NCBI RefSeq assembly: GCF_021502585.1
Contig: NZ_JAKFGM010000002.1
Coordinates: 62,001-126,000, forward strand
Length of the DNA: 64,000 nucleotides
DNA from: Sphingomonas cremea
GTDB lineage: Bacteria; Pseudomonadota; Alphaproteobacteria; Sphingomonadales; Sphingomonadaceae
Direction of reading: 5' to 3'
Shown: piece after piece, positions 1 to 64,000 of the stretch
Layout: every line of letters starts with the position of its first letter
Position numbering within the stretch: position 1 is the stretch's first letter
Notes under the pieces: model-generated
What the model saw: only the letters and a program-made list of their open reading frames with translations
Databases searched by the model: none
Told to the model about the DNA's origin: nothing
Position numbers and translations under genes: made by a program

Positions 1-990
1 AGTCCCGAGGAGCTGCTCGAGCACACCCGAATGGCGATGTACCAGGACCGCATCTTCGCCTTCACCCCGCGCGGCGAGCTGATCCAGTTGCCGAAAGGGG
101 CGACCCCGGTCGACTTCGCTTATGCCGTCCACACCGACCTTGGCGACCAGACGGTCGGCGCCAAGGTCAACGGCCGGGTGGTCCCGCTTCGCACGCTTCT
201 CGACAATGGCGACCAGGTCGAAATCCTCGCTTCCGAAGCCCAGCATCCGCAGCCCAGCTGGCTGCGCTTCGTAGTCACCGGCAAGGCCCGCGCCGGCATC
301 CGCCGCTTCGTTCGCCACAAGGAACGCGACGAAACGATCGAACTCGGCCGCAAAATCTATGACGAGATTGTCGCACGGCTTCCCGCCCCGCTTGGCGCCG
401 ATGCGCTGAAGCGCGCGGTGAAGACATTGAAGGTCGAGGACAGCGACGCGCTGATGATCAAGATCGCGCGCCGCTCCATCTCCGACTTCGAATTGATGGA
501 AGCGCTGATGCCCGGTTCCGCCGGCGGCGACGTCGCTACTCGTCCGTTAGGCCAGCGCACCGCCATCTCGATCAAGGGGCTGACTCCCGGCGTTGCCTAC
601 GATCTTGCCAGCTGCTGCCACCCTATCCCTGGCGACCGCATCGTGGGCCTGAGGCGCGAGGACGAAGGCATCGAAGTCCATGTCATCGGCTGCGACAAGC
701 TCGCCAGCGGGGTCGACGCCGATTGGCTGGACCTGGCGTGGGGCGACAAATCGGATGGCGGAACGGCCCGCCTGGTGGTGATCCTGCGCGATATTGCTGG
801 CGCGTTGGGCGAAATGGCCAGCATCATGGGCGCCAAGGGGGCCAATATCGTCAACTTGGTGCTCGCGCACCGCGACGGCAGCTTCCACACCTTCCACGTC
901 GACGTGGAAGTCCATGACCTGGCCCACCTCCACAGCCTGATCGCTGCACTCCGCGCTGCCGACGGCGTTAGCCAGGTCGAGCGAATCTAG
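1..990 (+). CDS. rsh: RelA/SpoT-family (p)ppGpp synthetase/hydrolase, C-terminal part (5' end outside window)
   Basis: The reading frame is open from base 1, so the gene starts before the window; 329 codons remain. They hold the regulatory half of a long Rsh protein, which makes and degrades the alarmone (p)ppGpp. Visible in order are a TGS domain (residues about 15-75, FTPRGELIQLPKGATPVDFAYAVH), a helical segment, a conserved-cysteine region (ASCCHPIPGD near residue 210) and a C-terminal ACT domain (RLVVILRDIAGALGEMASIM). The synthetase and hydrolase domains are not in the window. The stop codon overlaps that of the convergent maeB by four bases (CTAG). Sphingomonads usually carry one bifunctional Rsh, so this is probably it, but the missing catalytic half prevents proof. 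Confidence 0.95.
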   Translation, partial: SPEELLEHTRMAMYQDRIFAFTPRGELIQLPKGATPVDFAYAVHTDLGDQTVGAKVNGRVVPLRTLLDNGDQVEILASEAQHPQPSWLRFVVTGKARAGIRRFVRHKERDETIELGRKIYDEIVARLPAPLGADALKRAVKTLKVEDSDALMIKIARRSISDFELMEALMPGSAGGDVATRPLGQRTAISIKGLTPGVAYDLASCCHPIPGDRIVGLRREDEGIEVHVIGCDKLASGVDADWLDLAWGDKSDGGTARLVVILRDIAGALGEMASIMGAKGANIVNLVLAHRDGSFHTFHVDVEVHDLAHLHSLIAALRAADGVSQVERI

Positions 991-3284
991 GCTTTCGCCC
1001 GCCGCGAAGGCACTTTGCGGATGGCGTCCGCGCCCCCGCCCGCAAGCACCGCAAGTGTCACAAGGTCCGACGTGGTCGCCGTCATCGGCGCGATCTGCAC
1101 CGGAAGCGACATGCCCATCAGATATGGTCCGAGCGCGATTTCGCCGCCCAGCGCCCTCACCAGCTTCGACGAGATGTTGGCCGACTGGAGTCCGGGCATG
1201 ACCAGGATGTTGGCCGGGCCGGTCAATCGAGTGAAGGGGTAATATTTGGCCTGCATCTCATGGTTGAGCGCGACGTCGGGGCCCATCTCCCCTTCATATT
1301 CGAAGTCGGTCTGAAGCGTGTCGAGCAGCTTTACCGCGTCACGCAGCTCCTCGATGTGCCGGCCAGGGGGATTGCCGAAAGTGGTGTAGCTGATGAAAGC
1401 AACGCGGGGTTCCTGCCCCATCCGCCGGGCAAAGGCCGCCGATCTTATGGCGATGCCCGCCAGCTGCTCGGCAGTCGGGCGCTCGGTTACCGCCGTATCG
1501 GCGATCAGCACGGTCCGGCCGCCGCGCGCCGCGATGACGTGGATTCCAAACGGAATCGGCCCGTCTTCATCATCGATCACCCACCGGACCTGGTTGAGCG
1601 ACTGGCTGAAGGGGCGGGTGGTGCCGGTGATCATCGCGTCGCCTTCGCCCAAGGCGAGCATTGCCGCGGTGAAGGTATTGCGGTCCTGATTGACCATTCG
1701 CTCGACCGCGCGGCGGAGGAGCCCGTGGCGCTGGTGCTTGGCGTAGATATAATCGACCGCCCGGCCGACCAGCGGCGAATTGCGGCTGTTGAGCACCTCA
1801 TAGCTCTTGGGATCGTCCACTCCGAGTTCAGCCAGCATGTCGTAGACAGCCTCGCGTCCGACCAGCACCGGCGTGCCATAGCCGCCTTCCTTGAAGGCGA
1901 TTGCGGCGCGGAGCACATTCGGCTCCTCCCCCTCGGCGAACAACACCCGTTTGGGATTGGCCTTGGCCGTTTCATAGGCAAGGCTCAGCACCGATGCAGT
2001 CGGGTTCAGCCGCGCCCGCAACGTTCGTCGATAATCGTCGATATCGGCGATCGGCTTTTGCGCGACGCCGCTGTCCATTGCCGCCTTGGCGACGGCGAGG
2101 GGCACGATCTCAATCAGCCGCGGGTCGAACGGGGCCGGGATGATATAGTCGGGGCCGAAGCGATGGCTGACACCGCCATAAGCGGCCGCCACTTCCTCAG
2201 GCACCGGCTCCCGGGCCAGTTCGGCCAGCGCATTGGCGGCGGCAATCTTCATCTCCTCATTGATCCCGGTCGCCCGCACGTCGAGCGCGCCGCGAAAGAT
2301 GAAGGGGAAGCCGAGGACATTGTTGACCTGGTTGGGATAGTCCGACCGGCCGGTCGCAATGATCGCGTCGGGCCGCGCCTTCTTCGCTTCGGGCGGCGTA
2401 ATCTCCGGGTCCGGGTTGGCCATGGCGAAAATGATTGGGCTTGGCGCCATCTCCATCACCCATTCGGCCTTCAGCGCACCCCCGGCCGACAGGCCCAGGA
2501 ACACGTCGGCGCCGTTCAGCGCCTCGTGCAAGGTTCGCCGGTCGGTTTCGACCGCATGGGCCGACTTGAACTGGTCGAGGTCGGTCCGGCCCTTATGGAT
2601 CACGCCCTTGCGGTCGCACATGATGACATGGTCGCCGCGCACCCCCATCGCCTTGATGAGTTCGGTACAGGCAATGGCTGCCGAACCGGCGCCGTTGACC
2701 ACGACGCGAATGTCGCTGAACTTTCGATCAGTCAGGTAACAGGCGTTGATCAGGCCGGCAGCGGTGATGATCGCGGTGCCATGCTGGTCATCGTGGAACA
2801 CCGGTATGTTCATTCGCTCCTTCAGCGCCTGTTCGATCAGGAAGCATTCGGGTGCGGCAATGTCTTCCAGGTTGATCCCGCCGAAGCTTGGGCCGAGCAG
2901 TTCGACCGCTTCGATGAAGCGCTGCGGGTCGGCGGTGTCGACTTCGATGTCGATCGAATCCACGTCGGCGAAGCGCTTGAACAGCACCGCCTTGCCTTCC
3001 ATCACCGGCTTGGCGGCAAGCGCGCCGAGATTGCCGAGGCCAAGGATAGCGGTGCCGTTGGAGATGACGGCGACGAGATTGCCCTTGGCCGTGAGGTCAT
3101 ATGCCTTACCGGGATCGGCGGCGATCTCCTCGACCGGGACCGCCACGCCAGGGGAGTAAGCGAGGCTCAGGTCGCGCTGAGTCGCCATTGGCTTGGAGGC
3201 AATGATCTCGATCTTGCCGGGCCTACCGCGACTGTGGAAATCCAGCGCCTCGTCGCGCGTGAACTTGACGTTGCTCTCGCTCAT
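987..3284 (-). CDS. maeB: NADP-dependent malic enzyme with C-terminal phosphotransacetylase-like domain
   Basis: The 765-residue protein converts malate to pyruvate and CO2 with reduction of NAD(P). The N-terminal part (about 1-430) is malic enzyme: SPGVAVP near residue 45, the lysine-containing [20 protein letters not shown] stretch, the acidic [13 protein letters not shown] motif and a dinucleotide-binding [13 protein letters not shown]. The C-terminal 330 residues are of the phosphate acetyltransferase type, as in E. coli MaeB, where this domain is usually regulatory. I chose the ATG at 3284 because AGGAGAGAG lies just upstream; an in-frame start at 3326 would add 14 residues lacking family similarity. 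It diverges from mutS across about 90 bp containing a 9-bp inverted repeat. Confidence 0.96.
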
Positions 3285-3322
3285 TCTCTCTCCTGTTACA
3301 GAGGGCTTTAACGACGTTTTGC

Positions 3323-3356
3323 GCAAAGAGTCACCCTCGCTTGGCGCACTCTTTGC
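3323..3356. promoter_or_regulatory. 9-bp perfect inverted repeat between divergent maeB and mutS
   Basis: GCAAAGAGT (3323-3331) is repeated in inverted orientation as ACTCTTTGC (3348-3356) with a 16-base spacer. It lies in the only space available for both divergent promoters. It could be an operator, or a stem in the mutS leader. No family can be assigned from the sequence. A 9-bp match at this spacing is unlikely by chance within 89 bases, but function is inferred. Confidence 0.45.
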
Positions 3357-3373
3357 CGCTACGACTTGGCAGA

Positions 3374-5974
3374 ATGGCTCGCAGCGACACTCCTCAGCAG
3401 ACGCCGATGATGGCGCAATATCACCGCCTCAAGTCCGAGGCCGGCGATGCGCTGCTCTTTTATCGGATGGGCGACTTCTTCGAACTGTTCTTAGACGACG
3501 CCAAGGCGGCTGCCGCCTGCCTCGATATCGCGCTAACCAAGCGCGGATCGGACGGCGGTGAGGCAGTGCCGATGTGCGGCGTTCCCGTCCATGCCGCCGA
3601 AAGCTATCTCGCCCGCCTGATCCGGGCCGGCCACCGTGTGGCCATCGCCGAACAGGTGGAGAGCCCCGCCGAGGCGCGAAAGGCGCGCGGATCGAAGGCA
3701 CTGGTCGAGCGCGCGATCATCCGCCTGGTCACGCCCGGAACGCTGACCGAGGAAACGCTGCTCGATTCAGGCAGCGCCAACTGGCTCGCAGCCGTTGCCC
3801 GGGCAGGCGAGGAATGGGCGATCGCCGCCGCCGACATATCGACCGGACGGTTCGAGCTGGTCGCCTGCGGCCCCGGCGAGCTTCAGGCCGAGTTGGCGCG
3901 CCTGTCGCCCGCCGAGGTCATCGCGGCTGACAAGGTGCCGGCCATCCCCACCGTCCCGGGCAAGGGCGGATTCGATAGCCATGCCGGCGAGCGGGCGCTG
4001 AAGGAGCGGTTCGGCATCGCGACGCTGGACGGGTTCGGCGCACCCGGCAGGGCGGAGCTCGCCGCGGCCGGCGGACTGCTGGCATATCTCGACGCCACGC
4101 AGAAGAATGCGGCGGCCTTTCTTGCGGCGCCGCGCCGGATCGCCCGGGCCGAGCATATGGCGATCGACCCGGCGACCCGCGACAGCCTGGAAATTTGCCG
4201 GACCCAAATCGGCACCATTGCGGGAAGCTTGCTGGCTTGTATCGACCGCTGCGTCACCGCCCCCGGCCGCCGCCTGCTCGCCGCAGATCTGTCCGCACCG
4301 CTAACCGATGTCCGCGCGATCGAGGCAAGGCTGGCGTTGGTACAATGGCTGCACGAAGAGCCGATCCGCCGGACACGAACCCGAAATGCGCTGAAGGCCA
4401 TGCCGGATATCGGTCGTGCGCTGGGTCGCCTTGTCGCCGGTCGCGGCTCGCCACGCGACCTTGCTCTACTGCGTGATGGGCTTCGGGCCAGCGCCTCGCT
4501 CAAAGCCGAATTGGAGGCCGAGCCGGATCTCCCCGACCTGCTTGTCGCCCTGCTGCCCAACCTTGCCGGCCATTCGGCGCTCACCGACTGCCTGGGTGCC
4601 GCCCTGGTCGAATCGCCACCGTTAGACGCCTCAAAGGGCGGCTACATCGCAGAGGGCTATGATGCCGCACTGGACGCGCTTCGCTCCGCGAGCAGCGACG
4701 GCCGCCGCGCCATCGCCGCACTTGAGGCGCGCTATCGCGAGGCGACCGGGGTCGCGGCCTTGAAAATCCGCCACAACGCCGTGCTGGGCTATCACATCGA
4801 GGTCAGCGCGCGGCACGCCGACCGGCTGATGGCTCCCGATTCGGGCTTTACCCATCGTCAGACGCTGGCCGGTGTCGTCCGCTTCAACTCACCCGACCTC
4901 CATGCCGAAGCAAGTCGGGTGGTGGAGGCGGGGGCGCACGCCCTGGCCGCCGAGGCAGCCCATTTCGAGGAGCTGACGGTTCTCACGGTGGCCTCCGCCT
5001 CGCGCATTGCCGCAACCGCCGATGCCATTGCCCGGATCGACGTCGCTGCCGGCAATGCGACCCGCGCAGCCGAAGGCGGCTGGTGCTTGCCGCAGTTGAC
5101 CGAGCAACCCTGTCTTGAACTGGACGCGGCGCGTCACCCCGTGGTCGAAGAAGCGCTCGCGCAAGAAGGCGAACGGTTTGTCGCCAACGATTGCACTTTG
5201 GGGCTCAATGACCGGCTGTGGCTGATCACCGGGCCGAACATGGGCGGCAAGTCGACATTTCTCCGCCAGGTGGCGATTGCCGCACTGCTCGCCCAGGCCG
5301 GCAGCTATGTCCCGGCAGCGCGGGCCAAGATCGGCATCGTCGATCGGTTGTTCAGTCGGGTCGGTGCGGCCGACGATCTTGCCCGCGGCAGATCGACCTT
5401 CATGGTCGAAATGGTCGAGACTGCTGCGATCCTTGCACAAGGCACTAGCAATAGCCTGGTCATTCTGGATGAGATCGGTCGCGGAACTTCCACCTATGAT
5501 GGCCTTGCCATCGCCTGGGCGGTGGTCGAGGCGATGCATGACCAGGTCAAATCGCGAACATTGTTCGCGACGCACTATCATGAGCTGACCCGCCTCGCCG
5601 ACCGGCTCGAAGCCCTGTCGCTGCACCATGTCCGTGCGCGCGAATGGAAAGGCGATCTTGTCCTTCTTCACGAGGTTGGCGACGGTCCGGCCGACCGCAG
5701 CTATGGCATCGCGGTTGCCAAGCTGGCCGGCCTGCCGCCGCTAGTCCTTGCCCGGGCCAAGTCGGTTCTCGCCAAGCTGGAGGCTGGCCGCGATGCGACC
5801 GGCGGGATCGCGGCAGGTCTCGATGACCTGCCACTGTTTGCCAGCCAGCAGGTCGAGGCGCCCATCATCGATCCGCTGGTCGAGGCGCTGACGGCGCTTG
5901 AACCCGACGCGCTTACGCCGCGCGAAGCGCTTGAGGCGCTCTACGCGCTGAAGCGGCTCGCTGCCGACGGCTGA
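3374..5974 (+). CDS. mutS: DNA mismatch repair ATPase MutS
   Basis: MutS (866 residues) recognises base mismatches and small loops and recruits MutL. The N-terminal mismatch-binding domain opens with TPMMAQYHRLK and contains YRMGDFFELF, whose Phe-x-Glu motif (the second F and the E of DFFEL) inserts at the mismatch. The C-terminal ABC ATPase has Walker A GPNMGGKST near residue 620 and Walker B LVILDEIGRGTSTYDG near 697, followed by the family's ATHYHELT. The ATG at 3374 matches the usual MutS start; an in-frame TTG at 3341 would add 11 residues. No strong ribosome binding site precedes it. Its TGA shares one base with the glnD ATG (TGATG), so the two genes are translationally coupled. Confidence 0.97.
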   Translation: MARSDTPQQTPMMAQYHRLKSEAGDALLFYRMGDFFELFLDDAKAAAACLDIALTKRGSDGGEAVPMCGVPVHAAESYLARLIRAGHRVAIAEQVESPAEARKARGSKALVERAIIRLVTPGTLTEETLLDSGSANWLAAVARAGEEWAIAAADISTGRFELVACGPGELQAELARLSPAEVIAADKVPAIPTVPGKGGFDSHAGERALKERFGIATLDGFGAPGRAELAAAGGLLAYLDATQKNAAAFLAAPRRIARAEHMAIDPATRDSLEICRTQIGTIAGSLLACIDRCVTAPGRRLLAADLSAPLTDVRAIEARLALVQWLHEEPIRRTRTRNALKAMPDIGRALGRLVAGRGSPRDLALLRDGLRASASLKAELEAEPDLPDLLVALLPNLAGHSALTDCLGAALVESPPLDASKGGYIAEGYDAALDALRSASSDGRRAIAALEARYREATGVAALKIRHNAVLGYHIEVSARHADRLMAPDSGFTHRQTLAGVVRFNSPDLHAEASRVVEAGAHALAAEAAHFEELTVLTVASASRIAATADAIARIDVAAGNATRAAEGGWCLPQLTEQPCLELDAARHPVVEEALAQEGERFVANDCTLGLNDRLWLITGPNMGGKSTFLRQVAIAALLAQAGSYVPAARAKIGIVDRLFSRVGAADDLARGRSTFMVEMVETAAILAQGTSNSLVILDEIGRGTSTYDGLAIAWAVVEAMHDQVKSRTLFATHYHELTRLADRLEALSLHHVRAREWKGDLVLLHEVGDGPADRSYGIAVAKLAGLPPLVLARAKSVLAKLEAGRDATGGIAAGLDDLPLFASQQVEAPIIDPLVEALTALEPDALTPREALEALYALKRLAADG

Positions 5975-8703
5975 TGAAACAGCCACCGCGCTTTGCGTTG
6001 ATCGACGACCGGCGGGCGATCATCGATCGCCGCGCCGTTGGCGAGCAGCTGAGCGCGCTGCCCGATGCCATGCTGCGCAGCGAGGCGACCGTGGTGCTCC
6101 GCGCCGCATTAGACGCCGGACGCGCCGAAATTGCCGGCCGCCTGGCTGCCGAGCCTGGGCGCGGCCGCGTAATCGCCGCCTCCTACGCCTTCCTGGCCGA
6201 CCAGATCGTCCGCCTTGCATACGACTTGGTCGTCCAGCGACTTCATCCGCGGCCAACCAATGCCGAAATGGACCGGATTTCCATCGTGGGGCTCGGCGGC
6301 ACCGGGCGGGGCGAGATGGCGCCTTACAGCGACCTCGATCTGATGTTCCTTGTCGCAAGTCCCGGGTCCGCCTGGTGCGGCCAGGCTATCGAGGCGCTGC
6401 TGTACATATTGTGGGACCTGAAGCTGAAGGTCGGCCAGTCGGTACGAACGATCGACGAGGTGGTCGCCGCAGCGAGGGGCGACATGACCATCCGCACCGC
6501 GCTGCTTGAGGGCCGTTGGCTGTGGGGAGACGAACAACTTCACCTTGATGCGATGCGCCGTTTCCGCGCCGAGGTGGTTGCCAGCACCGCGCGCGACTAT
6601 GTCGCCGCCAAGCTTGCCGAGCGTGACGAGCGCCACCGCCGAATGGGCGACAGCCGTTACGTGGTCGAACCCAACGTCAAAGACGGCAAAGGCGGTCTCC
6701 GCGACCTCCACACGCTTTACTGGATCGGCCAATATGTGTTCGGCGTCGAAAGCCCTGCCGAGCTGGTCGACAAGGGTCTATTCAGCGCCGCCGAGTTCCG
6801 GCGCTTTGAGCGCGCCGAGCGCTTCTTCTGGTCGGTGCGCTGTCACCTGCACCTTGCGGCAGGCAGGGCGGAAGAGCGGCTGGGCTTCGACATGCAGCGC
6901 CAGATCGCTGCGGCGATGCGTTACGCCGACAGGCCGGGCAAGTCGGCGGTCGAGCGCTTCATGCAATTCTACTTCCTGAACGCGAAGACGGTTGGCGACC
7001 TCACCGGGCTGTTCCTTGCGCAACTGGACGAGCAGATGGGCGAGCGCGGGCGCCGTTTCGCGCTTCCAACATTTCGGCGGCGGCCCAAGCGGCTCGATGG
7101 TTTCACGATCGACCGGGGCCGGCTGTCGATTCCCAATGATCGCTGGTTCGCAGACGATCCGTCGCGACTGGTCGAACTGTTCGCGCTGGCTGCGCGAGAG
7201 GGCATGGAAATCCATCCCGTCGCCATGCGATCCGCGTCGCGCGATGCGCGCCTGGTCGACCAGGTCCGCGACGATCCCCGCGCCAACGCCTACTTCCTGG
7301 ATGTTCTGACCGCCCCAGAGAAGCCGGACCTCTCTCTTCGCTGGATGAATGAGGCCGGAGTGTTCGGCCGGTTCGTTCCCGACTTCGGTCGTGTCGTCGC
7401 CCAGATGCAGTTCGACATGTATCATCATTATACGGTGGACGAGCATTCGATCCGCGCGATCGGGCTGTTGTCGCGGATCGAGCGAGGCGAGCTAGCGGAG
7501 GATCATCCGCTGTCGACCGCGCTGTTCCGCCAGATTGCGTCGCGCCGCGTGCTATATGTCGCGGTGCTGTTGCACGACATCGCCAAGGGTCGCGGCGGCG
7601 ATCATAGCGAGCTCGGCGCCGACGTGGCGATGGAGCTATGCCCGCGGTTCGGGCTCGATGAGGCAGAAAGTGAGACCGTGGCCTGGCTGGTCCGAAATCA
7701 CCTGCTCCTGTCCAACACCGCCTTTCGCCGCGACCTGACGGACCCCAAGACGGTCGAGGATTTCGTCGCCAAGGTGCAAAGCCCGGAGCGGCTCCGGCTG
7801 CTCCTGATGCTTACCGTTGTCGACATTCGAGCTGTCGGCCCGAGCACCTGGACCGACTGGAAGCGGCGGTTGCTGCGATCCCTGTTCGACGCGGCCGAAG
7901 AACGATTGCGGCTGGGACACAAGCAGCGTGGCAGGACGGAGCAGGTTTCGGCACGCCAGAAAGAGCTGACCGATGCCCTGCCCTGGAAGGCATCGGCCGC
8001 ACGGGCCCATGTCCGCCGGCTGCCGGACAGTTATTGGCTGGCCGAGCCCCATGAATGGCAACTAGCCAATGCGCTCCAGGTCGCCGCCGCCGAGACGCAT
8101 TTTGGAGATCCCGAGCCTTCGGTCGTGGCACAGCCCGACCCAGTGTCGGGCACTACGCGGATCTCGGTCTTTGCTCCCGATCGCCCCGGCCTCTTTTATC
8201 GGATCGCGGCGGCGCTGAGCGGAGCGGGCGCATCAATTGTCGATGCGCGGATTCACACCACGCGTGACGGCATGGCGCTCGACAATCTGCTGGTCACCGA
8301 CGGGCGCGGCAAGGCGTATGAAGACGCGCGATTGCGCAAACGCCTGGCAGCCGCTGTCGAGAAAGCCCTGCGCTCTTCGGCTGAGCCGCCGCTCCCCAAG
8401 TCCGAGCATCTTCCGATCCGGGAACGCGCCTTCGCCGTCGCTCCGCGCGTGCTGATCTCCGACAAGGCGTCTTCTCGAACCACGATTGTCGAAGTCAACG
8501 CCCGTGACAGGCCCGGGCTCCTGGCAAGGCTTGCCAATGTCATCCATGTAGCGGGCCACCAGCTCCATTCGGCGCATATCGCGACATATGGCGAGCGAGC
8601 GGTCGACGTTTTCTATCTTACGTCAGGGACTGGGCGGAAGCTGTCAGACGATGAAGCGAACGAACTGCGGCGCGGCCTTCTGGTGGTAGCAAGCGCCGAA
8701 TAG
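5974..8703 (+). CDS. glnD: [Protein-PII] uridylyltransferase / uridylyl-removing enzyme
   Basis: GlnD (909 residues) uridylylates PII proteins when glutamine is low and removes UMP when it is high, making it the main nitrogen sensor. Domains in order: nucleotidyltransferase near residues 100-125 (GLGGTGRGEMAPYSDLDLMF, with the SDxD catalytic pair), the PII-uridylyltransferase helical domain, an HD hydrolase domain (VDEHSIRAI near 490 and LLHDIAKG near 535), and two ACT domains (from about 730, FAPDRPGLFYRIAAAL; from about 830, ARDRPGLLARLANVI) that bind glutamine. Length and order match the family. The gene begins inside the mutS stop and ends just before a bidirectional terminator shared with the convergent receptor gene. 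Confidence 0.97.
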   Translation: MKQPPRFALIDDRRAIIDRRAVGEQLSALPDAMLRSEATVVLRAALDAGRAEIAGRLAAEPGRGRVIAASYAFLADQIVRLAYDLVVQRLHPRPTNAEMDRISIVGLGGTGRGEMAPYSDLDLMFLVASPGSAWCGQAIEALLYILWDLKLKVGQSVRTIDEVVAAARGDMTIRTALLEGRWLWGDEQLHLDAMRRFRAEVVASTARDYVAAKLAERDERHRRMGDSRYVVEPNVKDGKGGLRDLHTLYWIGQYVFGVESPAELVDKGLFSAAEFRRFERAERFFWSVRCHLHLAAGRAEERLGFDMQRQIAAAMRYADRPGKSAVERFMQFYFLNAKTVGDLTGLFLAQLDEQMGERGRRFALPTFRRRPKRLDGFTIDRGRLSIPNDRWFADDPSRLVELFALAAREGMEIHPVAMRSASRDARLVDQVRDDPRANAYFLDVLTAPEKPDLSLRWMNEAGVFGRFVPDFGRVVAQMQFDMYHHYTVDEHSIRAIGLLSRIERGELAEDHPLSTALFRQIASRRVLYVAVLLHDIAKGRGGDHSELGADVAMELCPRFGLDEAESETVAWLVRNHLLLSNTAFRRDLTDPKTVEDFVAKVQSPERLRLLLMLTVVDIRAVGPSTWTDWKRRLLRSLFDAAEERLRLGHKQRGRTEQVSARQKELTDALPWKASAARAHVRRLPDSYWLAEPHEWQLANALQVAAAETHFGDPEPSVVAQPDPVSGTTRISVFAPDRPGLFYRIAAALSGAGASIVDARIHTTRDGMALDNLLVTDGRGKAYEDARLRKRLAAAVEKALRSSAEPPLPKSEHLPIRERAFAVAPRVLISDKASSRTTIVEVNARDRPGLLARLANVIHVAGHQLHSAHIATYGERAVDVFYLTSGTGRKLSDDEANELRRGLLVVASAE

Positions 8704-8716
8704 TCCCGACAAACAA

Positions 8717-8746
8717 AAAGGGCCCCGCCGGATGGCGAGGCCCTTT
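8717..8746. terminator. Bidirectional intrinsic terminator between glnD and the TonB receptor gene
   Basis: AAAGGGCCCCGCC, a GGAT loop, then GGCGAGGCCCTTT form a roughly 12-bp stem with one C/A mismatch, an A-tract on the left and a T-run on the right. The symmetry fits termination of both convergent genes. Confidence 0.85.
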
Positions 8747-8767
8747 CCAATTGCGGAACCCCAAGCC

Positions 8768-11700
8768 TTAGCCGCGCTCCGGCTCCGGCGGAGGCGGTGG
8801 CGGAGGCGGAGGCGGAGGCGGCGGCGGGCAGCTATCCGTCGCCAGGATCACCGAGCCGTCCGAGCAGGTCTGCGTCGCCGGCGGGGGCGGCGGAGGCGGC
8901 GGCGGGGGCGGCGGAAGCTCCGGAGCGGGCGGCGGCGGCGCGAACTTGCCACGCAGCGTCAGTCCAAAGGTCCGCGGTTCGCCGAGGAAGGCGCCGAACA
9001 GCTGGGTCGAACGGGGGTAGAAGCCCGCCTCTACGCCGCGCTGAGTGCCCGATCCCTGTACCGGAGCGTCGAACGCCACCTGCATGAAGTTCTTGTCAAA
9101 CAGGTTCTGCGCCCACAGCTCGACCGCCCAAACATCGTTTGCCCCGCGCAGGCCGATACGGGCGTTGAAGGTGGTGAACCCGTCCTGGGTCTTTTCGATG
9201 TCGAGATCCGAACCGGTGTTGAACTGGCTCATGTGCCGAACGTCGGCATAAACCAGGCCGCGCAGGCCGCTTCCACCGATTGGAGGAGTCCAGGTGATGG
9301 CGCTGGTCGCGGTCCATTCATTGGAGTTGGACAGGCGACGGCCCGGCAACTGGAACAAGGCGTTGGTCAGCGCCCGGCCATTCGCCCCGACCAGATTGTT
9401 CCGGTAGCGGGTGTTGGCGTAGACCAAGCCGGCATTCCAGCTGAGGTTGGCCATTGGCCGCGTGAACACCTCGATCTCGACACCGCGGCTCTTGACGCCG
9501 GCTTTCGTGCCGCCCGAGCATGCACCCGTCGAAGAATTGTTGTCCTCATCAGCACCATCAAGGTCGTCCTTGCAGGCATTGATGTTCTCGACGACGAAAT
9601 TGAGGCCGTTGAACGTGTTCAGCTGGAAGTCGCGGAACAGTTGGCGGAACACAGCCACGTTCACGTCGAGGCCGCGGCCATTATATTTCAGCCCAAGTTC
9701 GAACGCGTCGTTGATCTCCGGCTTGAATTCCAGATCTGCACCGGATGCGACAACGCCCTGGCATCCCTTCTGCGCGGCGCTGAGGCAGATGGCGCCACTG
9801 CCCGACAAAGGTGGATTGGTGAAGACCGTTGTCGGAGGCGTCGCCGGAACCGTCGTCGGCACCGCAACCGCCCGCCAAAGTGCCGAGCGGTCAAGGTTGA
9901 ACCCGCCAGCCTTATACCCGCGCGAGTAGCTGATGTAGGTCAGCAGCTCTTCCGTGGGCTTCCAGCTCAGCACTGCAGTTCCCGAAACCTTGCCTTCAGA
10001 CTTGCTGTCATCAATTTCGAAGCTGCCGCCGGGTGCACTCGGAATGACGCACGGAAGCTGCTGCAGGCTCGTGCCGGACAGCACGGTGCAGAGGACGTTG
10101 TTATCGCTAAAGTCAGCCTTAAGCTTCTTGCGCTCATGCGTGTAGCGGGCGCCGACGGTCAGGCTGATGGTGTCGGTGATGTCGAAGATATTGTGCGTGA
10201 AGAGCGCCCAGTTGTTGCTCGTCTGCCGATATGAGTCATCAAGCGACGCGCCGTTGAGCGTGCTGCCGATGAAAGCCGGTCCGCCAAGGGCGATGGCAAG
10301 GTTGGTAAAGCCACTGTTTCCGAACGGCGCGCCGCTGAAGTTGACCGGCGGAATACCGGCAGGAAGGCCTGTGTTGTTGAGCCTTGCGAACGCTCCGAGC
10401 GCCGTAATCTGGCTCGCGAGATTGGCTGCCAGCGTAAACTGGTTCGCCGCAACGGCTGCGTTATATTGCGCAACTAGCCCAGCCACGGGGGTGTCGCGGA
10501 CACCCTGAGCGACTAGCGGATTGAAGCATGTCGGCGAAACGCCAGGAGCAAGGAGCCCTGCAACTCCGAAGCTCGCCCCGGCAAGGCAGTTCGCATAGCG
10601 CGAATAATCCTGGCCATATTGGAGGTTGTCATCGACGGCGAGCTTTTCATTGGCGTAGTAGCCGCCGACCAGCCAGTCGAGCTTGCCCCCGAACGCTTCG
10701 CCCTGCAGGCGGAGTTCCTGGGTGAACGTCTTGAAACGGTTGAAAGCGCCGCCGTCGTCATCCCGGAACAGGATGTCGAGATTATTGAAGTCGGCGTCCT
10801 GGCCGCGGATATATTTGTTGTAGCGATAGGCGCTGATCGAGGTCAGCTCGGCCCAGCCCATGTCGTAGACTAGCTCGCCCGAGAGGCCATAATCCTTGAC
10901 GTCCGACCGGTAGTTGCGGCCGGGAGTGATCGACACGTCGCGGTCAAACGGATCATCGTTGATGATCGCCCCCAGGGCGCGCTCAATCGTCGCGATGGTC
11001 GACGGCTGATCCCCCGCCGCCGTAAAATCATGCGCGGGGAGGAAGGGCGCAGCGCAGCATTCCTCGTTGCGCTTGGAGTAATCGGCAACCAGCCGGAACG
11101 ACAGGTCGCTCGACGGTTCGAACAAAAGTTGGCCGCGAAGTAGCCAGCGGTCGCGGTTGTTGACGTCACGGCCGGAGATATCGTCCTCAAGGAAGCCGTC
11201 GCGCTTCATCCACACGCCGTCGATGCGCGCCGCGACCGTGTCGCTGAGCCCGCCCGTGGCGTAAGCCTCAGCGCGCCGCAGGTCATAATTGCCAACCGTC
11301 AATTCGCCGCCGACCTCGGTCCTGAACTTCGGCTTGGCGGTGATGATCGAGATCAGGCCCGCCGAGGCGTTGCGCCCGAACAACGTGCCCTGCGGTCCGC
11401 GCAGAACTTCAATCCTATCGAGCGCGCCGAGCTCGGTCAGGCCGACGCTCGTACGCGAGCGATAGACGCCATCGATGAATACCGCGACCGAGCTTTCCAG
11501 GCCGGGGTTGTCGCCCACCGTACCGATGCCGCGAATACGAGCAACGCCGGCGCCGGCTTCCGATGAAGTCGAAGAGACCAGCAGCGACGGGCTGACCTGG
11601 GTCAGCTGGCGAATGTCGCTGGCGCCTGAATTCTGAAGGGTTTCGGCAGTAACTGCGGATACGGCGAGGGGAACATCCGACAGCGCCTCGTTGCGGCGCG

Positions 11701-11887
11701 TGGCGGTGACCACGATTTCGCTGGTGTCGCCCTGGGCCCGGGTGTCGGCCGTTTGCTGGTCAACCGCGGCGGCATCGACCGCTCCGGTGTCCTGCTGGGC
11801 GGTGTCGGGCGCTTGGTCTTGCGCATAGGCCGGCATCGAAATCGCCGCCAGGCCAGCCGAGAGCAGCCACATCGACTTGCGCATCAT
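8768..11887 (-). CDS. TonB-dependent outer membrane receptor with proline-rich C-terminal tail
   Basis: This 1039-residue outer-membrane receptor should import a ligand using TonB energy; the substrate cannot be read from sequence. An N-terminal signal peptide (MMRKSMWLLSAGLAAISMPAYA) is followed by a linker, a TonB-box-like EIVVTATRR, a plug domain to about residue 180 (IEVLRGPQGTLFGRNASAG) and a long beta-barrel. The barrel's last strand (FGLTLRGKF) would normally end the protein, but about 70 residues follow: two polyproline runs flanking a segment with two cysteines (TCSDGSVILATDSC), ending PEPERG. GGGGAGG precedes the start. No TonB, ExbB or enzyme genes adjoin it. In sphingomonads such receptors often take up plant or aromatic compounds, but nothing here identifies a ligand. 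Confidence 0.92.
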   Translation of the reverse strand: MMRKSMWLLSAGLAAISMPAYAQDQAPDTAQQDTGAVDAAAVDQQTADTRAQGDTSEIVVTATRRNEALSDVPLAVSAVTAETLQNSGASDIRQLTQVSPSLLVSSTSSEAGAGVARIRGIGTVGDNPGLESSVAVFIDGVYRSRTSVGLTELGALDRIEVLRGPQGTLFGRNASAGLISIITAKPKFRTEVGGELTVGNYDLRRAEAYATGGLSDTVAARIDGVWMKRDGFLEDDISGRDVNNRDRWLLRGQLLFEPSSDLSFRLVADYSKRNEECCAAPFLPAHDFTAAGDQPSTIATIERALGAIINDDPFDRDVSITPGRNYRSDVKDYGLSGELVYDMGWAELTSISAYRYNKYIRGQDADFNNLDILFRDDDGGAFNRFKTFTQELRLQGEAFGGKLDWLVGGYYANEKLAVDDNLQYGQDYSRYANCLAGASFGVAGLLAPGVSPTCFNPLVAQGVRDTPVAGLVAQYNAAVAANQFTLAANLASQITALGAFARLNNTGLPAGIPPVNFSGAPFGNSGFTNLAIALGGPAFIGSTLNGASLDDSYRQTSNNWALFTHNIFDITDTISLTVGARYTHERKKLKADFSDNNVLCTVLSGTSLQQLPCVIPSAPGGSFEIDDSKSEGKVSGTAVLSWKPTEELLTYISYSRGYKAGGFNLDRSALWRAVAVPTTVPATPPTTVFTNPPLSGSGAICLSAAQKGCQGVVASGADLEFKPEINDAFELGLKYNGRGLDVNVAVFRQLFRDFQLNTFNGLNFVVENINACKDDLDGADEDNNSSTGACSGGTKAGVKSRGVEIEVFTRPMANLSWNAGLVYANTRYRNNLVGANGRALTNALFQLPGRRLSNSNEWTATSAITWTPPIGGSGLRGLVYADVRHMSQFNTGSDLDIEKTQDGFTTFNARIGLRGANDVWAVELWAQNLFDKNFMQVAFDAPVQGSGTQRGVEAGFYPRSTQLFGAFLGEPRTFGLTLRGKFAPPPPAPELPPPPPPPPPPPPATQTCSDGSVILATDSCPPPPPPPPPPPPPPEPERG

Positions 11888-11989
11888 ATTTCCTCCCCGT
11901 TCAGACTTATTTTGTTTGGGATAGGATTAGTCGAGTGGGGGGCGACTGCAAAGCGAGCGGCCCGGTTTGGGCATCAAATGCAGCCCACT

Positions 11990-12014
11990 TGCGACAGAAA
12001 TGTCACATGTCGCA
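11990..12014. promoter_or_regulatory. Inverted repeat upstream of the TonB receptor gene (possible operator)
   Basis: TGCGACA (11990-11996) and TGTCGCA (12008-12014) form a perfect 7-bp inverted repeat with an 11-base spacer, about 100 bases upstream of the receptor start. Repeats this short occur by chance roughly once per kilobase, so this is a weak candidate. Confidence 0.25.
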
Positions 12015-12025
12015 GCGCAACATGA

Positions 12026-12066
12026 AAAAGGCGCGGCTGCCGTAGGGGCAAGCCGCGCCTGTTTTA
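12026..12066 (-). terminator. Intrinsic terminator of infC
   Basis: On the minus strand GGCGCGGCT, a 12-base loop, AGCCGCGCC and then TTTTTC follow the infC stop by about 20 bases. The perfect 9-bp GC-rich stem plus U-run is canonical. A TTTT run on the plus-strand side may allow some reverse termination. Confidence 0.88.
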
Positions 12067-12085
12067 ACCTGAGGGGTTCACGTCG

Positions 12086-12631
12086 TTACTTTGGCGCAAT
12101 CACCATCAGCATCTGCCGGCCTTCCATGCGCGGATGCTGCTCGATCTTGGCCTTTTCGGCGGTGTCTTCGGCGACCCGCTGGAGCACGGCCATGCCAAGC
12201 TGGTTATGGGCCATTTCGCGCCCGCGGAAGCGCAGGGTGAGCTTCACCTTGTCGCCTTCCTCGAGGAATTCGAAGACCTTGCGCATTTTCACCTGATAAT
12301 CGTGGTCGTCGATGTTCGGACGCATCTTGATCTCTTTGATCTCTTGCGTCTTCTGGCGCTTGCGCTGCTCGTTGGCCTTTTTCTGCGCTTCATATTTGAA
12401 GCGGCCGATGTCCAGGAACTTGGCGACGGGGGGATCGGCACCGGGGCTGATCTCGACCAGGTCGAGGCCCACTTCCTGCGCCTGTTCAAAAGCTTCGCGC
12501 GTATACATCACGCCCAGATTTTCGCCATTTTCGTCGATCACGCGCACCTTGGGTGCCTGGATGAACTGATTGTAGCGAGGGCCGGTCATCGTCGGCGGCG
12601 CCATAGAGCGGCGCGGATTGGGCGGTGGTAT
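12086..12631 (-). CDS. infC: Translation initiation factor IF-3, probable AUA start
   Basis: IF-3 binds the 30S subunit, prevents premature 50S joining and proofreads the start codon and initiator tRNA. The protein holds the N-terminal domain ([20 protein letters not shown]), the lysine-rich linker ([22 protein letters not shown]) and the C-terminal domain ending [13 protein letters not shown]. The first ATG (12604) has no ribosome binding site near it. An in-frame ATA at 12631 lies 8 bases after AGGAG and gives 181 residues beginning (M)[12 protein letters not shown]. Rare start codons are known in infC of other bacteria (AUU in E. coli), where IF-3 represses its own translation by discriminating against them. 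The AUA start is therefore likely, though inferred. It lies downstream of thrS, the classical gene neighbour. Confidence 0.93.
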
Positions 12632-12689
12632 AGCTGCGTCTCCTAGAGTCGTTGGTTAAGTGCGCGAGTTAGGGCTTTCGCGCCCCAAT

Positions 12690-12716
12690 GAAAAGGGCAA
12701 GCGGCCTCAACCGCCC
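12690..12716 (-). terminator. Weak possible terminator between thrS and infC
   Basis: On the minus strand GCGG-TTGAGG-CCGC forms a short hairpin followed within a few bases by GCCCTTTTC. The stem is only four GC pairs plus wobble pairs, so it may at most attenuate transcription from thrS into infC. Confidence 0.25.
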
Positions 12717-12754
12717 GATTTTCGCTATGCGACGAGCCGGCGTGGCCCCGAAGA

Positions 12755-14770
12755 TCAACGTTTCAGGTCCGGCGGGACGGCTTCGGCGGCGAACAGGGCG
12801 ACCGCCTCGTCGAGGCCGATTACCTTCTGATGTTCGTCGGAGCCGAGCCGGCGGACGGCGACGGTGCCTTCCTCCGCTTCGCGCTTGCCGACGACGAGGA
12901 GCAGCGGAACCTTGGCCAACGAGTGTTCGCGGACCTTGTAATTGATCTTCTCATTGCGAAGGTCGGCCTCGACACGCAGGCCGGCAGCCTCAAGCTTGGC
13001 TACCGCTATCTTCGCATAATCATCCGCGTCGGACACGATGGTCGCGACCACCGCCTGCACCGGCGCCAGCCAAAGCGGGAATTTGCCGGCATGGTGCTCG
13101 ATCAGGATGCCGATGAACCGCTCGAACGTGCCAAGGATCGCGCGGTGGAGCATGACCGGCCGGTGCCGCTGGCCGTCTTCGCCGATATAGGTCGCGTCCA
13201 GCCGCTCGGGCAGCACCGTATCGGTCTGTAGGGTCCCGCACTGCCAGGTCCGTCCGATGGCGTCGGTCAGGTGAAATTCGAGCTTGGGCGCATAAAAGGC
13301 GCCTTCGCCCGGAAGTTCTTGCCAGCCGAACTCCGGCGTGGCGCGGCCGGTCGCCGCCACCGCATCGCGCAGCCCCTGCTCGGCCCAGTCCCACATCTTG
13401 TCGCTGCCGAACCTTTTGTCCGGCCGGAGCGCGAGCTTGATGGCATAGCCGTCGAAGCCGAGATCCTTGTAGATGCCGTCGAGCAGGTCGCAGAACAGCC
13501 TGACTTCTTCGACCAGCTGATCTTCGCGGCAGAAGATATGGGCATCGTCCTGGGTAAATTGGCGAACCCGCATGATGCCGTGGAGCGCGCCATGCGGCTC
13601 GTTACGATGGCAGCAGCCAAACTCCGCCAGCCGGAGCGGCAATTCGCGGTAGGAAGTGATGCCCTGCTTGAATACCTGGACGTGGGCCGGGCAGTTCATG
13701 GGCTTCAAAGCCATCCAGTCGCCCGTCCCGCTGATGACCGGGCCTTCCTCCTCGGTATTGGGAACCTCGTCGGGAACGACGAACATATTCTCGCGATACT
13801 TGCCCCAATGGCCGGACTGCTCCCACAGCCTTGCGTCCATCAGCTGCGGGGTCTTGATCTCGTTGTAGCCGGCGGCGTCGAGCTTGCGCCGCATATAGGC
13901 CTCGAGCTGGCGCCAAATGACGAAACCGTTCGGGTGCCAGAATATGCTGCCATGAGCTTCGGCCTGGAGGTGGAACAGGTCCATCTCCCGCCCGATCTTG
14001 CGATGGTCGCGCTTGGCCGCTTCCTCGAGCCGGACAAGATGTTCGGCCAATTGCTTCTTGTTGAGCCAGGCGGTGCCGTAAATGCGCGAGAGCATCGGAT
14101 TATTCTGGTCGCCGCGCCAATAGGCCCCCGACACATGGGTCAGCTTGAATGCCTGCGGATCGAGCTTGCCGGTCGAAGCGAGGTGCGGCCCTCGGCAAAG
14201 GTCGATCCAGGCATTTTCGCCCTGGCCCGACCGGTACATGGTGATCGGCTCGCCCTCAGGCAGCTCCATCACCCATTCCGCCTTGAACCGCTCGCCTTGG
14301 CGTTCGAACAGCGCGCGGACATCCTCGCGCCGCCACACTTCGCGGATCAGCGGCTCGTCGGCGGCAATGATCCGCCGCATCTTCTCTTCGATCGCCGGCA
14401 GGTCCTCGTCGGTAAACGGTCCGCGATCGGGCGCAGGAGCGAAATCATAATAGAAGCCGTCGTCCGTCGCCGGGCCGAACGTAATCTGTGTGCCGGGATA
14501 AAGCTTCTGCACCGCCTCGGCGAGGACATGGGCGAAGTCGTGCCGGACCAGTTCGAGCGCATCCTTCTCGTCCCTGGAGGTAACCAGCGCCAGGTTAGAA
14601 TCACCTTCGAACGGGCGATTGAGGTCGCGCAACTCCCCGTCGATCTTCGCCGCCAACGCGGCCTTGGCGAGGCCTGGGCCGATCGCGGCGGCAACGTCGG
14701 CCGGAGTCGAACCCTCGGGCATTTCGCGCACGGAACCGTCGGGCAGCTTGATCTTGAACATCTCGGACAT
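12755..14770 (-). CDS. thrS: Threonyl-tRNA synthetase
   Basis: This class II synthetase (671 residues) charges tRNA-Thr. It shows an N-terminal TGS domain ([16 protein letters not shown]), the editing domain with its HDFAH zinc-type motif and DLCRGPH signature, the catalytic core with [11 protein letters not shown] and motif 2 ([22 protein letters not shown]), motif 3 near [20 protein letters not shown], and the anticodon-binding domain. The ATG at 14770 ([13 protein letters not shown]) is preferred over an upstream frame extension to 14806, which adds 12 unconserved residues; an ATG three codons later is also possible. infC follows after about 120 bases, as in many proteobacteria. Confidence 0.97.
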
Positions 14771-14844
14771 GGGAAGGCCTCTAGCGGGGACTCCCTGCTC
14801 TCTCAACCGCTTCCCTTCCCGGCGCAGGACGCTAGGGAGGCGGC

Positions 14845-15615
14845 ATGCAAGTCCCAGAAATCATCCCCACCCAGCTCGCCTATTTCGATCCCGGCGACGG
14901 TCGGCGCATCGCCTATCGCTTCCGCCAGCCCGAAGCTGACCATCCTACCGTGCTGTTCCTGCCCGGATACGCATCCGACATGGAGGGGGCCAAGGCAGAG
15001 TCGATCGACGCCTATTGCGCGACTCGCAAGCTCGGCTGCCTACGGCTCGACTATTCCGGCACGGGATCGAGTGGCGGCGATTTCGCCGACGGTACGCTCG
15101 GTCGCTGGCTGCAAGAAGTGCTGGCCGCTATCGACCTGCTTAGCGAAGGGCCGTTGATCATCGCGGGATCGTCGATGGGCGGCTGGCTTGCGCTTCACGC
15201 GGCGATGCAGCGCCCCCAGCGGGTGAAGGCGCTGCTCGGTATCGCCACCGCGCCCGACTTTACCGATTGGGGCTTCGTCCAGGAGGAAGTTGACACGATG
15301 CGCCGCGATGGCAAGCTCGAGCGCCCCAATCCCTATGGCCCGGAGCCGTCGGTGACCTGGCTTGGCTTCTGGGAATCCGGATCTGCACACCGGCTACTGT
15401 ACAGTCCGATCGACCTCACCATCCCGATCCGGCTGGTGCACGGCGAGCAGGATACGGAAGTGCCGATGGGCGTTCCGATCAAGCTGATGGCCGACCTGCG
15501 TTCATCCGATGTCCAGCTTCGACTGGTCAAAGGTGCCGGCCATCGCCTGAGCGAGCCGCACGAGATCCACGCGATCCTGGTCGAGCTCCATGGCCTTGCG
15601 GAGCGAATTGCATGA
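14845..15615 (+). CDS. Alpha/beta hydrolase (ABHD10/serine aminopeptidase-like)
   Basis: The 256-residue protein has an alpha/beta-hydrolase fold: an oxyanion strand ([13 protein letters not shown]), the [11 protein letters not shown] turn, the nucleophile elbow GSSMGG near residue 111, an acid in HGEQDTEV and a catalytic histidine in GAGHRLSEP. This organisation resembles bacterial relatives of ABHD10-type thioesterases and carboxylesterases; the substrate is unknown. GGGAGG sits four bases upstream of the ATG. Its stop overlaps the start of the next TPR gene (ATGA), so the two form an operon diverging from thrS. Confidence 0.85.
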
Positions 15616-16364
15616 TTCTTTTACTTGCCGCGGCAATGATCGCCGGACCGTCGGCGCAGCCTGCACTGCCTTACCCCAAGGCGGACATCATCGATTGCCC
15701 CGTATCGGAAGATGTCGACAGCCAGCTGTGCCGGGCCATCGAGGCCAACAAGCAGGGCCGTTTTGCCGATGGCGCAGCGCTGTTCGAACAGGCTGCGACC
15801 AAGTTGGCGGAGAGCAATCCCGTCCGGCGCGACCAGGCATTAGCGGCTGCCGGCAATTTGTGGATCGCGGCAGGCCAGCCGGGCAAGGCAGCGCTGGACC
15901 TGGACAAGGCGCTGGCCGGTACCGGTCTACAGGCGGAACAGCATGGTTTGGCGCTGCTCGATCGCGCCCGGGCAGCAGAAGCGCAGGGCGATTTAGAGAC
16001 CGCCCGCGCCAAGGTGACCGAGGCCGCGAAGACGATCAGCGAAGATCCCTACCTGTGGTTCTTTTCCGCGGCGCTTGCCATCCGCGAGGACGATATTCCC
16101 ACCGCCAAATCAGCCATCAACCGGGCGCTCGCCATGGCCCCGGATTCGCCCGAGGTGCTGTTCGAGGCTGGCCATGTCGCCAAGGCCGCGGGCGAAGACG
16201 CCCAGGCGCGCGATTACTGGACGAAAACCATGGCTGCCGACCCCAAGGGCCCAGCCGGAAAAGCGGCGCGCGAGGCACTCAGCATGACCGACGCGCCGCT
16301 CACCGTCACCAACCAGGTCGCGACCAGGCCCGATGGCGATGGTGAGGGCGGCAAGGGCGACTAG
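15612..16364 (+). CDS. Exported tetratricopeptide-repeat protein
   Basis: The 250-residue protein starts with a short hydrophobic signal-like segment ([17 protein letters not shown]) and continues with helical TPR-like repeats, for example residues 45-75 (GRFADGAALFEQAATKLAES) and 160-200 (ALAMAPDSPEVLFEAGHVAKAAG). Two cysteines near the N-terminus (CPVSEDVDSQLC) may pair after export. TPRs mediate protein contacts, so it may help assemble an envelope complex. No enzymatic motif is visible. Coupled by ATGA overlap to the upstream hydrolase; only two bases separate it from the convergent SIMPL gene. Confidence 0.75.
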   Translation: MILLLAAAMIAGPSAQPALPYPKADIIDCPVSEDVDSQLCRAIEANKQGRFADGAALFEQAATKLAESNPVRRDQALAAAGNLWIAAGQPGKAALDLDKALAGTGLQAEQHGLALLDRARAAEAQGDLETARAKVTEAAKTISEDPYLWFFSAALAIREDDIPTAKSAINRALAMAPDSPEVLFEAGHVAKAAGEDAQARDYWTKTMAADPKGPAGKAAREALSMTDAPLTVTNQVATRPDGDGEGGKGD

Positions 16365-16366
16365 GA

Positions 16367-17101
16367 TCAGCCGGCGTCGATATCGTAATCGACGGTCGTC
16401 ACTACCCTGACCTTCTGGAAGGGCGATCCGGACCCGCCCGATCCGCCTTCCTCGTCGCTATCTCCATCGCGCGGACCGACCGAGAAATAGCCCTGGCTCG
16501 CGTTCTTGATCGCGCCGACGCCGGCACCGCTATCCTTCGCGAACTGCTCGGCATTGCGACGCGCCGCTTGGTTCGCCTCGGCGATCATTGCCGGCTTGAT
16601 GCTGTTGAGCTTGGTGAAGCTGTAGACGACGTCGCTGGAGCTCATCGGTACGCCGGCGCGAATCAACTCGGCCTGGCGTGCGTAGGCGGCCTGCACTTCC
16701 ATCACGCTACGGCTCTTCAGCTGCAACGATCGGCTGACCGTCACTCGATCGGATTTGCGGTCCTCGTCATAACGCTGGCTGACGCTGATCCCGGTGTCGC
16801 GGATTTCGTCAGGCTTGAAACCGGCCTGGCGGAAGAATTGCCGCACCGCCGATGCCTGGCGTTCCACGGTTTGCTGCACAGGGGCCAGCGTGTCGCCCTC
16901 CTCTGAAAAGCTGATGTTCCAGGTAGCGAGGTCGGCAACCACGTCGCGCTCCGACACGCCGCGCACGCTGACCGACCGGTCGGCCATTTTCGCACGGCGC
17001 AACCCGTCGCCGAGCAAATAACCGCTACCCACCATTGCCACGGAGAAAATGCCCACCGCGCCCAATAAGGCGGCGCGGTCACCTTGAAATCGCTCGAACA
17101 T
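16367..17101 (-). CDS. SIMPL (DUF541) domain protein, membrane-anchored periplasmic
   Basis: The 244-residue protein has one N-terminal membrane segment (LLGAVGIFSVAMVGSGYLLGDG) and a SIMPL/DUF541 domain (SVSVRGVSERDVVADLATWNISFSEEGDT). It ends with the family's VRVVTTVDYDI strand, preceded by a Gly/Ser/Asp-rich insert. SIMPL proteins are mostly uncharacterised; some (E. coli YggE) are linked to oxidative stress tolerance. I chose the ATG at 17101 (MFERFQGDRAAL) because the longer frame to 17380 antisenses gloA. It diverges from gloA. Confidence 0.85.
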   Translation of the reverse strand: MFERFQGDRAALLGAVGIFSVAMVGSGYLLGDGLRRAKMADRSVSVRGVSERDVVADLATWNISFSEEGDTLAPVQQTVERQASAVRQFFRQAGFKPDEIRDTGISVSQRYDEDRKSDRVTVSRSLQLKSRSVMEVQAAYARQAELIRAGVPMSSSDVVYSFTKLNSIKPAMIAEANQAARRNAEQFAKDSGAGVGAIKNASQGYFSVGPRDGDSDEEGGSGGSGSPFQKVRVVTTVDYDIDAG

Positions 17102-17139
17102 GGAACGACTCTCTCGGTTCGTCGTCTCGATTGACGGCC

Positions 17140-17157
17140 ACCGGCACGATTGCCGGT
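17140..17157. promoter_or_regulatory. Palindrome in the SIMPL/gloA divergent promoter region
   Basis: ACCGGCA-CGAT-TGCCGGT is a perfect 7-bp inverted repeat with a 4-base centre, midway between the two divergent start codons. It could be an operator shared by both genes or a transcript hairpin. No regulator family is recognised. Confidence 0.35.
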
Positions 17158-17209
17158 CACGACCGTCGACGAACCGTGCATATATAGCGATGAACGGAGT
17201 ATAGCCGAA

Positions 17210-17623
17210 GTGAAATTTCTCCATTCCATGCTTCGAGTTTCCGATCCCGAAGCCAATGTTGCATTCTTTCAACTGCATGGGCTTGAGGAACGGCGGCGGA
17301 TCGATGTGCCCGAGGGCAAATATACGCTGATCTTCATGGGCGTTCCCGGCGACGACGGAGGCGAGGTCGAACTCACCCACAATTGGGATGAGTCAGGCTA
17401 TCAGGGTGGCCGGAATTTCGGCCACCTGGCGTTTCGGGTCGATGACATCTACGCCACCTGCCAGCGGTTGATGGACGGCGGCGTGACCATCAACCGGCCG
17501 CCCCGCGACGGCCACATGGCATTCGTGCGGTCGCCCGATGGAATTTCGATCGAGTTGCTGCAAAAGGGCCATCTCGAGCCCGCCGAACCCTGGGCGTCGA
17601 TGCCTAATACGGGGAATTGGTAA
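17210..17623 (+). CDS. gloA: Lactoylglutathione lyase (glyoxalase I)
   Basis: Glyoxalase I isomerises the methylglyoxal-glutathione hemithioacetal to S-lactoylglutathione. The 137-residue protein carries the expected metal ligands: His5 (LHSMLRV), Glu54 (GEVELTHN), His72 (FGHLAF) and Glu115 (GISIELLQKG). FMG and the arginine-bearing LRV strand also match the family. The GTG at 17210 is chosen as start because it gives the conserved (M)KFLHSMLRV N-terminus and GGAG lies 10 bases upstream. The TAA shares one base with the gloB ATG, so both steps of methylglyoxal removal are coupled. Confidence 0.93.
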   Translation: MKFLHSMLRVSDPEANVAFFQLHGLEERRRIDVPEGKYTLIFMGVPGDDGGEVELTHNWDESGYQGGRNFGHLAFRVDDIYATCQRLMDGGVTINRPPRDGHMAFVRSPDGISIELLQKGHLEPAEPWASMPNTGNW

Positions 17624-18363
17624 TGTCTTCTGCACTCGAAATTGTTGCTGTTCCGGCCTTCGCCGACAATTATCTCTGGCTGGTTCACGACGAGGACAGC
17701 GGCGAGACTGCGGTGATCGATCCCGGCGACCCGGCCCCCGTCCTTGCCGAGGCCGACAGGCGCGGCTGGCGCATCACTACCATTCTCAACACCCACTGGC
17801 ACGGGGATCACACCGGTGGGAACCTCGCGATCAAACAGGTGACGGGAGCGACGATCATTGGCCCGGCCGGCGAGAACGGCCGGGTTCCAGGGCTCGACAA
17901 GGCGATTGGCGAAGGCGACCGCATCCGAATTGGCTCACATGAGGCGGAAGTATGGGAAGTGCCCGGCCACACGGTCGGCCACATCGCCTATATTTTCAGC
18001 GACGATGCAGTGGCGTTCGTCGGCGACACGATGTTCGCTATGGGCTGCGGCCGCCTGTTCGAAGGCAGCGCGGAGCAGATGCATGTCTCGCTGCATCGCC
18101 TTGCCGAGCTTCCGCCGGAAACCCGGCTCTACTGCGCCCACGAATATACGCTCGCCAACGCCCATTTTGCCGCCCACGCTTTCCCCGAAAGCAAGGAAAT
18201 ATCCGATCGGCTCCGTCATATAGAGCAGGAGCGGGCGGCAAATCGGCCGACCGTGCCAACGACGGTTGCGGCTGAGCGGGCGACCAACCCCTTCCTGCTT
18301 GCCCGCACCGTCGAACAATTCGCGGATTTGCGCCGCGCGAAGGACGATTATCGTTCGGCCTAA
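17623..18363 (+). CDS. gloB: Hydroxyacylglutathione hydrolase (glyoxalase II)
   Basis: Glyoxalase II hydrolyses S-lactoylglutathione to D-lactate and glutathione. This 246-residue metallo-beta-lactamase-fold enzyme has the metal motif THWHGDHTGG near residue 57, the second-site histidine in PGHTVGH, aspartate in VGDTMFAMGCGRLFEG and histidine in CAHEYTLANAHF, in the family order. The C-terminal glyoxalase II domain follows (NPFLLART). The start overlaps the gloA stop (TAATG), which fixes the ATG at 17623. Confidence 0.95.
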   Translation: MSSALEIVAVPAFADNYLWLVHDEDSGETAVIDPGDPAPVLAEADRRGWRITTILNTHWHGDHTGGNLAIKQVTGATIIGPAGENGRVPGLDKAIGEGDRIRIGSHEAEVWEVPGHTVGHIAYIFSDDAVAFVGDTMFAMGCGRLFEGSAEQMHVSLHRLAELPPETRLYCAHEYTLANAHFAAHAFPESKEISDRLRHIEQERAANRPTVPTTVAAERATNPFLLARTVEQFADLRRAKDDYRSA

Positions 18364-18410
18364 GTTCAGGCTGGTGCGTTATACTGGCGAAACAAACGAG
18401 GAGAGTCGCG

Positions 18411-18830
18411 ATGAAGCTTCGAATCTCCACCTGGTTTTTGCTCGGCGGTATGGCCACTGCCATGTCCATTTCGCCCCTTCCGGCAAAGGAATCGCCAAGC
18501 CCCGAGGCCACGCAGAAGATCGCCCACGCGCTTAAAGGCCGCACGCGGGGAGAACCTGTCCCTTGCATCGCCAACCTGCGCGGACGTGCGCAGATGAACG
18601 TGATTGACGATACGACCATCCTGTTCCGCGAAGGGGACACGGTTTACGTCCAAAAGCCGAAGGGCGGATGCCCCAGTCTCGGCAACAGCCGCTATGCGCT
18701 GGTCAAGCGCCAGGTAGGCTCCACGCGATATTGCGAAGGCGACATCGGCGAGGTCGTCGACCCCGTATCCGGTATCTTTGCAGGCAGCTGCATATTTGGC
18801 CCCTTCGTTCCCTATCGGAAGGCGGGTTGA
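18411..18830 (+). CDS. Small exported protein, DUF6491-like (paralogue 1)
   Basis: The 139-residue protein has a cleavable signal peptide (about residues 1-25, ending LPAKE) and a compact domain with four conserved cysteines: PVPCIANLR, GGCPSL, RYCEGD and GSCIFGPF. The core INVIDDTTILFREGDTVYV pattern is strongly shared with the next gene. This looks like the DUF6491 family of small periplasmic proteins; its function is unknown. Two disulfides are plausible in the periplasm. GGAG lies upstream of the ATG. It follows gloB by 47 bases with its own possible promoter (TTATACT near 18378). Confidence 0.7.
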   Translation: MKLRISTWFLLGGMATAMSISPLPAKESPSPEATQKIAHALKGRTRGEPVPCIANLRGRAQMNVIDDTTILFREGDTVYVQKPKGGCPSLGNSRYALVKRQVGSTRYCEGDIGEVVDPVSGIFAGSCIFGPFVPYRKAG

Positions 18831-18866
18831 AACCGGGTCGCTGGAAATTGCCCAAGGAGAGGCGTC

Positions 18867-19283
18867 GTGAACTTTAGGACTTCTATTCTCGTCGCTGTTG
18901 GTAGTGCCGCTTTGCTCGGCTCATGCGCCACCACGCCAGATCAGGCAGTACACAGCCCCAAGGCGCAAAAAGAATTGGATGAGGCATTGGCCGGCCGCAC
19001 GCCTGGTGCCCCCGTCAATTGCCTACCGCACTGGCGCACGAACGACATGGATATCATCGACGACAAAACCATCCTGTTCCGCGACGGAGATACCGTTTAC
19101 GTCCAGAATCCGCGCGGGGGTTGTAACGGCTTGGGGGGCGGCATCTATACTCTGGTCACCCGCCAGTTTGGCACTACCCAATTATGCAGCGGGGACATCA
19201 ATCGCCTTGTTGACACTCATACGGGAATGGCGGGCGGGTCCTGCGTGTTCAGCCCATTCATACCCTACACCAAATCCAACTAA
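18867..19283 (+). CDS. Small lipoprotein, DUF6491-like (paralogue 2)
   Basis: The 138-residue tandem paralogue of the preceding gene has the same four-cysteine domain (VNCLPHW, GGCNGLGG, QLCSGD, GSCVFSPFIPY) and DxxTILFRxGDTVYVQ core. Its signal sequence differs: LLGSC at about residues 16-20 is a lipobox, so this copy should be lipid-anchored. Position 2 after the lipidated cysteine is Ala, which does not suggest inner-membrane retention. The pair thus offers one soluble and one anchored version of the same domain. AAGGAGAG precedes the GTG-ATG region. Function unknown. Confidence 0.75.
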   Translation: MNFRTSILVAVGSAALLGSCATTPDQAVHSPKAQKELDEALAGRTPGAPVNCLPHWRTNDMDIIDDKTILFRDGDTVYVQNPRGGCNGLGGGIYTLVTRQFGTTQLCSGDINRLVDTHTGMAGGSCVFSPFIPYTKSN

Positions 19284-19286
19284 GGC

Positions 19287-21047
19287 CTAGCGCTTGTACA
19301 AGGCGTCCAATCGCTCGCCATAGTTCGTCCGGATGATGTGGCGGCGGATCTTCATCGACGGGGTCAGTTGATCGTTCTCGACCGTAAATGGTTCATCGGC
19401 GAGGATGAAGCGACGCACCTTTTCTATGACCGATAAATCGGCGTTGACCCTATCCACCGCCTTAGAGATCGCCTTGGTGATCGCCGCCTGATCGCCATTG
19501 AACCGTTTCATCTCTTCAGGGTCAGGGACGAGCAAGGCGACAAGGTGCGGCTGGCGGTCGCCATAAACCATCGCCTGGAGGATTTCCGGCTGCAGCGTCA
19601 GCATCCCCTCAACCCGCTGGGGAGAGACGTTGTCGCCCTTGTCGTTGACGATCAGATCCTTCTTGCGATCGGTGATGACGATCCGCCCATTGCCGTCCAA
19701 GTGACCGACATCGCCGGTCGCCAGCCAGCCATCCTGGAGCACCCGCGCGCTTTCGTCGGGGTTGCGCCAATAGCCTTTCATCACTCCTTCGCCGCGGACC
19801 ATGATCTCGCCGTCGGTAGCGATGCGCACCTCGGTGTTCCTGAGCGGAGGCCCGACCGTCTCCATGCGGATACCCGCGCTCGGCCGATTGCAGCTGATAA
19901 CCGGTCCAGCCTCGGTCTGGCCGTAGCCTTGGAGCATCGGCAGTCCCATTGCCTGGAAGAAGAGGCCGACGTCGGGATTGAGCGGCGCACCGCCCGACAC
20001 CATCGCCTTCATTCGCCCGCCGAATTTTCCGCGCACCTTTCGCCGCAAGGTGAGCGACAAAATGCCGTTCATCGGCAAGTCCCACGGCACCGACTTTCCG
20101 GCATAGCGCTTGCCTTCGATCGATAGGGCGCGGCTCATCAGGTAAGCGGGAACGCCGCCGTCCTTTTCAACCTGTTTCATGATCTTGGCGCGCAGCATTT
20201 CGAAGAGGCGGGGGACGACGACCATGATCGTCGGCCTGACCTCCTCAATATTGGCGGCAAGCTTCTCCAGGCTTTCCGCGTAATAAATCTGCCCGCCCAA
20301 CGCGACGGGGAAATGCTGTCCGCCGGAATGTTCATAGGCGTGGCTGGCCGGCAGGAAGGAAAGGAAGACTTCGTCGTCCCAGCCGAAATCATTGGCGATG
20401 ACGTCGATGCAGCCTTCGACATTCTGCAGGATCATTCCGTGGTGCTGCATCACTCCTCGCGGAGCACCGCCCGTGCCGCTGGTGTAGATGATGCAGGCGA
20501 GGTCGCCGCGCTTGACCTCGGCCATGCGGTTTTCGAGCGCGCCGATGTCCGAGCCGCCCGAGATCAGGTCCTTCCAATGATGAAAGGTCGCGACGTCGGG
20601 CGATTGGCCAGTGATGATATCATCGATCGAGATGATGTGCTTGCACTCGGATGCGAACAGCACCGCCGGGACAAGGGTCCGCGCCAGCTTTTGGGTCGAA
20701 ACGATTACCGCACTGGCTTCGGAATTGGCGAGGATGTGCTGGTGATCGCGGGTAGTGTTGGTGGTGTAGGTTGGAACAGTGATGCAGCCCGCGGCCATGA
20801 TGCCGAGGTCGGCGATCAGCCATTCCGGCCGGTTCTCACTGACCAGCATCACGCGGTCGCCAGGCTTGAGGCCGATGCGTTTCAGGCTGTCAGCCAACGT
20901 GGCGACCTGGCGCGCCGCCTCGGCATAGCTGATCGATTGCCATTGCCCTTCTATCTTCCTCCAAAGGAACGGCCGATCGCGCTTTTCCCTGGCGCGGGTC
21001 AGGAACATTGTGACCAGGTTAGGAAAATGTTCGAGCTGCTTCGCCAT
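19287..21047 (-). CDS. Long-chain acyl-CoA synthetase (AMP-binding)
   Basis: The 586-residue protein belongs to the adenylate-forming family and should activate fatty acids with ATP and CoA. Motifs: P-loop-like IIYTSGTGGAPRGVMQHH near residue 190 (usually TSGTTGxPKG; here the second T is G and the K is R), LPASHAYEHSGG, the YGQTEAGP motif near 360, TGDVGHLDGNGRIVITDRKKD near 445, and a late catalytic lysine region (LTPSMKIRRHII). It is nearest to the long FadD/AAE15-like group. Only three bases separate its stop from the convergent lipoprotein gene; it diverges from the gamma-glutamyltransferase gene. Confidence 0.88.
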   Translation of the reverse strand: MAKQLEHFPNLVTMFLTRAREKRDRPFLWRKIEGQWQSISYAEAARQVATLADSLKRIGLKPGDRVMLVSENRPEWLIADLGIMAAGCITVPTYTTNTTRDHQHILANSEASAVIVSTQKLARTLVPAVLFASECKHIISIDDIITGQSPDVATFHHWKDLISGGSDIGALENRMAEVKRGDLACIIYTSGTGGAPRGVMQHHGMILQNVEGCIDVIANDFGWDDEVFLSFLPASHAYEHSGGQHFPVALGGQIYYAESLEKLAANIEEVRPTIMVVVPRLFEMLRAKIMKQVEKDGGVPAYLMSRALSIEGKRYAGKSVPWDLPMNGILSLTLRRKVRGKFGGRMKAMVSGGAPLNPDVGLFFQAMGLPMLQGYGQTEAGPVISCNRPSAGIRMETVGPPLRNTEVRIATDGEIMVRGEGVMKGYWRNPDESARVLQDGWLATGDVGHLDGNGRIVITDRKKDLIVNDKGDNVSPQRVEGMLTLQPEILQAMVYGDRQPHLVALLVPDPEEMKRFNGDQAAITKAISKAVDRVNADLSVIEKVRRFILADEPFTVENDQLTPSMKIRRHIIRTNYGERLDALYKR

Positions 21048-21166
21048 GATATCCTCTCCGACCGACTGCCGGCATTTTCTTCTTCTTAGCCGATCAGCCG
21101 CTGTTGGCCAGCAGGGCGACAGGCGGCGGTTGGACGCCAGCGAGGACCCGCGCTAGGTCAGTCACT

Positions 21167-22879
21167 ATGTCACTTGTCAGTCGATTTCTCATCGCCCTCT
21201 CTACTGCCGTCCTCGCCACCTGCGCCGCTCCACCTCCTCCGGCCGGCATCGCGGCCGCGGTCGAAGCTCAACCCTTTGTCATCGCGGCCAATCCGCTGGC
21301 GGCTAATGCTGGACTGGAGGTGCTTCGGCGCGGCGGTAGCGCAGTGGATGCGGCAATCGCAGTGCAAGCCATGCTGTCACTGGTCGAGCCACAAAGCTCG
21401 GGCATGGGCGGTGGCGCGTTCATGAATTACTATGATGCCAATTCCGGCAAGATCATGATTTACGACGGCCGTGAAGTTGCACCGGCACAAGCGACACCAG
21501 GCATGTTCCTGGGGCCCGGCGGCAAACCGTTGCCGTTCGACACGGCGGTGTTGAGTGGCCGGGCTACCGGCGTGCCTGGTGCGGTCAAGATGCTGGCGCT
21601 GGCTCATCAGGAACATGGCAAGCTAGCTTGGCGTGAGTTGTTCGGTGCGGCCGAGCGGACCGCGGACGAAGGTTTCATCGTCAGCCCCCGACTCCACCGC
21701 ATGATCCACGCCGAGTTTGCAGAGAACCACGCCCCCGATGTAATAGCCTATTTCTCCAAGTCGGACGGCACGCTTCTCAATGCGGGCGACCGGCTGGCGA
21801 ACAAGCCCTACGCTGACTTCCTCCGCCGGCTGGCTGGCCAGGGCCCAGCGGCACTTTATGCCGGCGAGACCGGCGCTCGCATCGTGGCACGGACCCGCGC
21901 CGAACCGCTCGGCGGATCGATGACCATGGCCGACCTCGCCAACTATCGGCCGGTGAAGCGGGAGGCGCTGTGCGGTCCCTATCGAGCCTATCTCGCCTGC
22001 GTCCCGCCGCCCCCATCCAGCGGCGTCGGCCTGCTGCAGCTGCTGATGCTGCTAGAGCGGACCGACATTGCATCGCGCGGAGCCGGCGACCCACAGGCCT
22101 GGTTCCTGTTCGCCGAGGCTAGCCGGATTATGTATGCCGACCGCGACCGCTTTGTCGGCGATCCGGCGTTCGTGAATGTCCCGGTCGAAGGGCTGCTGGC
22201 GCCCGGTTATATTGCTAAGCGGGCGAATCTTATCGGCGAATCCGTCGGCCCGCCGCCAGTGGCCGGCAACCCCGCCGAGGCCGTCGTGGCAGGTACCGAC
22301 CGAACCTATGAGCCGACCGGAACTTCGCATTTCATCATCCGCGATGCCCAAGGAAACATCGTGTCGATGACCACTACGGTCGAAAGCATCTTCGGCTCCG
22401 GCCGGATGGTCGACGGCTTTTTCCTCAACAACCAGATGACCGACTTCTCCTTCTCGCCGGTAGACACAGAGGGCCGGCCGGCCGCCAATGCGGTTGCGCC
22501 GGGCAAGCGTCCTCGCTCGTCGATGACTCCGCTGATTTTGCTGGATGGCGATCGGCGTTTCGCCGGTGCATTCGGGTCGGCCGGAGGAAATGCGATCCTC
22601 GCTTATGTCGCCAAGTCAATGGTCGCAGCGATCGATTGGGGCATGCCGGTCCAGCAGGCGCTGGCGGCGCCGAACCTGGTCGCACGCGGACGTAATTTCA
22701 ACGGCGAGGTGACCAAATTCAGTCCCGGGATGATGGCCGCGCTTCAGGCCAAGGGCGTCGACCTCAAGCCCGGGCAGGGCGAGGACAGCGGCGTTCATGC
22801 GGTGATGATCCGCGATGGCCGGGTCGATGGCGGCTACGACCCGCGGCGCGAAGGCGTAGTATTGCTGCTGAGCCGCTAA
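21167..22879 (+). CDS. ggt: Gamma-glutamyltransferase
   Basis: The 570-residue periplasmic enzyme cleaves gamma-glutamyl bonds of glutathione and related compounds. A signal peptide ending LATCAAPPP could be a lipobox, though Thr at -1 is unusual. The proenzyme self-cleaves before the nucleophilic threonine of TSHFIIRDAQGNIVSMT (about residue 387), which starts the small subunit. SGMGGGAFMNYY and FGSAGGNAI are family signatures. The ATG at 21167 gives a clean signal peptide; the upstream frame extension lacks similarity. Its stop shares four bases with pyrD (CTAA). Confidence 0.93.
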   Translation: MSLVSRFLIALSTAVLATCAAPPPPAGIAAAVEAQPFVIAANPLAANAGLEVLRRGGSAVDAAIAVQAMLSLVEPQSSGMGGGAFMNYYDANSGKIMIYDGREVAPAQATPGMFLGPGGKPLPFDTAVLSGRATGVPGAVKMLALAHQEHGKLAWRELFGAAERTADEGFIVSPRLHRMIHAEFAENHAPDVIAYFSKSDGTLLNAGDRLANKPYADFLRRLAGQGPAALYAGETGARIVARTRAEPLGGSMTMADLANYRPVKREALCGPYRAYLACVPPPPSSGVGLLQLLMLLERTDIASRGAGDPQAWFLFAEASRIMYADRDRFVGDPAFVNVPVEGLLAPGYIAKRANLIGESVGPPPVAGNPAEAVVAGTDRTYEPTGTSHFIIRDAQGNIVSMTTTVESIFGSGRMVDGFFLNNQMTDFSFSPVDTEGRPAANAVAPGKRPRSSMTPLILLDGDRRFAGAFGSAGGNAILAYVAKSMVAAIDWGMPVQQALAAPNLVARGRNFNGEVTKFSPGMMAALQAKGVDLKPGQGEDSGVHAVMIRDGRVDGGYDPRREGVVLLLSR

Positions 22880-23907
22880 CCCGCGTCGCTTCCCACCGCC
22901 TCGGATATGTTGATCATTTGGCTCACGCCGAGCAGGACCTTCAGCTCCTCGGCGATGCGACGGGCAATGCCCGGACCTTCATAGACCATCGCGGAGTAGA
23001 GCTGGACCAGCGACGCCCCGGCGGTGATCCGCTCCCAAGCGTCATGGCCGTTCTCGATCCCGCCGGCGGCGATCAGCGGCAATTGGCCGCCCGTGGCGAC
23101 GCGAAACTTGCGAAGCTGTTCAAGCGCCAGCGCCTTTAACGGCCGGCCCGAGAGACCGCCCGTTTCGTTAGCGTAAGGGGACTTCAGCGGCGGTCGCGAA
23201 ATCGTGGTGTTCGACACGATCAGCGCGTCGATCCCATGATCGACTGCGGCGCGGACGATCCGCTCATGATCACCCGTTTCAAGGTCCGGAGCGACCTTCA
23301 GGAAGACGGGAACTCCGGATGTACGTGCGTCGCGCACCGCAGCAAGCAACTCGACGAGTTCGCCACCAGCCTGCAGATTCCTGAGGCCCGGCGTGTTGGG
23401 AGAGCTGACGTTGACCGTCAGATAATCCGCGACGGGCCCCATCAGGCGAACGCTGTCTGCGTAATCGGCGATGCGGTCGGCGCTATCCTTGTTGGCGCCG
23501 ATATTGACTCCAACTACGCCGCGCCGATCGCGCTTGCTAAGCCGATCCAGCGCGGCCGCTTGGCCTTGGTTGTTGAACCCCATCCGGTTGATCACCGCCC
23601 GGTCTTCCTTCAGCCGGAAAAGGCGCGGCCTGGGATTGCCAAGCTGGGGCTCAGGGGTCAGCGTCCCCACTTCGACGAAGCCGAAGCCGAGGCCCAGCAT
23701 CGCGTCAGGTACCTCCGCATCCTTGTCAAAGCCCGCCGCGAGACCGACCGGCGAAGGAAAGCGAAGCCCTGCAACCTCGCTCGCCAGCTCCGGCGCAAAA
23801 GCGGGCAATGGCAATCGCGGGGCCAGGGACAAGGCGCATATCGTAGCTCGATGAGCTGTCTCGGCATCGAGTGCGAAGGCGAAAGGGCGAAGGAGTTTGT
23901 ACAGCAC
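22876..23907 (-). CDS. pyrD: Dihydroorotate dehydrogenase (quinone), class 2
   Basis: Class 2 PyrD (343 residues) oxidises dihydroorotate to orotate at the inner membrane and feeds electrons to quinone. The N-terminal helical membrane-association region (LLRPFAFALDAETAHR) marks class 2. Further motifs are GLAAGFDKDAEVPDAML, NRMGFNNQG, the catalytic serine in LTVNVSSPNTPGLR and the FMN-binding IAAGGIENGHDAWERI. The start is GTG at 23907, with AGGA about eight bases upstream. It diverges from the DUF885 gene across a region holding a repeat element. Confidence 0.95.
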   Translation of the reverse strand: MLYKLLRPFAFALDAETAHRATICALSLAPRLPLPAFAPELASEVAGLRFPSPVGLAAGFDKDAEVPDAMLGLGFGFVEVGTLTPEPQLGNPRPRLFRLKEDRAVINRMGFNNQGQAAALDRLSKRDRRGVVGVNIGANKDSADRIADYADSVRLMGPVADYLTVNVSSPNTPGLRNLQAGGELVELLAAVRDARTSGVPVFLKVAPDLETGDHERIVRAAVDHGIDALIVSNTTISRPPLKSPYANETGGLSGRPLKALALEQLRKFRVATGGQLPLIAAGGIENGHDAWERITAGASLVQLYSAMVYEGPGIARRIAEELKVLLGVSQMINISEAVGSDAG

Positions 23908-23924
23908 CGTCGTTTCCTGCAGCC

Positions 23925-24009
23925 GTCATGCTGAACTTGTTTCAGCATCCATTCCGGAGACTTCGCTGCACTTCACGAAAATGGCCCCTGAAACAAGTTC
24001 AGGGTGACG
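23925..24009. repeat. REP-like intergenic inverted-repeat element
   Basis: CGTCA..TGAACTTGTTTCA (23925-23944) is mirrored by TGAAACAAGTTCA..TGACG (23989-24009), with perfect 13-bp inner arms and 5-bp outer arms. Each half is also a small CTGAA..TTCAG palindrome. Such TGAACTTGTTTCAG elements are, as far as I recall, dispersed between genes in many sphingomonads. It may fold into a stable hairpin or act as a terminator or non-autonomous repeat. I see only this one copy in the window. Confidence 0.8.
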
Positions 24010-24092
24010 AAACTGCCGTTTATCGAAAATTCTTTGCGGACAGCGGCTGCGCCGCCATGGTCGCGCGCAACTCATCCAACGGGAGCATAGCC

Positions 24093-25949
24093 TTGATCCG
24101 ATCCACCCTCCTTGCCTCCACTGCGCTTCTCGCCGCCTGCGCGACAACTGCGCCAGAGGCAATTCCAGCCCCACCGATCGCGGCCGAAGCTCCTGCCGCC
24201 GTTGCTCCGCCAGCGCCCGTAGACCAGGCTGCGGCGCTCAAGAAATTCTTCGAGGATTACGACAAGGCCGAGTTGGCGCTTTCGCCGATGTCCAAGGCCT
24301 ATCGCGGGATCAAGGACCAGGATTACGGCAAGCTCGACCAATTCACCGACGCAGCCGCGATCGCCAGTCGCGAGCTCGACCAGCGCACCGCCGACGAGAT
24401 GGTTGCCCGGTTCAATCGCGCCACGCTCTCGGCCGAGGACCAGCTGAGCTACGACCTGCTCCTTTACCGCAACCAGCGATCGGCCAGCATCTTCCCCTAT
24501 CGTCGCTACGCCTATGTGTTCGACCAGATGAATGGGGCGCAATCCGATATTCCCGCCTTACTCATCAACATTCACAAGGTCGATACCGAGCAGGATGCGC
24601 GCGATTATGTCAGCCGCATTCGCGCCACCGGGCCCTATATCGACCAGGCGGTTGCGGAGAGCATCGAGCGAGAGAAGCTCGGCGTCCTTCCGCCCAAATG
24701 GGTCTTCCCGCAGGTTATCGAGCAGTCAAAGAACCTGATCACCGGCGCGCCATTCACCACCGGCGCGGACAATGACGTCTACGCCGACTTCAAGGCCAAG
24801 GTCGGCAAGCTCAACATCCCGCAGGAGACAAAGACCGCGTTGATCGCGGAAGCGCACGACGCGCTGATTGGGTCGATGGGCCCGGCCTATCAGCGGCTGA
24901 TCGCGATGCTGCAGGATCAGCAAACCCGCGCCGGGACCGACGATGGAGTCTGGCGCTTCGCCAATGGCGCCGCCCAGTATCAGGCGCTTCTGAAATATTA
25001 CACGACGACCGACCTAACCCCCGACCAGGTGCATGAGCTGGGCCTGGCGCAGGTTGCGCGCATCCATGGCGAGATGGAAGCGATCAAGAACAAGGTCGGC
25101 TTCAAGGGGACGCTGCAGCAGTTCTTCGCGCATATCCGCGACGGCAAGCAATTCTACTATCCCAACACGCCGGCCGGCAGGCAGGCCTATCTTGACGAAT
25201 CCAAGAAGGCGCAGGCTGCGGTCCAGGCCCAGCTTCCGCGTTATTTCGGGCGTCTTCCCAAGACCGAGCTTTTGATCAAGCCGGTCGAGCCGTTCCGAGA
25301 AAAGTCGGCCGGCAAGGCTTTCTATAATGACCCGCCGCCCGACGGTTCGCGGCCGGGCATCTATTACGTCAATCTTTACGACATGAAGAACATGCCTTCG
25401 ATCGAGTCCGAGGTGCTGTTCTGCCACGAAGGCATCCCCGGTCATCACCTCCAGGGCGCGTTGCTGGCCGAACTTCCCGAGGGTGCGGTTCCACCGTTCC
25501 GCCAGTTCAGCGGATATACCGCAACCGATGAAGGCTGGGGGCTCTACGCGGAGAAATTGTGCAAGGAGATGGGCCTCTACCAGGACCCGTACCGCGACTT
25601 CGGCCGGCTCCAGCTTGAGCTTCACCGTGCCATCCGACTGGTCGTCGACAGCGGTATCCACCACAAGCGATGGACCCGCGAACAGGCAATCAAATATGTC
25701 GAGGACAATAGTGCCGACGCCAAGGGCGGGATCGTCAAGGCGATCGAGCGCTATATCGTCTATCCGGGCCAGGCGACCTCCTACATGGTCGGCAAGCTGA
25801 AGATCGAGGAGCTGCGGGCGAAAGCCAAGGCGGAACTCGGCCCCAAATATGACGACCGCGGCTTCCACGACACCATATTGCTCTCCGGCTCCTTGCCGCT
25901 CGATATGCTGGAAGTGCGAGTCAACGAGTGGATCGCGCGGGTGAAGTAG
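24093..25949 (+). CDS. DUF885 family lipoprotein, putative metallopeptidase
   Basis: The 618-residue protein has the DUF885 signature EVLFCHEGIPGHHLQGALLAE (about residues 440-460), a HExxxGHH metal-binding arrangement expected to hold zinc, followed by GYTATDEGWGLYAEKL. The N-terminus MIRSTLLASTALLAACATT has a LAAC lipobox, so it is lipid-anchored in the envelope. I chose TTG at 24093, which follows GGGAG by eight bases; an ATG at 24057 would add 12 residues before the signal sequence. DUF885 members are predicted peptidases with little biochemical data. Confidence 0.87.
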   Translation: MIRSTLLASTALLAACATTAPEAIPAPPIAAEAPAAVAPPAPVDQAAALKKFFEDYDKAELALSPMSKAYRGIKDQDYGKLDQFTDAAAIASRELDQRTADEMVARFNRATLSAEDQLSYDLLLYRNQRSASIFPYRRYAYVFDQMNGAQSDIPALLINIHKVDTEQDARDYVSRIRATGPYIDQAVAESIEREKLGVLPPKWVFPQVIEQSKNLITGAPFTTGADNDVYADFKAKVGKLNIPQETKTALIAEAHDALIGSMGPAYQRLIAMLQDQQTRAGTDDGVWRFANGAAQYQALLKYYTTTDLTPDQVHELGLAQVARIHGEMEAIKNKVGFKGTLQQFFAHIRDGKQFYYPNTPAGRQAYLDESKKAQAAVQAQLPRYFGRLPKTELLIKPVEPFREKSAGKAFYNDPPPDGSRPGIYYVNLYDMKNMPSIESEVLFCHEGIPGHHLQGALLAELPEGAVPPFRQFSGYTATDEGWGLYAEKLCKEMGLYQDPYRDFGRLQLELHRAIRLVVDSGIHHKRWTREQAIKYVEDNSADAKGGIVKAIERYIVYPGQATSYMVGKLKIEELRAKAKAELGPKYDDRGFHDTILLSGSLPLDMLEVRVNEWIARVK

Positions 25950-25962
25950 CCCACCGCAAGGG

Positions 25963-26009
25963 TTGCGAAAATGGACGTATCGGCCTAAATCGGACTGGAA
26001 AGCTCCGAT
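25963..26009 (+). promoter_or_regulatory. Candidate suf operon promoter with overlapping palindromic operator
   Basis: TTGCGA (25963-25968) and TAAATC (25986-25991) with a 17-base spacer resemble a sigma-70 promoter. A palindrome, ATCGGA (25989-25994) and TCCGAT (26004-26009), overlaps the -10 and lies just ahead of the rrf2 start at 26016. An Rrf2 protein bound there could repress its own operon. Motif calls are by eye; a hairpin in the transcript is the alternative. Confidence 0.45.
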
Positions 26010-26015
26010 TAGACG

Positions 26016-26414
26016 ATGCGACTCACCCATCTTGCTGACTATGCGGTCGTGATGATGACCGCGGCCGCCCGCCGCGAGCCGTGCGCGCGCCTTAGCGCGA
26101 CCGACCTCAGCCAGGACACCGGCGTGCCGCTTCCGACGGCGCAAAAGCTGATGCAGCGGCTGGCAGCCCATGGCCTGTTGGTCGGGCATCGCGGTGCAGG
26201 CGGAGGCTATGCGCTGGCCCGGCCGGTTGGCGAAATCACTCTCGCAGACATTGTCGAAGCGGTCGAAGGGCCGTTCGCAATGACGGTTTGCAGCGAGGGC
26301 CGCACGGATTGCGCGCTTGACGCCCATTGCCGGGTTAAACCGCACATGGGGATTGTCGGCGACAAGGTTCGCGGGGCGCTGGGTGCGGTCAGCCTCCAGG
26401 AGCTCGCGCAGTGA
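26016..26414 (+). CDS. Rrf2-family Fe-S regulator of the suf operon
   Basis: The 132-residue winged-helix protein begins [18 protein letters not shown], with recognition helix [30 protein letters not shown]. Cysteines 92, 99 and 105 ([15 protein letters not shown]) match the [2Fe-2S] ligand spacing of IscR closely (C-x6-C-x5-C rather than C-x5-C-x5-C). Heading the suf genes, it is best read as the SUF-system cluster assembly regulator that senses Fe-S status and represses the operon. Its stop overlaps the sufB GTG start. Confidence 0.92.
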
Positions 26415-27880
26415 ACGAGCAAGTCACCAACCGCGAAGCCCGCGAGGCGCTGGCCAAGGATTATGAGTGGGGCTTCTCCTCAGACATCGAGCAGGAGTTC
26501 GCGCCCAAGGGCCTCGACGAGGACACGGTCCGCTTCATCTCGATGCGCAAGGGCGAGCCAGAATGGATGCTCGACTGGCGCCTGAAAGCCTATCGCGCCT
26601 GGCTGGAGATGGAAGAAGTCGACTGGGCCAAGCTCGACATCCCCAAGATCGATTACCAGGACGCCTATTATTATGCCGCGCCCAAGGCCCGGCCCAAGGT
26701 CGGCAGCCTCGACGAGGTCGATCCGGAAATCCTGCGCGTCTATGAAAAGCTGGGCATCCCGATCGAGGAGCAGAAAGTGCTCGCCGGGGTCGAGGGCGCG
26801 CGCAAGGTGGCGGTCGACGCAGTGTTCGACAGCGTGTCCGTTGCGACCACTTTCCGGGAGGAATTGAAGGCCGCGGGCGTCATCTTCCTGTCGATCAGCG
26901 AAGCGATCCGCGAATATCCCGAGCTGGTGAAGAAGTACCTCGGCAGCGTGGTGCCGCAGCGCGACAATTATTTCGCCTGTTTGAACAGCGCGGTCTTTTC
27001 CGACGGAACCTTCGTGCTGGTTCCCGAGGGCGTGCGCTGCCCGATGGAGCTCTCCACCTATTTCCGCATCAATGCCGAGAATACCGGCCAATTCGAGCGC
27101 ACGCTGATCGTCGCCGAGAAGGGCGCCTACGTCAGCTACCTCGAAGGCTGCACCGCGCCGATGCGTGACGAAAATCAGCTGCATGCCGCGGTGGTCGAAA
27201 TTTACGCGCACGAGGACGCCGAGGTAAAGTACTCGACCGTCCAGAACTGGTATCCGGGCGATGCCGAGGGCAAAGGCGGCATTTTCAACTTCGTCACCAA
27301 GCGGGCGCTGTGCGCCGGCGCGCGATCGAAAATGAGCTGGACCCAGGTCGAGACCGGCAGCGCGATCACCTGGAAATATCCAAGCTGTATCCTGAAGGGT
27401 GAGGACAGCGTCGGCGAATTTTATTCGGTCGCGCTGACCAACAATTACCAGCAGGCCGATACCGGCACCAAGATGGTGCATATCGGTGCGGGGTCGCGCT
27501 CGACCATCGTGTCAAAGGGCATCAGCGCCGGCAAGTCGAACAACACCTATCGGGGGCTGGTGCGGGTGCTTCCGGGCGCGGAGAATGTCCGCAACTTCAC
27601 CCAGTGCGATTCCCTGCTGCTGGGCAGCGAATGCGGCGCCCACACCGTGCCCTATATCGAGGTCAAAAACCCGACCGCGACCATCGAGCATGAAGCGACC
27701 ACGTCGAAGATCAGCGAGGACCAGCTGTTCTACGCCCAGATGCGCGGGCTCGACGCGGAAAGCGCGGTGGCCCTGATCGTCAACGGATTCGCCCGGGAGG
27801 TGCTGAAGCAGCTGCCGATGGAATTTGCGGTTGAGGCGCAGAAGCTGCTGGGGATCAGTTTGGAAGGGAGTGTCGGCTGA
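26411..27880 (+). CDS. sufB: Fe-S cluster assembly protein SufB
   Basis: SufB (489 residues) is the scaffold subunit of the SufBC2D complex that assembles Fe-S clusters and passes them to carriers. Family hallmarks are [42 protein letters not shown], the beta-helix core and the C-terminal NCDSLL-like [20 protein letters not shown], with the conserved cysteine and glutamate region. The start is GTG in the rrf2 stop (GTGA). Its TGA shares one base with the next gene. Confidence 0.96.
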
Positions 27881-28173
27881 TGTCGCGGGCGCTCGTCGTG
27901 GCAACGATCCGTTTCAAGGACAAGGATCGGTACAACCGCTATGCCGCGGCGTTCCCGGCCGTCTTTCAAGGCAGCGGCGGCGCAGTGCTGGCGGCCGCCG
28001 AGGAGCCGCTGCAGATGTCTGGCCCCCGTTCGGACATTGAAAAGATCGTCGTGCTGCGGTTCGACAGTGAGGAAGCCGCCGATAAATTCCTCAACTCGCC
28101 CGACTATCTGCGGATCGCGGAAGACCGGGACGCGGGCGCCGACGTCACTTCGTGGATTGTGAAGGCCTTTTGA
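27880..28173 (+). CDS. DUF1330-type small protein inside the suf operon
   Basis: The 97-residue protein looks like a dimeric alpha-beta barrel (DUF1330) domain: VATIRFKDKDRYNRYAAAFPAVFQGSGGAVLAAAEEP is the first repeat, and IEKIVVLRFDSEEAADKFLNSPDYLRIAEDRDAGA the second. No cysteine is present, so it is not itself a cluster carrier. It sits between sufB and sufC with one-base overlaps on both sides, so it is made with them. A direct role in assembly or a small-molecule partner is possible, but none is known to me. Confidence 0.8.
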   Translation: MSRALVVATIRFKDKDRYNRYAAAFPAVFQGSGGAVLAAAEEPLQMSGPRSDIEKIVVLRFDSEEAADKFLNSPDYLRIAEDRDAGADVTSWIVKAF

Positions 28174-28916
28174 TGCTCAAGATTGAAAACCTCCACGCGA
28201 CCGTCGCCGACAAGCCGATCCTTAACGGGCTGACCCTGACTGTCCCGACCGGCGAGATCCATGCGATCATGGGGCCCAATGGTGCAGGCAAGTCGACGCT
28301 CGCCTATGTGCTCGGCGGGCGGCCGGGATATGAGGTGACGCAGGGGTCGGCGACGTTCGACGGCCGCGACCTGTTCGCTATGGAACCGCACGAACGCGCC
28401 GCGGCGGGGATGTTCCTTGGCTTCCAATATCCTGTCGAAATCCCCGGCGTCTCCTACCTCCAGTTCCTGCGCGAGAGCCTCAATTCGCAGCGCCGCTCGC
28501 GCGGTGAAAAAGAGTTGTCGGGCGCCGAATTCATCCGACTGGCCAAGGACAAGGCAGCACTGCTCGGGATGGATGCGGAGATGCTCAAGCGCCCGGTCAA
28601 TGTCGGCTTCTCCGGCGGCGAGAAGAAGCGGGCCGAAATGGTGCAGATGGGGATCATGGACCCGAAGCTCGCAATCCTCGACGAGACCGACAGCGGACTC
28701 GACATCGATGCGCTGAGAGCGGTGGGCGCAGGCATCAATTCTATCATGCGCAACCCGCAAAAATCGGTTCTGCTGATCACCCATTACCAGCGACTGCTCG
28801 ACTATGTGACGCCCGACCAGGTGCACGTCCTGTCAAAGGGCAGGATCGTGCGTTCCGGCGGACCCGAACTGGCCCACGAGCTGGAACGCGAAGGTTATGC
28901 GGAGGCCGCGGCATGA
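28173..28916 (+). CDS. sufC: Fe-S assembly ATPase SufC
   Basis: SufC (247 residues) is the ABC-type ATPase of SufBC2D. Walker A is GPNGAGKST near residue 35, the signature is VGFSGGEKKRAEMVQM near 150, and Walker B is LAILDETDSGLDID near 168, followed by the H-loop in LLITHYQRLLDYV. SufC typically has this extended Walker B with DSGLDIDAL. The ATG at 28173 overlaps the previous TGA; the frame is open seven codons further up but that part lies inside the DUF1330 gene. Its end overlaps sufD (ATGA). Confidence 0.97.
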   Translation: MLKIENLHATVADKPILNGLTLTVPTGEIHAIMGPNGAGKSTLAYVLGGRPGYEVTQGSATFDGRDLFAMEPHERAAAGMFLGFQYPVEIPGVSYLQFLRESLNSQRRSRGEKELSGAEFIRLAKDKAALLGMDAEMLKRPVNVGFSGGEKKRAEMVQMGIMDPKLAILDETDSGLDIDALRAVGAGINSIMRNPQKSVLLITHYQRLLDYVTPDQVHVLSKGRIVRSGGPELAHELEREGYAEAAA

Positions 28917-29653
28917 CCGCACTTCCGACCCGAAAGCTGGAGGCGTATCGCTATGCCGACATCGACGCATTACGCGATGTTTGGGACGGCCTTGCGCAAC
29001 CGGAGCGGGTAGAAATTGCTGCGCAGCAAAGGCTGCAGCAAATCTGGCTCCCGAGCGGCGATGAAGTGGATATCCGGCGCGTTGAAATGACGCTCCAGAA
29101 GGGCGCGACTGCGCGTATTTTCGCACTCAATAATGCGCCGCGTTACGGCCGCTTCGAGCTTGACGTAACGATGCACGAAGGCGCGGACTTCGCACTGTAC
29201 GGCGCGAACATCGGCGGCGGAAATTCGACGCTGGAGATTGTCACGACGTTGCGTCACATCGCGCCCGGCGCGACTTCACATCAGACGGTGCGCAGCGTGC
29301 TGGGCGACAAGGCGACCGGCAGCTTCCTTGGCAAGATCGAAGTGGCGCGCGAAGGACAACAGACCGACGCCGAACAATCAGTGAAGGCGATGCTGCTCCA
29401 CCGCGGCGCGACCGCCAACGCCAAGCCGGAACTGGAGATTTACGCCGACGATGTAAAATGCGCGCACGGCGCAACGGTCGGTGAGCTGGACAGGAACCAG
29501 CTGTTCTACGCCGCCGCGCGCGGCCTCGATCCGGCAAGCGCCCGCGCGCTGCTGCTCGAAGGCTTCGTGGGTGGATTGTGGGGCGATATCGACGGCGACG
29601 ATCTCGGCATCGCCGATCTGGCGCGCGCGACGCTGCACAAGGTGGCGGCATGA
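28913..29653 (+). CDS. sufD: Fe-S assembly protein SufD, short form
   Basis: SufD is the SufB-like partner subunit that shares SufC binding. The 246-residue protein has LPTRKLEAYRYADIDAL at the start and the C-terminal beta-helix and SufC-contact segments (AMLLHRGATANAKPELEIYADDVKCAHGATVGELDRNQLFYAAARGLD). It is much shorter than E. coli SufD (423 residues), missing most of the N-terminal helical part. The short version is probably normal for this lineage rather than broken, since the frame is intact and overlaps both neighbours by four bases. Confidence 0.9.
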   Translation: MTALPTRKLEAYRYADIDALRDVWDGLAQPERVEIAAQQRLQQIWLPSGDEVDIRRVEMTLQKGATARIFALNNAPRYGRFELDVTMHEGADFALYGANIGGGNSTLEIVTTLRHIAPGATSHQTVRSVLGDKATGSFLGKIEVAREGQQTDAEQSVKAMLLHRGATANAKPELEIYADDVKCAHGATVGELDRNQLFYAAARGLDPASARALLLEGFVGGLWGDIDGDDLGIADLARATLHKVAA

Positions 29654-30864
29654 ATATCCAAACGCCTTTGAACAGCATCCTTGCGGTGCGCGACCAGTTT
29701 CCAGCAATTCCGCCCGGCTGGCACTACCTCGACAGTGCCGCCACCGCGCAGAAGCCGCAGGCAGTGATCGACGCGATCACCCGCGCCTATGGTCATGATT
29801 ATGCGACAGTCCACCGCGGCGTCTACGAACGCTCGGCAGCGATGACCGCCAGCTTTGAGGCTGCCCGCGCTGCCACCGCCGCGCTGATCGGTGGCGGGGA
29901 GTTTGAGGTGGTCTTCACCCGCGGCGCGACCGAAGCGATCAACCTGGTCGCGCAAAGCTGGGGCCTCGCCAATTTGCGCGAGGGCGACCGGATCCTTTTG
30001 TCCGGCCTTGAGCATCATTCGAACATCGTACCCTGGCAGCTGCTCGCCGAGCGGGTTGGCGCGGTGATCGACGTCTGCCCGCTTGACCCCGAAGGTCGCA
30101 TCGACCTTTCCGCCGCGGAATCGATCCTGACCGAGCAGCACAAGCTCGTGGCCTTCGCTCATGTGTCGAACGTGCTCGGATCGATCCTAGACGCCAGGTG
30201 CGCCGCGAAAATCGCGCACAAGGTCGGAGCCAAGCTGCTGCTGGACGGTTGCCAGGCGGCGCCGCGAATCCCGGTCGACGTCGCCGCGATCGGCTGCGAT
30301 TTCTACGTCTTCTCGGCACACAAGGTTTACGGCCCGACCGGCATCGGTGCGCTGTGGGCGCGTAAGGAAATCCTCGACTCCATGCCGCCATGGCAGGGAG
30401 GCGGCGCGATGATCGACCGGGTGACCTTCGAGAAGACCACCTACCTCCCCGCCCCGTCGCGGTTCGAGGCGGGAACTCCGCACATCGTCGGCGCGGTCGG
30501 CTTCCACGCCGCGATCGACTGGACCCAGGGCATCGGCCTTGACGCGCTCCATGCCCATGAAAGTGCTCTGGTCGCGCAGGCGCGCGCCGCCCTGCGCACC
30601 GTTCCCGGCATCACCCTCTTTGGGCCCGAAGACAGCGCCGGTATTGTCAGCTTCGGGCTCGACGGCGTGCATCCCCACGACATCGGCACCATATTGGACG
30701 ATGCGGGCGTCGCGATCCGCGCCGGCCATCATTGCGCCCAGCCGTTGATGGACATTCTCGGCGTGCCTGCGACCGCCCGCGCCAGCTTCGCCGCGCACAG
30801 CGATGCGGCCGATATCGAGGCGCTGGTCGAGGGCCTGTACAAGGTGAAACGGATTTTTGGATGA
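29650..30864 (+). CDS. sufS: Cysteine desulfurase SufS
   Basis: SufS (404 residues) removes sulfur from cysteine with PLP and holds it as persulfide for cluster assembly. PLP lysine is Lys225 in FYVFSAHKVYGPTG, and the persulfide cysteine is about Cys362 in RAGHHCAQPLMDILGV, the group II arrangement. SGLEHHSNIVPWQ is also typical. The start overlaps sufD (ATGA). No sufE or sufU adjoins, so the sulfur acceptor must be encoded elsewhere. Confidence 0.96.
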   Translation: MNIQTPLNSILAVRDQFPAIPPGWHYLDSAATAQKPQAVIDAITRAYGHDYATVHRGVYERSAAMTASFEAARAATAALIGGGEFEVVFTRGATEAINLVAQSWGLANLREGDRILLSGLEHHSNIVPWQLLAERVGAVIDVCPLDPEGRIDLSAAESILTEQHKLVAFAHVSNVLGSILDARCAAKIAHKVGAKLLLDGCQAAPRIPVDVAAIGCDFYVFSAHKVYGPTGIGALWARKEILDSMPPWQGGGAMIDRVTFEKTTYLPAPSRFEAGTPHIVGAVGFHAAIDWTQGIGLDALHAHESALVAQARAALRTVPGITLFGPEDSAGIVSFGLDGVHPHDIGTILDDAGVAIRAGHHCAQPLMDILGVPATARASFAAHSDAADIEALVEGLYKVKRIFG

Positions 30865-31322
30865 CCATGGGCGAGGAAAAGAAGATCGAGATCGAGGAAG
30901 TCGACGGCGTCGATTCCCCTCCGCGCGCCCGGGTGACCCCCGAATTCGAGCGCAAGCGCGATTATCTCGCCGGCTTCCTGTCCGAGAAGAAGCCCGAGTC
31001 CGAACAGGGCGGTGCGGGTGGCGAGCTTCAGGAAGCGGTGATCGAGGCGCTGAAATCGATCTACGACCCCGAAATCCCGGTCGATATCTATGAGCTAGGC
31101 CTGATCTACGATGTCGCGATCAGCGAGGATGGCGACGCGGTCGTCACCATGACCCTCACCACCCCACACTGTCCGGTAGCGGAATCGATGCCGGGCGAAG
31201 TAGAGCTTCGAGTACTTTCCGTCCCAGGAATCCGCGACGCAGAGGTGAAACTGGTATGGGACCCGCCGTGGGATCCTTCAAAAATGAGCGACGAAGCGCG
31301 CCTTGAATTGGGAATGCTGTGA
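30861..31322 (+). CDS. sufT: SufT-like DUF59 Fe-S maturation protein
   Basis: The 153-residue protein has a charged N-terminal extension (about 55 residues) and a DUF59/MIP18 domain: VIEALKSIYDPEIPVDIYELGLIYDVAI, then TMTLTTPHCPVAESMPGEVELRV with the family's TxxxC motif, and VKLVWDPPWDPSKMSDEARLELGM. SufT proteins help mature Fe-S enzymes. I take the ATG at 30861, overlapping the sufS stop (ATGA); an ATG at 30867 is equally possible. It overlaps the next gene by one base. Confidence 0.9.
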   Translation: MTMGEEKKIEIEEVDGVDSPPRARVTPEFERKRDYLAGFLSEKKPESEQGGAGGELQEAVIEALKSIYDPEIPVDIYELGLIYDVAISEDGDAVVTMTLTTPHCPVAESMPGEVELRVLSVPGIRDAEVKLVWDPPWDPSKMSDEARLELGML

Positions 31323-31675
31323 TGAGTACCAAGAGCCGCCAGCGCCCCGCCGCGATCACTCTCACTCCCGCAGCAGAAGCGCGCATCGCCGCGCTGATGG
31401 GCCGCGCGCCGGAAGAAGCGGTCGGGGTCAAGCTATCCACCCCGCGCCGCGGCTGTTCGGGCCTCGCCTACTCTGTCGACTATGTCACCGAGGAGAATAG
31501 GTTCGACGAGAAGATCGAAACGCCCGGCGGGATCTTCTACGTCGACGGCGCCTCGATCCTCTATTTGATCGGCAGCGTGATGGATTGGCGCGAGGATGAT
31601 TTTGCTGCCGGGTTCGTGTTCGACAATCCCAACGCAAAAGGCGCCTGCGGTTGCGGCGAAAGCTTCACCGTCTGA
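31322..31675 (+). CDS. sufA: A-type Fe-S carrier (SufA/IscA/HesB)
   Basis: The 117-residue A-type carrier receives clusters from the scaffold and passes them to target enzymes. The three ligand cysteines appear as RRGCSGLAY and GACGCGES, with the family's ITLTPAAEARI start and FDNPNAKGACGCG end. The ATG at 31322 shares one base with the sufT stop; a GTG one codon earlier is possible. It closes the operon, followed by only 34 bases to the convergent MlaA-like gene and no clear terminator. Confidence 0.95.
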   Translation: MSTKSRQRPAAITLTPAAEARIAALMGRAPEEAVGVKLSTPRRGCSGLAYSVDYVTEENRFDEKIETPGGIFYVDGASILYLIGSVMDWREDDFAAGFVFDNPNAKGACGCGESFTV

Positions 31676-31709
31676 GGCCTGTCTCTGGGCCGGTCCGAGA
31701 ATATCGCAG

Positions 31710-32759
31710 CTATTGGCGGATGAGGTCCGGTCTTGGGGGAATAACCTCGACGGGCGCGGGTGGTATCGGTGCCGGCGCCGCATCGCTTGATGCCGGACCC
31801 GGCACTATTACCGGGACGGTGGGGCCTTTGCGACCATGGAGTGCGTCGATTTCGGCTTGCCGCTTTTGCAGATAATAGGTGCGCGCGGCGACATACGGGT
31901 CCCGCGTCGCCCGGATCGCGGTCAACTCGTCGTCGAATTCGATGCGATGGTCGAGTTCGCTGAGCACCGCGACAGGAATCACGAATTCCGGCCTGTTGAA
32001 CTGCCTTCCGAACGCCATCGGCAAAAGGAACATATCCACGCGGTTGCCGATAAAATCACGTAGGGTGGTAGAGCCGATAAGCGGCAGATAGAAATAGGGT
32101 CCCGGCTTTACGCCATAATAGCCAAGCGTATTGGCGAAACCGTTGCGGCGATGGGGCAGGTTGAAGGGCTTTCGCTTCGCGACATCGATCAGCCCGGCGC
32201 CGCCAATGGCCGTATTGATTGCGAAGCGCCCGAACGTCTCTGCTGCCTTGCCCGGCTTGAGTTGCAGCATGTAGTTCAGGAAGACGATGGGCTCGCCAAG
32301 GTTATGGAGGAAGTTGCGCAGGCCCATGCGGACCGGGCGGGGCATTATCTCCTTGTACGCGAATGCGACCGGGGCAACGATTGCCTTGTCGACCGACTGA
32401 GTGGCCTCGAACGCTGTGGAGTTGAGTTCCTCGAGCGGGTCGCCAGGGCTCGGACGACGCCCGGTGACGACTATCTCGCCCTGTACTGCGGCGGGGCCCG
32501 GAACCTTGGATTCAAATTGCGCCAATGAGTCCCGTACCGTCGACTCGGTCGGTTCGGTAGACGGCGCTGGTTCCATCGACTGGGCCGGCGCAGCCGGCAC
32601 AGGCACGCCAACGGATCCGGCCGCGGGTTCCACAAGCGGCGAAGCTGGATCGAGAGTAGTCGACTCGAAGCCGGCCGCAGCAACTGTAGCCGGCGCTCCG
32701 CTGCTGGGTACCGGTGCAGCGGCGACCGCGATGGCGGTAGTCAGTGCCGAAAAGCTCAT
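31710..32759 (-). CDS. mlaA: MlaA/VacJ-family outer membrane lipid-transport protein, lacking a lipobox
   Basis: MlaA removes mislocalised phospholipid from the outer leaflet and passes it to the Mla pathway. The MlaA domain spans about residues 105-300 (DPLEELNSTAFEATQSVDKAIVAP, NFLHNLGEPIVFLNYMLQLK, RFAINTAIGGAGLIDVA, FYLPLIGSTTLRDFIGNRVD). It is preceded by roughly 90 residues rich in Pro, Ala, Ser and Thr, with a GEIVVTGRRPS segment, and followed by a proline-rich tail. The N-terminus (MSFSALTTAIAVAAAPVPSSGA) has no cysteine, so it lacks the lipid anchor usual in MlaA. No other mla genes adjoin. Confidence 0.88.
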   Translation of the reverse strand: MSFSALTTAIAVAAAPVPSSGAPATVAAAGFESTTLDPASPLVEPAAGSVGVPVPAAPAQSMEPAPSTEPTESTVRDSLAQFESKVPGPAAVQGEIVVTGRRPSPGDPLEELNSTAFEATQSVDKAIVAPVAFAYKEIMPRPVRMGLRNFLHNLGEPIVFLNYMLQLKPGKAAETFGRFAINTAIGGAGLIDVAKRKPFNLPHRRNGFANTLGYYGVKPGPYFYLPLIGSTTLRDFIGNRVDMFLLPMAFGRQFNRPEFVIPVAVLSELDHRIEFDDELTAIRATRDPYVAARTYYLQKRQAEIDALHGRKGPTVPVIVPGPASSDAAPAPIPPAPVEVIPPRPDLIRQ

Positions 32760-32971
32760 TCACTTTTCCTTCTTGCCCGGCGAAAGCCCTGAAATTCCGC
32801 CATGAAACAGCAATCGGACTCGCCAAGCCTACGCGAACAGCCTCATTTTGCGAGATGGACGATGCGCGCCGGTACATTGATCTACGGCAATATTGCAACC
32901 GTTTGGACCTCTGATTCTCTTTGCGTCATATTTCTGGTAGGACGGCAGGCGCTCAATAGAGGGGGAGCGCC
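32760..32971. other. Intergenic region between mlaA and the MddA-like gene
   Basis: This 212-base stretch separates divergent genes. It holds GGA-type ribosome binding sites for both (AAGGA before mlaA on the minus strand, GAGGGGGAG before the methyltransferase) and AT-richer sequence around 32880-32940 that probably carries promoters. I could not pick a convincing -35/-10 pair and see no ORF or RNA gene. Confidence 0.4.
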
Positions 32972-33724
32972 ATGCAACGCATATTGGCCTTGGGCTATGC
33001 CCTTATCGCGTACCTCATCTTCTTTGCTACCTTCCTGTGGCTGATCGCATTCGTCGCCGACTTCGATTTGGGGCCGACGACCGTCAATCGCGCCTTTGAA
33101 GGGACCGGCTTGGGGCAGGCGATCTTCACGGATCTGCTGCTCATTGCCCTGTTCGGGATGCAGCATAGCCTGATGGCACGACCCGTTTTCAAGGAAAGCT
33201 GGACGAAACTCGTTCCCCCTTCGGTCGAGCGCTCTACCTATGTCCTGGCTGCAAGCGCCATGCTCGCGATCCTGCTGGGCTATTGGCACACGATTCCCGG
33301 CTCGCTCTGGGACTTTCGCGGCGCGCCTATTGAACCGGCCATTTGGGTGCTGTTCTTCGTCGGTTGGACGGTGCTGTTCGTCAGCACCTGGTTGATCAAT
33401 CACTTCGAGCTTTTCGGACTGCAGCAAGCCTGGTTCCATGGCCGGGAGCGAGCCACGCCGCCGCCTAGGCTGCGCCAGCCCTTGTTCTACCGCTATGTCC
33501 GTCACCCGCTTTACCTGGGGTTCATCCTGGCCTTCTGGGCGACGCCGCATATGACCTACAGCCACCTGCTCTTCGCGGGCGGAATGACGGTCTACATCCT
33601 GATCGGTATAGCCCATGAGGAGCGCGACCTGGTGAGCTACTTTGGACGCGACTATGAGGAATATCGTGCCCGGGTCGGGATGCTCATCCCGGGGATCGGC
33701 CGCAGGGCACCGCCCGCCGCCTGA
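32972..33724 (+). CDS. Membrane S-methyltransferase (MddA/NnrU/ICMT-like)
   Basis: The 250-residue protein has about five to six membrane segments and a C-terminal methyltransferase signature, RYVRHPLYLGFILAFWATPHMT followed by EERDLVSYFGRDYEEYRARV, seen in isoprenylcysteine carboxyl-methyltransferase relatives. The N-terminal FGMQHSLMARP motif occurs in NnrU/MddA-type proteins. MddA methylates methanethiol to dimethyl sulfide. The assignment to MddA rather than another subfamily is by resemblance only. It has a strong GAGGGGGAG ribosome binding site and stands alone, with no sulfur genes beside it. Confidence 0.75.
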   Translation: MQRILALGYALIAYLIFFATFLWLIAFVADFDLGPTTVNRAFEGTGLGQAIFTDLLLIALFGMQHSLMARPVFKESWTKLVPPSVERSTYVLAASAMLAILLGYWHTIPGSLWDFRGAPIEPAIWVLFFVGWTVLFVSTWLINHFELFGLQQAWFHGRERATPPPRLRQPLFYRYVRHPLYLGFILAFWATPHMTYSHLLFAGGMTVYILIGIAHEERDLVSYFGRDYEEYRARVGMLIPGIGRRAPPAA

Positions 33725-33791
33725 CCGATAGCTCTTCGGCAAAAGCTTTCATTTTGCCGGATCGATCAGCGGGTCTAGAGGCGCGGACGCA

Positions 33792-34475
33792 ATGAACTCG
33801 CGCTTCGCCCCTCTGCTCGGTCATGTCACGGACTGGATCTTCGACCTCGACAACTGCCTCTACCCCGCGTCCACCGGCTTGTTCGACCTGATCGACGAGC
33901 GGATGGGCGCCTATATCGAACGGCTGCTCGACTGCGACCCAGCGGAGGCAAAGCGGGTCCAGAAGGCGCATTTCCATAACCACGGAACGACGCTGGCGGG
34001 GTTAATGCGCGAGCATCAGGTGGACCCTCATCATTTCCTCGAGGATGTTCACGCCATTCCGCTCGACAGGGTGGCCCGGGACGACCGGCTTGCACGCGGA
34101 CTGGCGAAACTGCCGGGCCGCAAGCTGGTGTTCACCAACGCAGATGAACCTTACGCCCGCCGAGTACTCGACGCGCTCGGCGTCGGCGAGCATTTTGGCG
34201 AGCTACACGATATCCATGCCGCAGAGCTTTGTCCCAAGCCCAACGAGCATGGCTATCAGCTGCTTCTCGACCGCTTCGGCATCGATCCGGCCCGCGCCGC
34301 GATGATCGAAGACATGGCGCAGAATCTGAAGCCGGCCAAAATGCTTGGGATGGCCACCATATGGGTCGACAATGGCTCCGAACGCGGCAATCACGCGCAC
34401 GACCCCGATTATATCGACCTCGCCATCGCGAATGTCGGCGAATGGCTTGAGGAAATGCTTGGAGATGATGAATGA
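33792..34475 (+). CDS. HAD-family pyrimidine 5'-nucleotidase
   Basis: The 227-residue HAD hydrolase has motif [12 protein letters not shown] (DxD nucleophile), motif [12 protein letters not shown], motif III lysine in [10 protein letters not shown] and motif [15 protein letters not shown]. The DLDNCLYP form is typical of the pyrimidine 5'-nucleotidase (SDT1/PhoX-like) branch, which dephosphorylates UMP and CMP or related nucleotides. It overlaps dapD by four bases (ATGA). The pairing with dapD is conserved in this group as I recall. Confidence 0.88.
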
Positions 34476-35293
34476 CCGATCCGCTGCAACCAATCGTCGA
34501 GGATGCGTGGGAGAAGCGCGAGACGCTCGATACCGGCGACCGGGCAGTGCGCGAAGCGGTAGAGGCGGCGATCCTTCGGCTGGATTCGGGCGAGGAGCGC
34601 GTCGCCGAGAAGATCGACGGCGCGTGGCGGGTCAACCAATGGCTGAAGAAGGCAGTGCTGCTGTCCTTTCGCCTCAACCCAATGGAATCCATCCCCGGCG
34701 GCCCCGGAGGCGCGCCGTGGTGGGACAAGGTGCCGTCCAAATTCCTTGGCTGGGGCCCCGACAGCTTCGCCAAGGCAGGCTTTCGCGCCGTCCCCGGCTC
34801 GATCGTCCGAAGGGGCGCCTATGTCGCGCCGGGCGCGGTGCTGATGCCCAGTTTCGTGAACATCGGGGCGCGGGTTGGGGAAGGTGCGATGGTCGATACA
34901 TGGGCGACGGTCGGCAGTTGCGCCCAGATCGGCCGGAACGTCCATATTTCCGGCGGCGCGGGCATCGGCGGCGTGCTCGAACCGCTGCAGGCCGGTCCGG
35001 TAATCATCGAGGATAATTGTTTCATCGGCGCCCGGTCCGAAGTGGCCGAGGGTGTGATCGTCGAGGAAGGCGCGGTATTGTCGATGGGCGTCTTCCTTGG
35101 CGCATCGACCAAGATCGTCGACCGCGCGACCGGCGAAGTAATCTATGGCCGGGTGCCAGCCTATTCGGTGGTCGTCCCCGGAACCTTGCCCAGCGAGAAG
35201 GGCGGCCCTTCGCTTGCCTGCGCGGTGATCGTCAAGCGGGTCGATGAGCGCACCCGTTCGAAGACGTCAATCAACGAGCTACTCCGCGACTAA
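34472..35293 (+). CDS. dapD: 2,3,4,5-tetrahydropyridine-2,6-dicarboxylate N-succinyltransferase
   Basis: DapD (273 residues) succinylates tetrahydrodipicolinate in the lysine and meso-diaminopimelate pathway, feeding peptidoglycan. An N-terminal helical domain ([26 protein letters not shown]) precedes the left-handed beta-helix of hexapeptide repeats ([36 protein letters not shown]), then [21 protein letters not shown] and a C-terminal PAYSVVVPG. Length matches the family. It overlaps the upstream phosphatase gene by four bases. Confidence 0.97.
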
Positions 35294-35385
35294 CCGATAA
35301 GTCCTGCTTATAGCTCGTCGGCGCCCTTTGGTTGGCTGCCAGAGGGCATTCTTTCTACATGCCATAAGGCAACAGGAGTTTGCCA

Positions 35386-36393
35386 ATGGCCACGCTCAGC
35401 GAAAAATTGTTTGAACGCAACCAGCAGGACGAAGTGCAGCCGGCCGCCGCCTACGAGGTGCCGATGATCCGGACCCTGATGAACCGATCCGATTGGCTTA
35501 CCCTGATTGCCCTGGCGTTGATCTGGGGCGCGGCGTTCCTGTTCATCAGCGTCGCGGTGCACGAGGTTGCGCCGTTGACCTATGTTTGGCTGCGGCTGAC
35601 CACGGCCGCGGCGGCAATGTGGCTGTTCCTTTGGTGGCGCGGGGAGTCGGCGGGCCTTCCGCGACAGGTATGGGGATCGATCCTCGTGCTTGCACTCTTC
35701 AACAACGCGATCCCTTTCGTTCTTTTCGGCTGGGGCCAGACGCACATCGCCAGCGGCCTGGCCGCCATTCTCAATGCAACGACGCCGATCTGGGGCGTGG
35801 TTGTCGCCCATCTGTTTACCCAGGATGAAAAACTGAGCGGTCGCAAGCTGGCCGGTGTCGTGCTCGGCTTTGCCGGCGTGACCGTGATGATCGGACCTGC
35901 CCTGCTCGGCTCGCTCGGCAGCAATGTGCTGGCCCAGCTCGCCTGCGTCGCCGCGGCGCTCTGCTACGCGTTCGCCGGGGTCTGGGCTCGCCGCTATCGC
36001 GGGATGGGACTTTCGCCCGTCTCGGTGACCACCGGGCAGTTGACGGCCGGTGCGCTGGTCATGCTGCCGCTGGCATTGCTGGTCGATCGGCCCTGGCTCG
36101 AGGCGCTGCCGTCGCTGAAGGCGGTCGGCGCGATCGCCGCGCTGGCCGTGGTCTGCAGTGCCTTCGCCTATATCCTTTACTTCCGGCTGATCGATCGGGC
36201 CGGCGCAACCAATGCCTTGCTGGTTACGCTGCTGGTCCCGCCGGTGGCGATCTTCCTTGGATCACTGGTGCTACACGAGGTTATCGAGCCGCGCGACTTC
36301 GCGGGACTGGCCCTGATTGCCCTCGGTCTGGCGGCGATCGACGGCCGGCTGATCAAAGCCCTTTCGATTGGTCCAGCTCGGCAAGCAGCGTAG
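35386..36393 (+). CDS. EamA/DMT-family transporter
   Basis: The 335-residue protein has a hydrophilic N-terminus of about 35 residues, then about ten membrane segments arranged as two EamA repeats, such as LTLIALALIWGAAFLFISVAV and QLACVAAALCYAFAGVWARR. The repeats end with the family's NALLVTLLVPPVAIFLGSLVLHE. It probably exports a metabolite or amino acid; the substrate is unknown. AGGAG lies seven bases before the ATG at 35386. Its last 41 bases overlap the convergent TlpA-like gene. Confidence 0.9.
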   Translation: MATLSEKLFERNQQDEVQPAAAYEVPMIRTLMNRSDWLTLIALALIWGAAFLFISVAVHEVAPLTYVWLRLTTAAAAMWLFLWWRGESAGLPRQVWGSILVLALFNNAIPFVLFGWGQTHIASGLAAILNATTPIWGVVVAHLFTQDEKLSGRKLAGVVLGFAGVTVMIGPALLGSLGSNVLAQLACVAAALCYAFAGVWARRYRGMGLSPVSVTTGQLTAGALVMLPLALLVDRPWLEALPSLKAVGAIAALAVVCSAFAYILYFRLIDRAGATNALLVTLLVPPVAIFLGSLVLHEVIEPRDFAGLALIALGLAAIDGRLIKALSIGPARQAA

Positions 36394-36916
36394 CTGCTTC
36401 CTTGCTGGTCCAGTCGAGGTCGCCAACATAACGCCATAGCTCTCGCCCCTCGGCGTCATAGAGGATGGTGGTCGGCATGATCTGGACTTTCAGTGCGTCG
36501 GTCAGCTTCATGTCCGGGTCGTGGTAGGCGGCGAAACGACCGATATCGCGCTCGGCAAGGAAGGCCTCGACCGATCCTTGCTCGCCCTGGTCCTGGCTGA
36601 CGGCGATGACACCCAGCTTCCCTTCATCGGCCTGCGCTGACTCCAACTGCTGAAGTGTCGGCAATTCCTTGATGCATGGCGCGCACCAACTGGCCCAAAG
36701 GTTGACCAGTACCGGCGTCCCCCTGAATTTCGATAGGTCGAAGTCGCCGCCATCGGGATTCTTGAACTTGACCGAGGGTGCAATCTCCCCCTTGTGACCG
36801 AGGTCGAGGCCCTTGCCCGACTGCTCTTCGGCGACAGGCGCTTGAGGCGCTTCGGCCTTTTGCCTATCGCAACCGGCGAGCGTCAGCGCGAACAGGAGAC
36901 AGACGATAAGCCGCAC
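36353..36916 (-). CDS. TlpA/thioredoxin-family lipoprotein
   Basis: The 187-residue protein has a lipoprotein signal ([20 protein letters not shown] lipobox) and a thioredoxin fold with catalytic [13 protein letters not shown] (CxxC near residue 75) and a cis-proline in [10 protein letters not shown]. It is a periplasm-facing TlpA/ResA-type thiol reductase. I took the GTG at 36916, which has GGAG seven bases upstream and gives a clean signal; the frame remains open into argH. Only 16 bases separate its start from the argH start on the opposite strand. Its end overlaps the transporter gene by 41 bases. Confidence 0.88.
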
Positions 36917-36932
36917 GGGCAACTCCAATACA

Positions 36933-38315
36933 ATGTGGGGCGGGCGCTTCGGTGGCGGCCCGGCCGCGGTGATGCGCGAGATAAATGCCTCTATCTCGGT
37001 CGACAAGCGATTATGGCGCGAGGACATCGCCGCCAGCCGCGCCCATGCCGCGATGCTTGCCATGCAGGGCATCCTTTCCGTCGAAGACGCCAAGGCAATC
37101 GACGAGGGATTGCTGCAAGTCGCCGCGGAGATCGAGGCGGGCCAGCTTCAGGAAGACCTGGCGCTTGAAGACATCCACATGCATGTCGAGCACCGCCTGT
37201 CCCAGCTGATCGGCGACGCAGCGGGCCGGCTTCACACGGCCAGGTCGCGCAACGACCAGGTTGCGACCGATTTCAAGCTGTTCGTCCGCCGCGCGATCGA
37301 CGAGGCCGTCCTTGGGCTGGACGCGCTTGAGAGCGTACTTATCGCAAGGGCCGAAGAGCATGCCGGCGATGTAATGCCCGGTTTCACTCACCTGCAATCG
37401 GGCCAGCCAGTGACGCTTGGCCATCATTTAATGGCCTATCGCGAAATGATTGCCCGCGACCGCAGTCGTTTCGTCGATGCGCGAGCGCGGATGAATGAAT
37501 CACCGCTGGGCAGCGCGGCGCTGGCCGGCACCGGATTCAATCTCGACCGCGCTTCGACTGCCGGGGCTCTCGGCTTCGATCGGCCAAACGCCAATAGCAT
37601 CGACGGGGTCAGCGACCGCGATTTCGCGGTCGACTATCTCCATGCCGCCGCGCTGTGCTCGGTGCATTTGTCACGGCTGGCCGAGGAGATCGTCCTTTGG
37701 GCTTCTCAGCCCTTCGGCTTCGTCAAGCTGCCCGATGCCTGGTCGACCGGATCGTCGATCATGCCCAACAAGCGCAATCCCGACGCGGCCGAGCTGGTTC
37801 GTGGTCATTCGGCCCGTATCATCGGCGACCTGGTCGCGATTTTGGTACTGCTGAAGGGCCTGCCGCTGGCCTACGCCAAGGATTTGCAGGACGACAAGCC
37901 GCCGCTGTTCGACGCGCACGACCTACTGGAGCTAAGCCTCGCGGCCATGGCCGGAATGATTTCCGACCTGGAGTTCGTGCCGGAGCGGATGCGCGCGGTC
38001 GCTGCCGCCGGCCACGCCACCGCCACCGACCTCGCCGACTGGCTGGTAAGCGAAGCCGATGTTCCGTTCCGCGAAGCGCACCATATTTCCGGCCGTGCGG
38101 TTGCCGCTGCCGAAGCGGCGGGTAAGGCACTAGATGAGCTGACGCTGGAAGAGTTTCGCGCCGTCGACCCGAGGATCGATGAACGCGCCTTGCCCCGCCT
38201 CTCGGTCGAGGCATCCGCTGCCGCGCGCCGTTCCGCTGGCGGGACCGCGCCGGAGCGGGTACGAGAGGCAATCGCCGCGGCGCGTGCCCAAATCGCCGCG
38301 CGGGAGGGGAAATGA
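36933..38315 (+). CDS. argH: Argininosuccinate lyase
   Basis: ArgH (460 residues) splits argininosuccinate into arginine and fumarate, the last step of arginine biosynthesis. The start [32 protein letters not shown] is typical. The superfamily signature [21 protein letters not shown] (about residue 275) carries the catalytic serine, and [18 protein letters not shown] and [17 protein letters not shown] are also diagnostic. It diverges from the TlpA-like gene with 16 bases between start codons. The downstream lipoprotein overlaps by four bases. argG lies at 52.8-54.0 kb. Confidence 0.96.
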
Positions 38316-38641
38316 CCAACCGCCTGCCTCTAATTGTCGTGGTCCTGCTTCTCGCGGCATGCGGGCGGACGGCGGAACTCGCACCGCCGGCCGGCAAAGC
38401 CCTGCCGCAAAAGCCCGCGCTCGCCAGTCAGCCGCTGACTGCCGAGCAACTGCTTGAGCTGCCCCCGCAGGCCGATCCGGACCGGGTCGATGAACTCAAC
38501 AAGAAGGGCGCCGCCCGCCAGTCGGACCGTTTCGACATGCCTCCGCCCGACGGCGTTGCCGCGCCTCCGCCCGTGGGCTCGCAGCAGCCTTCGACCCCCA
38601 GCACGACCGGCCCCGACAATCAGGACGAACCGCGCCGATGA
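38312..38641 (+). CDS. Small proline-rich lipoprotein, LptM (YifL)-like
   Basis: The 109-residue protein has a lipoprotein signal ([22 protein letters not shown]) and a low-complexity Pro/Gln-rich body. A short lipoprotein following argH is common in alphaproteobacteria and corresponds to LptM, which assists the LptDE transport complex. The sequence after the cysteine ([18 protein letters not shown]) only loosely fits the LptM pattern, so the link is mainly positional. Usually lysA follows; here galU does. It overlaps argH and galU by four bases each. Confidence 0.7.
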
Positions 38642-39501
38642 ACCCTAAGCCCGTTCGAAAGGCGATCTTCCCGGTTGCGGGGCTCGGCACACGCCTTCTT
38701 CCCGCGACAAAGACGATGCCCAAGGAAATGCTGACGGTCGTCGACCGGCCGCTGATCCAATATGCGGTGGACGAGGCGCGGGAAGCCGGGATCGAGCAGA
38801 TGATCTTCGTTACCGGCCGCGGCAAGTCGAGCCTGGTCGACTATTTCGATATGGGCTTTGAGCTGGAAGCGACGATGGAGCGCGCCGGCAAGAGCCTGGA
38901 TGCACTTGCTTCCTCCCGCACCGATTTCGGCGAGATTGTTTCGGTCCGCCAGCAGCAACCCCTGGGCCTGGGCCATGCGGTGTGGTGCGCCCGCCATATC
39001 GTCGGCGACGAACCATTTGCGGTGCTGCTTCCGGACGACCTGATGGTCGGCAAGCCGGGGGCCTTGAAGCAGATGGTCGATGCCTATGCCGAACTGGGCG
39101 GCAATATCCTCTGCGCCCAGGAGGTTCCGGCCGACAAGACCGGCAGCTACGGCATCATCACGCCCGGGGGGAGCAAAGGTGCGGCCACCGAAGTCCGTGG
39201 ACTGGTCGAAAAGCCCCGCCCCGAAGCGGCGCCGTCCCGCCTCGGCGTCGTCGGCCGCTACATTCTCCAGCCCGAACTGATGGCCATTCTCGGTAAGGGC
39301 GAGAAGGGCGCTGGGGGTGAGATTCAACTGACCGACGGCATGGCCCAGCTTATCGGCCAGCAGCCGTTCCATGCACTGACGGTCGATGCGGTCCGCTACG
39401 ATTGCGGCGACAAGGCCGGCTATGTGATCGCCAATTTGGCCATCGCCTTGGAACGCGACGAGCTTCGGCCGGCGATCGAGGAATTTCTCGAACGGCGTTA
39501 G
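38638..39501 (+). CDS. galU: UTP-glucose-1-phosphate uridylyltransferase
   Basis: GalU (287 residues) makes UDP-glucose for surface polysaccharides. The N-terminal nucleotide-binding motif is KAIFPVAGLGTRLLPATKTMPKEML, followed by RPLIQYAVDEAREAGIEQMIFVTGRGK, the LLPDDLM metal region and GSYGIITPGG. Length matches the family. With galE at 56.1 kb it provides UDP-glucose and UDP-galactose, possibly for the glycosyltransferase groups further right. Its stop shares four bases with the convergent regulator gene (TTAG). Confidence 0.96.
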   Translation: MNPKPVRKAIFPVAGLGTRLLPATKTMPKEMLTVVDRPLIQYAVDEAREAGIEQMIFVTGRGKSSLVDYFDMGFELEATMERAGKSLDALASSRTDFGEIVSVRQQQPLGLGHAVWCARHIVGDEPFAVLLPDDLMVGKPGALKQMVDAYAELGGNILCAQEVPADKTGSYGIITPGGSKGAATEVRGLVEKPRPEAAPSRLGVVGRYILQPELMAILGKGEKGAGGEIQLTDGMAQLIGQQPFHALTVDAVRYDCGDKAGYVIANLAIALERDELRPAIEEFLERR

Positions 39502-40052
39502 GAGCGGGCGACCAAGCTCTGCAAGCGGAGCCGTTCCGCCTCGCTTGCCTCCAGCGCAACCTTGATTTCGCCCAGCTCGATCGCTCGGCTGATGACCCGG
39601 GCATCAAGCGCGGCATTGTCGTTCTTCAGTTCCTTGACCGATCGGGCGCGGGCAATTCGGCGGGCGATGCGCGCCGCGAGGACCTCGAAATGAAATGGCT
39701 TTGCGACCACATCGTCCGCCCCGGACGTAAAGCCGTCGACCGCGCCCGAACTATCGCTCCTGCCCGTGATCAGGATGACGGGCGTATCCTTGAGCATCGT
39801 GTCATCGCGGATCCGGCGGGTAAGCTCGACTCCGCTAACTGGAGCCATCCGAAGCTCGGCGAGGACGAGGTCGACCGGCACCCTGATCATTTCAGCCGTT
39901 GCATTTCCGGCGCTCTCGCAGGCGATGATCCGATAGCCGAGCTCTCCAAGCCGCTTGGCGAGTACGCCGAGCGCGCTGCGGTTCGGTTCGACGATCAGCA
40001 GGCGTGCGGCGCCGGTGCCGTGATTGGAAGGCGGAGCTTGCTCGATTTGCAT
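39498..40052 (-). CDS. Degenerate response-regulator receiver protein (phosphoacceptor Asp replaced by Glu)
   Basis: The 184-residue protein is one receiver domain (about residues 15-135) plus a helical C-terminal segment (LKNDNAALDARVISRAIELGEIKVALEASEAERLRLQSL), probably a coiled coil; there is no DNA-binding domain. The phosphoacceptor position is Glu66 in DLVLAELRM, and the acidic pair is Glu22-Pro23 (LLIVEPNRS) instead of two acidic residues. Thr96 and Lys118 (VAKPFH) are kept. It is thus likely unable to be phosphorylated normally and may be permanently active or act as a binding partner. No histidine kinase adjoins. Confidence 0.85.
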   Translation of the reverse strand: MQIEQAPPSNHGTGAARLLIVEPNRSALGVLAKRLGELGYRIIACESAGNATAEMIRVPVDLVLAELRMAPVSGVELTRRIRDDTMLKDTPVILITGRSDSSGAVDGFTSGADDVVAKPFHFEVLAARIARRIARARSVKELKNDNAALDARVISRAIELGEIKVALEASEAERLRLQSLVARS

Positions 40053-40093
40053 GCCGCGACGCTACGCCAGAATGGTTAACGGGCAGTTAGGCA

Positions 40094-40660
40094 TCAAGGC
40101 TCGAGCTCGACATCCCAGTAGAGATAATCGCGCCAGCTTTGGTGAAGATAGTTGGGCGGAAAGCTCTTGCCATGATCCTGCAGTTGCCAGCTTGTGGGCC
40201 GGATCGGCTCCCGCTCGATATGCATCTTCGCCTCGCGCGGTGTGCGTCCGCCCTTCTTTAGGTTGCAAGGCGCGCAGGCGGTCGCGACATTTTCCCAGCT
40301 CGTCCGCCCGCCTTGCGCGCGCGGCACGACATGGTCGAAAGTCAATTCCCGGTGACTGCCGCAATAGACGCAGCGGAAGCGGTCGCGGAGGAACAGGTTG
40401 AACCGGGTGAAGGCAGGATATTCATTGGGCCGAACGAACTGCCGAAGCGCGATAACGGACGGCAATTTCAATGATGCGGAGGGGCTGTGCACTTCCCGGT
40501 CATAATGGGCAACGACATCGACCCGTTCCAGGAACATCGCCTTGACCGCGGTCTGCCATGGCCAGAGCGACAGTGGATAGTAGCTCAGCGGGGTATAGTC
40601 GGCATTGAGCACCAGCGCTGGACAGCTGTCCGGATGGCGAAGCAGGTCAGGATGGTACAC
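40094..40660 (-). CDS. HNH endonuclease family protein
   Basis: The 188-residue protein has a C-terminal HNH domain: CVYCGSHRELTFDHVVPRAQGGRTSWENVATACAPCNLKKGGRTP. Two CxxC pairs bind a structural zinc, His of FDHVVP and Asn of WENVATAC form the active site. The N-terminus (PALVLNADYTPLSYYPLSLWPWQTAVKAMFLERVDV) is conserved in this widespread family. These stand-alone HNH proteins are common in chromosomes and have no known target. It is isolated from its neighbours, with a 7-bp inverted repeat 18 bases upstream. Confidence 0.9.
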   Translation of the reverse strand: MYHPDLLRHPDSCPALVLNADYTPLSYYPLSLWPWQTAVKAMFLERVDVVAHYDREVHSPSASLKLPSVIALRQFVRPNEYPAFTRFNLFLRDRFRCVYCGSHRELTFDHVVPRAQGGRTSWENVATACAPCNLKKGGRTPREAKMHIEREPIRPTSWQLQDHGKSFPPNYLHQSWRDYLYWDVELEP

Positions 40661-40678
40661 GGCGCAATTTTCTCCGTA

Positions 40679-40699
40679 CGTTCGTCCAGCTTACGAACG
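40679..40699. promoter_or_regulatory. Inverted repeat just upstream of the HNH gene
   Basis: CGTTCGT (40679-40685) and ACGAACG (40693-40699) form a perfect 7-bp inverted repeat with a 7-base spacer, 18 bases before the HNH start on the minus strand. It may be an operator or an mRNA hairpin. It does not fit the alphaproteobacterial LexA site (GTTC-N7-GTTC). Confidence 0.3.
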
Positions 40700-40887
40700 C
40701 CGCGCCTCCGGCCTGTCGCACTATCCCGTCGCTTGCCAGGCGGCGGGACCTTGGCGGGAGACCGGCGGCCAAAGCCCGTCTTTCCGTCTGCGACCCCGGA
40801 TGCCAACCCGAGGTGACGATGGCATGACACCACAAGTGGCGAATCATCGTCAAGAGTCACCGCGTTCGCCTTGGCATGGAGTGAGTC

Positions 40888-41736
40888 CTGAAGGTCACAC
40901 GTTTCGCCCCCTCGCCCTCTGGACGGCTTCATCTTGGCCACGCCTTTTCGGCGGTGCTTGGCCATGCCCATGCCCGGGCCAGCCAGGGCAAATTCCTGCT
41001 TCGGATCGAGGATCTCGATCCAGGCCGCTGCCGGCCGGAGTTTGTCGACGGCATTTTCGAGGACCTGCAATGGCTGGGGCTAACCGTCGATGGGAAGCCA
41101 AAAGTCCAGTCTGAGCGGACCGAAATTTACCAACAGGCACTCGATCGGCTGAAGGCGGCCGGGCTGGTTTATGCCTGCTTTTGCACCCGAGCCGAAATCG
41201 CCCAGTCACTCACGGCGCCCCACGGCGATGCCGGCGGCGCCTATCCAGGCACCTGCCGCCCTTTGCCCGACGATCCGGAACGGCGGGCTTCAACGCCGCA
41301 CTGCTGGCGTCTCGACGCCGAACAGGCGCTGGCGATCGCGGGCCTGCCCCACTGGATGGAGGAAGACGGCAAGCGGTTCGAAAGCAAGCGAAGCGATTTC
41401 GGCGACGCCGTCCTCGCGCGCAAGGACGCGCCCTCATCCTATCATCTCGCCTGCGTGGTCGACGATGCCGATGCCGACGTCAGTTTGGTCGTGCGCGGTG
41501 AGGATTTGCGACCCTCGACGCCGACGCAAAGGCTGCTGCAACGCCTGCTGGCACTGCCCCAACCAACGTATCTCCACCATCCTCTTGTCACCCATGACGA
41601 CGGCCGCCGTCTTGCCAAGCGCGATCTCGCGCCGACGCTGGCGGCGATGCGTGCCGAAGGCGTCGATGGACGGTTACTTGCCGCCCAATTGCTGGAGGGC
41701 CAGCTGCCCCTAGGATTCCGCCTGTCGCAGGCCTAG
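40888..41736 (+). CDS. gluQ: Glutamyl-Q tRNA(Asp) synthetase, probable CUG start
   Basis: GluQ attaches glutamate to queuosine in tRNA-Asp. The 282-residue protein is a truncated class I synthetase without anticodon-binding domain. The ATP site opens in (M)KVTRFAPSPSGRLHLGHAFSAVLGHA, followed by KFLLRIEDLDPGR, the zinc-binding VYACFCTRAEI and YPGTC, and a KMSKS counterpart RRLAKRDLAP. Near the N-terminus the only plausible start is CTG at 40888: a stop (TGA) lies two codons earlier, and GGAG precedes CTG by six bases. The next GTG (40954) would remove the essential ATP motif. So the CUG start is well supported, though not proven. Confidence 0.9.
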   Translation: MKVTRFAPSPSGRLHLGHAFSAVLGHAHARASQGKFLLRIEDLDPGRCRPEFVDGIFEDLQWLGLTVDGKPKVQSERTEIYQQALDRLKAAGLVYACFCTRAEIAQSLTAPHGDAGGAYPGTCRPLPDDPERRASTPHCWRLDAEQALAIAGLPHWMEEDGKRFESKRSDFGDAVLARKDAPSSYHLACVVDDADADVSLVVRGEDLRPSTPTQRLLQRLLALPQPTYLHHPLVTHDDGRRLAKRDLAPTLAAMRAEGVDGRLLAAQLLEGQLPLGFRLSQA

Positions 41737-41748
41737 ATAAGTCGCATC

Positions 41749-41955
41749 ATGAACACATTTCTCTTCATCCTGCTGTTGGCCGCCATGGGTGCCGTCGTCT
41801 ACGTTCTGGTCCGCGGCGTGATCGCCATGGCCAACGGCAAGGACGTCACCGGCGAAGTCCAGCAGGGCTACATGCAAAAGCGCGTCCTCTATCAGGGCGT
41901 CGCGATCGTTATCGTGGTCCTCATCCTGGCCATGGCCGGCGGCGGCCGAGGCTAG
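41749..41955 (+). CDS. Two-helix (twin transmembrane/HIG1-like) membrane protein
   Basis: The 68-residue protein has two membrane helices, TFLFILLLAAMGAVVYVLVRGVIAM and VLYQGVAIVIVVLILAMAGG, joined by a polar loop (ANGKDVTGEVQQGYMQKR) containing the HIG1-like RxxYQG pattern (KRVLYQGVAI). Small HIG1 proteins are thought to associate with respiratory complexes. It is located before a cobalamin adenosyltransferase gene, a frequent order in alphaproteobacteria as I recall. No strong ribosome binding site is visible. Confidence 0.8.
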   Translation: MNTFLFILLLAAMGAVVYVLVRGVIAMANGKDVTGEVQQGYMQKRVLYQGVAIVIVVLILAMAGGGRG

Positions 41956-41959
41956 GCTT

Positions 41960-42532
41960 CTGGTAAAGCTCAATAAAATCTACACGCGCACCGGCGACGA
42001 CGGCAGTGCCGGGCTGGTCGACGGCAGCCGCGTGTCCAAATCCAGCGCCCGAATGGCCGCGATTGGTGAGGTCGACGAGGCCAATTCCGCCATCGGCGTC
42101 GCGATCGCAGCGCTCCCTGAAGACGACCTCGCCAACCGGCTGCGCCGAATCCAGAATGAAATGTTCGACCTGGGCGCCGACCTCGCCACTCCATTCGGCA
42201 CCGAATTCGAAGGACATGCTTTGCGCATCGTTCCGCGCCAAGTCGCCCGGCTGGAGGAGGAGATCGACGCGATGAACGCCGATCTCTCGCCCCTGACCAG
42301 CTTCATTCTGCCCGGCGGTTCGATGGCAGTATCGCTGCTCCACCTGGCTCGCGGCGTAGTCCGCCGGGCCGAGCGCGCTACGGTTGCCCTGAAGGAAGTG
42401 GAACGGGTCAATGAGCATGCGCTGGCCTACCTGAATCGCCTGTCCGACCATTTGTTCGTTGCCGCACGACTTTGGGCAGCGTCAGGGGGCGGCGATGTTT
42501 TGTGGCAGCCGGGAGCCACTCGCGAATCCTGA
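41960..42532 (+). CDS. PduO-type cob(I)alamin adenosyltransferase, probable CUG start
   Basis: The 190-residue enzyme transfers adenosyl from ATP to cob(I)alamin to make adenosylcobalamin. The N-terminal ATP site is (M)VKLNKIYTRTGDDGSAGLVDGSRVSKSSARM, and GEVDEANSAIG, QNEMFDLGADLATP and RAERATVAL..VNEHALAYLNRLSDHLFVAAR are typical of the PduO type. The start is placed at CTG (41960) because it yields exactly the common MVKLNKIYTRTGDDG beginning and GAGG/TAGG lies a few bases upstream. The next ordinary start, GTG at 42032, would delete the ATP-binding motif. It begins five bases after the previous stop. Confidence 0.92.
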   Translation: MVKLNKIYTRTGDDGSAGLVDGSRVSKSSARMAAIGEVDEANSAIGVAIAALPEDDLANRLRRIQNEMFDLGADLATPFGTEFEGHALRIVPRQVARLEEEIDAMNADLSPLTSFILPGGSMAVSLLHLARGVVRRAERATVALKEVERVNEHALAYLNRLSDHLFVAARLWAASGGGDVLWQPGATRES

Positions 42533-42558
42533 TTGAAACAGAACGGGCCCAGAACGGT

Positions 42559-42575
42559 TATAGTCCCCTAGGGGG
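42559..42575 (+). promoter_or_regulatory. Candidate promoter -10 and CCCCTAGGGG operator ahead of egtB
   Basis: TATAGT (42559-42564) resembles a -10 element and is followed by the perfect palindrome CCCCTAGGGG (42565-42574), six bases before the egtB ATG. The G-run also serves as ribosome binding site. CCCC-TA-GGGG cores are known in operators of the CsoR/RcnR/FrmR family. No such regulator is encoded nearby. A matching -35 is not obvious at standard spacing (TTGAAA at 42533 is 20 bases away), so this is tentative. Confidence 0.4.
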
Positions 42576-42580
42576 TTTGA

Positions 42581-43813
42581 ATGGCGCGATCCGACGAAAT
42601 GCAAAGCCCAAGTCTTTCTACGCGCCTGGCCGCGACTAGGGCGCTGACGCTCGACCTCGCTGCGCCGCTTTCGGACGCCGACGCAACCATCCAGCCGCAT
42701 CCCGACGCTTCTCCGGCCAAATGGCATCTGGCCCATACAACCTGGTTTTTCGAAACCTTCATCCTGCGCGATTTCGTTGGGGGCCATCGGCTGCACGACG
42801 ATCGCTGGCCCTACCTGTTCAACAGCTATTACGAAGGTGAGGGCGAGCGCCATGCCCGGCCGCGGCGCGGAATGATCAGCCGCCCGAGCCTGGACGAAGT
42901 GCGCGATTGGCGCCAATCGGTCGATGCTGCGCTTCAGCGCAGCCTGCCAGGCCTGCCCGGGGAGGCGCTTAAGCTGGTCGAGCTCGGAATCCAGCATGAG
43001 CAGCAGCACCAGGAACTGTTGCTGACAGACATTCTGGCCACGTTCGCCGAAAATCCGCTTGAGCCGGCCTATGGCGAGCTTCAGCCGTCGACATGCCATG
43101 CAGTCGAACCACTGGCCTGGATCGAAGGCCGCCAAGGCCTGGTGGAAATCGGGGCGCCGGAAGATGGCTTTGCCTTCGACTGCGAGCGGCCGCGCCACCA
43201 GATCTTGCTTCACCCCCACCGCATTGCAAACGGTTGCGTCACCAACGGCGAATGGGCGGATTTCATCGCCGATGGCGGGTACCGGACGCCCGGCCTGTGG
43301 CTCAGCGAAGGCTGGGACTGGGTCCAGCGCGAGCGTATCGAGCGGCCGCTTTACTGGCACGAGGATGGCAGCCACTTCACCCTCGCCGGCTGCCGGGATG
43401 TCGACCGCGCCGCGCCGGTCGATCATGTCAGCTATTATGAAGCGGATGCCTTCGCCCGCTGGGCCGGAGCTCGACTGCCGACAGAGGCTGAATGGGAGGA
43501 CGCTTTCGCCTCCGCCGACCCGATGATTGGGCATCAGCTGGATCGTGCGGCACCGGTGCTGCCCCGCCCTGGCGGCGGGCCATATGGCGACGTCTGGCAA
43601 TGGACCGGATCGGCCTATCTTCCCTACCCCGGCTTCAAGCCTGAGGCCGGCACCGTCGGCGAATATAATGGCAAGTTCATGTGCGGGCAGTTCGTGCTGA
43701 AGGGAGCCAGCTGCGCCACGCCACGCGGCCATTCGCGACCCAGCTACCGCAATTTCTTCCCGCCGGCCGCCCGCTGGCAATTTACGGGGGTGCGCCTTGC
43801 TCAAGACGCTTGA
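42581..43813 (+). CDS. egtB: Ergothioneine sulfoxide synthase EgtB
   Basis: EgtB (410 residues) is the iron-dependent oxygenase that joins trimethylhistidine (hercynine) with a thiol donor to form the sulfoxide precursor of ergothioneine. An N-terminal DinB-like domain holds the iron histidines (KWHLAHTTWFFETF and GIQHEQQHQELLLTDIL), and a C-terminal formylglycine-enzyme-like domain spans about residues 195-405 (SYYEADAFARWAGARLPTEAEWE, WQWTGSAYLPYPGF, KGASCATPRGHSRPSYRNFFPP). It overlaps egtD by 17 bases. No egtA, egtC or egtE is present, so the thiol donor and final lyase are not determined here. Confidence 0.93.
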   Translation: MARSDEMQSPSLSTRLAATRALTLDLAAPLSDADATIQPHPDASPAKWHLAHTTWFFETFILRDFVGGHRLHDDRWPYLFNSYYEGEGERHARPRRGMISRPSLDEVRDWRQSVDAALQRSLPGLPGEALKLVELGIQHEQQHQELLLTDILATFAENPLEPAYGELQPSTCHAVEPLAWIEGRQGLVEIGAPEDGFAFDCERPRHQILLHPHRIANGCVTNGEWADFIADGGYRTPGLWLSEGWDWVQRERIERPLYWHEDGSHFTLAGCRDVDRAAPVDHVSYYEADAFARWAGARLPTEAEWEDAFASADPMIGHQLDRAAPVLPRPGGGPYGDVWQWTGSAYLPYPGFKPEAGTVGEYNGKFMCGQFVLKGASCATPRGHSRPSYRNFFPPAARWQFTGVRLAQDA

Positions 43814-44756
43814 AAAGGTCGATCCGGCGTTTCGCGCCGATGTGCTCAACGGTCTTTCGGAACCGATTCCGGCGATCCCCGCGCGCTGGTTCTACGACCG
43901 GCGCGGGTCGGAGCTGTTCGACGACATCACCCGCCTGCCAAGCTATTATCCGACGCGTACCGAAACGGCCCTACTTGAAGCGAAGATCGACGAGATCGCC
44001 CGGCTCCTCCCCAAGGAAAGCGCGGTTGTGGAATTTGGCTCGGGAAGCTCGACCAAGACGCCGATTCTGCTCCGCGCGGCCAAGCCCAAGGCATATGTGC
44101 CGATCGACATTTCGGGCGACTATCTCCGGGAAAGCGCTGCCCGCGTCGACGCGGAATTTCCGGGAATCCCCGTCCATCCGGTCGAAGCGGATTTTACGCA
44201 GGAAGTTGAGCTTCCGGTGGCAATCGGTGGCCTGCCGCGCCTCGGCTTCTTCCCGGGATCAACCATCGGCAACTTCGTGCCACAAAGCGCGACCGACCTG
44301 CTCCGCCATTTCCGGACGATCCTGTGCACTGGCGCAAGGCTGCTGATCGGAATGGACCGGGTGAAACCGATCGACCGCCTGATCGCCGCCTATGACGACC
44401 CGGAGGGCGTCACTGCCGAGTTCAACCTGAACCTGCTTCGACGGATCAATCGCGAGCTGGGCGCCGACATCCCCGTCGACGCTTTCCGTCACCAGGCGCG
44501 GTGGAACGACATGCTTGGCCGGATCGAGATGCACCTTGTCGCGATGCGCGATGTCAGTTTCGAAATCGAGGACCGCAGCTTCGACTTTGCCAAGGGCAAA
44601 TCGATCCACACCGAAAACAGCCACAAGTATGGCCCACGCGGCGCCCGCTTGCTGCTGCTGGCCGGCGGTTGGACGCCCCTCGCTGAATGGACCGATCCCG
44701 ATCAAGATTTCGCCCTGATTCTGGCCGAGGCCGAGCGCGAGCGCTTCGCCCCGTAA
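43797..44756 (+). CDS. egtD: L-histidine N-alpha-methyltransferase EgtD
   Basis: EgtD (319 residues) trimethylates histidine to hercynine using SAM. It shows the family start (PARWFYDRRGSELFDDITRLPSYYPTRTETALL), a SAM site VVEFGSGSSTKTPILL, IDISGDYLRESA, FFPGSTIGNF, GMDRVKP and C-terminal ENSHKY..LLAGGWTPLAEWTD. The TTG at 43797 is the start inside the egtB end; GGGGG lies upstream. Together with EgtB this predicts ergothioneine synthesis, an antioxidant. Confidence 0.95.
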   Translation: MLKTLEKVDPAFRADVLNGLSEPIPAIPARWFYDRRGSELFDDITRLPSYYPTRTETALLEAKIDEIARLLPKESAVVEFGSGSSTKTPILLRAAKPKAYVPIDISGDYLRESAARVDAEFPGIPVHPVEADFTQEVELPVAIGGLPRLGFFPGSTIGNFVPQSATDLLRHFRTILCTGARLLIGMDRVKPIDRLIAAYDDPEGVTAEFNLNLLRRINRELGADIPVDAFRHQARWNDMLGRIEMHLVAMRDVSFEIEDRSFDFAKGKSIHTENSHKYGPRGARLLLLAGGWTPLAEWTDPDQDFALILAEAERERFAP

Positions 44757-44807
44757 CAGCAGAAGGTCGAGATTGTGCGCCAAAGCGAGGACGGCTAAGC
44801 CTCCCCC

Positions 44808-45110
44808 ATGTATTACGCACTCTTCGGCATCGTCGACATGGTCCTGCAGATCCTCGTTTGGGTCATTATCGTGCAGATCATCCTCAGCTGGCTGGTGGCG
44901 TTCAACGTCATCAACACCAGCTCCAACTTCGTCCGCACGGTGCTTGACGCGCTCGACCGGCTGACTGCTCCGCTCTATCGACCGATCCGCAAGATCATGC
45001 CCGACTTTGGCGGAATCGATTTCTCGCCGATCGTGCTGATCCTCGCCATCCAGATCCTTAGGCGCCTGAACCAGGGGCTGATGCTTGAGACCGGCGCCAC
45101 GATATTATGA
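44808..45110 (+). CDS. YggT family membrane protein
   Basis: The 100-residue protein has two membrane helices separated by a polar loop: [25 protein letters not shown] and [16 protein letters not shown], with the YggT signature [27 protein letters not shown]. YggT proteins are widespread and poorly understood, with links to osmotic stress and to cell division or shape. It overlaps folD by four bases (ATGA). Confidence 0.9.
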
Positions 45111-45994
45111 CGGCACGGCTGATCGACGGGAAGGCCGCCGCAGCAAGCTTGAGGGCCACTGTCGCCGCCGAAGTGGCGAAATTCCGCAGCGCCACTGGCC
45201 GTTCGCCGGGCCTGGCTGTCGTCCTGGTCGGCGAAGATCCGGCCTCGGCCGTCTATGTCCGATCCAAGGGCAAGGCGACCGTCGAAGCGGGCATGCAAAG
45301 CATCGAGCATAAGCTTCCAGCCGATACGAGCGAGGCAGAGCTGCTGGCTCTGGTCGATCAGCTCAACAGCGATCCCGCGGTCGATGGCATCCTGGTCCAG
45401 CTTCCGCTGCCGCCGCAGATCGACGCGAACAAGGTCATCACCCGGATCGATCCCGACAAGGATGTCGACGGGTTCAATCCGGTCAACGCCGGGCGGCTGG
45501 CGATCGGCCTGCCCGGCTTCGTCCCCTGCACACCGCTGGGCTGCCTGAAGCTGCTACGTGCCGAACTCGGCGACCTGGCGGGCAAGCATGCGGTCGTCAT
45601 CGGCCGTTCGAACATCGTCGGCAAGCCGGTGGCGATGCTGCTGCTGGCCGAGCATTGCACCGTGACCATCGCCCACAGCCGCACGCGCAACCTGCCGGCG
45701 GTCGTGCGCCAGGCCGACATCGTCGTCGCCGCAGTCGGCCGGCCCAATATGGTGAAGGGAGACTGGCTGAAGCTCCATGCAACGGTGATCGACGTCGGCA
45801 TCAACCGCGTCGAGGGCGACGACGGCAAGAGCAGGCTCGTTGGCGACGTTGACTTTGCTTCGGCGCGGGAAATCGCGGGCGCGATCACGCCGGTGCCCGG
45901 CGGGGTCGGCCCGATGACCATCGCCTGCCTCATCCGCAACACGCTCGTCTCCGCCGCACGGCGCGACGGCTATCAATTGCCGGAGGACCTATGA
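45107..45994 (+). CDS. folD: Methylenetetrahydrofolate dehydrogenase/methenyltetrahydrofolate cyclohydrolase
   Basis: FolD (295 residues) interconverts methylene- and formyl-tetrahydrofolate in two steps. Key motifs are [16 protein letters not shown] (with catalytic lysine), [38 protein letters not shown], the Rossmann [18 protein letters not shown] and [17 protein letters not shown]. Length matches the family. It is coupled by ATGA overlaps on both sides to yggT and the following gene. Confidence 0.97.
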
Positions 45995-46608
45995 TCGAAG
46001 CCCTTCTGCTTGCCGCCGCGAGCCCGGCGATGACCGCGCTCGACGCCGAACGCGCCTTCATCGCCGATGCGCAGAAGCTTGGCCAATGGACCGCGTTCCG
46101 CAAATATGCCGCCGACGATGCAGTGATGTTCGTACCGCAGCAGGTCAACGCCCAGGCTTTCCTGAAAGATCGGGCGGACCCGCCGGTCTCAGTATATTGG
46201 TGGCCAGGGAAGAGCTTCGTCAGCTGCGATGGTAGTTATGCGGTCAATACCGGTCCCTGGGTGCGCCAATGGGGCAAGGCGGTCGGCTATTTCACCACCA
46301 TTTGGAAGCGCCAGGCCGATGGCAGCTGGAAATGGATTTACGACGGCGGCGACGGCCTTGAAACGATGAGGGCCGAGGGCGGAGACATTAAGCCCCGCGT
46401 GGCGAACTGCGCCAAGACGCCCCAGGCACCGCCGCCGAAGCTCGGACTGACGCAGGGCGGCACGTCTGGCAGCGGACAAAGCGCCGATGGCACCCTGGCC
46501 TGGCGCTGGTTCGTCCGCGCCGACGGGAGCCGGACGCTCGAAGTGCTGCTATGGAACGGGAGCAGTTGGGACGCTGTCCTGAACGATGACGTCGGTCCCG
46601 CCCAATGA
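45991..46608 (+). CDS. NTF2-like (DUF4440/SnoaL-type) exported protein
   Basis: The 205-residue protein starts with a short hydrophobic stretch ([16 protein letters not shown]) that may be a signal sequence. An NTF2-like fold follows ([71 protein letters not shown]). The C-terminal part after about residue 120 is less recognisable and rich in Gly and Ser. The family has varied roles; none is suggested here. It overlaps folD and marC by four bases each. Confidence 0.75.
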
Positions 46609-47240
46609 TCGAATTGTTCACCACGGCCTTCGTGACGCTGGCGGTGATCATCGACCCGCCCGGCTGCGCGCCGATCTTCGCTTCGCTGACTAGCGGCACT
46701 ACCCTGGCGCATCGCCGAAAGATGGCGATCCGATCGTCCGCCGTCGCATGGGGCATATTGGTTTTCTTTGCCCTGCTGGGCGAGCCATTGCTCCGGACGC
46801 TGGGGGTCAGCCTGTCTGCCTTCCGCGTCGCCGGGGGAATCATGCTGTTCATCATCGCGCTGGAGATGGTGTTCGAAAAGCGCACGGAGCGGCGCGAGGA
46901 ACGGGCCAAGGAGATTGAAGGCACGCCAGAGGCCGACGATATTTCGGTCTTCCCGATGGCCATCCCGATGATCGCAGGGCCGGGATCGATCGCGTCGATC
47001 ATGCTGCTGTCGGCTCGCGCCAACGGCACTTTCGAGGGGCTGATTGTTCTCGGCGCAATGACGGCAGTCATTGTATTGACGTTCCTGGCGCTGCTGCTTG
47101 CCGGGCCGCTGATGAAGCTGATCGGCGCCAAGCTGGAGGCGATGATCACGCGCATCCTTGGGGTGATCCTTGCCGCGCTCGCAGCCCAATTCGTGATTGA
47201 CGGCCTGGAGCGAAGCCTGCCCGGGCTGGCCGGGGCCTAA
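46605..47240 (+). CDS. MarC family integral membrane protein
   Basis: The 211-residue protein has about six membrane helices and MarC features: FVTLAVIIDPPGCAPIFASLTSG near the start, FRVAGGIMLFIIALEMVFEKR and the FPMAIPMIAGPGSIASIMLLSA repeat. MarC proteins are uncharacterised transporters; they are no longer believed to be multiple-antibiotic-resistance factors. Its stop shares four bases (CTAA) with the convergent GT-C-like gene. Confidence 0.9.
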   Translation: MIELFTTAFVTLAVIIDPPGCAPIFASLTSGTTLAHRRKMAIRSSAVAWGILVFFALLGEPLLRTLGVSLSAFRVAGGIMLFIIALEMVFEKRTERREERAKEIEGTPEADDISVFPMAIPMIAGPGSIASIMLLSARANGTFEGLIVLGAMTAVIVLTFLALLLAGPLMKLIGAKLEAMITRILGVILAALAAQFVIDGLERSLPGLAGA

Positions 47241-49048
47241 CCCACGACCTTCCACATCTGGAACGGCGAATTCTTGGGCAGCGGGATCGGCTGCAGCCAG
47301 GACGGGACCTGGCCCTTGATCAACTGACCGTAGAAGCCCTTCGGTGCCTCGGCCATGAAGATGGTTGCCGTCGACATGTTCGGGCAAATCAGAAGATAAT
47401 CGCTGCGATATTCGCGGATGATGCGATGCGCCTGTGCCTCGTCGCCGCGAAAGGCCTTCATGACATCGGCGATCGCCTGGTCGTTGCGGTGGTAGGGTCC
47501 GCCGACGGCGTCATGATGGGTCGCGACGATTAGGCGCGGTCCCAGGTCGATGAAGGTGAAGACCATTCCCTTGGGCTGTCGCTGGATCGGCGCTAGCGCC
47601 GCCAGGCTGGGACAGAGCCGATTGGCTTGGGCGACCTTGGCCCTCACTCCGCCCTGACTTTCCTGAGGAATGAGTTGCAGCGCCACCGGAACCGCGGCTC
47701 CGACCCCCAACAGGACCAGCACGACCGCCGCTGCGTGTAGCCATAGCTTGGGAGACTCCATCCAGCGCCCAGCGAACAGGACGATGAGCGCCGTCGCCGC
47801 GGGCAATGCCATCATCTGGGCCGCGGGGGCTGCCCGCATCTGCCAGAACAGAAGCGCCAGGGCGGCAACCGATGGCAGCGCCACGGCCAGCGTCCGGTAC
47901 AGCAAGTCGCGGCCGTCCGGTCCCAACCTGGCCGCCTTCCAGACCAGGAACGCCCAGCCGATCAGGGCGGTGACTGGCAGTGCCACCGCGGTGCCGCCAA
48001 TTCGCCACCCGTGGCGATAGAAGGGCCGGGCTTCGCGGACATGGTCCAACCACAACGTCGTCGCTTCGGGCGAGACCCCCTCCAACCGCTGCAGGCAGTG
48101 CGGCCAGGCCAAGGCGTGGAAGCCGGCCAGGAGGCCGCCAGCGACCACTGCCACGCCAAGCCGAGCTTTCCAGCTTTCAAGTCTGAGTAGCGCCAGCCCA
48201 AACATTGCCGCCCCGCCGAGGGCCGCGTCGCTAAGCCACACCGGCGACAGTGCGTCGCACACCGCGTGACGATTGGCGTAGGAAGCGAAGATCAAGAAAC
48301 CGAGGCAAGTCGTCGCCACCAGCGAACCTGCATAAGCCGCAAGCCGCCGGCGCTGCTCGCGATCGGCCACCCACAGCAGCACCGTGGCGCCGCCGAGCAA
48401 GGCGAGGTAAATCATCATTTCGAGGCCGATTGCCAGCGAAAGCCCGCTTGCAATGCCGAGCACCGCGCCACCGCGAGCGCGCCTGGGGTCGGCCATTCCG
48501 GCAATTGCAACGCCGAGCAGGGCCAATTGCCAGCCATGGTGGTCGATCCGGAGCGGCGCGAACATGCCGATGGTCGAATAGGCGGACAACAGGCCGATTA
48601 GCGGCAGCGGCCAGGCCTTTTCGCTGACGAGCCGCTTCATGGTCAAAGCCAGAGCGAACATCAGCAAGAGCAATGGCAGCAGCGGTGCCACCGCCACGGC
48701 GATCCGTTCCGCATCGGCGCCGCCCACCAGTGGCCTCATCAGCAGGATGATTCCGGCAATCGGCAGGTCGACCAGCCGCGACCAGTGGATATTCCCTCCC
48801 CCGTGCGCGGGGTCGAAGCGATGCTGGGTGAGGTCGAACCAGCCTTGCCCGCCCAGCCACGCCCGGACCTGGGCCAATCGAAGATTATCGTCGGTATCGG
48901 GCAAGGCGAAAGCATGAATGGAACCCGACCGGCCAGCGATGACGACCACGACATAGGTCAGCCAGGCGAGGACCAGCATCAACCGCCAGTGACGGAAGAA
49001 AGGATCGGCCACCTTGGCCTGCAACTTCGCAAAACGATCTTCGGTCAT
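47237..49048 (-). CDS. GT-C-like multi-helix membrane protein (STT3-like N-terminus), group 1
   Basis: The 603-residue protein has 12 or so membrane helices and a soluble C-terminal part. After the first helix it reads LPDTDDNLRLAQVRAWLGGQGWFDLTQHRFDP, then GGNIHWSRLVDLPIAG. This aspartate pair and HWSRLVDLP resemble the first periplasmic loop of STT3/AglB/PglB and other GT-C glycosyltransferases, which use lipid-linked sugars. The acceptor is unknown. I take the start MTEDRFAKL at 49048; the frame is open 22 codons further up. It diverges from GtrA, suggesting a partner in glycan transfer. Confidence 0.75.
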   Translation of the reverse strand: MTEDRFAKLQAKVADPFFRHWRLMLVLAWLTYVVVVIAGRSGSIHAFALPDTDDNLRLAQVRAWLGGQGWFDLTQHRFDPAHGGGNIHWSRLVDLPIAGIILLMRPLVGGADAERIAVAVAPLLPLLLLMFALALTMKRLVSEKAWPLPLIGLLSAYSTIGMFAPLRIDHHGWQLALLGVAIAGMADPRRARGGAVLGIASGLSLAIGLEMMIYLALLGGATVLLWVADREQRRRLAAYAGSLVATTCLGFLIFASYANRHAVCDALSPVWLSDAALGGAAMFGLALLRLESWKARLGVAVVAGGLLAGFHALAWPHCLQRLEGVSPEATTLWLDHVREARPFYRHGWRIGGTAVALPVTALIGWAFLVWKAARLGPDGRDLLYRTLAVALPSVAALALLFWQMRAAPAAQMMALPAATALIVLFAGRWMESPKLWLHAAAVVLVLLGVGAAVPVALQLIPQESQGGVRAKVAQANRLCPSLAALAPIQRQPKGMVFTFIDLGPRLIVATHHDAVGGPYHRNDQAIADVMKAFRGDEAQAHRIIREYRSDYLLICPNMSTATIFMAEAPKGFYGQLIKGQVPSWLQPIPLPKNSPFQMWKVVG

Positions 49049-49118
49049 CCCACCCCGCAAACACTCGGCCGAAATTCGAAGATTGTGTCCTAGCGGCAAG
49101 CCACTAGAGAGCAAGCCG

Positions 49119-49541
49119 ATGATCCAGTCGGCCCTACATTCACTCGATCCCGAGCGCCGGACGGTTTTGCTCCAGCTCGTTCGCTATGCCCTGGCGGGGC
49201 TGGCTATCACGCTTGCCGCCGCTGCAAGCTATTGGGCCATCGCGGATCTTCTGCACGTGGATCCGATGCTAAGCTATACCATCGTCTTCATTATCTTTTC
49301 CGGCATCAGCTACGTCACCCATGGCGAATTCAGCTTCAAGGGACACGGCGAACGCGATCGCCATCATGTCCGGATGGGCCGTTTCTTCGCCATCAACGTG
49401 CTGGGATTCCTGGTCAACCAGGGCTTCATCTGGGTATTGGTCAAGCAATTGGGAGGTCCGACCTGGTGGCCGACCATCCCGATGGTTTTCGTAACGCCGC
49501 TATTGACCTTCGCCCTCCATCGCCGCTTCGTCTACGCATGA
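49119..49541 (+). CDS. GtrA family membrane protein, group 1
   Basis: The 140-residue protein has four membrane helices and the GtrA pattern: [69 protein letters not shown]. GtrA proteins are linked to flipping undecaprenyl-phosphate-sugars across the inner membrane. The protein is about 55-60% identical (by eye) to that at 60703 and shares a 22-residue stretch starting [11 protein letters not shown]. It overlaps the following glycosyltransferase by four bases. Confidence 0.9.
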   Translation: MIQSALHSLDPERRTVLLQLVRYALAGLAITLAAAASYWAIADLLHVDPMLSYTIVFIIFSGISYVTHGEFSFKGHGERDRHHVRMGRFFAINVLGFLVNQGFIWVLVKQLGGPTWWPTIPMVFVTPLLTFALHRRFVYA

Positions 49542-50500
49542 GCACCGTCGAACTCAGCCTGGTCATGCCGGTCAAGGACGAGGAGGCGGCGATCGGCCCT
49601 TGCCTCGCGCGATTGATCCCGGTTCTTGAGGCAATGGACGACCCGGTCGCCCGCTCATTCGAAATTTTGTTCGTCGATGACGGCAGCAGCGACACAACGC
49701 TGGAAGTGATCCGCAAGACCAATGCCGCCGACCCGCGAATTCGCGGCATTTCGCTGTCGCGCAATTTCGGCAAGGAGGCGGCGCTTTCGGCCGGGCTCGA
49801 CGCGGCTCGTGGGAAAGCGGTGGTCCCGCTCGACGTCGATCTCCAGGATCCGCCCGAGGCGCTGCCGAAGATGGTGGCCAAGTGGCGCGACGGCTTCGAC
49901 GTCGTCTATGGCGTCCGCGATAACCGGGAGAGCGACAGCCTGCCGAAACGGATTACCGCCGACTTCTACTATCGCGCGCATAACTGGCTTTCGAACGACA
50001 AGATCCCGGAACATGCCGGCGATTTCCGCCTGCTCGACCGCCGGGTCGTGGACGTCATCCGCCAGATGCCGGAACGCAATCGCTTCATGAAGGGGCTGTT
50101 CGCCTGGGCCGGCTTCCGCCAGGCCGCGGTCAGCTACCATCGCGAGGAACGCAAGGTCGGCAAGACCAAGTTCAATTACTGGAAGCTATGGACTCTGGCG
50201 ATCGACGGCATCACGTCGGCCTCGACCATTCCCCTGCGTATCTGGAGCTACCTCGGGGCGCTCGTCGCCCTTGGTGCGCTGGGCTATGCGGTTTTCATCA
50301 TCATCCGAACGCTGATCTCGGGAATCCAGGTCCCCGGCTATGCCTCATTGATGGTCGCGATCCTGTTCCTCGGCGGCCTCCAGCTCCTCTCGCTCGGCGT
50401 GCTCGGCGAATATGTCGGCCGGATCCTGACCGAGACCAAGGGCCGGCCTCTCTATGTCGTGCGCGAACGCATCGGCGACGCTGACGGACCGGGGCTCTAA
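49538..50500 (+). CDS. Family-2 polyprenyl-phosphate glycosyltransferase, group 1
   Basis: The 320-residue enzyme has a GT2 catalytic domain (residues 1-220: VELSLVMPVKDEEAAIGP, EILFVDDGSSDTTLEVI, VVPLDVDLQDPPEALPKM, RNRFMKGLFAWAGF) and two C-terminal membrane helices. The form matches GtrB/ArnC/DPM1-like enzymes that transfer a sugar from UDP-sugar to polyprenyl phosphate on the cytoplasmic side. With the adjacent GtrA it fits a lipid-linked sugar module. The ATG overlaps GtrA's stop (ATGA), and its end overlaps the methyltransferase start by one base. Confidence 0.92.
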   Translation: MSTVELSLVMPVKDEEAAIGPCLARLIPVLEAMDDPVARSFEILFVDDGSSDTTLEVIRKTNAADPRIRGISLSRNFGKEAALSAGLDAARGKAVVPLDVDLQDPPEALPKMVAKWRDGFDVVYGVRDNRESDSLPKRITADFYYRAHNWLSNDKIPEHAGDFRLLDRRVVDVIRQMPERNRFMKGLFAWAGFRQAAVSYHREERKVGKTKFNYWKLWTLAIDGITSASTIPLRIWSYLGALVALGALGYAVFIIIRTLISGIQVPGYASLMVAILFLGGLQLLSLGVLGEYVGRILTETKGRPLYVVRERIGDADGPGL

Positions 50501-51231
50501 TGGAGCGCAAAGTCTATGAGCAAATGGCCCAGCTCGATAGCCGGCACTGGTGGTTCACGGCGCGGCGCCGAATATTGGACGGGGTTATCGAGCGGATCGT
50601 CAAGCCGCCGAGGGGCGCTCGCATCCTCGAACTGGGCGCAGGCACCGGCCACAACCTTGCCATGCTGTCGCGCTTCGGAGAAATCGAGGCCAGCGAGCTT
50701 GACCCGGTAGCACGCGAGCTTGCAAGCGAACGGCTCGGCCGGCCGGTAGTCGAGGCAGCGCTGCCCGATCTGTCGATGTTCCCCGCCCACTCCTATGACA
50801 TGATCGCGCTCCTGGACGTGCTCGAACACGTCCCCGACGACAAGGGATCGCTGGCTGCCATTCACGAGCGGCTGAAGCCCGACGGCGCGCTATTGCTGAC
50901 GGTACCGATCAATCCCTGGATGTGGAGCGCGCACGACGTCGCCCATCATCATCATCGCCGCTATCGCAAGGGCGAGATCCGCAAGCTGGCCCTCGACACA
51001 GGCTATGACATCGAGCTGCTTTCACCCTTCAACAGCCTGCTATTCCCGCCGATCGCCTTGGTCCGGGCCATCGGCAAGCTGACCGGCAAGGACGACAGCG
51101 ACGACGCCATGCCGTCCCCTGCGATCAACAAGGCCCTTGACCTTATCTTTGGGCTGGAACGGTCGCTGATTGGGCGGGTACCGATGCCGCTGGGCGTGTC
51201 GCTGGTGGCGGTGCTTCGCCGCCCCCGCTGA
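50500..51231 (+). CDS. Class I SAM-dependent methyltransferase, group 1
   Basis: The 243-residue protein has motif I ILELGAGTGHNLAMLS and motif post-II MIALLDVLEHVPDDKGSLAAI, then LKPDGALLLTVPINPWMWSAHDVAHHHHRRYRKGEIRKL, a form common in O-antigen and glycolipid gene clusters. A C-terminal hydrophobic part (SLLFPPIALVRAIGKL) could touch the membrane. It may methylate a sugar or lipid intermediate. Its last 89 bases overlap the convergent GT-C-like gene. Confidence 0.88.
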   Translation: MERKVYEQMAQLDSRHWWFTARRRILDGVIERIVKPPRGARILELGAGTGHNLAMLSRFGEIEASELDPVARELASERLGRPVVEAALPDLSMFPAHSYDMIALLDVLEHVPDDKGSLAAIHERLKPDGALLLTVPINPWMWSAHDVAHHHHRRYRKGEIRKLALDTGYDIELLSPFNSLLFPPIALVRAIGKLTGKDDSDDAMPSPAINKALDLIFGLERSLIGRVPMPLGVSLVAVLRRPR

Positions 51232-52774
51232 GCGGTTCGCGCTCCAGCAGGATTGAACCTTCGCCTGCCCATACCGGCCGCCAGCCTTCTACCCAGGTCC
51301 GCGGTATGGGGCGCATGTCGATAAGCCACAAATAGTCGAAGGCATCGCGGGGCAGATTATTGAGCGCTGCATGGACCGACCAGCCCTCATGCCGGCAGCC
51401 GGGATCGCGGACGATCTGCGACGGATCACGCTGGAACCAGCCTGCCGCGGGATAGCGGACGGTCATCAGCGTCGCTCCGGCCATCGGCCAATGGTCGTTG
51501 GTATAGGCTTCGCGCCGAACGGTCGCGATCGCGCCGAGGTGGTCCGATCTGCGCAGCGGCCATTGCTCGCACTTGTCCCATACCAACACCGCGACGCGCG
51601 AGCCCATCAGGACGTAATCGAGTGCCTTCAGCTGTTCGGCCTGGCGCTTGCCGGCGATCGCCATGCTCACCGTCGTCCCTGCCAGCCGGACCAGCATGAA
51701 ACCCACTGCCGCAATCGCCAGCCAGGTCGCCAGCGGGTAGCGCGTTTCCTTCTTGAAGCGGATCGCCAGGATGAAGATTGCCGCGGCGAACGGGACCAGT
51801 CGCATATCGGCATAGGCGGAGCCGAACACGATCCGCGGGAGCAGCACATAGCTGGCCGCCAGCACCAGTCCGGAAAAAGCGAGGTTGCGCGACAGGGTCA
51901 GCCGGGGATGCACCAGCGCGAAGAGTGGCACCGCCAAAACTATCCCCGCCGAAACGATGTCATATGTCTCCCACCGGTCGCGGAACATGCGGAGCAGATA
52001 TTCCCACTTATATTCCCAATCGAACCAGCGATGGGTCAGCCCGCCGGTGGCCTCGCTCCGCCACACGAGGATCAGCAGAACCGGCAGCGCCATTACCGAG
52101 GCGTGGTAGGCAGCCCGGATGATTGCCATCCACCAGCTCCATCCGCGATCATGCTGCCTCACCGCCTCGGCGGAAAAGCACATCAGGCCGAGCGTTCCCC
52201 AGCCGAACGTATGCGCGAAGAAGACGACGAAGCTGATCGGCACGAACAGCAAGGCCCGGAGCCTCGACTTGCCCAGTCGGCCGAGCCGCAGCCACAGGCC
52301 GAAGGCAAGCATCGCCAGCGCCATCGACAGCGAAAAATTGACGAAGCCGAACATGAAAGGGTGGCCGAATGCCAGGGGCAGCGCAAAAGCGACTGTCGGC
52401 GGCAGGCGATTATGAACTTCGCGCGCGACCCACAGCATTCCCGCTACGGTCAGTGGCGGGATCGACATGACCACGAGCTTGGTGGCCAGCTCGATTCCCA
52501 GCAGCTTCGACAAGGGCACGACGAGCAGGTCGACGCCGAGGTTGCCGATCGGCAGCCAATGGAAGGTGAACCATTGTTGCAGCATCTGGCTGTGCGCCAC
52601 GTCGGCCGCGACCTTGTAGCGGCCCATGTGCCCGCCAATGTCCACGATCGGCGGAATTTGCGGATAGATGAACGGAACGAAGGCGAGCAGCACCATGGCC
52701 GCGACGAACGGCCGCCCTTCCCACCAGGGCCTCGCGGCGCCAGGCCGTGATGGAGGGGCCGCAGCCTGGATCAA
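51143..52774 (-). CDS. Multi-helix membrane protein, GT-C-like, group 1
   Basis: The 543-residue protein has around 11 membrane helices and a soluble C-terminal domain of about 170 residues. The first loop ([26 protein letters not shown]) contains an acidic/His pattern like that of GT-C proteins, but I cannot assign a family with confidence. It overlaps argG upstream by four bases (coupled) and the convergent methyltransferase by 89 bases. Its C-terminus ends in a Pro/Ala-rich tail. Function unknown, probably envelope glycan work given the neighbours. Confidence 0.65.
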
Positions 52775-53991
52775 CTGCGGTCGCGCCTTCCAAGCAGGCG
52801 CAGGCGTAGCGCGTTCAGCTTGATGAAGCCCTCTGCGTCGCGCTGGTCATAGGCGCCCGCATCGTCCTCGAACGTCACGACCTTCTCGCTGTAGAGGCTG
52901 TGCGGCGACTTGCGGCCGGTAATGTGCACCCCGCCTTTGTAGAGCTTCATCCGCACCGTGCCGTCGACCTTGGCCTGGCTGTGGTCGACCGCCGCCTGCA
53001 GCATCTCGCGCTCCGGCGAGAACCAGAAGCCGTTGTAGACCAGCTCGGCATAGCGCGGCATCAGTTCATCTTTTAGGTGGGAGGCGCCCCGGTCGAGTGT
53101 CAGCTGCTCGATCGCCCGGTGGGCAGCGTGATAGATGGTCCCGCCCGGCGTCTCGTACATGCCCCGGCTCTTCATGCCGACGAAGCGGTTCTCGACCAGG
53201 TCGAGACGGCCGATGCCGTGCCGCTTCCCTAACTCGTTAAGCCTGGTCAGCAGCGCGGCTGGCGACAACGCCTCGCCATTTACTGCGACCCCGTCGCCCG
53301 ACTTGAAATCGATGGTGATTTCCTCGGGCGTATCGGGCGCCTGGACCAGATCGTCGGTACGCGAATAGACATAGTCAGGCACCTCGGCCCAGGGGTCCTC
53401 GAGCACTTTTCCCTCGGACGAGGTGTGCAGCAGGTTGGCGTCGGTCGAGAAGGGGCTTTCGCCGCGCTTGTCCTTGGGCACGGGGATCTGGTTCTTCTCG
53501 GCGAAATCGATCAGCGCCGTCCGGCTGGTCAGGTCCCATTCCCGCCACGGGGCGATCACCTTGATGTCCGGTGCCAGCGCATAATAGCCGAGCTCGAAGC
53601 GGACCTGGTCGTTGCCCTTGCCGGTCGCGCCGTGACTGACGGCGTCCGCGCCGACCTGGCGCGCGATTTCGACTTGCCGCTTGGCGATCAACGGACGGGC
53701 GATCGAGGTGCCGAGCAGATATAGCCCCTCGTAGAGCGCATTGGCGCGCATCATGGGAAAGACGTAGTCGCGGACGAACTCCTCGCGCAGGTCGTCGATG
53801 AAGATGTGCTCGGGCTTGACCCCCATCAGCTCGGCCTTGTGACGCGCCGGGCCAAGTTCTTCGCCCTGCCCCAGGTCGGCGGTAAAGGTCACGACCTCGC
53901 AGCCATAGGTCCGCTGCAGCCATTTCAGGATCACGCTCGTGTCGAGGCCGCCTGAAAAGGCGAGCACGACGCGATTGATCTTGTCGGCCAT
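52771..53991 (-). CDS. argG: Argininosuccinate synthase
   Basis: ArgG (406 residues) joins citrulline and aspartate with ATP. The N-terminal PP-motif is [16 protein letters not shown], followed by [36 protein letters not shown], and the conserved [17 protein letters not shown] and [13 protein letters not shown]. Length fits. The downstream membrane protein overlaps it by four bases, an unexpected operon partner for an arginine gene. argH is located separately at 37-38 kb. Confidence 0.97.
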
Positions 53992-54126
53992 TTGACAGTT
54001 TCCTTTGTGCTTCTTTTAGGGGGCGGCTGATGGCGCGCGCCTTGCCACCATCACCACCGCCGTTCAAGCGCCATACATGGTCAGCGGCCTAGCCTGGTTC
54101 ACTTCCTGTAGATGAGGGTATGACCC

Positions 54127-54777
54127 ATGAAGAAGTTTCTGATTCCTGTTGCCGCGTTGATGGCCGGGACGGCAGCCCTGGCCCAAACCGCACCGGTCGC
54201 GTCGCCACCGCCGGCAACGCCTGCGCCAATGGCCCATCCGATGGCCGACAAGGTTATGACCCGCGCCGAAACGGTGGCGATGGTTCGCGACCATTTCGCC
54301 CGCCTCGACCAGAATAAGGACGGCGTCATTACCACCGCCGAAGCCGCTGAGGGCCAGGGCAAATGGGCCGAACATCGAATGGAGATGGGCGGAGGCCCAA
54401 TGGGCGATCCCAACGCCGCTTTCGATCGGCTCGATACCAACAAGAATGGCTCGATCAGCCGTGACGAATTCGCCAAGGGACATGAGCAACGAATGGAACG
54501 CCGTACTGCCATGCGCGACAAGCGCAAGGACGCGACCCAAGAGGCCAAGGACGGCAGGCGCCACGAGCACCGGATGGGTGGCATGGGCGCGCATATGATC
54601 GCCATGGCCGACACCAACAAGGACGGGAAGGTCTCCGAGGCCGAGGCGGAGGCGATGGCGCTTCAGCATTTCGACCAGATGGACACCAACCATGACGGCA
54701 AGGTCACACCGGAAGAGCGCCGCGCAGCCCGGCCGATGATGATGAAGCAAATGCACGGGGAAAAGACGACCGGCTGA
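54127..54777 (+). CDS. Exported EF-hand calcium-binding protein
   Basis: The 216-residue protein has a signal peptide (MKKFLIPVAALMAGTAALAQ) and four EF-hand loops of the DxNxDG form: LDQNKDGVITTAE (about residue 60), LDTNKNGSISRDE (about 102), ADTNKDGKVSEAE (about 158) and MDTNHDGKVTPEE (about 178). The intervening parts are rich in His and Met (HRMEMGGGPMGD, MGGMGAHMIAM, MMMKQMH), which could bind transition metals too. It is likely periplasmic and may buffer or sense calcium. Confidence 0.9.
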   Translation: MKKFLIPVAALMAGTAALAQTAPVASPPPATPAPMAHPMADKVMTRAETVAMVRDHFARLDQNKDGVITTAEAAEGQGKWAEHRMEMGGGPMGDPNAAFDRLDTNKNGSISRDEFAKGHEQRMERRTAMRDKRKDATQEAKDGRRHEHRMGGMGAHMIAMADTNKDGKVSEAEAEAMALQHFDQMDTNHDGKVTPEERRAARPMMMKQMHGEKTTG

Positions 54778-54802
54778 GCCGCGTCCAACACTGAACCCCC
54801 GC

Positions 54803-54836
54803 AAAGGCTCGGCGCTATAAGTGGCGCCGGGCCTTT
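54803..54836. terminator. Bidirectional intrinsic terminator between the EF-hand gene and cfa
   Basis: AAAGGC-T-CGGCGC, an 8-base loop, then GCGCCG-G-GCCTTT make a 12-bp stem with one mismatch. A and T ends on both sides fit termination of both convergent genes. Confidence 0.85.
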
Positions 54837-54847
54837 GTTCGATCCGC

Positions 54848-56062
54848 CTAATTCCCCCGGTATTTCGCCTCGGCCTCGGCCATATAATCGCGGGTGATCG
54901 GCAGTGCGCGGCGGTCGCGGATATACTGGATCTGGTAATTGTTCATCGCGCCATTTTCGAAGGCGACGATCCCGCCGGCCAGGTAGAATTCCCACATCCT
55001 GAAGAAGCGTTCGTCATACATGGCGACGATCTGGTCGCGCGCCTTGGTTGCGCGCTCCAGCCAATGGCGCAGCGTATAGCCGTAGTGGAGGCGGAGCATC
55101 TCGACGTCGCTGGCGATCAGCCGCACCTTCTCGCTGGCCGTGACCATCTCGGACAGGGAGGGCACATGATAGCCGGGGAAGAGATATTTGTCGGTGAACG
55201 GATCGGACGCGCCCGCGGCTCCATATTTGCCGATGGTGTGGAGCAGCATCACCCCGTCCTCGGCCAGCAGCTCCCGGCATTTGGCGAAGAATTCGACATA
55301 ATGGGGCGCGCCGACATGCTCGAACATGCCGACCGACACGATCCGGTCGAACGTGCCCGTGACCGAGCGGTAATCGATCAGTTCGAAACGGACATGCTCT
55401 GAAACGCCCGCCTCCTCTGCTCGCCGTCGCGCGACCTTCAGCTGCTCCTCCGACAAGGTGACGCCGGTGACGTCGACACCGGCAACCTTGTGCAAATAGA
55501 TCGCAGTCCCGCCCCATCCCGAGCCGATGTCGAGCACGCGCTGGCCGGGCTTCAGGTGGAGCTTGGCCGCGATATGCGCCTTCTTGTCGGCCTGGGCCTG
55601 CTCCAGGCTGTTACCGGGGTCGGTAAAGTAGGCGCAGCTATATTGCCGGTCGTCGTCGAGGAAGAGCTCGTACAGCTCGTCCTTAAGGTCATAATGGTGG
55701 GCGACGTTGCGCTTCGACTTGGCGGCGCGGTTGCGGCCGAACAACCGCTTCCAGCGCAGCTTGCCCTTCTTGATCGCCTTGCGCGCATTGCCGCCGTCTT
55801 CCCAGCGGTTGTTGGTGGTGATGAGCTCCAGCAGGTCGAGGATCGTCCCGTCCTCGACGATCAGCCGGCCGTCCATATAGGTCTCGCCGACCGCCAGGCG
55901 CGGATTGCGGACCAGTTCGAACAGGACCTTGCGGTCGGTGATGCGGACCGTCAGCGCCTTGCCGCCGCCGGGACCATATGTGCTGCGCTTGCCGTCGGGC
56001 ATGACGATCGTGATCTGCCCCTGCCCCAGCAGCGATCCGATTAACCGACCAATCAAGCTCAT
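54848..56062 (-). CDS. Cyclopropane-fatty-acyl-phospholipid synthase family protein
   Basis: The 404-residue enzyme should use SAM to add a methylene or methyl group to unsaturated acyl chains of membrane lipids. Typical motifs: RNVAHHYDLKDELYELFLDDDRQYSCAYF, the SAM site VLDIGSGWGGTAIYL, VTLSEEQLKVAR, VSVGMFEHVGAPHYVEFFAKC and FFRMWEFYLAGG with the conserved C-terminal aromatic residues. Length is near that of E. coli Cfa (382). It is separate from galE upstream by 82 bases and ends at a bidirectional terminator. Confidence 0.92.
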   Translation of the reverse strand: MSLIGRLIGSLLGQGQITIVMPDGKRSTYGPGGGKALTVRITDRKVLFELVRNPRLAVGETYMDGRLIVEDGTILDLLELITTNNRWEDGGNARKAIKKGKLRWKRLFGRNRAAKSKRNVAHHYDLKDELYELFLDDDRQYSCAYFTDPGNSLEQAQADKKAHIAAKLHLKPGQRVLDIGSGWGGTAIYLHKVAGVDVTGVTLSEEQLKVARRRAEEAGVSEHVRFELIDYRSVTGTFDRIVSVGMFEHVGAPHYVEFFAKCRELLAEDGVMLLHTIGKYGAAGASDPFTDKYLFPGYHVPSLSEMVTASEKVRLIASDVEMLRLHYGYTLRHWLERATKARDQIVAMYDERFFRMWEFYLAGGIVAFENGAMNNYQIQYIRDRRALPITRDYMAEAEAKYRGN

Positions 56063-56144
56063 CCCTGCGCTCCCTTTGGATAGCAGGTTGGCCGGTCAGG
56101 CGGCGCTGTTCAAGCCTTGGCGCGCCCAACAACTTCCATTGGGG

Positions 56145-57143
56145 TCATTTGGGCCGCGTCGCGAATCGCCAACTGTCGGCGCACATCTGGGCGAGGTCGT
56201 GCATGGTGCGCCAGCCCAGTTCCCGCTCGGCTTTCCCAACCGCGGCGTACATCGCGGCGACATCGCCCGGACGGCGGGCGGCGGTTACATGCGGCACGCT
56301 GGCCCCGGTCGCCTGCACGAATGCCGCAATGAGCTCCAGCACGCTGGTACCGCGCCCGGTACCGAGATTGTACAATTGCAGCGCTTCGCCCTTGCCCAGC
56401 GCGTCCAGCGCCGCGACATGGCCCCGCGCAAGGTCGACAACATGGATATAATCGCGGACCGCCGTCCCATCGGGTGTCGGATAGTCGGTTCCGTAAACCT
56501 GAAGGCGGTCGATTTCGCCGAGGGCAGCGCGCGTAACCAGCGGCATCAGATTGTTGGGGATGCCGGTCGGTTCCTCGCCGATCAGTCCCGATGAATGGGC
56601 ACCGACCGGGTTGAAGTAACGCAGGATGGATGCGCGCCAGCCTCGATCGGCACGCACGAGATCCATCAGCATATTCTCGCACATCAGCTTCGTCTGGCCA
56701 TAGGGGTTGACCGCCTGGGTCGGATGGTCCTCGTCCAAGGGAAGCCGCTGGGGTCCCCCATAAACCGTCGCGCTGCTGCTGAAGACGAAGCTGCGCACGC
56801 CTTCAGCCTCCATCGCCTCCAGGACTGCCAGCGTCCCCCCTACATTGTTGGCGTAATAGGACAGGGGGTCGGCAACGGACTCCGCCACGGCCTTGCTCGC
56901 GGCGAAATGGATCACGGCATCAATCCGCTCCGCCGCCAGGGTGGAGCGGACAAGGCCAGGATCGCGAACGTCGCCGTTGACGATGGTCAGCGGACGTCCG
57001 GCAATCTCGCCAAGCCGGTCGACCACGTCGGGCACGCTGTTGCTGAAATTATCGAGCAGGACCGGCTCGTGCCCGGCATCCAGGACCGCGAGCGCGGTAT
57101 GGGACCCAATATATCCGGCACCGCCAGTCAGGAGAATGCGCAT
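56145..57143 (-). CDS. galE: UDP-glucose 4-epimerase
   Basis: GalE (332 residues) interconverts UDP-glucose and UDP-galactose with NAD. It carries the Rossmann LTGGAGYIGSHTALAVLDAG, DVRDPGLVRS, the catalytic SSSATVYGGP, the YxxxK in NPYGQTKLMCENML, and DGTAVRDYIHVVDLARGH. It lies between cfa and the second glycosyltransferase group, to which it could supply UDP-galactose. It diverges from that group. Confidence 0.95.
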   Translation of the reverse strand: MRILLTGGAGYIGSHTALAVLDAGHEPVLLDNFSNSVPDVVDRLGEIAGRPLTIVNGDVRDPGLVRSTLAAERIDAVIHFAASKAVAESVADPLSYYANNVGGTLAVLEAMEAEGVRSFVFSSSATVYGGPQRLPLDEDHPTQAVNPYGQTKLMCENMLMDLVRADRGWRASILRYFNPVGAHSSGLIGEEPTGIPNNLMPLVTRAALGEIDRLQVYGTDYPTPDGTAVRDYIHVVDLARGHVAALDALGKGEALQLYNLGTGRGTSVLELIAAFVQATGASVPHVTAARRPGDVAAMYAAVGKAERELGWRTMHDLAQMCADSWRFATRPK

Positions 57144-57450
57144 CGAAAAGCCTGATTGTTGAAGCCACGAGCCCCCGCCCAGCAGGGTGGCGGCTTAGGC
57201 GGCGGCGTTTAAGCCTCGGAGTGCACCGTGCCAACCGACAAGAGTCGAATTCACCGAGGGAAATTTTGCTAGCTGTTTTCTGATGCAATTCCCGACGGCC
57301 GAAGCCGACCACCGGTGCGACTGAAGTCGGCAGTGAGATAAGTAAGGATTATTGGGTAGTGGTGCTGATCTTGCCACGCAACGATGTGACGATCTGTTCG
57401 CACCATTGCCCAATTGTATGAGCATGTTAGTGAGTAGGTTCAGGGGGCCA
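57144..57450. other. Intergenic region between galE and the second glycosyltransferase group
   Basis: This 307-base stretch separates divergent genes and has lower GC than the flanking genes, especially from 57240 onward. It should contain promoters in both directions, but no -35/-10 pair or operator stands out to me. An AGGGGGC ribosome binding site precedes the ATG at 57451. The frame is open in part of it, but lacks a better start. I see no RNA gene. Confidence 0.4.
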
Positions 57451-59058
57451 ATGCAGTTCGAAATTCTGAAGTGTGCAGCTGGATCGCGGCTCCCGTGGAG
57501 AGGGTCGGTATTCGCGCCAGATGACATTACTACTGGGCCCGGTCACCGGCCGACGGTCGGCGTCAAGGGGTTATTGGCATGCCTCGTCCCGGTCCTTGCA
57601 GCTGGGCTGCTGTTGCAGCTCAGCACTTACCCCAATCACGATGTCGCCTGGGTGTTGTGGGGATCTCGCGAGATATTGGAGGGAGCAAGGTGGGGCATCG
57701 ACGTAATTGAGCCCAATCCACCGCTCGCGTGGTATTTGTCTATGCCCACGACTGCGATCGCTAGCTGGCTGGGAGTGCCGCTGGATTGGACTTTTCGGAT
57801 AGCGGTCGCACTTGCAGGGGCAATTTCAGCCGCCAGTTTCGCCCTAATATTGGCGGTGGGCCGATCGCGGAGCCAAACGATCATTCTCTGCTTGGTCGCT
57901 GGCCTATCGCTACTTATTCTTCCTGCACGCGAGTTCGGTCAGCGCGAGCATTTGCTGGCTATCGCCGTGTTGCCATATTTGGCGCTCGCCAGCCGGCGCG
58001 TTGGGCCGGAACGATGCTCGGCCGGACTTGTGGCGCTCATTATTGGTATAGTTGCCGGCGTCGGAGTGGCCCTCAAGCCTTACTTTGCAGCGGTTCCGAT
58101 CCTGGTCGAACTCTTTGTGCAAATATTGAGTCGGCGGCAAGCACGGCTGCTACGCGCCGAGAACGTCGGCATGGGATTAGTCGCCGCAACTTACGCCATC
58201 GAGTTGCTTGCCTTTGAGCAGCCCTATTTGCAGCAGGCCGTGCCGCTTGCCCGCGAAATTTACTGGTCTTTTGATTTACCGTGGAAACAGGTCGTGGACC
58301 CGCTCCGGCTGCATCTCCTGCCAGCCGCACCGTTTGTTGCGTATGCGTTCGCTAGGCGCGACGGGACAGGAATTATTCTCTCGGCGGCGCTGTTCGGTGT
58401 GATTGCCTCATACCTGATCCAACATAAGGGCTATCCATACCATTTATTGCCCATCAGCATTTTTTCCTCCGTTTTGCTTGCTAACTTCGCGACTTCCGGG
58501 GGCGCGCTGGTTCGGACGCTAGCAGTCATTTGCCTTTCGATGCTCACGTTTGTCTGTCATCGCCCGGTAATTGGCTGGTGGAATGACAATCGGCCAGGCG
58601 GTGCCAGGGCGCTAGAAATTGATCGGATCCGATCATCGATCGCTGCCCACGCGGACAATGGAGGTTTCCTGATCGTATCGGTGCATCCATATCCGAGTTT
58701 CCCGGCCGCGATTTATACGCCTGCGCGGTATGTTTCGCGGACCAACAGTCACTGGTTCCTGCCCGCGGTCGCTCAAATACGGGCAAAGACGGCGCAATAC
58801 CGAGACCGTGCAGCGATCGAACGGCATGCACGTGATTTCATTCTCCATGATCTTGCGTCAGGACCGGATCTCGTAATGATTGATACGGACGCCGGCCGTC
58901 ATACCGTCGGGCCCAAGCAGTTCGATATTCTCGCTTTCTATCAGGAAGACCCGGCGTTCCGGTCGATCTGGACGCACTATAGAGAAATCGAGCGAATTAG
59001 TGGCTATCGTCAGTTTGTTCGCGTTGATCCGTTGCCACCGGGAGGTCCGACGAAATGA
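57451..59058 (+). CDS. GT-C-like multi-helix membrane protein, group 2
   Basis: The 535-residue protein has around ten membrane helices and a soluble C-terminal region of about 140 residues. The first periplasmic loop reads STYPNHDVAWVLWGSREILEGARWGIDVIEPNPPLAWYLSMP. The acidic residue after the helix and the ExNPPL motif resemble ArnT/PMT-type GT-C transferases, which move a sugar from a polyprenyl-phosphate carrier to an acceptor. I chose the ATG at 57451 for its ribosome binding site; ATGs at 57418 and 57424 are alternatives. It overlaps the next glycosyltransferase by four bases. Confidence 0.78.
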   Translation: MQFEILKCAAGSRLPWRGSVFAPDDITTGPGHRPTVGVKGLLACLVPVLAAGLLLQLSTYPNHDVAWVLWGSREILEGARWGIDVIEPNPPLAWYLSMPTTAIASWLGVPLDWTFRIAVALAGAISAASFALILAVGRSRSQTIILCLVAGLSLLILPAREFGQREHLLAIAVLPYLALASRRVGPERCSAGLVALIIGIVAGVGVALKPYFAAVPILVELFVQILSRRQARLLRAENVGMGLVAATYAIELLAFEQPYLQQAVPLAREIYWSFDLPWKQVVDPLRLHLLPAAPFVAYAFARRDGTGIILSAALFGVIASYLIQHKGYPYHLLPISIFSSVLLANFATSGGALVRTLAVICLSMLTFVCHRPVIGWWNDNRPGGARALEIDRIRSSIAAHADNGGFLIVSVHPYPSFPAAIYTPARYVSRTNSHWFLPAVAQIRAKTAQYRDRAAIERHARDFILHDLASGPDLVMIDTDAGRHTVGPKQFDILAFYQEDPAFRSIWTHYREIERISGYRQFVRVDPLPPGGPTK

Positions 59059-60071
59059 AGCGCGAAGAGCAAGCGCGGATCGCAGTGGTCATCCCTAGCT
59101 TCAATGTCGAGCAGAGCATCGAGGCGGTCATTGAAAGCATCCCGTTCGACGTCTGGCGAATCTACTGCGTAGACGACTGCAGTGATGATGAAACCTGGTC
59201 GGTCATATCGCGATTGGCCGAGAGTGACCCACGTGTCCGTGGCGTACGGCGAAGCAGGAATGGCGGGGTAGGCGCAGCGTTCGTCGACGGGCTATCCAAA
59301 GCACTTGAAGATTCTGCCGAAATTGTCGTCAAGGTCGACGGCGACGGGCAAATGAACGGAGCCTTCGTGGATGATTTCGCCAGACCAATTATGGACGGCG
59401 AAGCTGACTATGTGAAGGGAAACCGTTTCTTCGACATCGAGCGCGTGTTGGCTATGCCGCGGACTCGCTTGGTCGGAAACGCCGGATTGTCTTTTCTGTC
59501 GAAGCTGTCGACCGGCTATTGGAACCTGTTCGACCCCGCAAACGGATATGTCGCGATCCATGCCGACGTTGCGCGATTGATCCCGGTGAAAAAGCTTCAT
59601 CAGCGATATTTCTTCGAATCTGACCTCTTGTTTCGGCTGGCGATTCTCCGGGCGAAGGTTATCGAGCTGCCATTGGAGACGGTATACGAGGACGAAACGA
59701 GCCATCTGAACGTATGGCGCTGCCTCGTCACTTTTCCGTTTCTACATGCCCGAAACTTCCTGAAGCGATTGTTCTACAATTATGTGCTTCGGAATTTCAG
59801 CTTAGGCTCGGTGGTGCTGCCGACAGGCCTGTTGCTGGTGGCATTGGGTGCAACCTACGGCGTGACCCAATGGATCGACAGCTTGAGAACCGGAGAGCCC
59901 GCAACCGCGGGCACCGTCATGCTGAGTGCATTGCCAGTGCTGGTTGGCATCCAGTTCGTCTTGAGCTTTTTGGCGCAAGACGTTTCGTCCGTGCCCGACG
60001 CGCCAATCCACAAGCGGTTGGTTCACAAAACAACGATTTTCACTCCGGGTCGGGAAGCGAGGCGTAAATGA
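59055..60071 (+). CDS. Family-2 polyprenyl-phosphate glycosyltransferase, group 2
   Basis: The 338-residue enzyme has a GT2 domain (RIAVVIPSFNVEQSIEAVIESI, IYCVDDCSDDETWSVI, VVKVDGDGQMNGAFVDDF, NGYVAIHADVARLIPVKKL) and two C-terminal membrane helices (VVLPTGLLLVALGATYGV and VMLSALPVLVGIQFVLSFLAQD). It should charge polyprenyl phosphate with a sugar, as does the group 1 enzyme, but the sequences differ widely. It overlaps its neighbours by four bases each. Confidence 0.9.
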   Translation: MKREEQARIAVVIPSFNVEQSIEAVIESIPFDVWRIYCVDDCSDDETWSVISRLAESDPRVRGVRRSRNGGVGAAFVDGLSKALEDSAEIVVKVDGDGQMNGAFVDDFARPIMDGEADYVKGNRFFDIERVLAMPRTRLVGNAGLSFLSKLSTGYWNLFDPANGYVAIHADVARLIPVKKLHQRYFFESDLLFRLAILRAKVIELPLETVYEDETSHLNVWRCLVTFPFLHARNFLKRLFYNYVLRNFSLGSVVLPTGLLLVALGATYGVTQWIDSLRTGEPATAGTVMLSALPVLVGIQFVLSFLAQDVSSVPDAPIHKRLVHKTTIFTPGREARRK

Positions 60072-60718
60072 AGGGCAGGATCGCGCATATCAGAAACCGG
60101 CAGCGGCTATTGCGCGAAGCGATTGGCTATCAGAAGGATTTCGAGGCTTGGGAAGAAAGCTGCGTCCCATCCTATTGCCATCCGAATCCGGCCGCAGCCT
60201 ACGTCAGCTGGCTACGGCTGTTCGCGGCCGCCGACATGGCCAAGAAGGTGCGCCCGCCTGCAAAGAGGGTATTAGATTTTGGTTCCTCGATTGGAGAGCT
60301 AGGTCATCTACTAGCGGACGGCGTGCAGTATGAATTTATCGAAAGCCTGGATGCGGCTGCGGACTTTTTGAAAAAGCAACTGCCCGCAGCCAAGCGCACG
60401 ACATTACAAGAAGCGCCAGTTGGCGCATACGACCGCATTTTCGCGATCGACTCCCTTGAACATAACACTGACTTTCGGGAGTTGCTTGCCGAACTTGTAG
60501 CGAAGCTCGCGCCGGGCGGGGCCTTGATTCTTTCCGGGCCGACCGAAAACCGGCTCTATAAATTGGGTAGAAAGATCGCCGGCTTTGAGGGCCATTATCA
60601 CGAAACCAATATCCATGCGATTGAGGCGGCTGCCGCCGAGATGATGATCAGGCGTGCCGCCAAAACCATTTTGCCCTTGGCGCCTTTGTTCCGGGTGACG
60701 GCATGGACAGTAACTTAA
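60068..60718 (+). CDS. Class I SAM-dependent methyltransferase, group 2
   Basis: The 216-residue protein has a SAM-binding motif VLDFGSSIGELGHLLA (about residue 66), an acidic motif FAIDSLEHNTDFRELLAELV and LAPGGALILSGPTENRLYKLGRKIAGF, similar in layout to the group 1 enzyme but not closely alike. It begins in the stop of the glycosyltransferase gene and overlaps the GtrA gene by 16 bases. It may methylate the same lipid-linked sugar or a related intermediate. Confidence 0.85.
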   Translation: MKGRIAHIRNRQRLLREAIGYQKDFEAWEESCVPSYCHPNPAAAYVSWLRLFAAADMAKKVRPPAKRVLDFGSSIGELGHLLADGVQYEFIESLDAAADFLKKQLPAAKRTTLQEAPVGAYDRIFAIDSLEHNTDFRELLAELVAKLAPGGALILSGPTENRLYKLGRKIAGFEGHYHETNIHAIEAAAAEMMIRRAAKTILPLAPLFRVTAWTVT

Positions 60719-61155
60719 GTTCCGGAAGCGAGGCGGTAGACTCGCTTTTACGGCTGCTACCCACAGCGATCCGCACAACAGTTTTGCAGATGGGGCGCTA
60801 TGCCGTTGCAGGGCTGGCCATCACCTTAGCGGTCGCGGCGAGCTATTGGGGCCTAGCAGAATTCGCCGGCGTCGATCCGATGATATCGCTGACCGTCGTG
60901 GTCATCCTATTTGGCGCGGTCAGCTACATAACGCATGGCGCGTTTAGCTTCAGGGGGCATGGCGATAGGGATCGCCATCATATCCGAGCCAGCCGCTTCT
61001 TGCTCGTCGCGCTAGTCACGTTCGCGATCAATCAGTTTCACGTCTGGATGTTGGTGAAGCAGTTGGGTGGTCCCACTTGGTGGCCGACAATTCCGATGGT
61101 GTTCGTAACACCCTTGGTCACGTTCGCGCTGCTGCGCCGTTTCGTATATTACTAA
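60703..61155 (+). CDS. GtrA family membrane protein, group 2
   Basis: The 150-residue protein has four membrane helices and is a clear paralogue of the GtrA at 49119: [51 protein letters not shown] and a 22-residue identical stretch beginning [11 protein letters not shown]. Synonymous positions differ between the copies, so the duplication is not recent. Here GtrA closes the gene group instead of opening it. The stop shares four bases with rlmN (CTAA). Confidence 0.9.
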
Positions 61156-62342
61156 GCAGCCGCCGCTTCCCGGTCTCGCTCCGCCCGGCTCTTCTTTTCC
61201 GCCGCCGTCTTCAGCTGACCGCAGGCGGCGTCGATGTCGCGGCCTCGTGGTGTGCGGATTGGGGCGGAAATTCCGGCTTCAAAGACGATGTTGCTGAACG
61301 CGCGGATCCGCTCGTCGGTCGAACATTCGTACGGCGCGCCGGGCCAGGGGTTGAACGGGATCAGATTGACCTTTGCCGGAAGCTTGTACTGGCGGATCAG
61401 CCTGACCAGTTCCCGAGCATCAGCGTCGCTGTCGTTCTTGTCCTTCAGCATCACATATTCGAAGGTGATGCGGCGGGCGTTGTTGGCGCCCGGATAGGCG
61501 GCGCAGGCCGACAGCAGTTCCTCGATGCCGTACTTCTTGTTGATCGGCACGATCTCGTCACGGACTTCCTTGGTCACCGCGTGCAGAGACACCGCCAAGT
61601 TGACCCCGATTTCCTCGCCGGCGCGCGACATCATCGGCACCACGCCCGATGTCGACAGGGTGATGCGGCGCTTGCTGAGGCCGAGGCCGTCGCCGTCCAT
61701 GACGATCTTCAGCGCCTGCTTCACATTGTCGAAATTGTAGAGCGGCTCGCCCATTCCCATCATGACGATGTTGGTCAGCATGCGGCCTTCGGGCGAGCTC
61801 GGCCATTCGCCCAGCGCGTCGCGAGCCAGCATAACCTGTCCGACGATCTCCGCCGGCTCGAGATTGCGGACCAGCTTCATCGTCCCGGTGTGGCAGAAGC
61901 GGCAATTCAAGGTGCACCCCACCTGGCTCGACACGCAGAGCGTGCCGCGGTCGGCGTCGGGGATGAACACCATCTCAAAATCATGACCGTCGTGAGTGCG
62001 GAGCAGCCATTTGCGGGTGCCGTCGGTCGACACCTGCGCCTCGACCACTTCCGGGCGGGTCAAGGTGAACCGCTCCGCGAGCCACGGCTGCTGCGCCTTG
62101 GCGATGTCGGTCATCGCCGAAAAGTCGCTGACCCCCCGATTATAGATCCAGTGCCAGATCTGTTTTGCGCGGAGCTTCGCCTGTTTCGGATCGAGCCCGG
62201 CCGATTCCAGCGCGGCGCGAATTTCTTCCTTGGGCAGGCCGACCAATTCGACCTTGCCGTCGGCGCGTTGAACGGCCGCGCGCGGAACGGGCACGGGATC
62301 GATGGGGCCGGGGATCGGCATCAAATTAGTATCGGCGCTCAT
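61152..62342 (-). CDS. rlmN: Dual-specificity RNA methyltransferase RlmN
   Basis: RlmN (396 residues) is a radical-SAM enzyme that methylates C2 of A2503 in 23S rRNA and A37 in some tRNAs. The cluster motif CTLNCRFC and VSSQVGC precede it; other marks are [66 protein letters not shown] and the cysteine in [10 protein letters not shown] that forms the intermediate methyl-Cys partner. An N-terminal extension of about 25 residues precedes the core. Confidence 0.96.
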
Positions 62343-62369
62343 GGCAGGCGGGCGCCTTTACGTGAAAAC

Positions 62370-62867
62370 TCAGCGATTTGCCAGCGCCGCCGCGCAGGCG
62401 GCCGCCGCGTCGATGGCCAGCGGCGCGCCGTCGAGGCTGTAGCGGTCGACGATCCGCCCGCCCCCGGGGCTTCTGGCTTCGAGCCGCATTCCGCCGCTCG
62501 CCCGCATCCTGGCGATGATCGCCTGCTCCTGCCCCGGGCCGCGACTCCAGGCCATGTCGCCCTGGGTCATCAGCAGGAACGGCGTGTCGCCAATGTATAG
62601 CATGACGCTGGCTCCTGCCCTCGGGACTCGGCTCAGCCGGGCGGCGAACTGGCCGTGCCGTGGTCCACCGGCATCGAACGACAGACTGGCGCGGGCCGGG
62701 GGGCGATCCTTGTAGACCGCGCCCAACGAGCGCGTTGCCGCCTCGCAAGTCCGCCCCGAACTGAGGGCCGCCCACTGCCCCCGTGCAGCAACGATCGATG
62801 GCGCGGCGGCGAGTGGTACGGAAATGAACAGAAATGCGGCGGCCAATATCCTCAATTGCGCAACCAC
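62370..62867 (-). CDS. Small exported protein of unknown function
   Basis: The 165-residue protein has a signal peptide (MVAQLRILAAAFLFISVPLAAA) and a compact domain (GQWAALSSGRTCEAATRS, GQFAARLSRVPRAGASVMLYIGDTPFLL, GDMAWSRGPGQEQAIIARMR, DRYSLDGAPLAIDAAAACAA). Two cysteines, one near each end, could pair. It looks like a conserved sphingomonad periplasmic family; I do not recognise a characterised domain. It overlaps the upstream prepilin peptidase gene by 16 bases. Confidence 0.7.
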   Translation of the reverse strand: MVAQLRILAAAFLFISVPLAAAPSIVAARGQWAALSSGRTCEAATRSLGAVYKDRPPARASLSFDAGGPRHGQFAARLSRVPRAGASVMLYIGDTPFLLMTQGDMAWSRGPGQEQAIIARMRASGGMRLEARSPGGGRIVDRYSLDGAPLAIDAAAACAAALANR

Positions 62868-63340
62868 CAGCCCATCAACGCAACGCCCAGCGCGATCGCG
62901 ATCCCATAGGGAATGCCCCCTCTGGGTTGAAGCATCAAGACCCGCGCACGGACGGAGTCAGGCCATTTCAATCGCCTCAGCCCAATGATGATAAGCGCTT
63001 CGACGCCGCCCGCGATTGCGATAGCCACTAGCAAGCGCCAGCCGTTCGACAGGTCGAACCACAACACTGATGCCGCCAACAGCTTTATGTCGCCGCCGCC
63101 CATCCAGCCGCGGCCGAACGCGAATGTCCCGACCGCCAGCATCGCGGCGAACAGGGCGAAATTCTGCCACAGACCAATGATCGGGCCGTCAAGCGCAAGC
63201 GCGGCAAAGGCTCCGATGGCGATCGCGCCCGAAATCCAATCGCTAATCTTAAGACGCAAGCCGTCCTGAAGCGCGGCGGCCAGCAGCAGCATGAAGAGCG
63301 CGATCGCCAGCCATTGAGGAGCCAACGCGAGGAGATTCAT
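62852..63340 (-). CDS. cpaA: Prepilin peptidase (CpaA/TadV-type, family A24)
   Basis: The 162-residue membrane aspartyl protease should process Flp-type pilins for a Tad pilus. It shows the first catalytic aspartate in LQDGLRLKISDWIS and the second in GWMGGGDIKLLAA, plus about four to five membrane helices. The size and lack of an N-methylation domain fit CpaA/TadV rather than PilD. Its start overlaps the TPR gene upstream (63337-63340), consistent with a tad cluster outside the window. Confidence 0.9.
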   Translation of the reverse strand: MNLLALAPQWLAIALFMLLLAAALQDGLRLKISDWISGAIAIGAFAALALDGPIIGLWQNFALFAAMLAVGTFAFGRGWMGGGDIKLLAASVLWFDLSNGWRLLVAIAIAGGVEALIIIGLRRLKWPDSVRARVLMLQPRGGIPYGIAIALGVALMGWWLRN

Positions 63341-64000
63341 TTAGAAACGCCCAGCGCCGCCAGATTTTCGGCCGCCCGGGCATACCAGCGGCTTCGCAGC
63401 TCAATCGCCTGGGCGAAGGCTGCTTCGGCTCGCTTGGTTTGGCCGTCCGCAGCGGCGACCACCCCCGCGTCGTTGAGTCGCGCCGCATAGGCCTCGTCAC
63501 TCTCGCCCCGCATCCGGGCTGGAAGGTCCGCACCGACCGCCGCACGCGCCAATTCCAAGTTGTTGGCAAGGCGCGGCAGCGCGGGGTCGATCGCCGACGC
63601 TCGTTGAAAGAAGATCAGCGCCTCCGCCCATTGGCCGCGCAACATCAGCGACCAGCCCTGGTTATTGGGGACCTCGGCCCGCTTTGGATCGATGGCAGCG
63701 GCGCGGGCGTAGGCGGCGTCGGCCTCGGCCCAGCGACCCTGGCGGTCGGCGGCGGCTCCGCGCGCGTTCCATGCGCGCCAGCTGGCGGCGGGCACGCGCG
63801 TCGCCCGGTCGAGCAGCGCAGTTGCTTCGGTGGCTCGCCCCAGTCGAAGCGCTGCTATGCCCCCGCGTTCCAGCAACAGCCCGTCGTCCGGATGCACACC
63901 AAGCAGCGCCTTGTAGAGATTGAGCGCCTGCTCGTTTTCACCACGCGCCAAGGCAAGGTCGGCAAGCAGCCGATCGACCGGATCGCCCTTGGCTCCTGCC
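63337..64000 (-). CDS. TPR protein, TadD-like (5' end outside window)
   Basis: The frame is open to the right edge, so the gene begins beyond the window; about 220 codons are visible. It consists of TPR repeats: NEQALNLYKALLGVHPDDGLLLERGGIAALRLGR, GRWAEADAAYARAAAIDPKRAEVPNNQGWSLMLRGQWAEALIFFQRASAIDP, and QTKRAEAAFAQAIELRSRWYARAAENLAAL. Coupled to a CpaA-type peptidase, it is likely TadD, an assembly factor for Flp pili. The remaining tad genes are presumably to the right. Confidence 0.85.
   Translation of the reverse strand, partial: AGAKGDPVDRLLADLALARGENEQALNLYKALLGVHPDDGLLLERGGIAALRLGRATEATALLDRATRVPAASWRAWNARGAAADRQGRWAEADAAYARAAAIDPKRAEVPNNQGWSLMLRGQWAEALIFFQRASAIDPALPRLANNLELARAAVGADLPARMRGESDEAYAARLNDAGVVAAADGQTKRAEAAFAQAIELRSRWYARAAENLAALGVSK

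Follow-up and report, generated by a model that had tools for sequence, protein, structure and literature searches.

The proline-rich tail at the C-terminus of a TonB-dependent receptor of Sphingomonas cremea, encoded in the window studied here (the whole stretch of 64,000 nucleotides that was analysed), is in our view probably a modular tether between the outer membrane and the peptidoglycan that works together with an L,D-transpeptidase. Contact with peptidoglycan and the role of the transpeptidase are what we infer from the design of the tail (rod, knob, rod and a charged end), its occurrence in a lipoprotein form, the peptidoglycan-binding domain of relatives and the peptidoglycan-joining enzymes encoded next to it, which together make a wall tether the simplest reading. 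One C-terminal module on receptors, autotransporters, small barrels and a lipoprotein would amount to a general tag for anchoring, transferable from protein to protein. Sphingomonads are a large bacterial group of soil, water and plants, and in the open-licence literature we found neither a description of a portable C-terminal module of this design nor a paper on the attachment of the sphingomonad outer membrane to the wall.

The receptor gene (minus strand, as are all its parts; 8768..11887) encodes 1039 amino acids, starting with a likely signal peptide of residues 1-22 (MMRKS...MPAYA; 11822..11887; A-x-A rule, by eye). A plug domain (residues 69-177; 11357..11683; Pfam E 3.4e-16) and a barrel domain (Pfam match over residues 353-929; 9101..10831; E 3.5e-34) both score above the Pfam cut-off, which identifies the protein as a TonB-dependent receptor, and they are the sole matches up to E 1; the tail itself matched no Pfam-A family. 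The last beta strand, TFGLTLRGKF (residues 973-982; 8942..8971), ends in Phe982 and is followed by a tail of 57 residues (983-1039; 8771..8941), which consists of APPPPAPEL, a first run of 12 prolines (8879..8914) whose length differs between copies of the module, ATQT, the cysteine loop CSDGSVILATDSC (8828..8866), a second run of 14 prolines (8786..8827) and EPERG (8771..8785), directly before the stop codon. Among the 301 stop-to-stop frames of at least 100 amino acids in the window, only that of the receptor contains at least ten prolines in a row. An earlier, sequence-only reading of this DNA had noticed the polyproline tail after the last strand, which is real, but had made it 70 residues long and had placed it at 8768-9005, a span that covers the tail and also takes in approximately 22 residues of the barrel. 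It had also expected an aromatic barrel end for the Bam complex; this residue, F982, does close the last strand and is thus internal to the protein rather than missing. C-terminal sorting tags of the PEP-CTERM and LPXTG type consist of a hydrophobic helix and a basic cluster, and no hydrophobic stretch was seen in the proline-rich tail. Just downstream of the gene, at 8715-8747, lies an inverted repeat (GGGCC...GGCCC) flanked by runs of A and T, likely a terminator, to judge from its form, between the receptor gene and the opposite-strand ORF at 5974-8703.

When the genome was searched with the whole receptor, unrelated proteins were matched through the tail alone, and the last 36 residues of the tail gave eight matches at E < 1e-14; the next one (L028; E = 0.12) is an unrelated protein matched by chance. 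The module, P(n)-ATQTC-x-DG-x8-CP(14)-EPERG, thus forms the C-terminus of eight proteins of this genome, the window receptor and seven others: two TonB receptors, one autotransporter (a frame of 2463 aa, the retrieved piece of which matches the Autotransporter domain at E 7.7e-49) and five small OmpA-like barrels, in four of which the tail directly follows a closing strand such as SLIYNF or SLIFNF. The autotransporter and small-barrel hosts rule out a feature of receptors only. A search of the genome for the pattern PPxxERG-stop gave six hits, each of them a tail, and the reversed control gave none. Counted from the Ala of ATQTC and including the stop, the distance to the end is 37 codons in 12/12 copies (eight from this genome and four from one genus-mate), and over the 28 pairs of own copies pS is 0.481 and pN 0.027 (pN/pS 0.055). 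The module is under purifying selection: with this substitution pattern and a constant length, the protein sequence and its length were kept by selection and the DNA drifted, a combination that is not expected from recent gene conversion or repeat slippage. The sequence-only reading had named a frameshift after a normal stop in relatives, or a lack of conservation, as grounds for giving up the tail. Neither was found, since the module is conserved among the copies of the genome and in relatives, and the 8 own and 4 genus-mate copies share their end codon and differ mostly by synonymous changes; a frameshifted or chance tail is therefore ruled out by these copies together with the eight matches at E < 1e-14.

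The spread of the module, which the same reading had proposed to count in sphingomonad proteomes, was determined with a profile of the loop and its proline flanks from which the C-terminus was left out, so that the matches include loops that are not terminal. The profile matched 39 of 397 genomes of the family and 38 of 297 genomes of the order (25 of the window's genus, 0/38 outside the family). At a stricter threshold 2 of 289 genomes of the class were matched, the window's own and one with an internal match in a Cys-rich protein, and in this class-level scan of 289 genomes no spread beyond the sphingomonads was found. A protein of another family of the class (L421 in G544) carries the motif TQTCPDGSVIPVSSNCP inside an unrelated Cys-rich sequence. 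A DNA pattern that includes ERG was found in frame with proline runs in sphingomonads, as seen from the named genomes among at least 116 stretches listed, i.e., Sphingomicrobium, several Sphingomonas species, Croceibacterium, Altererythrobacter and Novosphingobium MAGs; of the non-sphingomonad matches among those listed, the readable ones are not proline-rich and the rest are out of frame.

The C-termini of 110 tails that were found without C-terminal information comprise 87 ERG, 15 ERG plus one residue, 5 VRG and 3 others, a denominator that retains three improper tails (L114, L115, and L133, the last a degenerate copy in a second frame). Across 108 tails the Cys, Gly and Cys of the loop and the following Pro are invariant. 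Several tails, in G519, G525 and at the related loci L125, L129, L146, L150, L152, L163 and L165, carry one extra residue after ERG (K, N, R, F or L); a strict C-terminal Gly is therefore not needed in those genomes. In G523 all five copies seen (L124, L148, L151, L168 and L367) have VRG in place of ERG, a concerted change. Loop and proline runs are internal in the 553-aa frame L069 of G288, where the protein continues beyond them. At L195, L210 and L256 (Sphingomonas daechungensis) and at L132 and L133 (G475) the tail lies in a short frame that is not joined to the upstream barrel; the frame may be interrupted within the first run of prolines, the sequence may contain an error, or part of a tail may have been duplicated. 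In other genera the cysteine loop occurs once or twice in the linker of proteins of approximately 250 aa (L050, L074, L075, L077, L116, L117, L119 and L121) that from our reading of their sequences appear TonB-like.

The range of hosts in relatives is equally wide. In a Pfam scan of 59 ERG-tail proteins, in which one protein may match more than one family, there were 37 matches to OMP_b-brl, 14 to the receptor barrel and 7 to that of autotransporters. One of the 59, L091, is a small lipoprotein with two loops, polyproline and a GERG end, whose LPAM_1 score is 19.5 bits against a cut-off of 20; L131 and L246 resemble it in loops, proline runs and GERG end. To regard the tail as a receptor feature, as was initially done, is thus correct for 14/59 proteins but too narrow for the 37/59 small barrels, the 7/59 autotransporters and the lipoprotein. 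The suggestion that the tail reaches peptidoglycan or TonB-system proteins also holds in one half: the evidence points to peptidoglycan, and a link with the TonB system is not favoured because the hosts are mostly other barrel types and a lipoprotein.

For the window receptor, AlphaFold gave from 5 sequences a model (mean pLDDT 32.7) that has a strand at 973-982 and is too poor for use. The model of a sister small barrel, L223 (33 sequences; mean pLDDT 88.6), closes the barrel with a strand at 213-224 and has two short strands, at 248-250 and 256-258, within the loop that separates the proline runs. Among solved structures it matches a Legionella porin, E. coli OmpA and NspA best, and OprG and OmpW score lower. 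In this confident model both cysteines flank the hairpin, in agreement with the earlier proposal that the Cys pair may form a small loop. Polyproline extends by approximately 3 angstrom per residue, and the rod with its loop would be roughly 100 angstrom long, within the range needed. In the mechanism that we propose, a stiff polyproline rod would leave the periplasmic end of the barrel, the tail being located, we infer, in the periplasm, and would bear a hairpin knob in which the cysteines probably form a disulfide; from there a second rod, controlled in length, would lead to the C-terminal Glu-Arg-Gly. Through this tether various outer-membrane proteins, and also a small lipoprotein, would be fixed to the peptidoglycan. 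The tail would thus have on these barrels the task that the OmpA C-terminal domain has on homologues elsewhere in the family, and the L,D-transpeptidase encoded beside some of the tail barrels would most likely make or maintain the link.

Genomic neighbourhood points to this enzyme. YkuD genes occur in 25/25 genomes of the genus, and their presence alone therefore says nothing. Their position was examined for 122 tail places, which were copied by hand from the genome search and the family and order profile scans and which include contig-edge fragments and the internal module L069. With 150 YkuD places listed, at least 20 of the 122 tails, in at least 16 of 25 genomes, lie within 3 kb of a YkuD gene where approximately 2 were expected, an excess to which shared ancestry allows no p-value to be attached; among the same listed places, 102 of the 122 tails, the window receptor included, have no transpeptidase within 3 kb. 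One further tail beside a transpeptidase, in G364 (L373/L266), lies outside the listed 20. In the genome of the window a tail barrel at C1:402899 is divergent from a gene with YkuD and Scaffold domains (YcbB-type; C1:404173-405495), and small YkuD genes adjoin tail barrels in G192 and G519. Unguided clustering of the neighbours of 56 named tail loci, a set that overlaps in genomes with the 122 tails so that the counts are not additive, placed the transpeptidase joint first (10 loci, on both strands) with one upstream gene family that is always on the same strand. This upstream gene lies on the strand of the tail barrel at ten named loci (L183, L193, L202, L215, L217, L222, L223, L244, L245 and L279); in L066 and L344 the upstream frame is presumably a DUF2793 protein.

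Outside the genus, a YcbB-type gene lies beside a tail in 6 of 11 genomes taken as such, which were chosen by name, handle or loop type and inspected over flanks of 1.5 to 8 kb: G061, G184, Croceibacterium soli, C. selenioxidans, the Novosphingobium MAG Chol11 (with a short tail frame) and the MAG RH-23may17-936. Within the genus the two genes diverge or converge; in G061, G184 and RH-23may17-936 they converge, and in Croceibacterium they share a strand. As a control, 30 transpeptidase loci were searched with a barrel model built from 98 ERG-tail barrels; 27 have no such barrel within 1.5 kb and the barrels at the other three are ERG-tailed. The surroundings of five fused OmpA genes contained no transpeptidase. 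Among 109 sampled genomes, a close relative of YcbB type (E up to 1e-50) is present in 6/6 known tail genomes vs 13/103 others, a comparison from which ancestry was not removed and in which tails unlike the profile would be missed. The adjacency is in part inherited synteny. It also speaks against the proposed link that most of the neighbouring transpeptidases belong to the YcbB (LdtD) type, for in E. coli this type, as described in excerpts of PMC12729407, makes cross-links and does not anchor Lpp.

A second link to the wall is provided by the OmpA C-terminal domain (OmpA-C; PF00691). Eight genomes outside the genus (G015, G104, G163, G064, G255, G126, G066 and G186) encode fusions of a barrel with OmpA-C that have the same loop in between. 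The loop, without ERG, stands between barrel and OmpA-C in L032, L036, L053, L076, L079 and L330, and in L327 both domains were confirmed by Pfam. One of these genomes, G066 (Croceibacterium soli), encodes an ERG-tailed barrel in addition to a fusion; replacement of the domain by the tail is thus not the rule everywhere. In the window's genus none of a sample of 13 OmpA-C frames of 300-460 aa has a barrel, and PF00691 is absent among the families found for the 59 tail proteins. Several genomes of the genus carry a separate small OmpA-C gene after the tail barrel, followed by sodC and uvrA (labelled by sequence motif); such a stand-alone gene lies within 3 kb of 8 of the 122 tails, in 8 of 25 genomes, where approximately 1.2 were expected. 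At L342, L343, L344 and L346 the OmpA-C gene is found at the same locus without a barrel. A tree of 60 domains, with few columns and a midpoint root, places the stand-alone domains together with the fused ones at 98/95. In the genome of the window no OmpA-C gene adjoins the tail barrel, and the tail therefore does not need one; as an obligatory socket, the neighbouring OmpA-C is ruled out by this case.

This leaves a related explanation to which we assign a minor but real probability, i.e., that the tail tethers purely by non-covalent docking. A periplasmic protein seated on peptidoglycan, such as the neighbouring OmpA-C protein or another OmpA-C protein (e.g., Pal), would hold its ERG end or its cysteine loop, so that a split OmpA would act as plug and socket and no transpeptidase would be involved. 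Such docking is in line with the OmpA-C gene that immediately follows the tail barrel in several genomes of the genus, with the grouping of its domain with fused OmpA-C domains and with the five OmpA-C matches that remain in the genome of the window. However, the neighbour is absent here and in some other genomes with tails, and docking leaves the transpeptidase neighbours unexplained. A transpeptidase could alternatively act on the N-terminal amine of the barrel, as in Brucella and Coxiella, with the tail, for example, guiding the enzyme or spacing the wall. This chemistry is known for alphaproteobacterial barrels, according to excerpts of PMC12729407 and PMC11527210, but we regard it as quite improbable here: at the assumed A-x-A site the mature N-terminus of the small tail barrels is RD in 30, QD in 2 and RE in 1 (33/33) and stands 5 residues before strand 1, too close to reach the wall. 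The lipoprotein form, moreover, would have an acylated N-terminus, and the model-found barrels beside transpeptidase genes are all tailed.

Two further explanations dispense with the wall. The C-terminal position of the tail, directly after the last strand and common to unrelated barrels, would suit a folding, sorting or quality-control signal for a periplasmic chaperone, the Bam complex or a protease. This is improbable in our judgement, since most barrels of these bacteria have no tail, a lipoprotein has one too, the barrel keeps its own aromatic end and the neighbouring genes are peptidoglycan genes. That the tail is low-complexity repeat DNA spreading without function hardly deserves credence; the proline runs are indeed GC-rich repeats and the frame is broken upstream of the loop in L195, L210 and L256, but the substitution pattern (pS 0.481 vs pN 0.027) already contradicts it, as do the constant length in 12/12 copies and the near-invariant loop columns of 108 tails.

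If the tail is a tether that works with an L,D-transpeptidase, the nature of the bond may be considered. The anchors known for L,D-transpeptidases work through an amine. Against such anchoring here speaks that Lys follows the loop in 3 true tails of the 110 rows, as an extra last residue, and not in the window tail. Without an amine at the tail end, and with short barrel N-termini, the binding would be non-covalent or the tail would be a donor. Glu followed by a basic L-residue and Gly would resemble the tetrapeptide donor that L,D-transpeptidases need, with Gly for D-Ala. A speculative and unlikely extension is that Glu-Arg|Gly mimics the stem that serves as donor in peptidoglycan (gamma-D-Glu - mDAP - D-Ala), the achiral Gly taking the place of D-Ala. 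The protein would then be the acyl donor for L,D-transpeptidases, which would cleave it in front of Gly and attach the carbonyl of Arg to an amine of mDAP. The extra residue after ERG and the YcbB type of the neighbour speak somewhat against this extension. If true, it would represent a new use of L,D-transpeptidases and a sortase-like C-terminal anchoring that is portable between protein families and opposite in polarity to that of Lpp and of the Brucella barrels.

Wall tethers are a known kind of structure, as are OmpA and Lpp, and the tail module is a variant of tethering. It is not of the OmpA, Lpp or Brucella type, because each of these fails a tested feature. With OmpA it has homologous small barrels in common, and OmpA-type proteins of relatives carry the same cysteine loop within their linker (L032, L053, L327-L331), but the tail proteins, the window protein included, have no PF00691 and end in ERG instead, and receptors, an autotransporter and a lipoprotein are hosts as well. 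TonB linkers are likewise Pro-rich rods, and the cysteine loop also occurs in the TonB-like proteins L050, L074 and L116, where, in contrast, it is internal, a folded domain follows and there is no ERG end. Lpp and OutB are anchored as acceptors via a C-terminal Lys (excerpts of PMC12729407 and PMC12274547). The tails resemble these Braun-type anchors in a rod of set length, a conserved C-terminal box, a lipoprotein form and transpeptidase neighbours; they differ in that most have no C-terminal Lys, in a proline rod instead of a coiled coil and in the many hosts, and their link to the wall is a proposed one. N-terminal acceptors are Gly-Gly or Ala-Gly in Coxiella and Ala-Asp in Brucella Omp25 (excerpts of PMC12729407 and PMC12274547), and barrels of Agrobacterium are tethered to the wall with involvement of L,D-transpeptidases (excerpts of PMC11527210). 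Brucella Omp25, Coxiella BbpA and Agrobacterium AopA1/AopB are, like the tail proteins, barrels of bacteria that have no known Lpp and do have L,D-transpeptidases. However, the mapped sites use a short N-terminal motif, an Ala or Gly start (Ala-Asp, Gly-Gly or Ala-Gly) that none of the 33 small tail barrels has, whereas the long conserved piece of the tail proteins is C-terminal.
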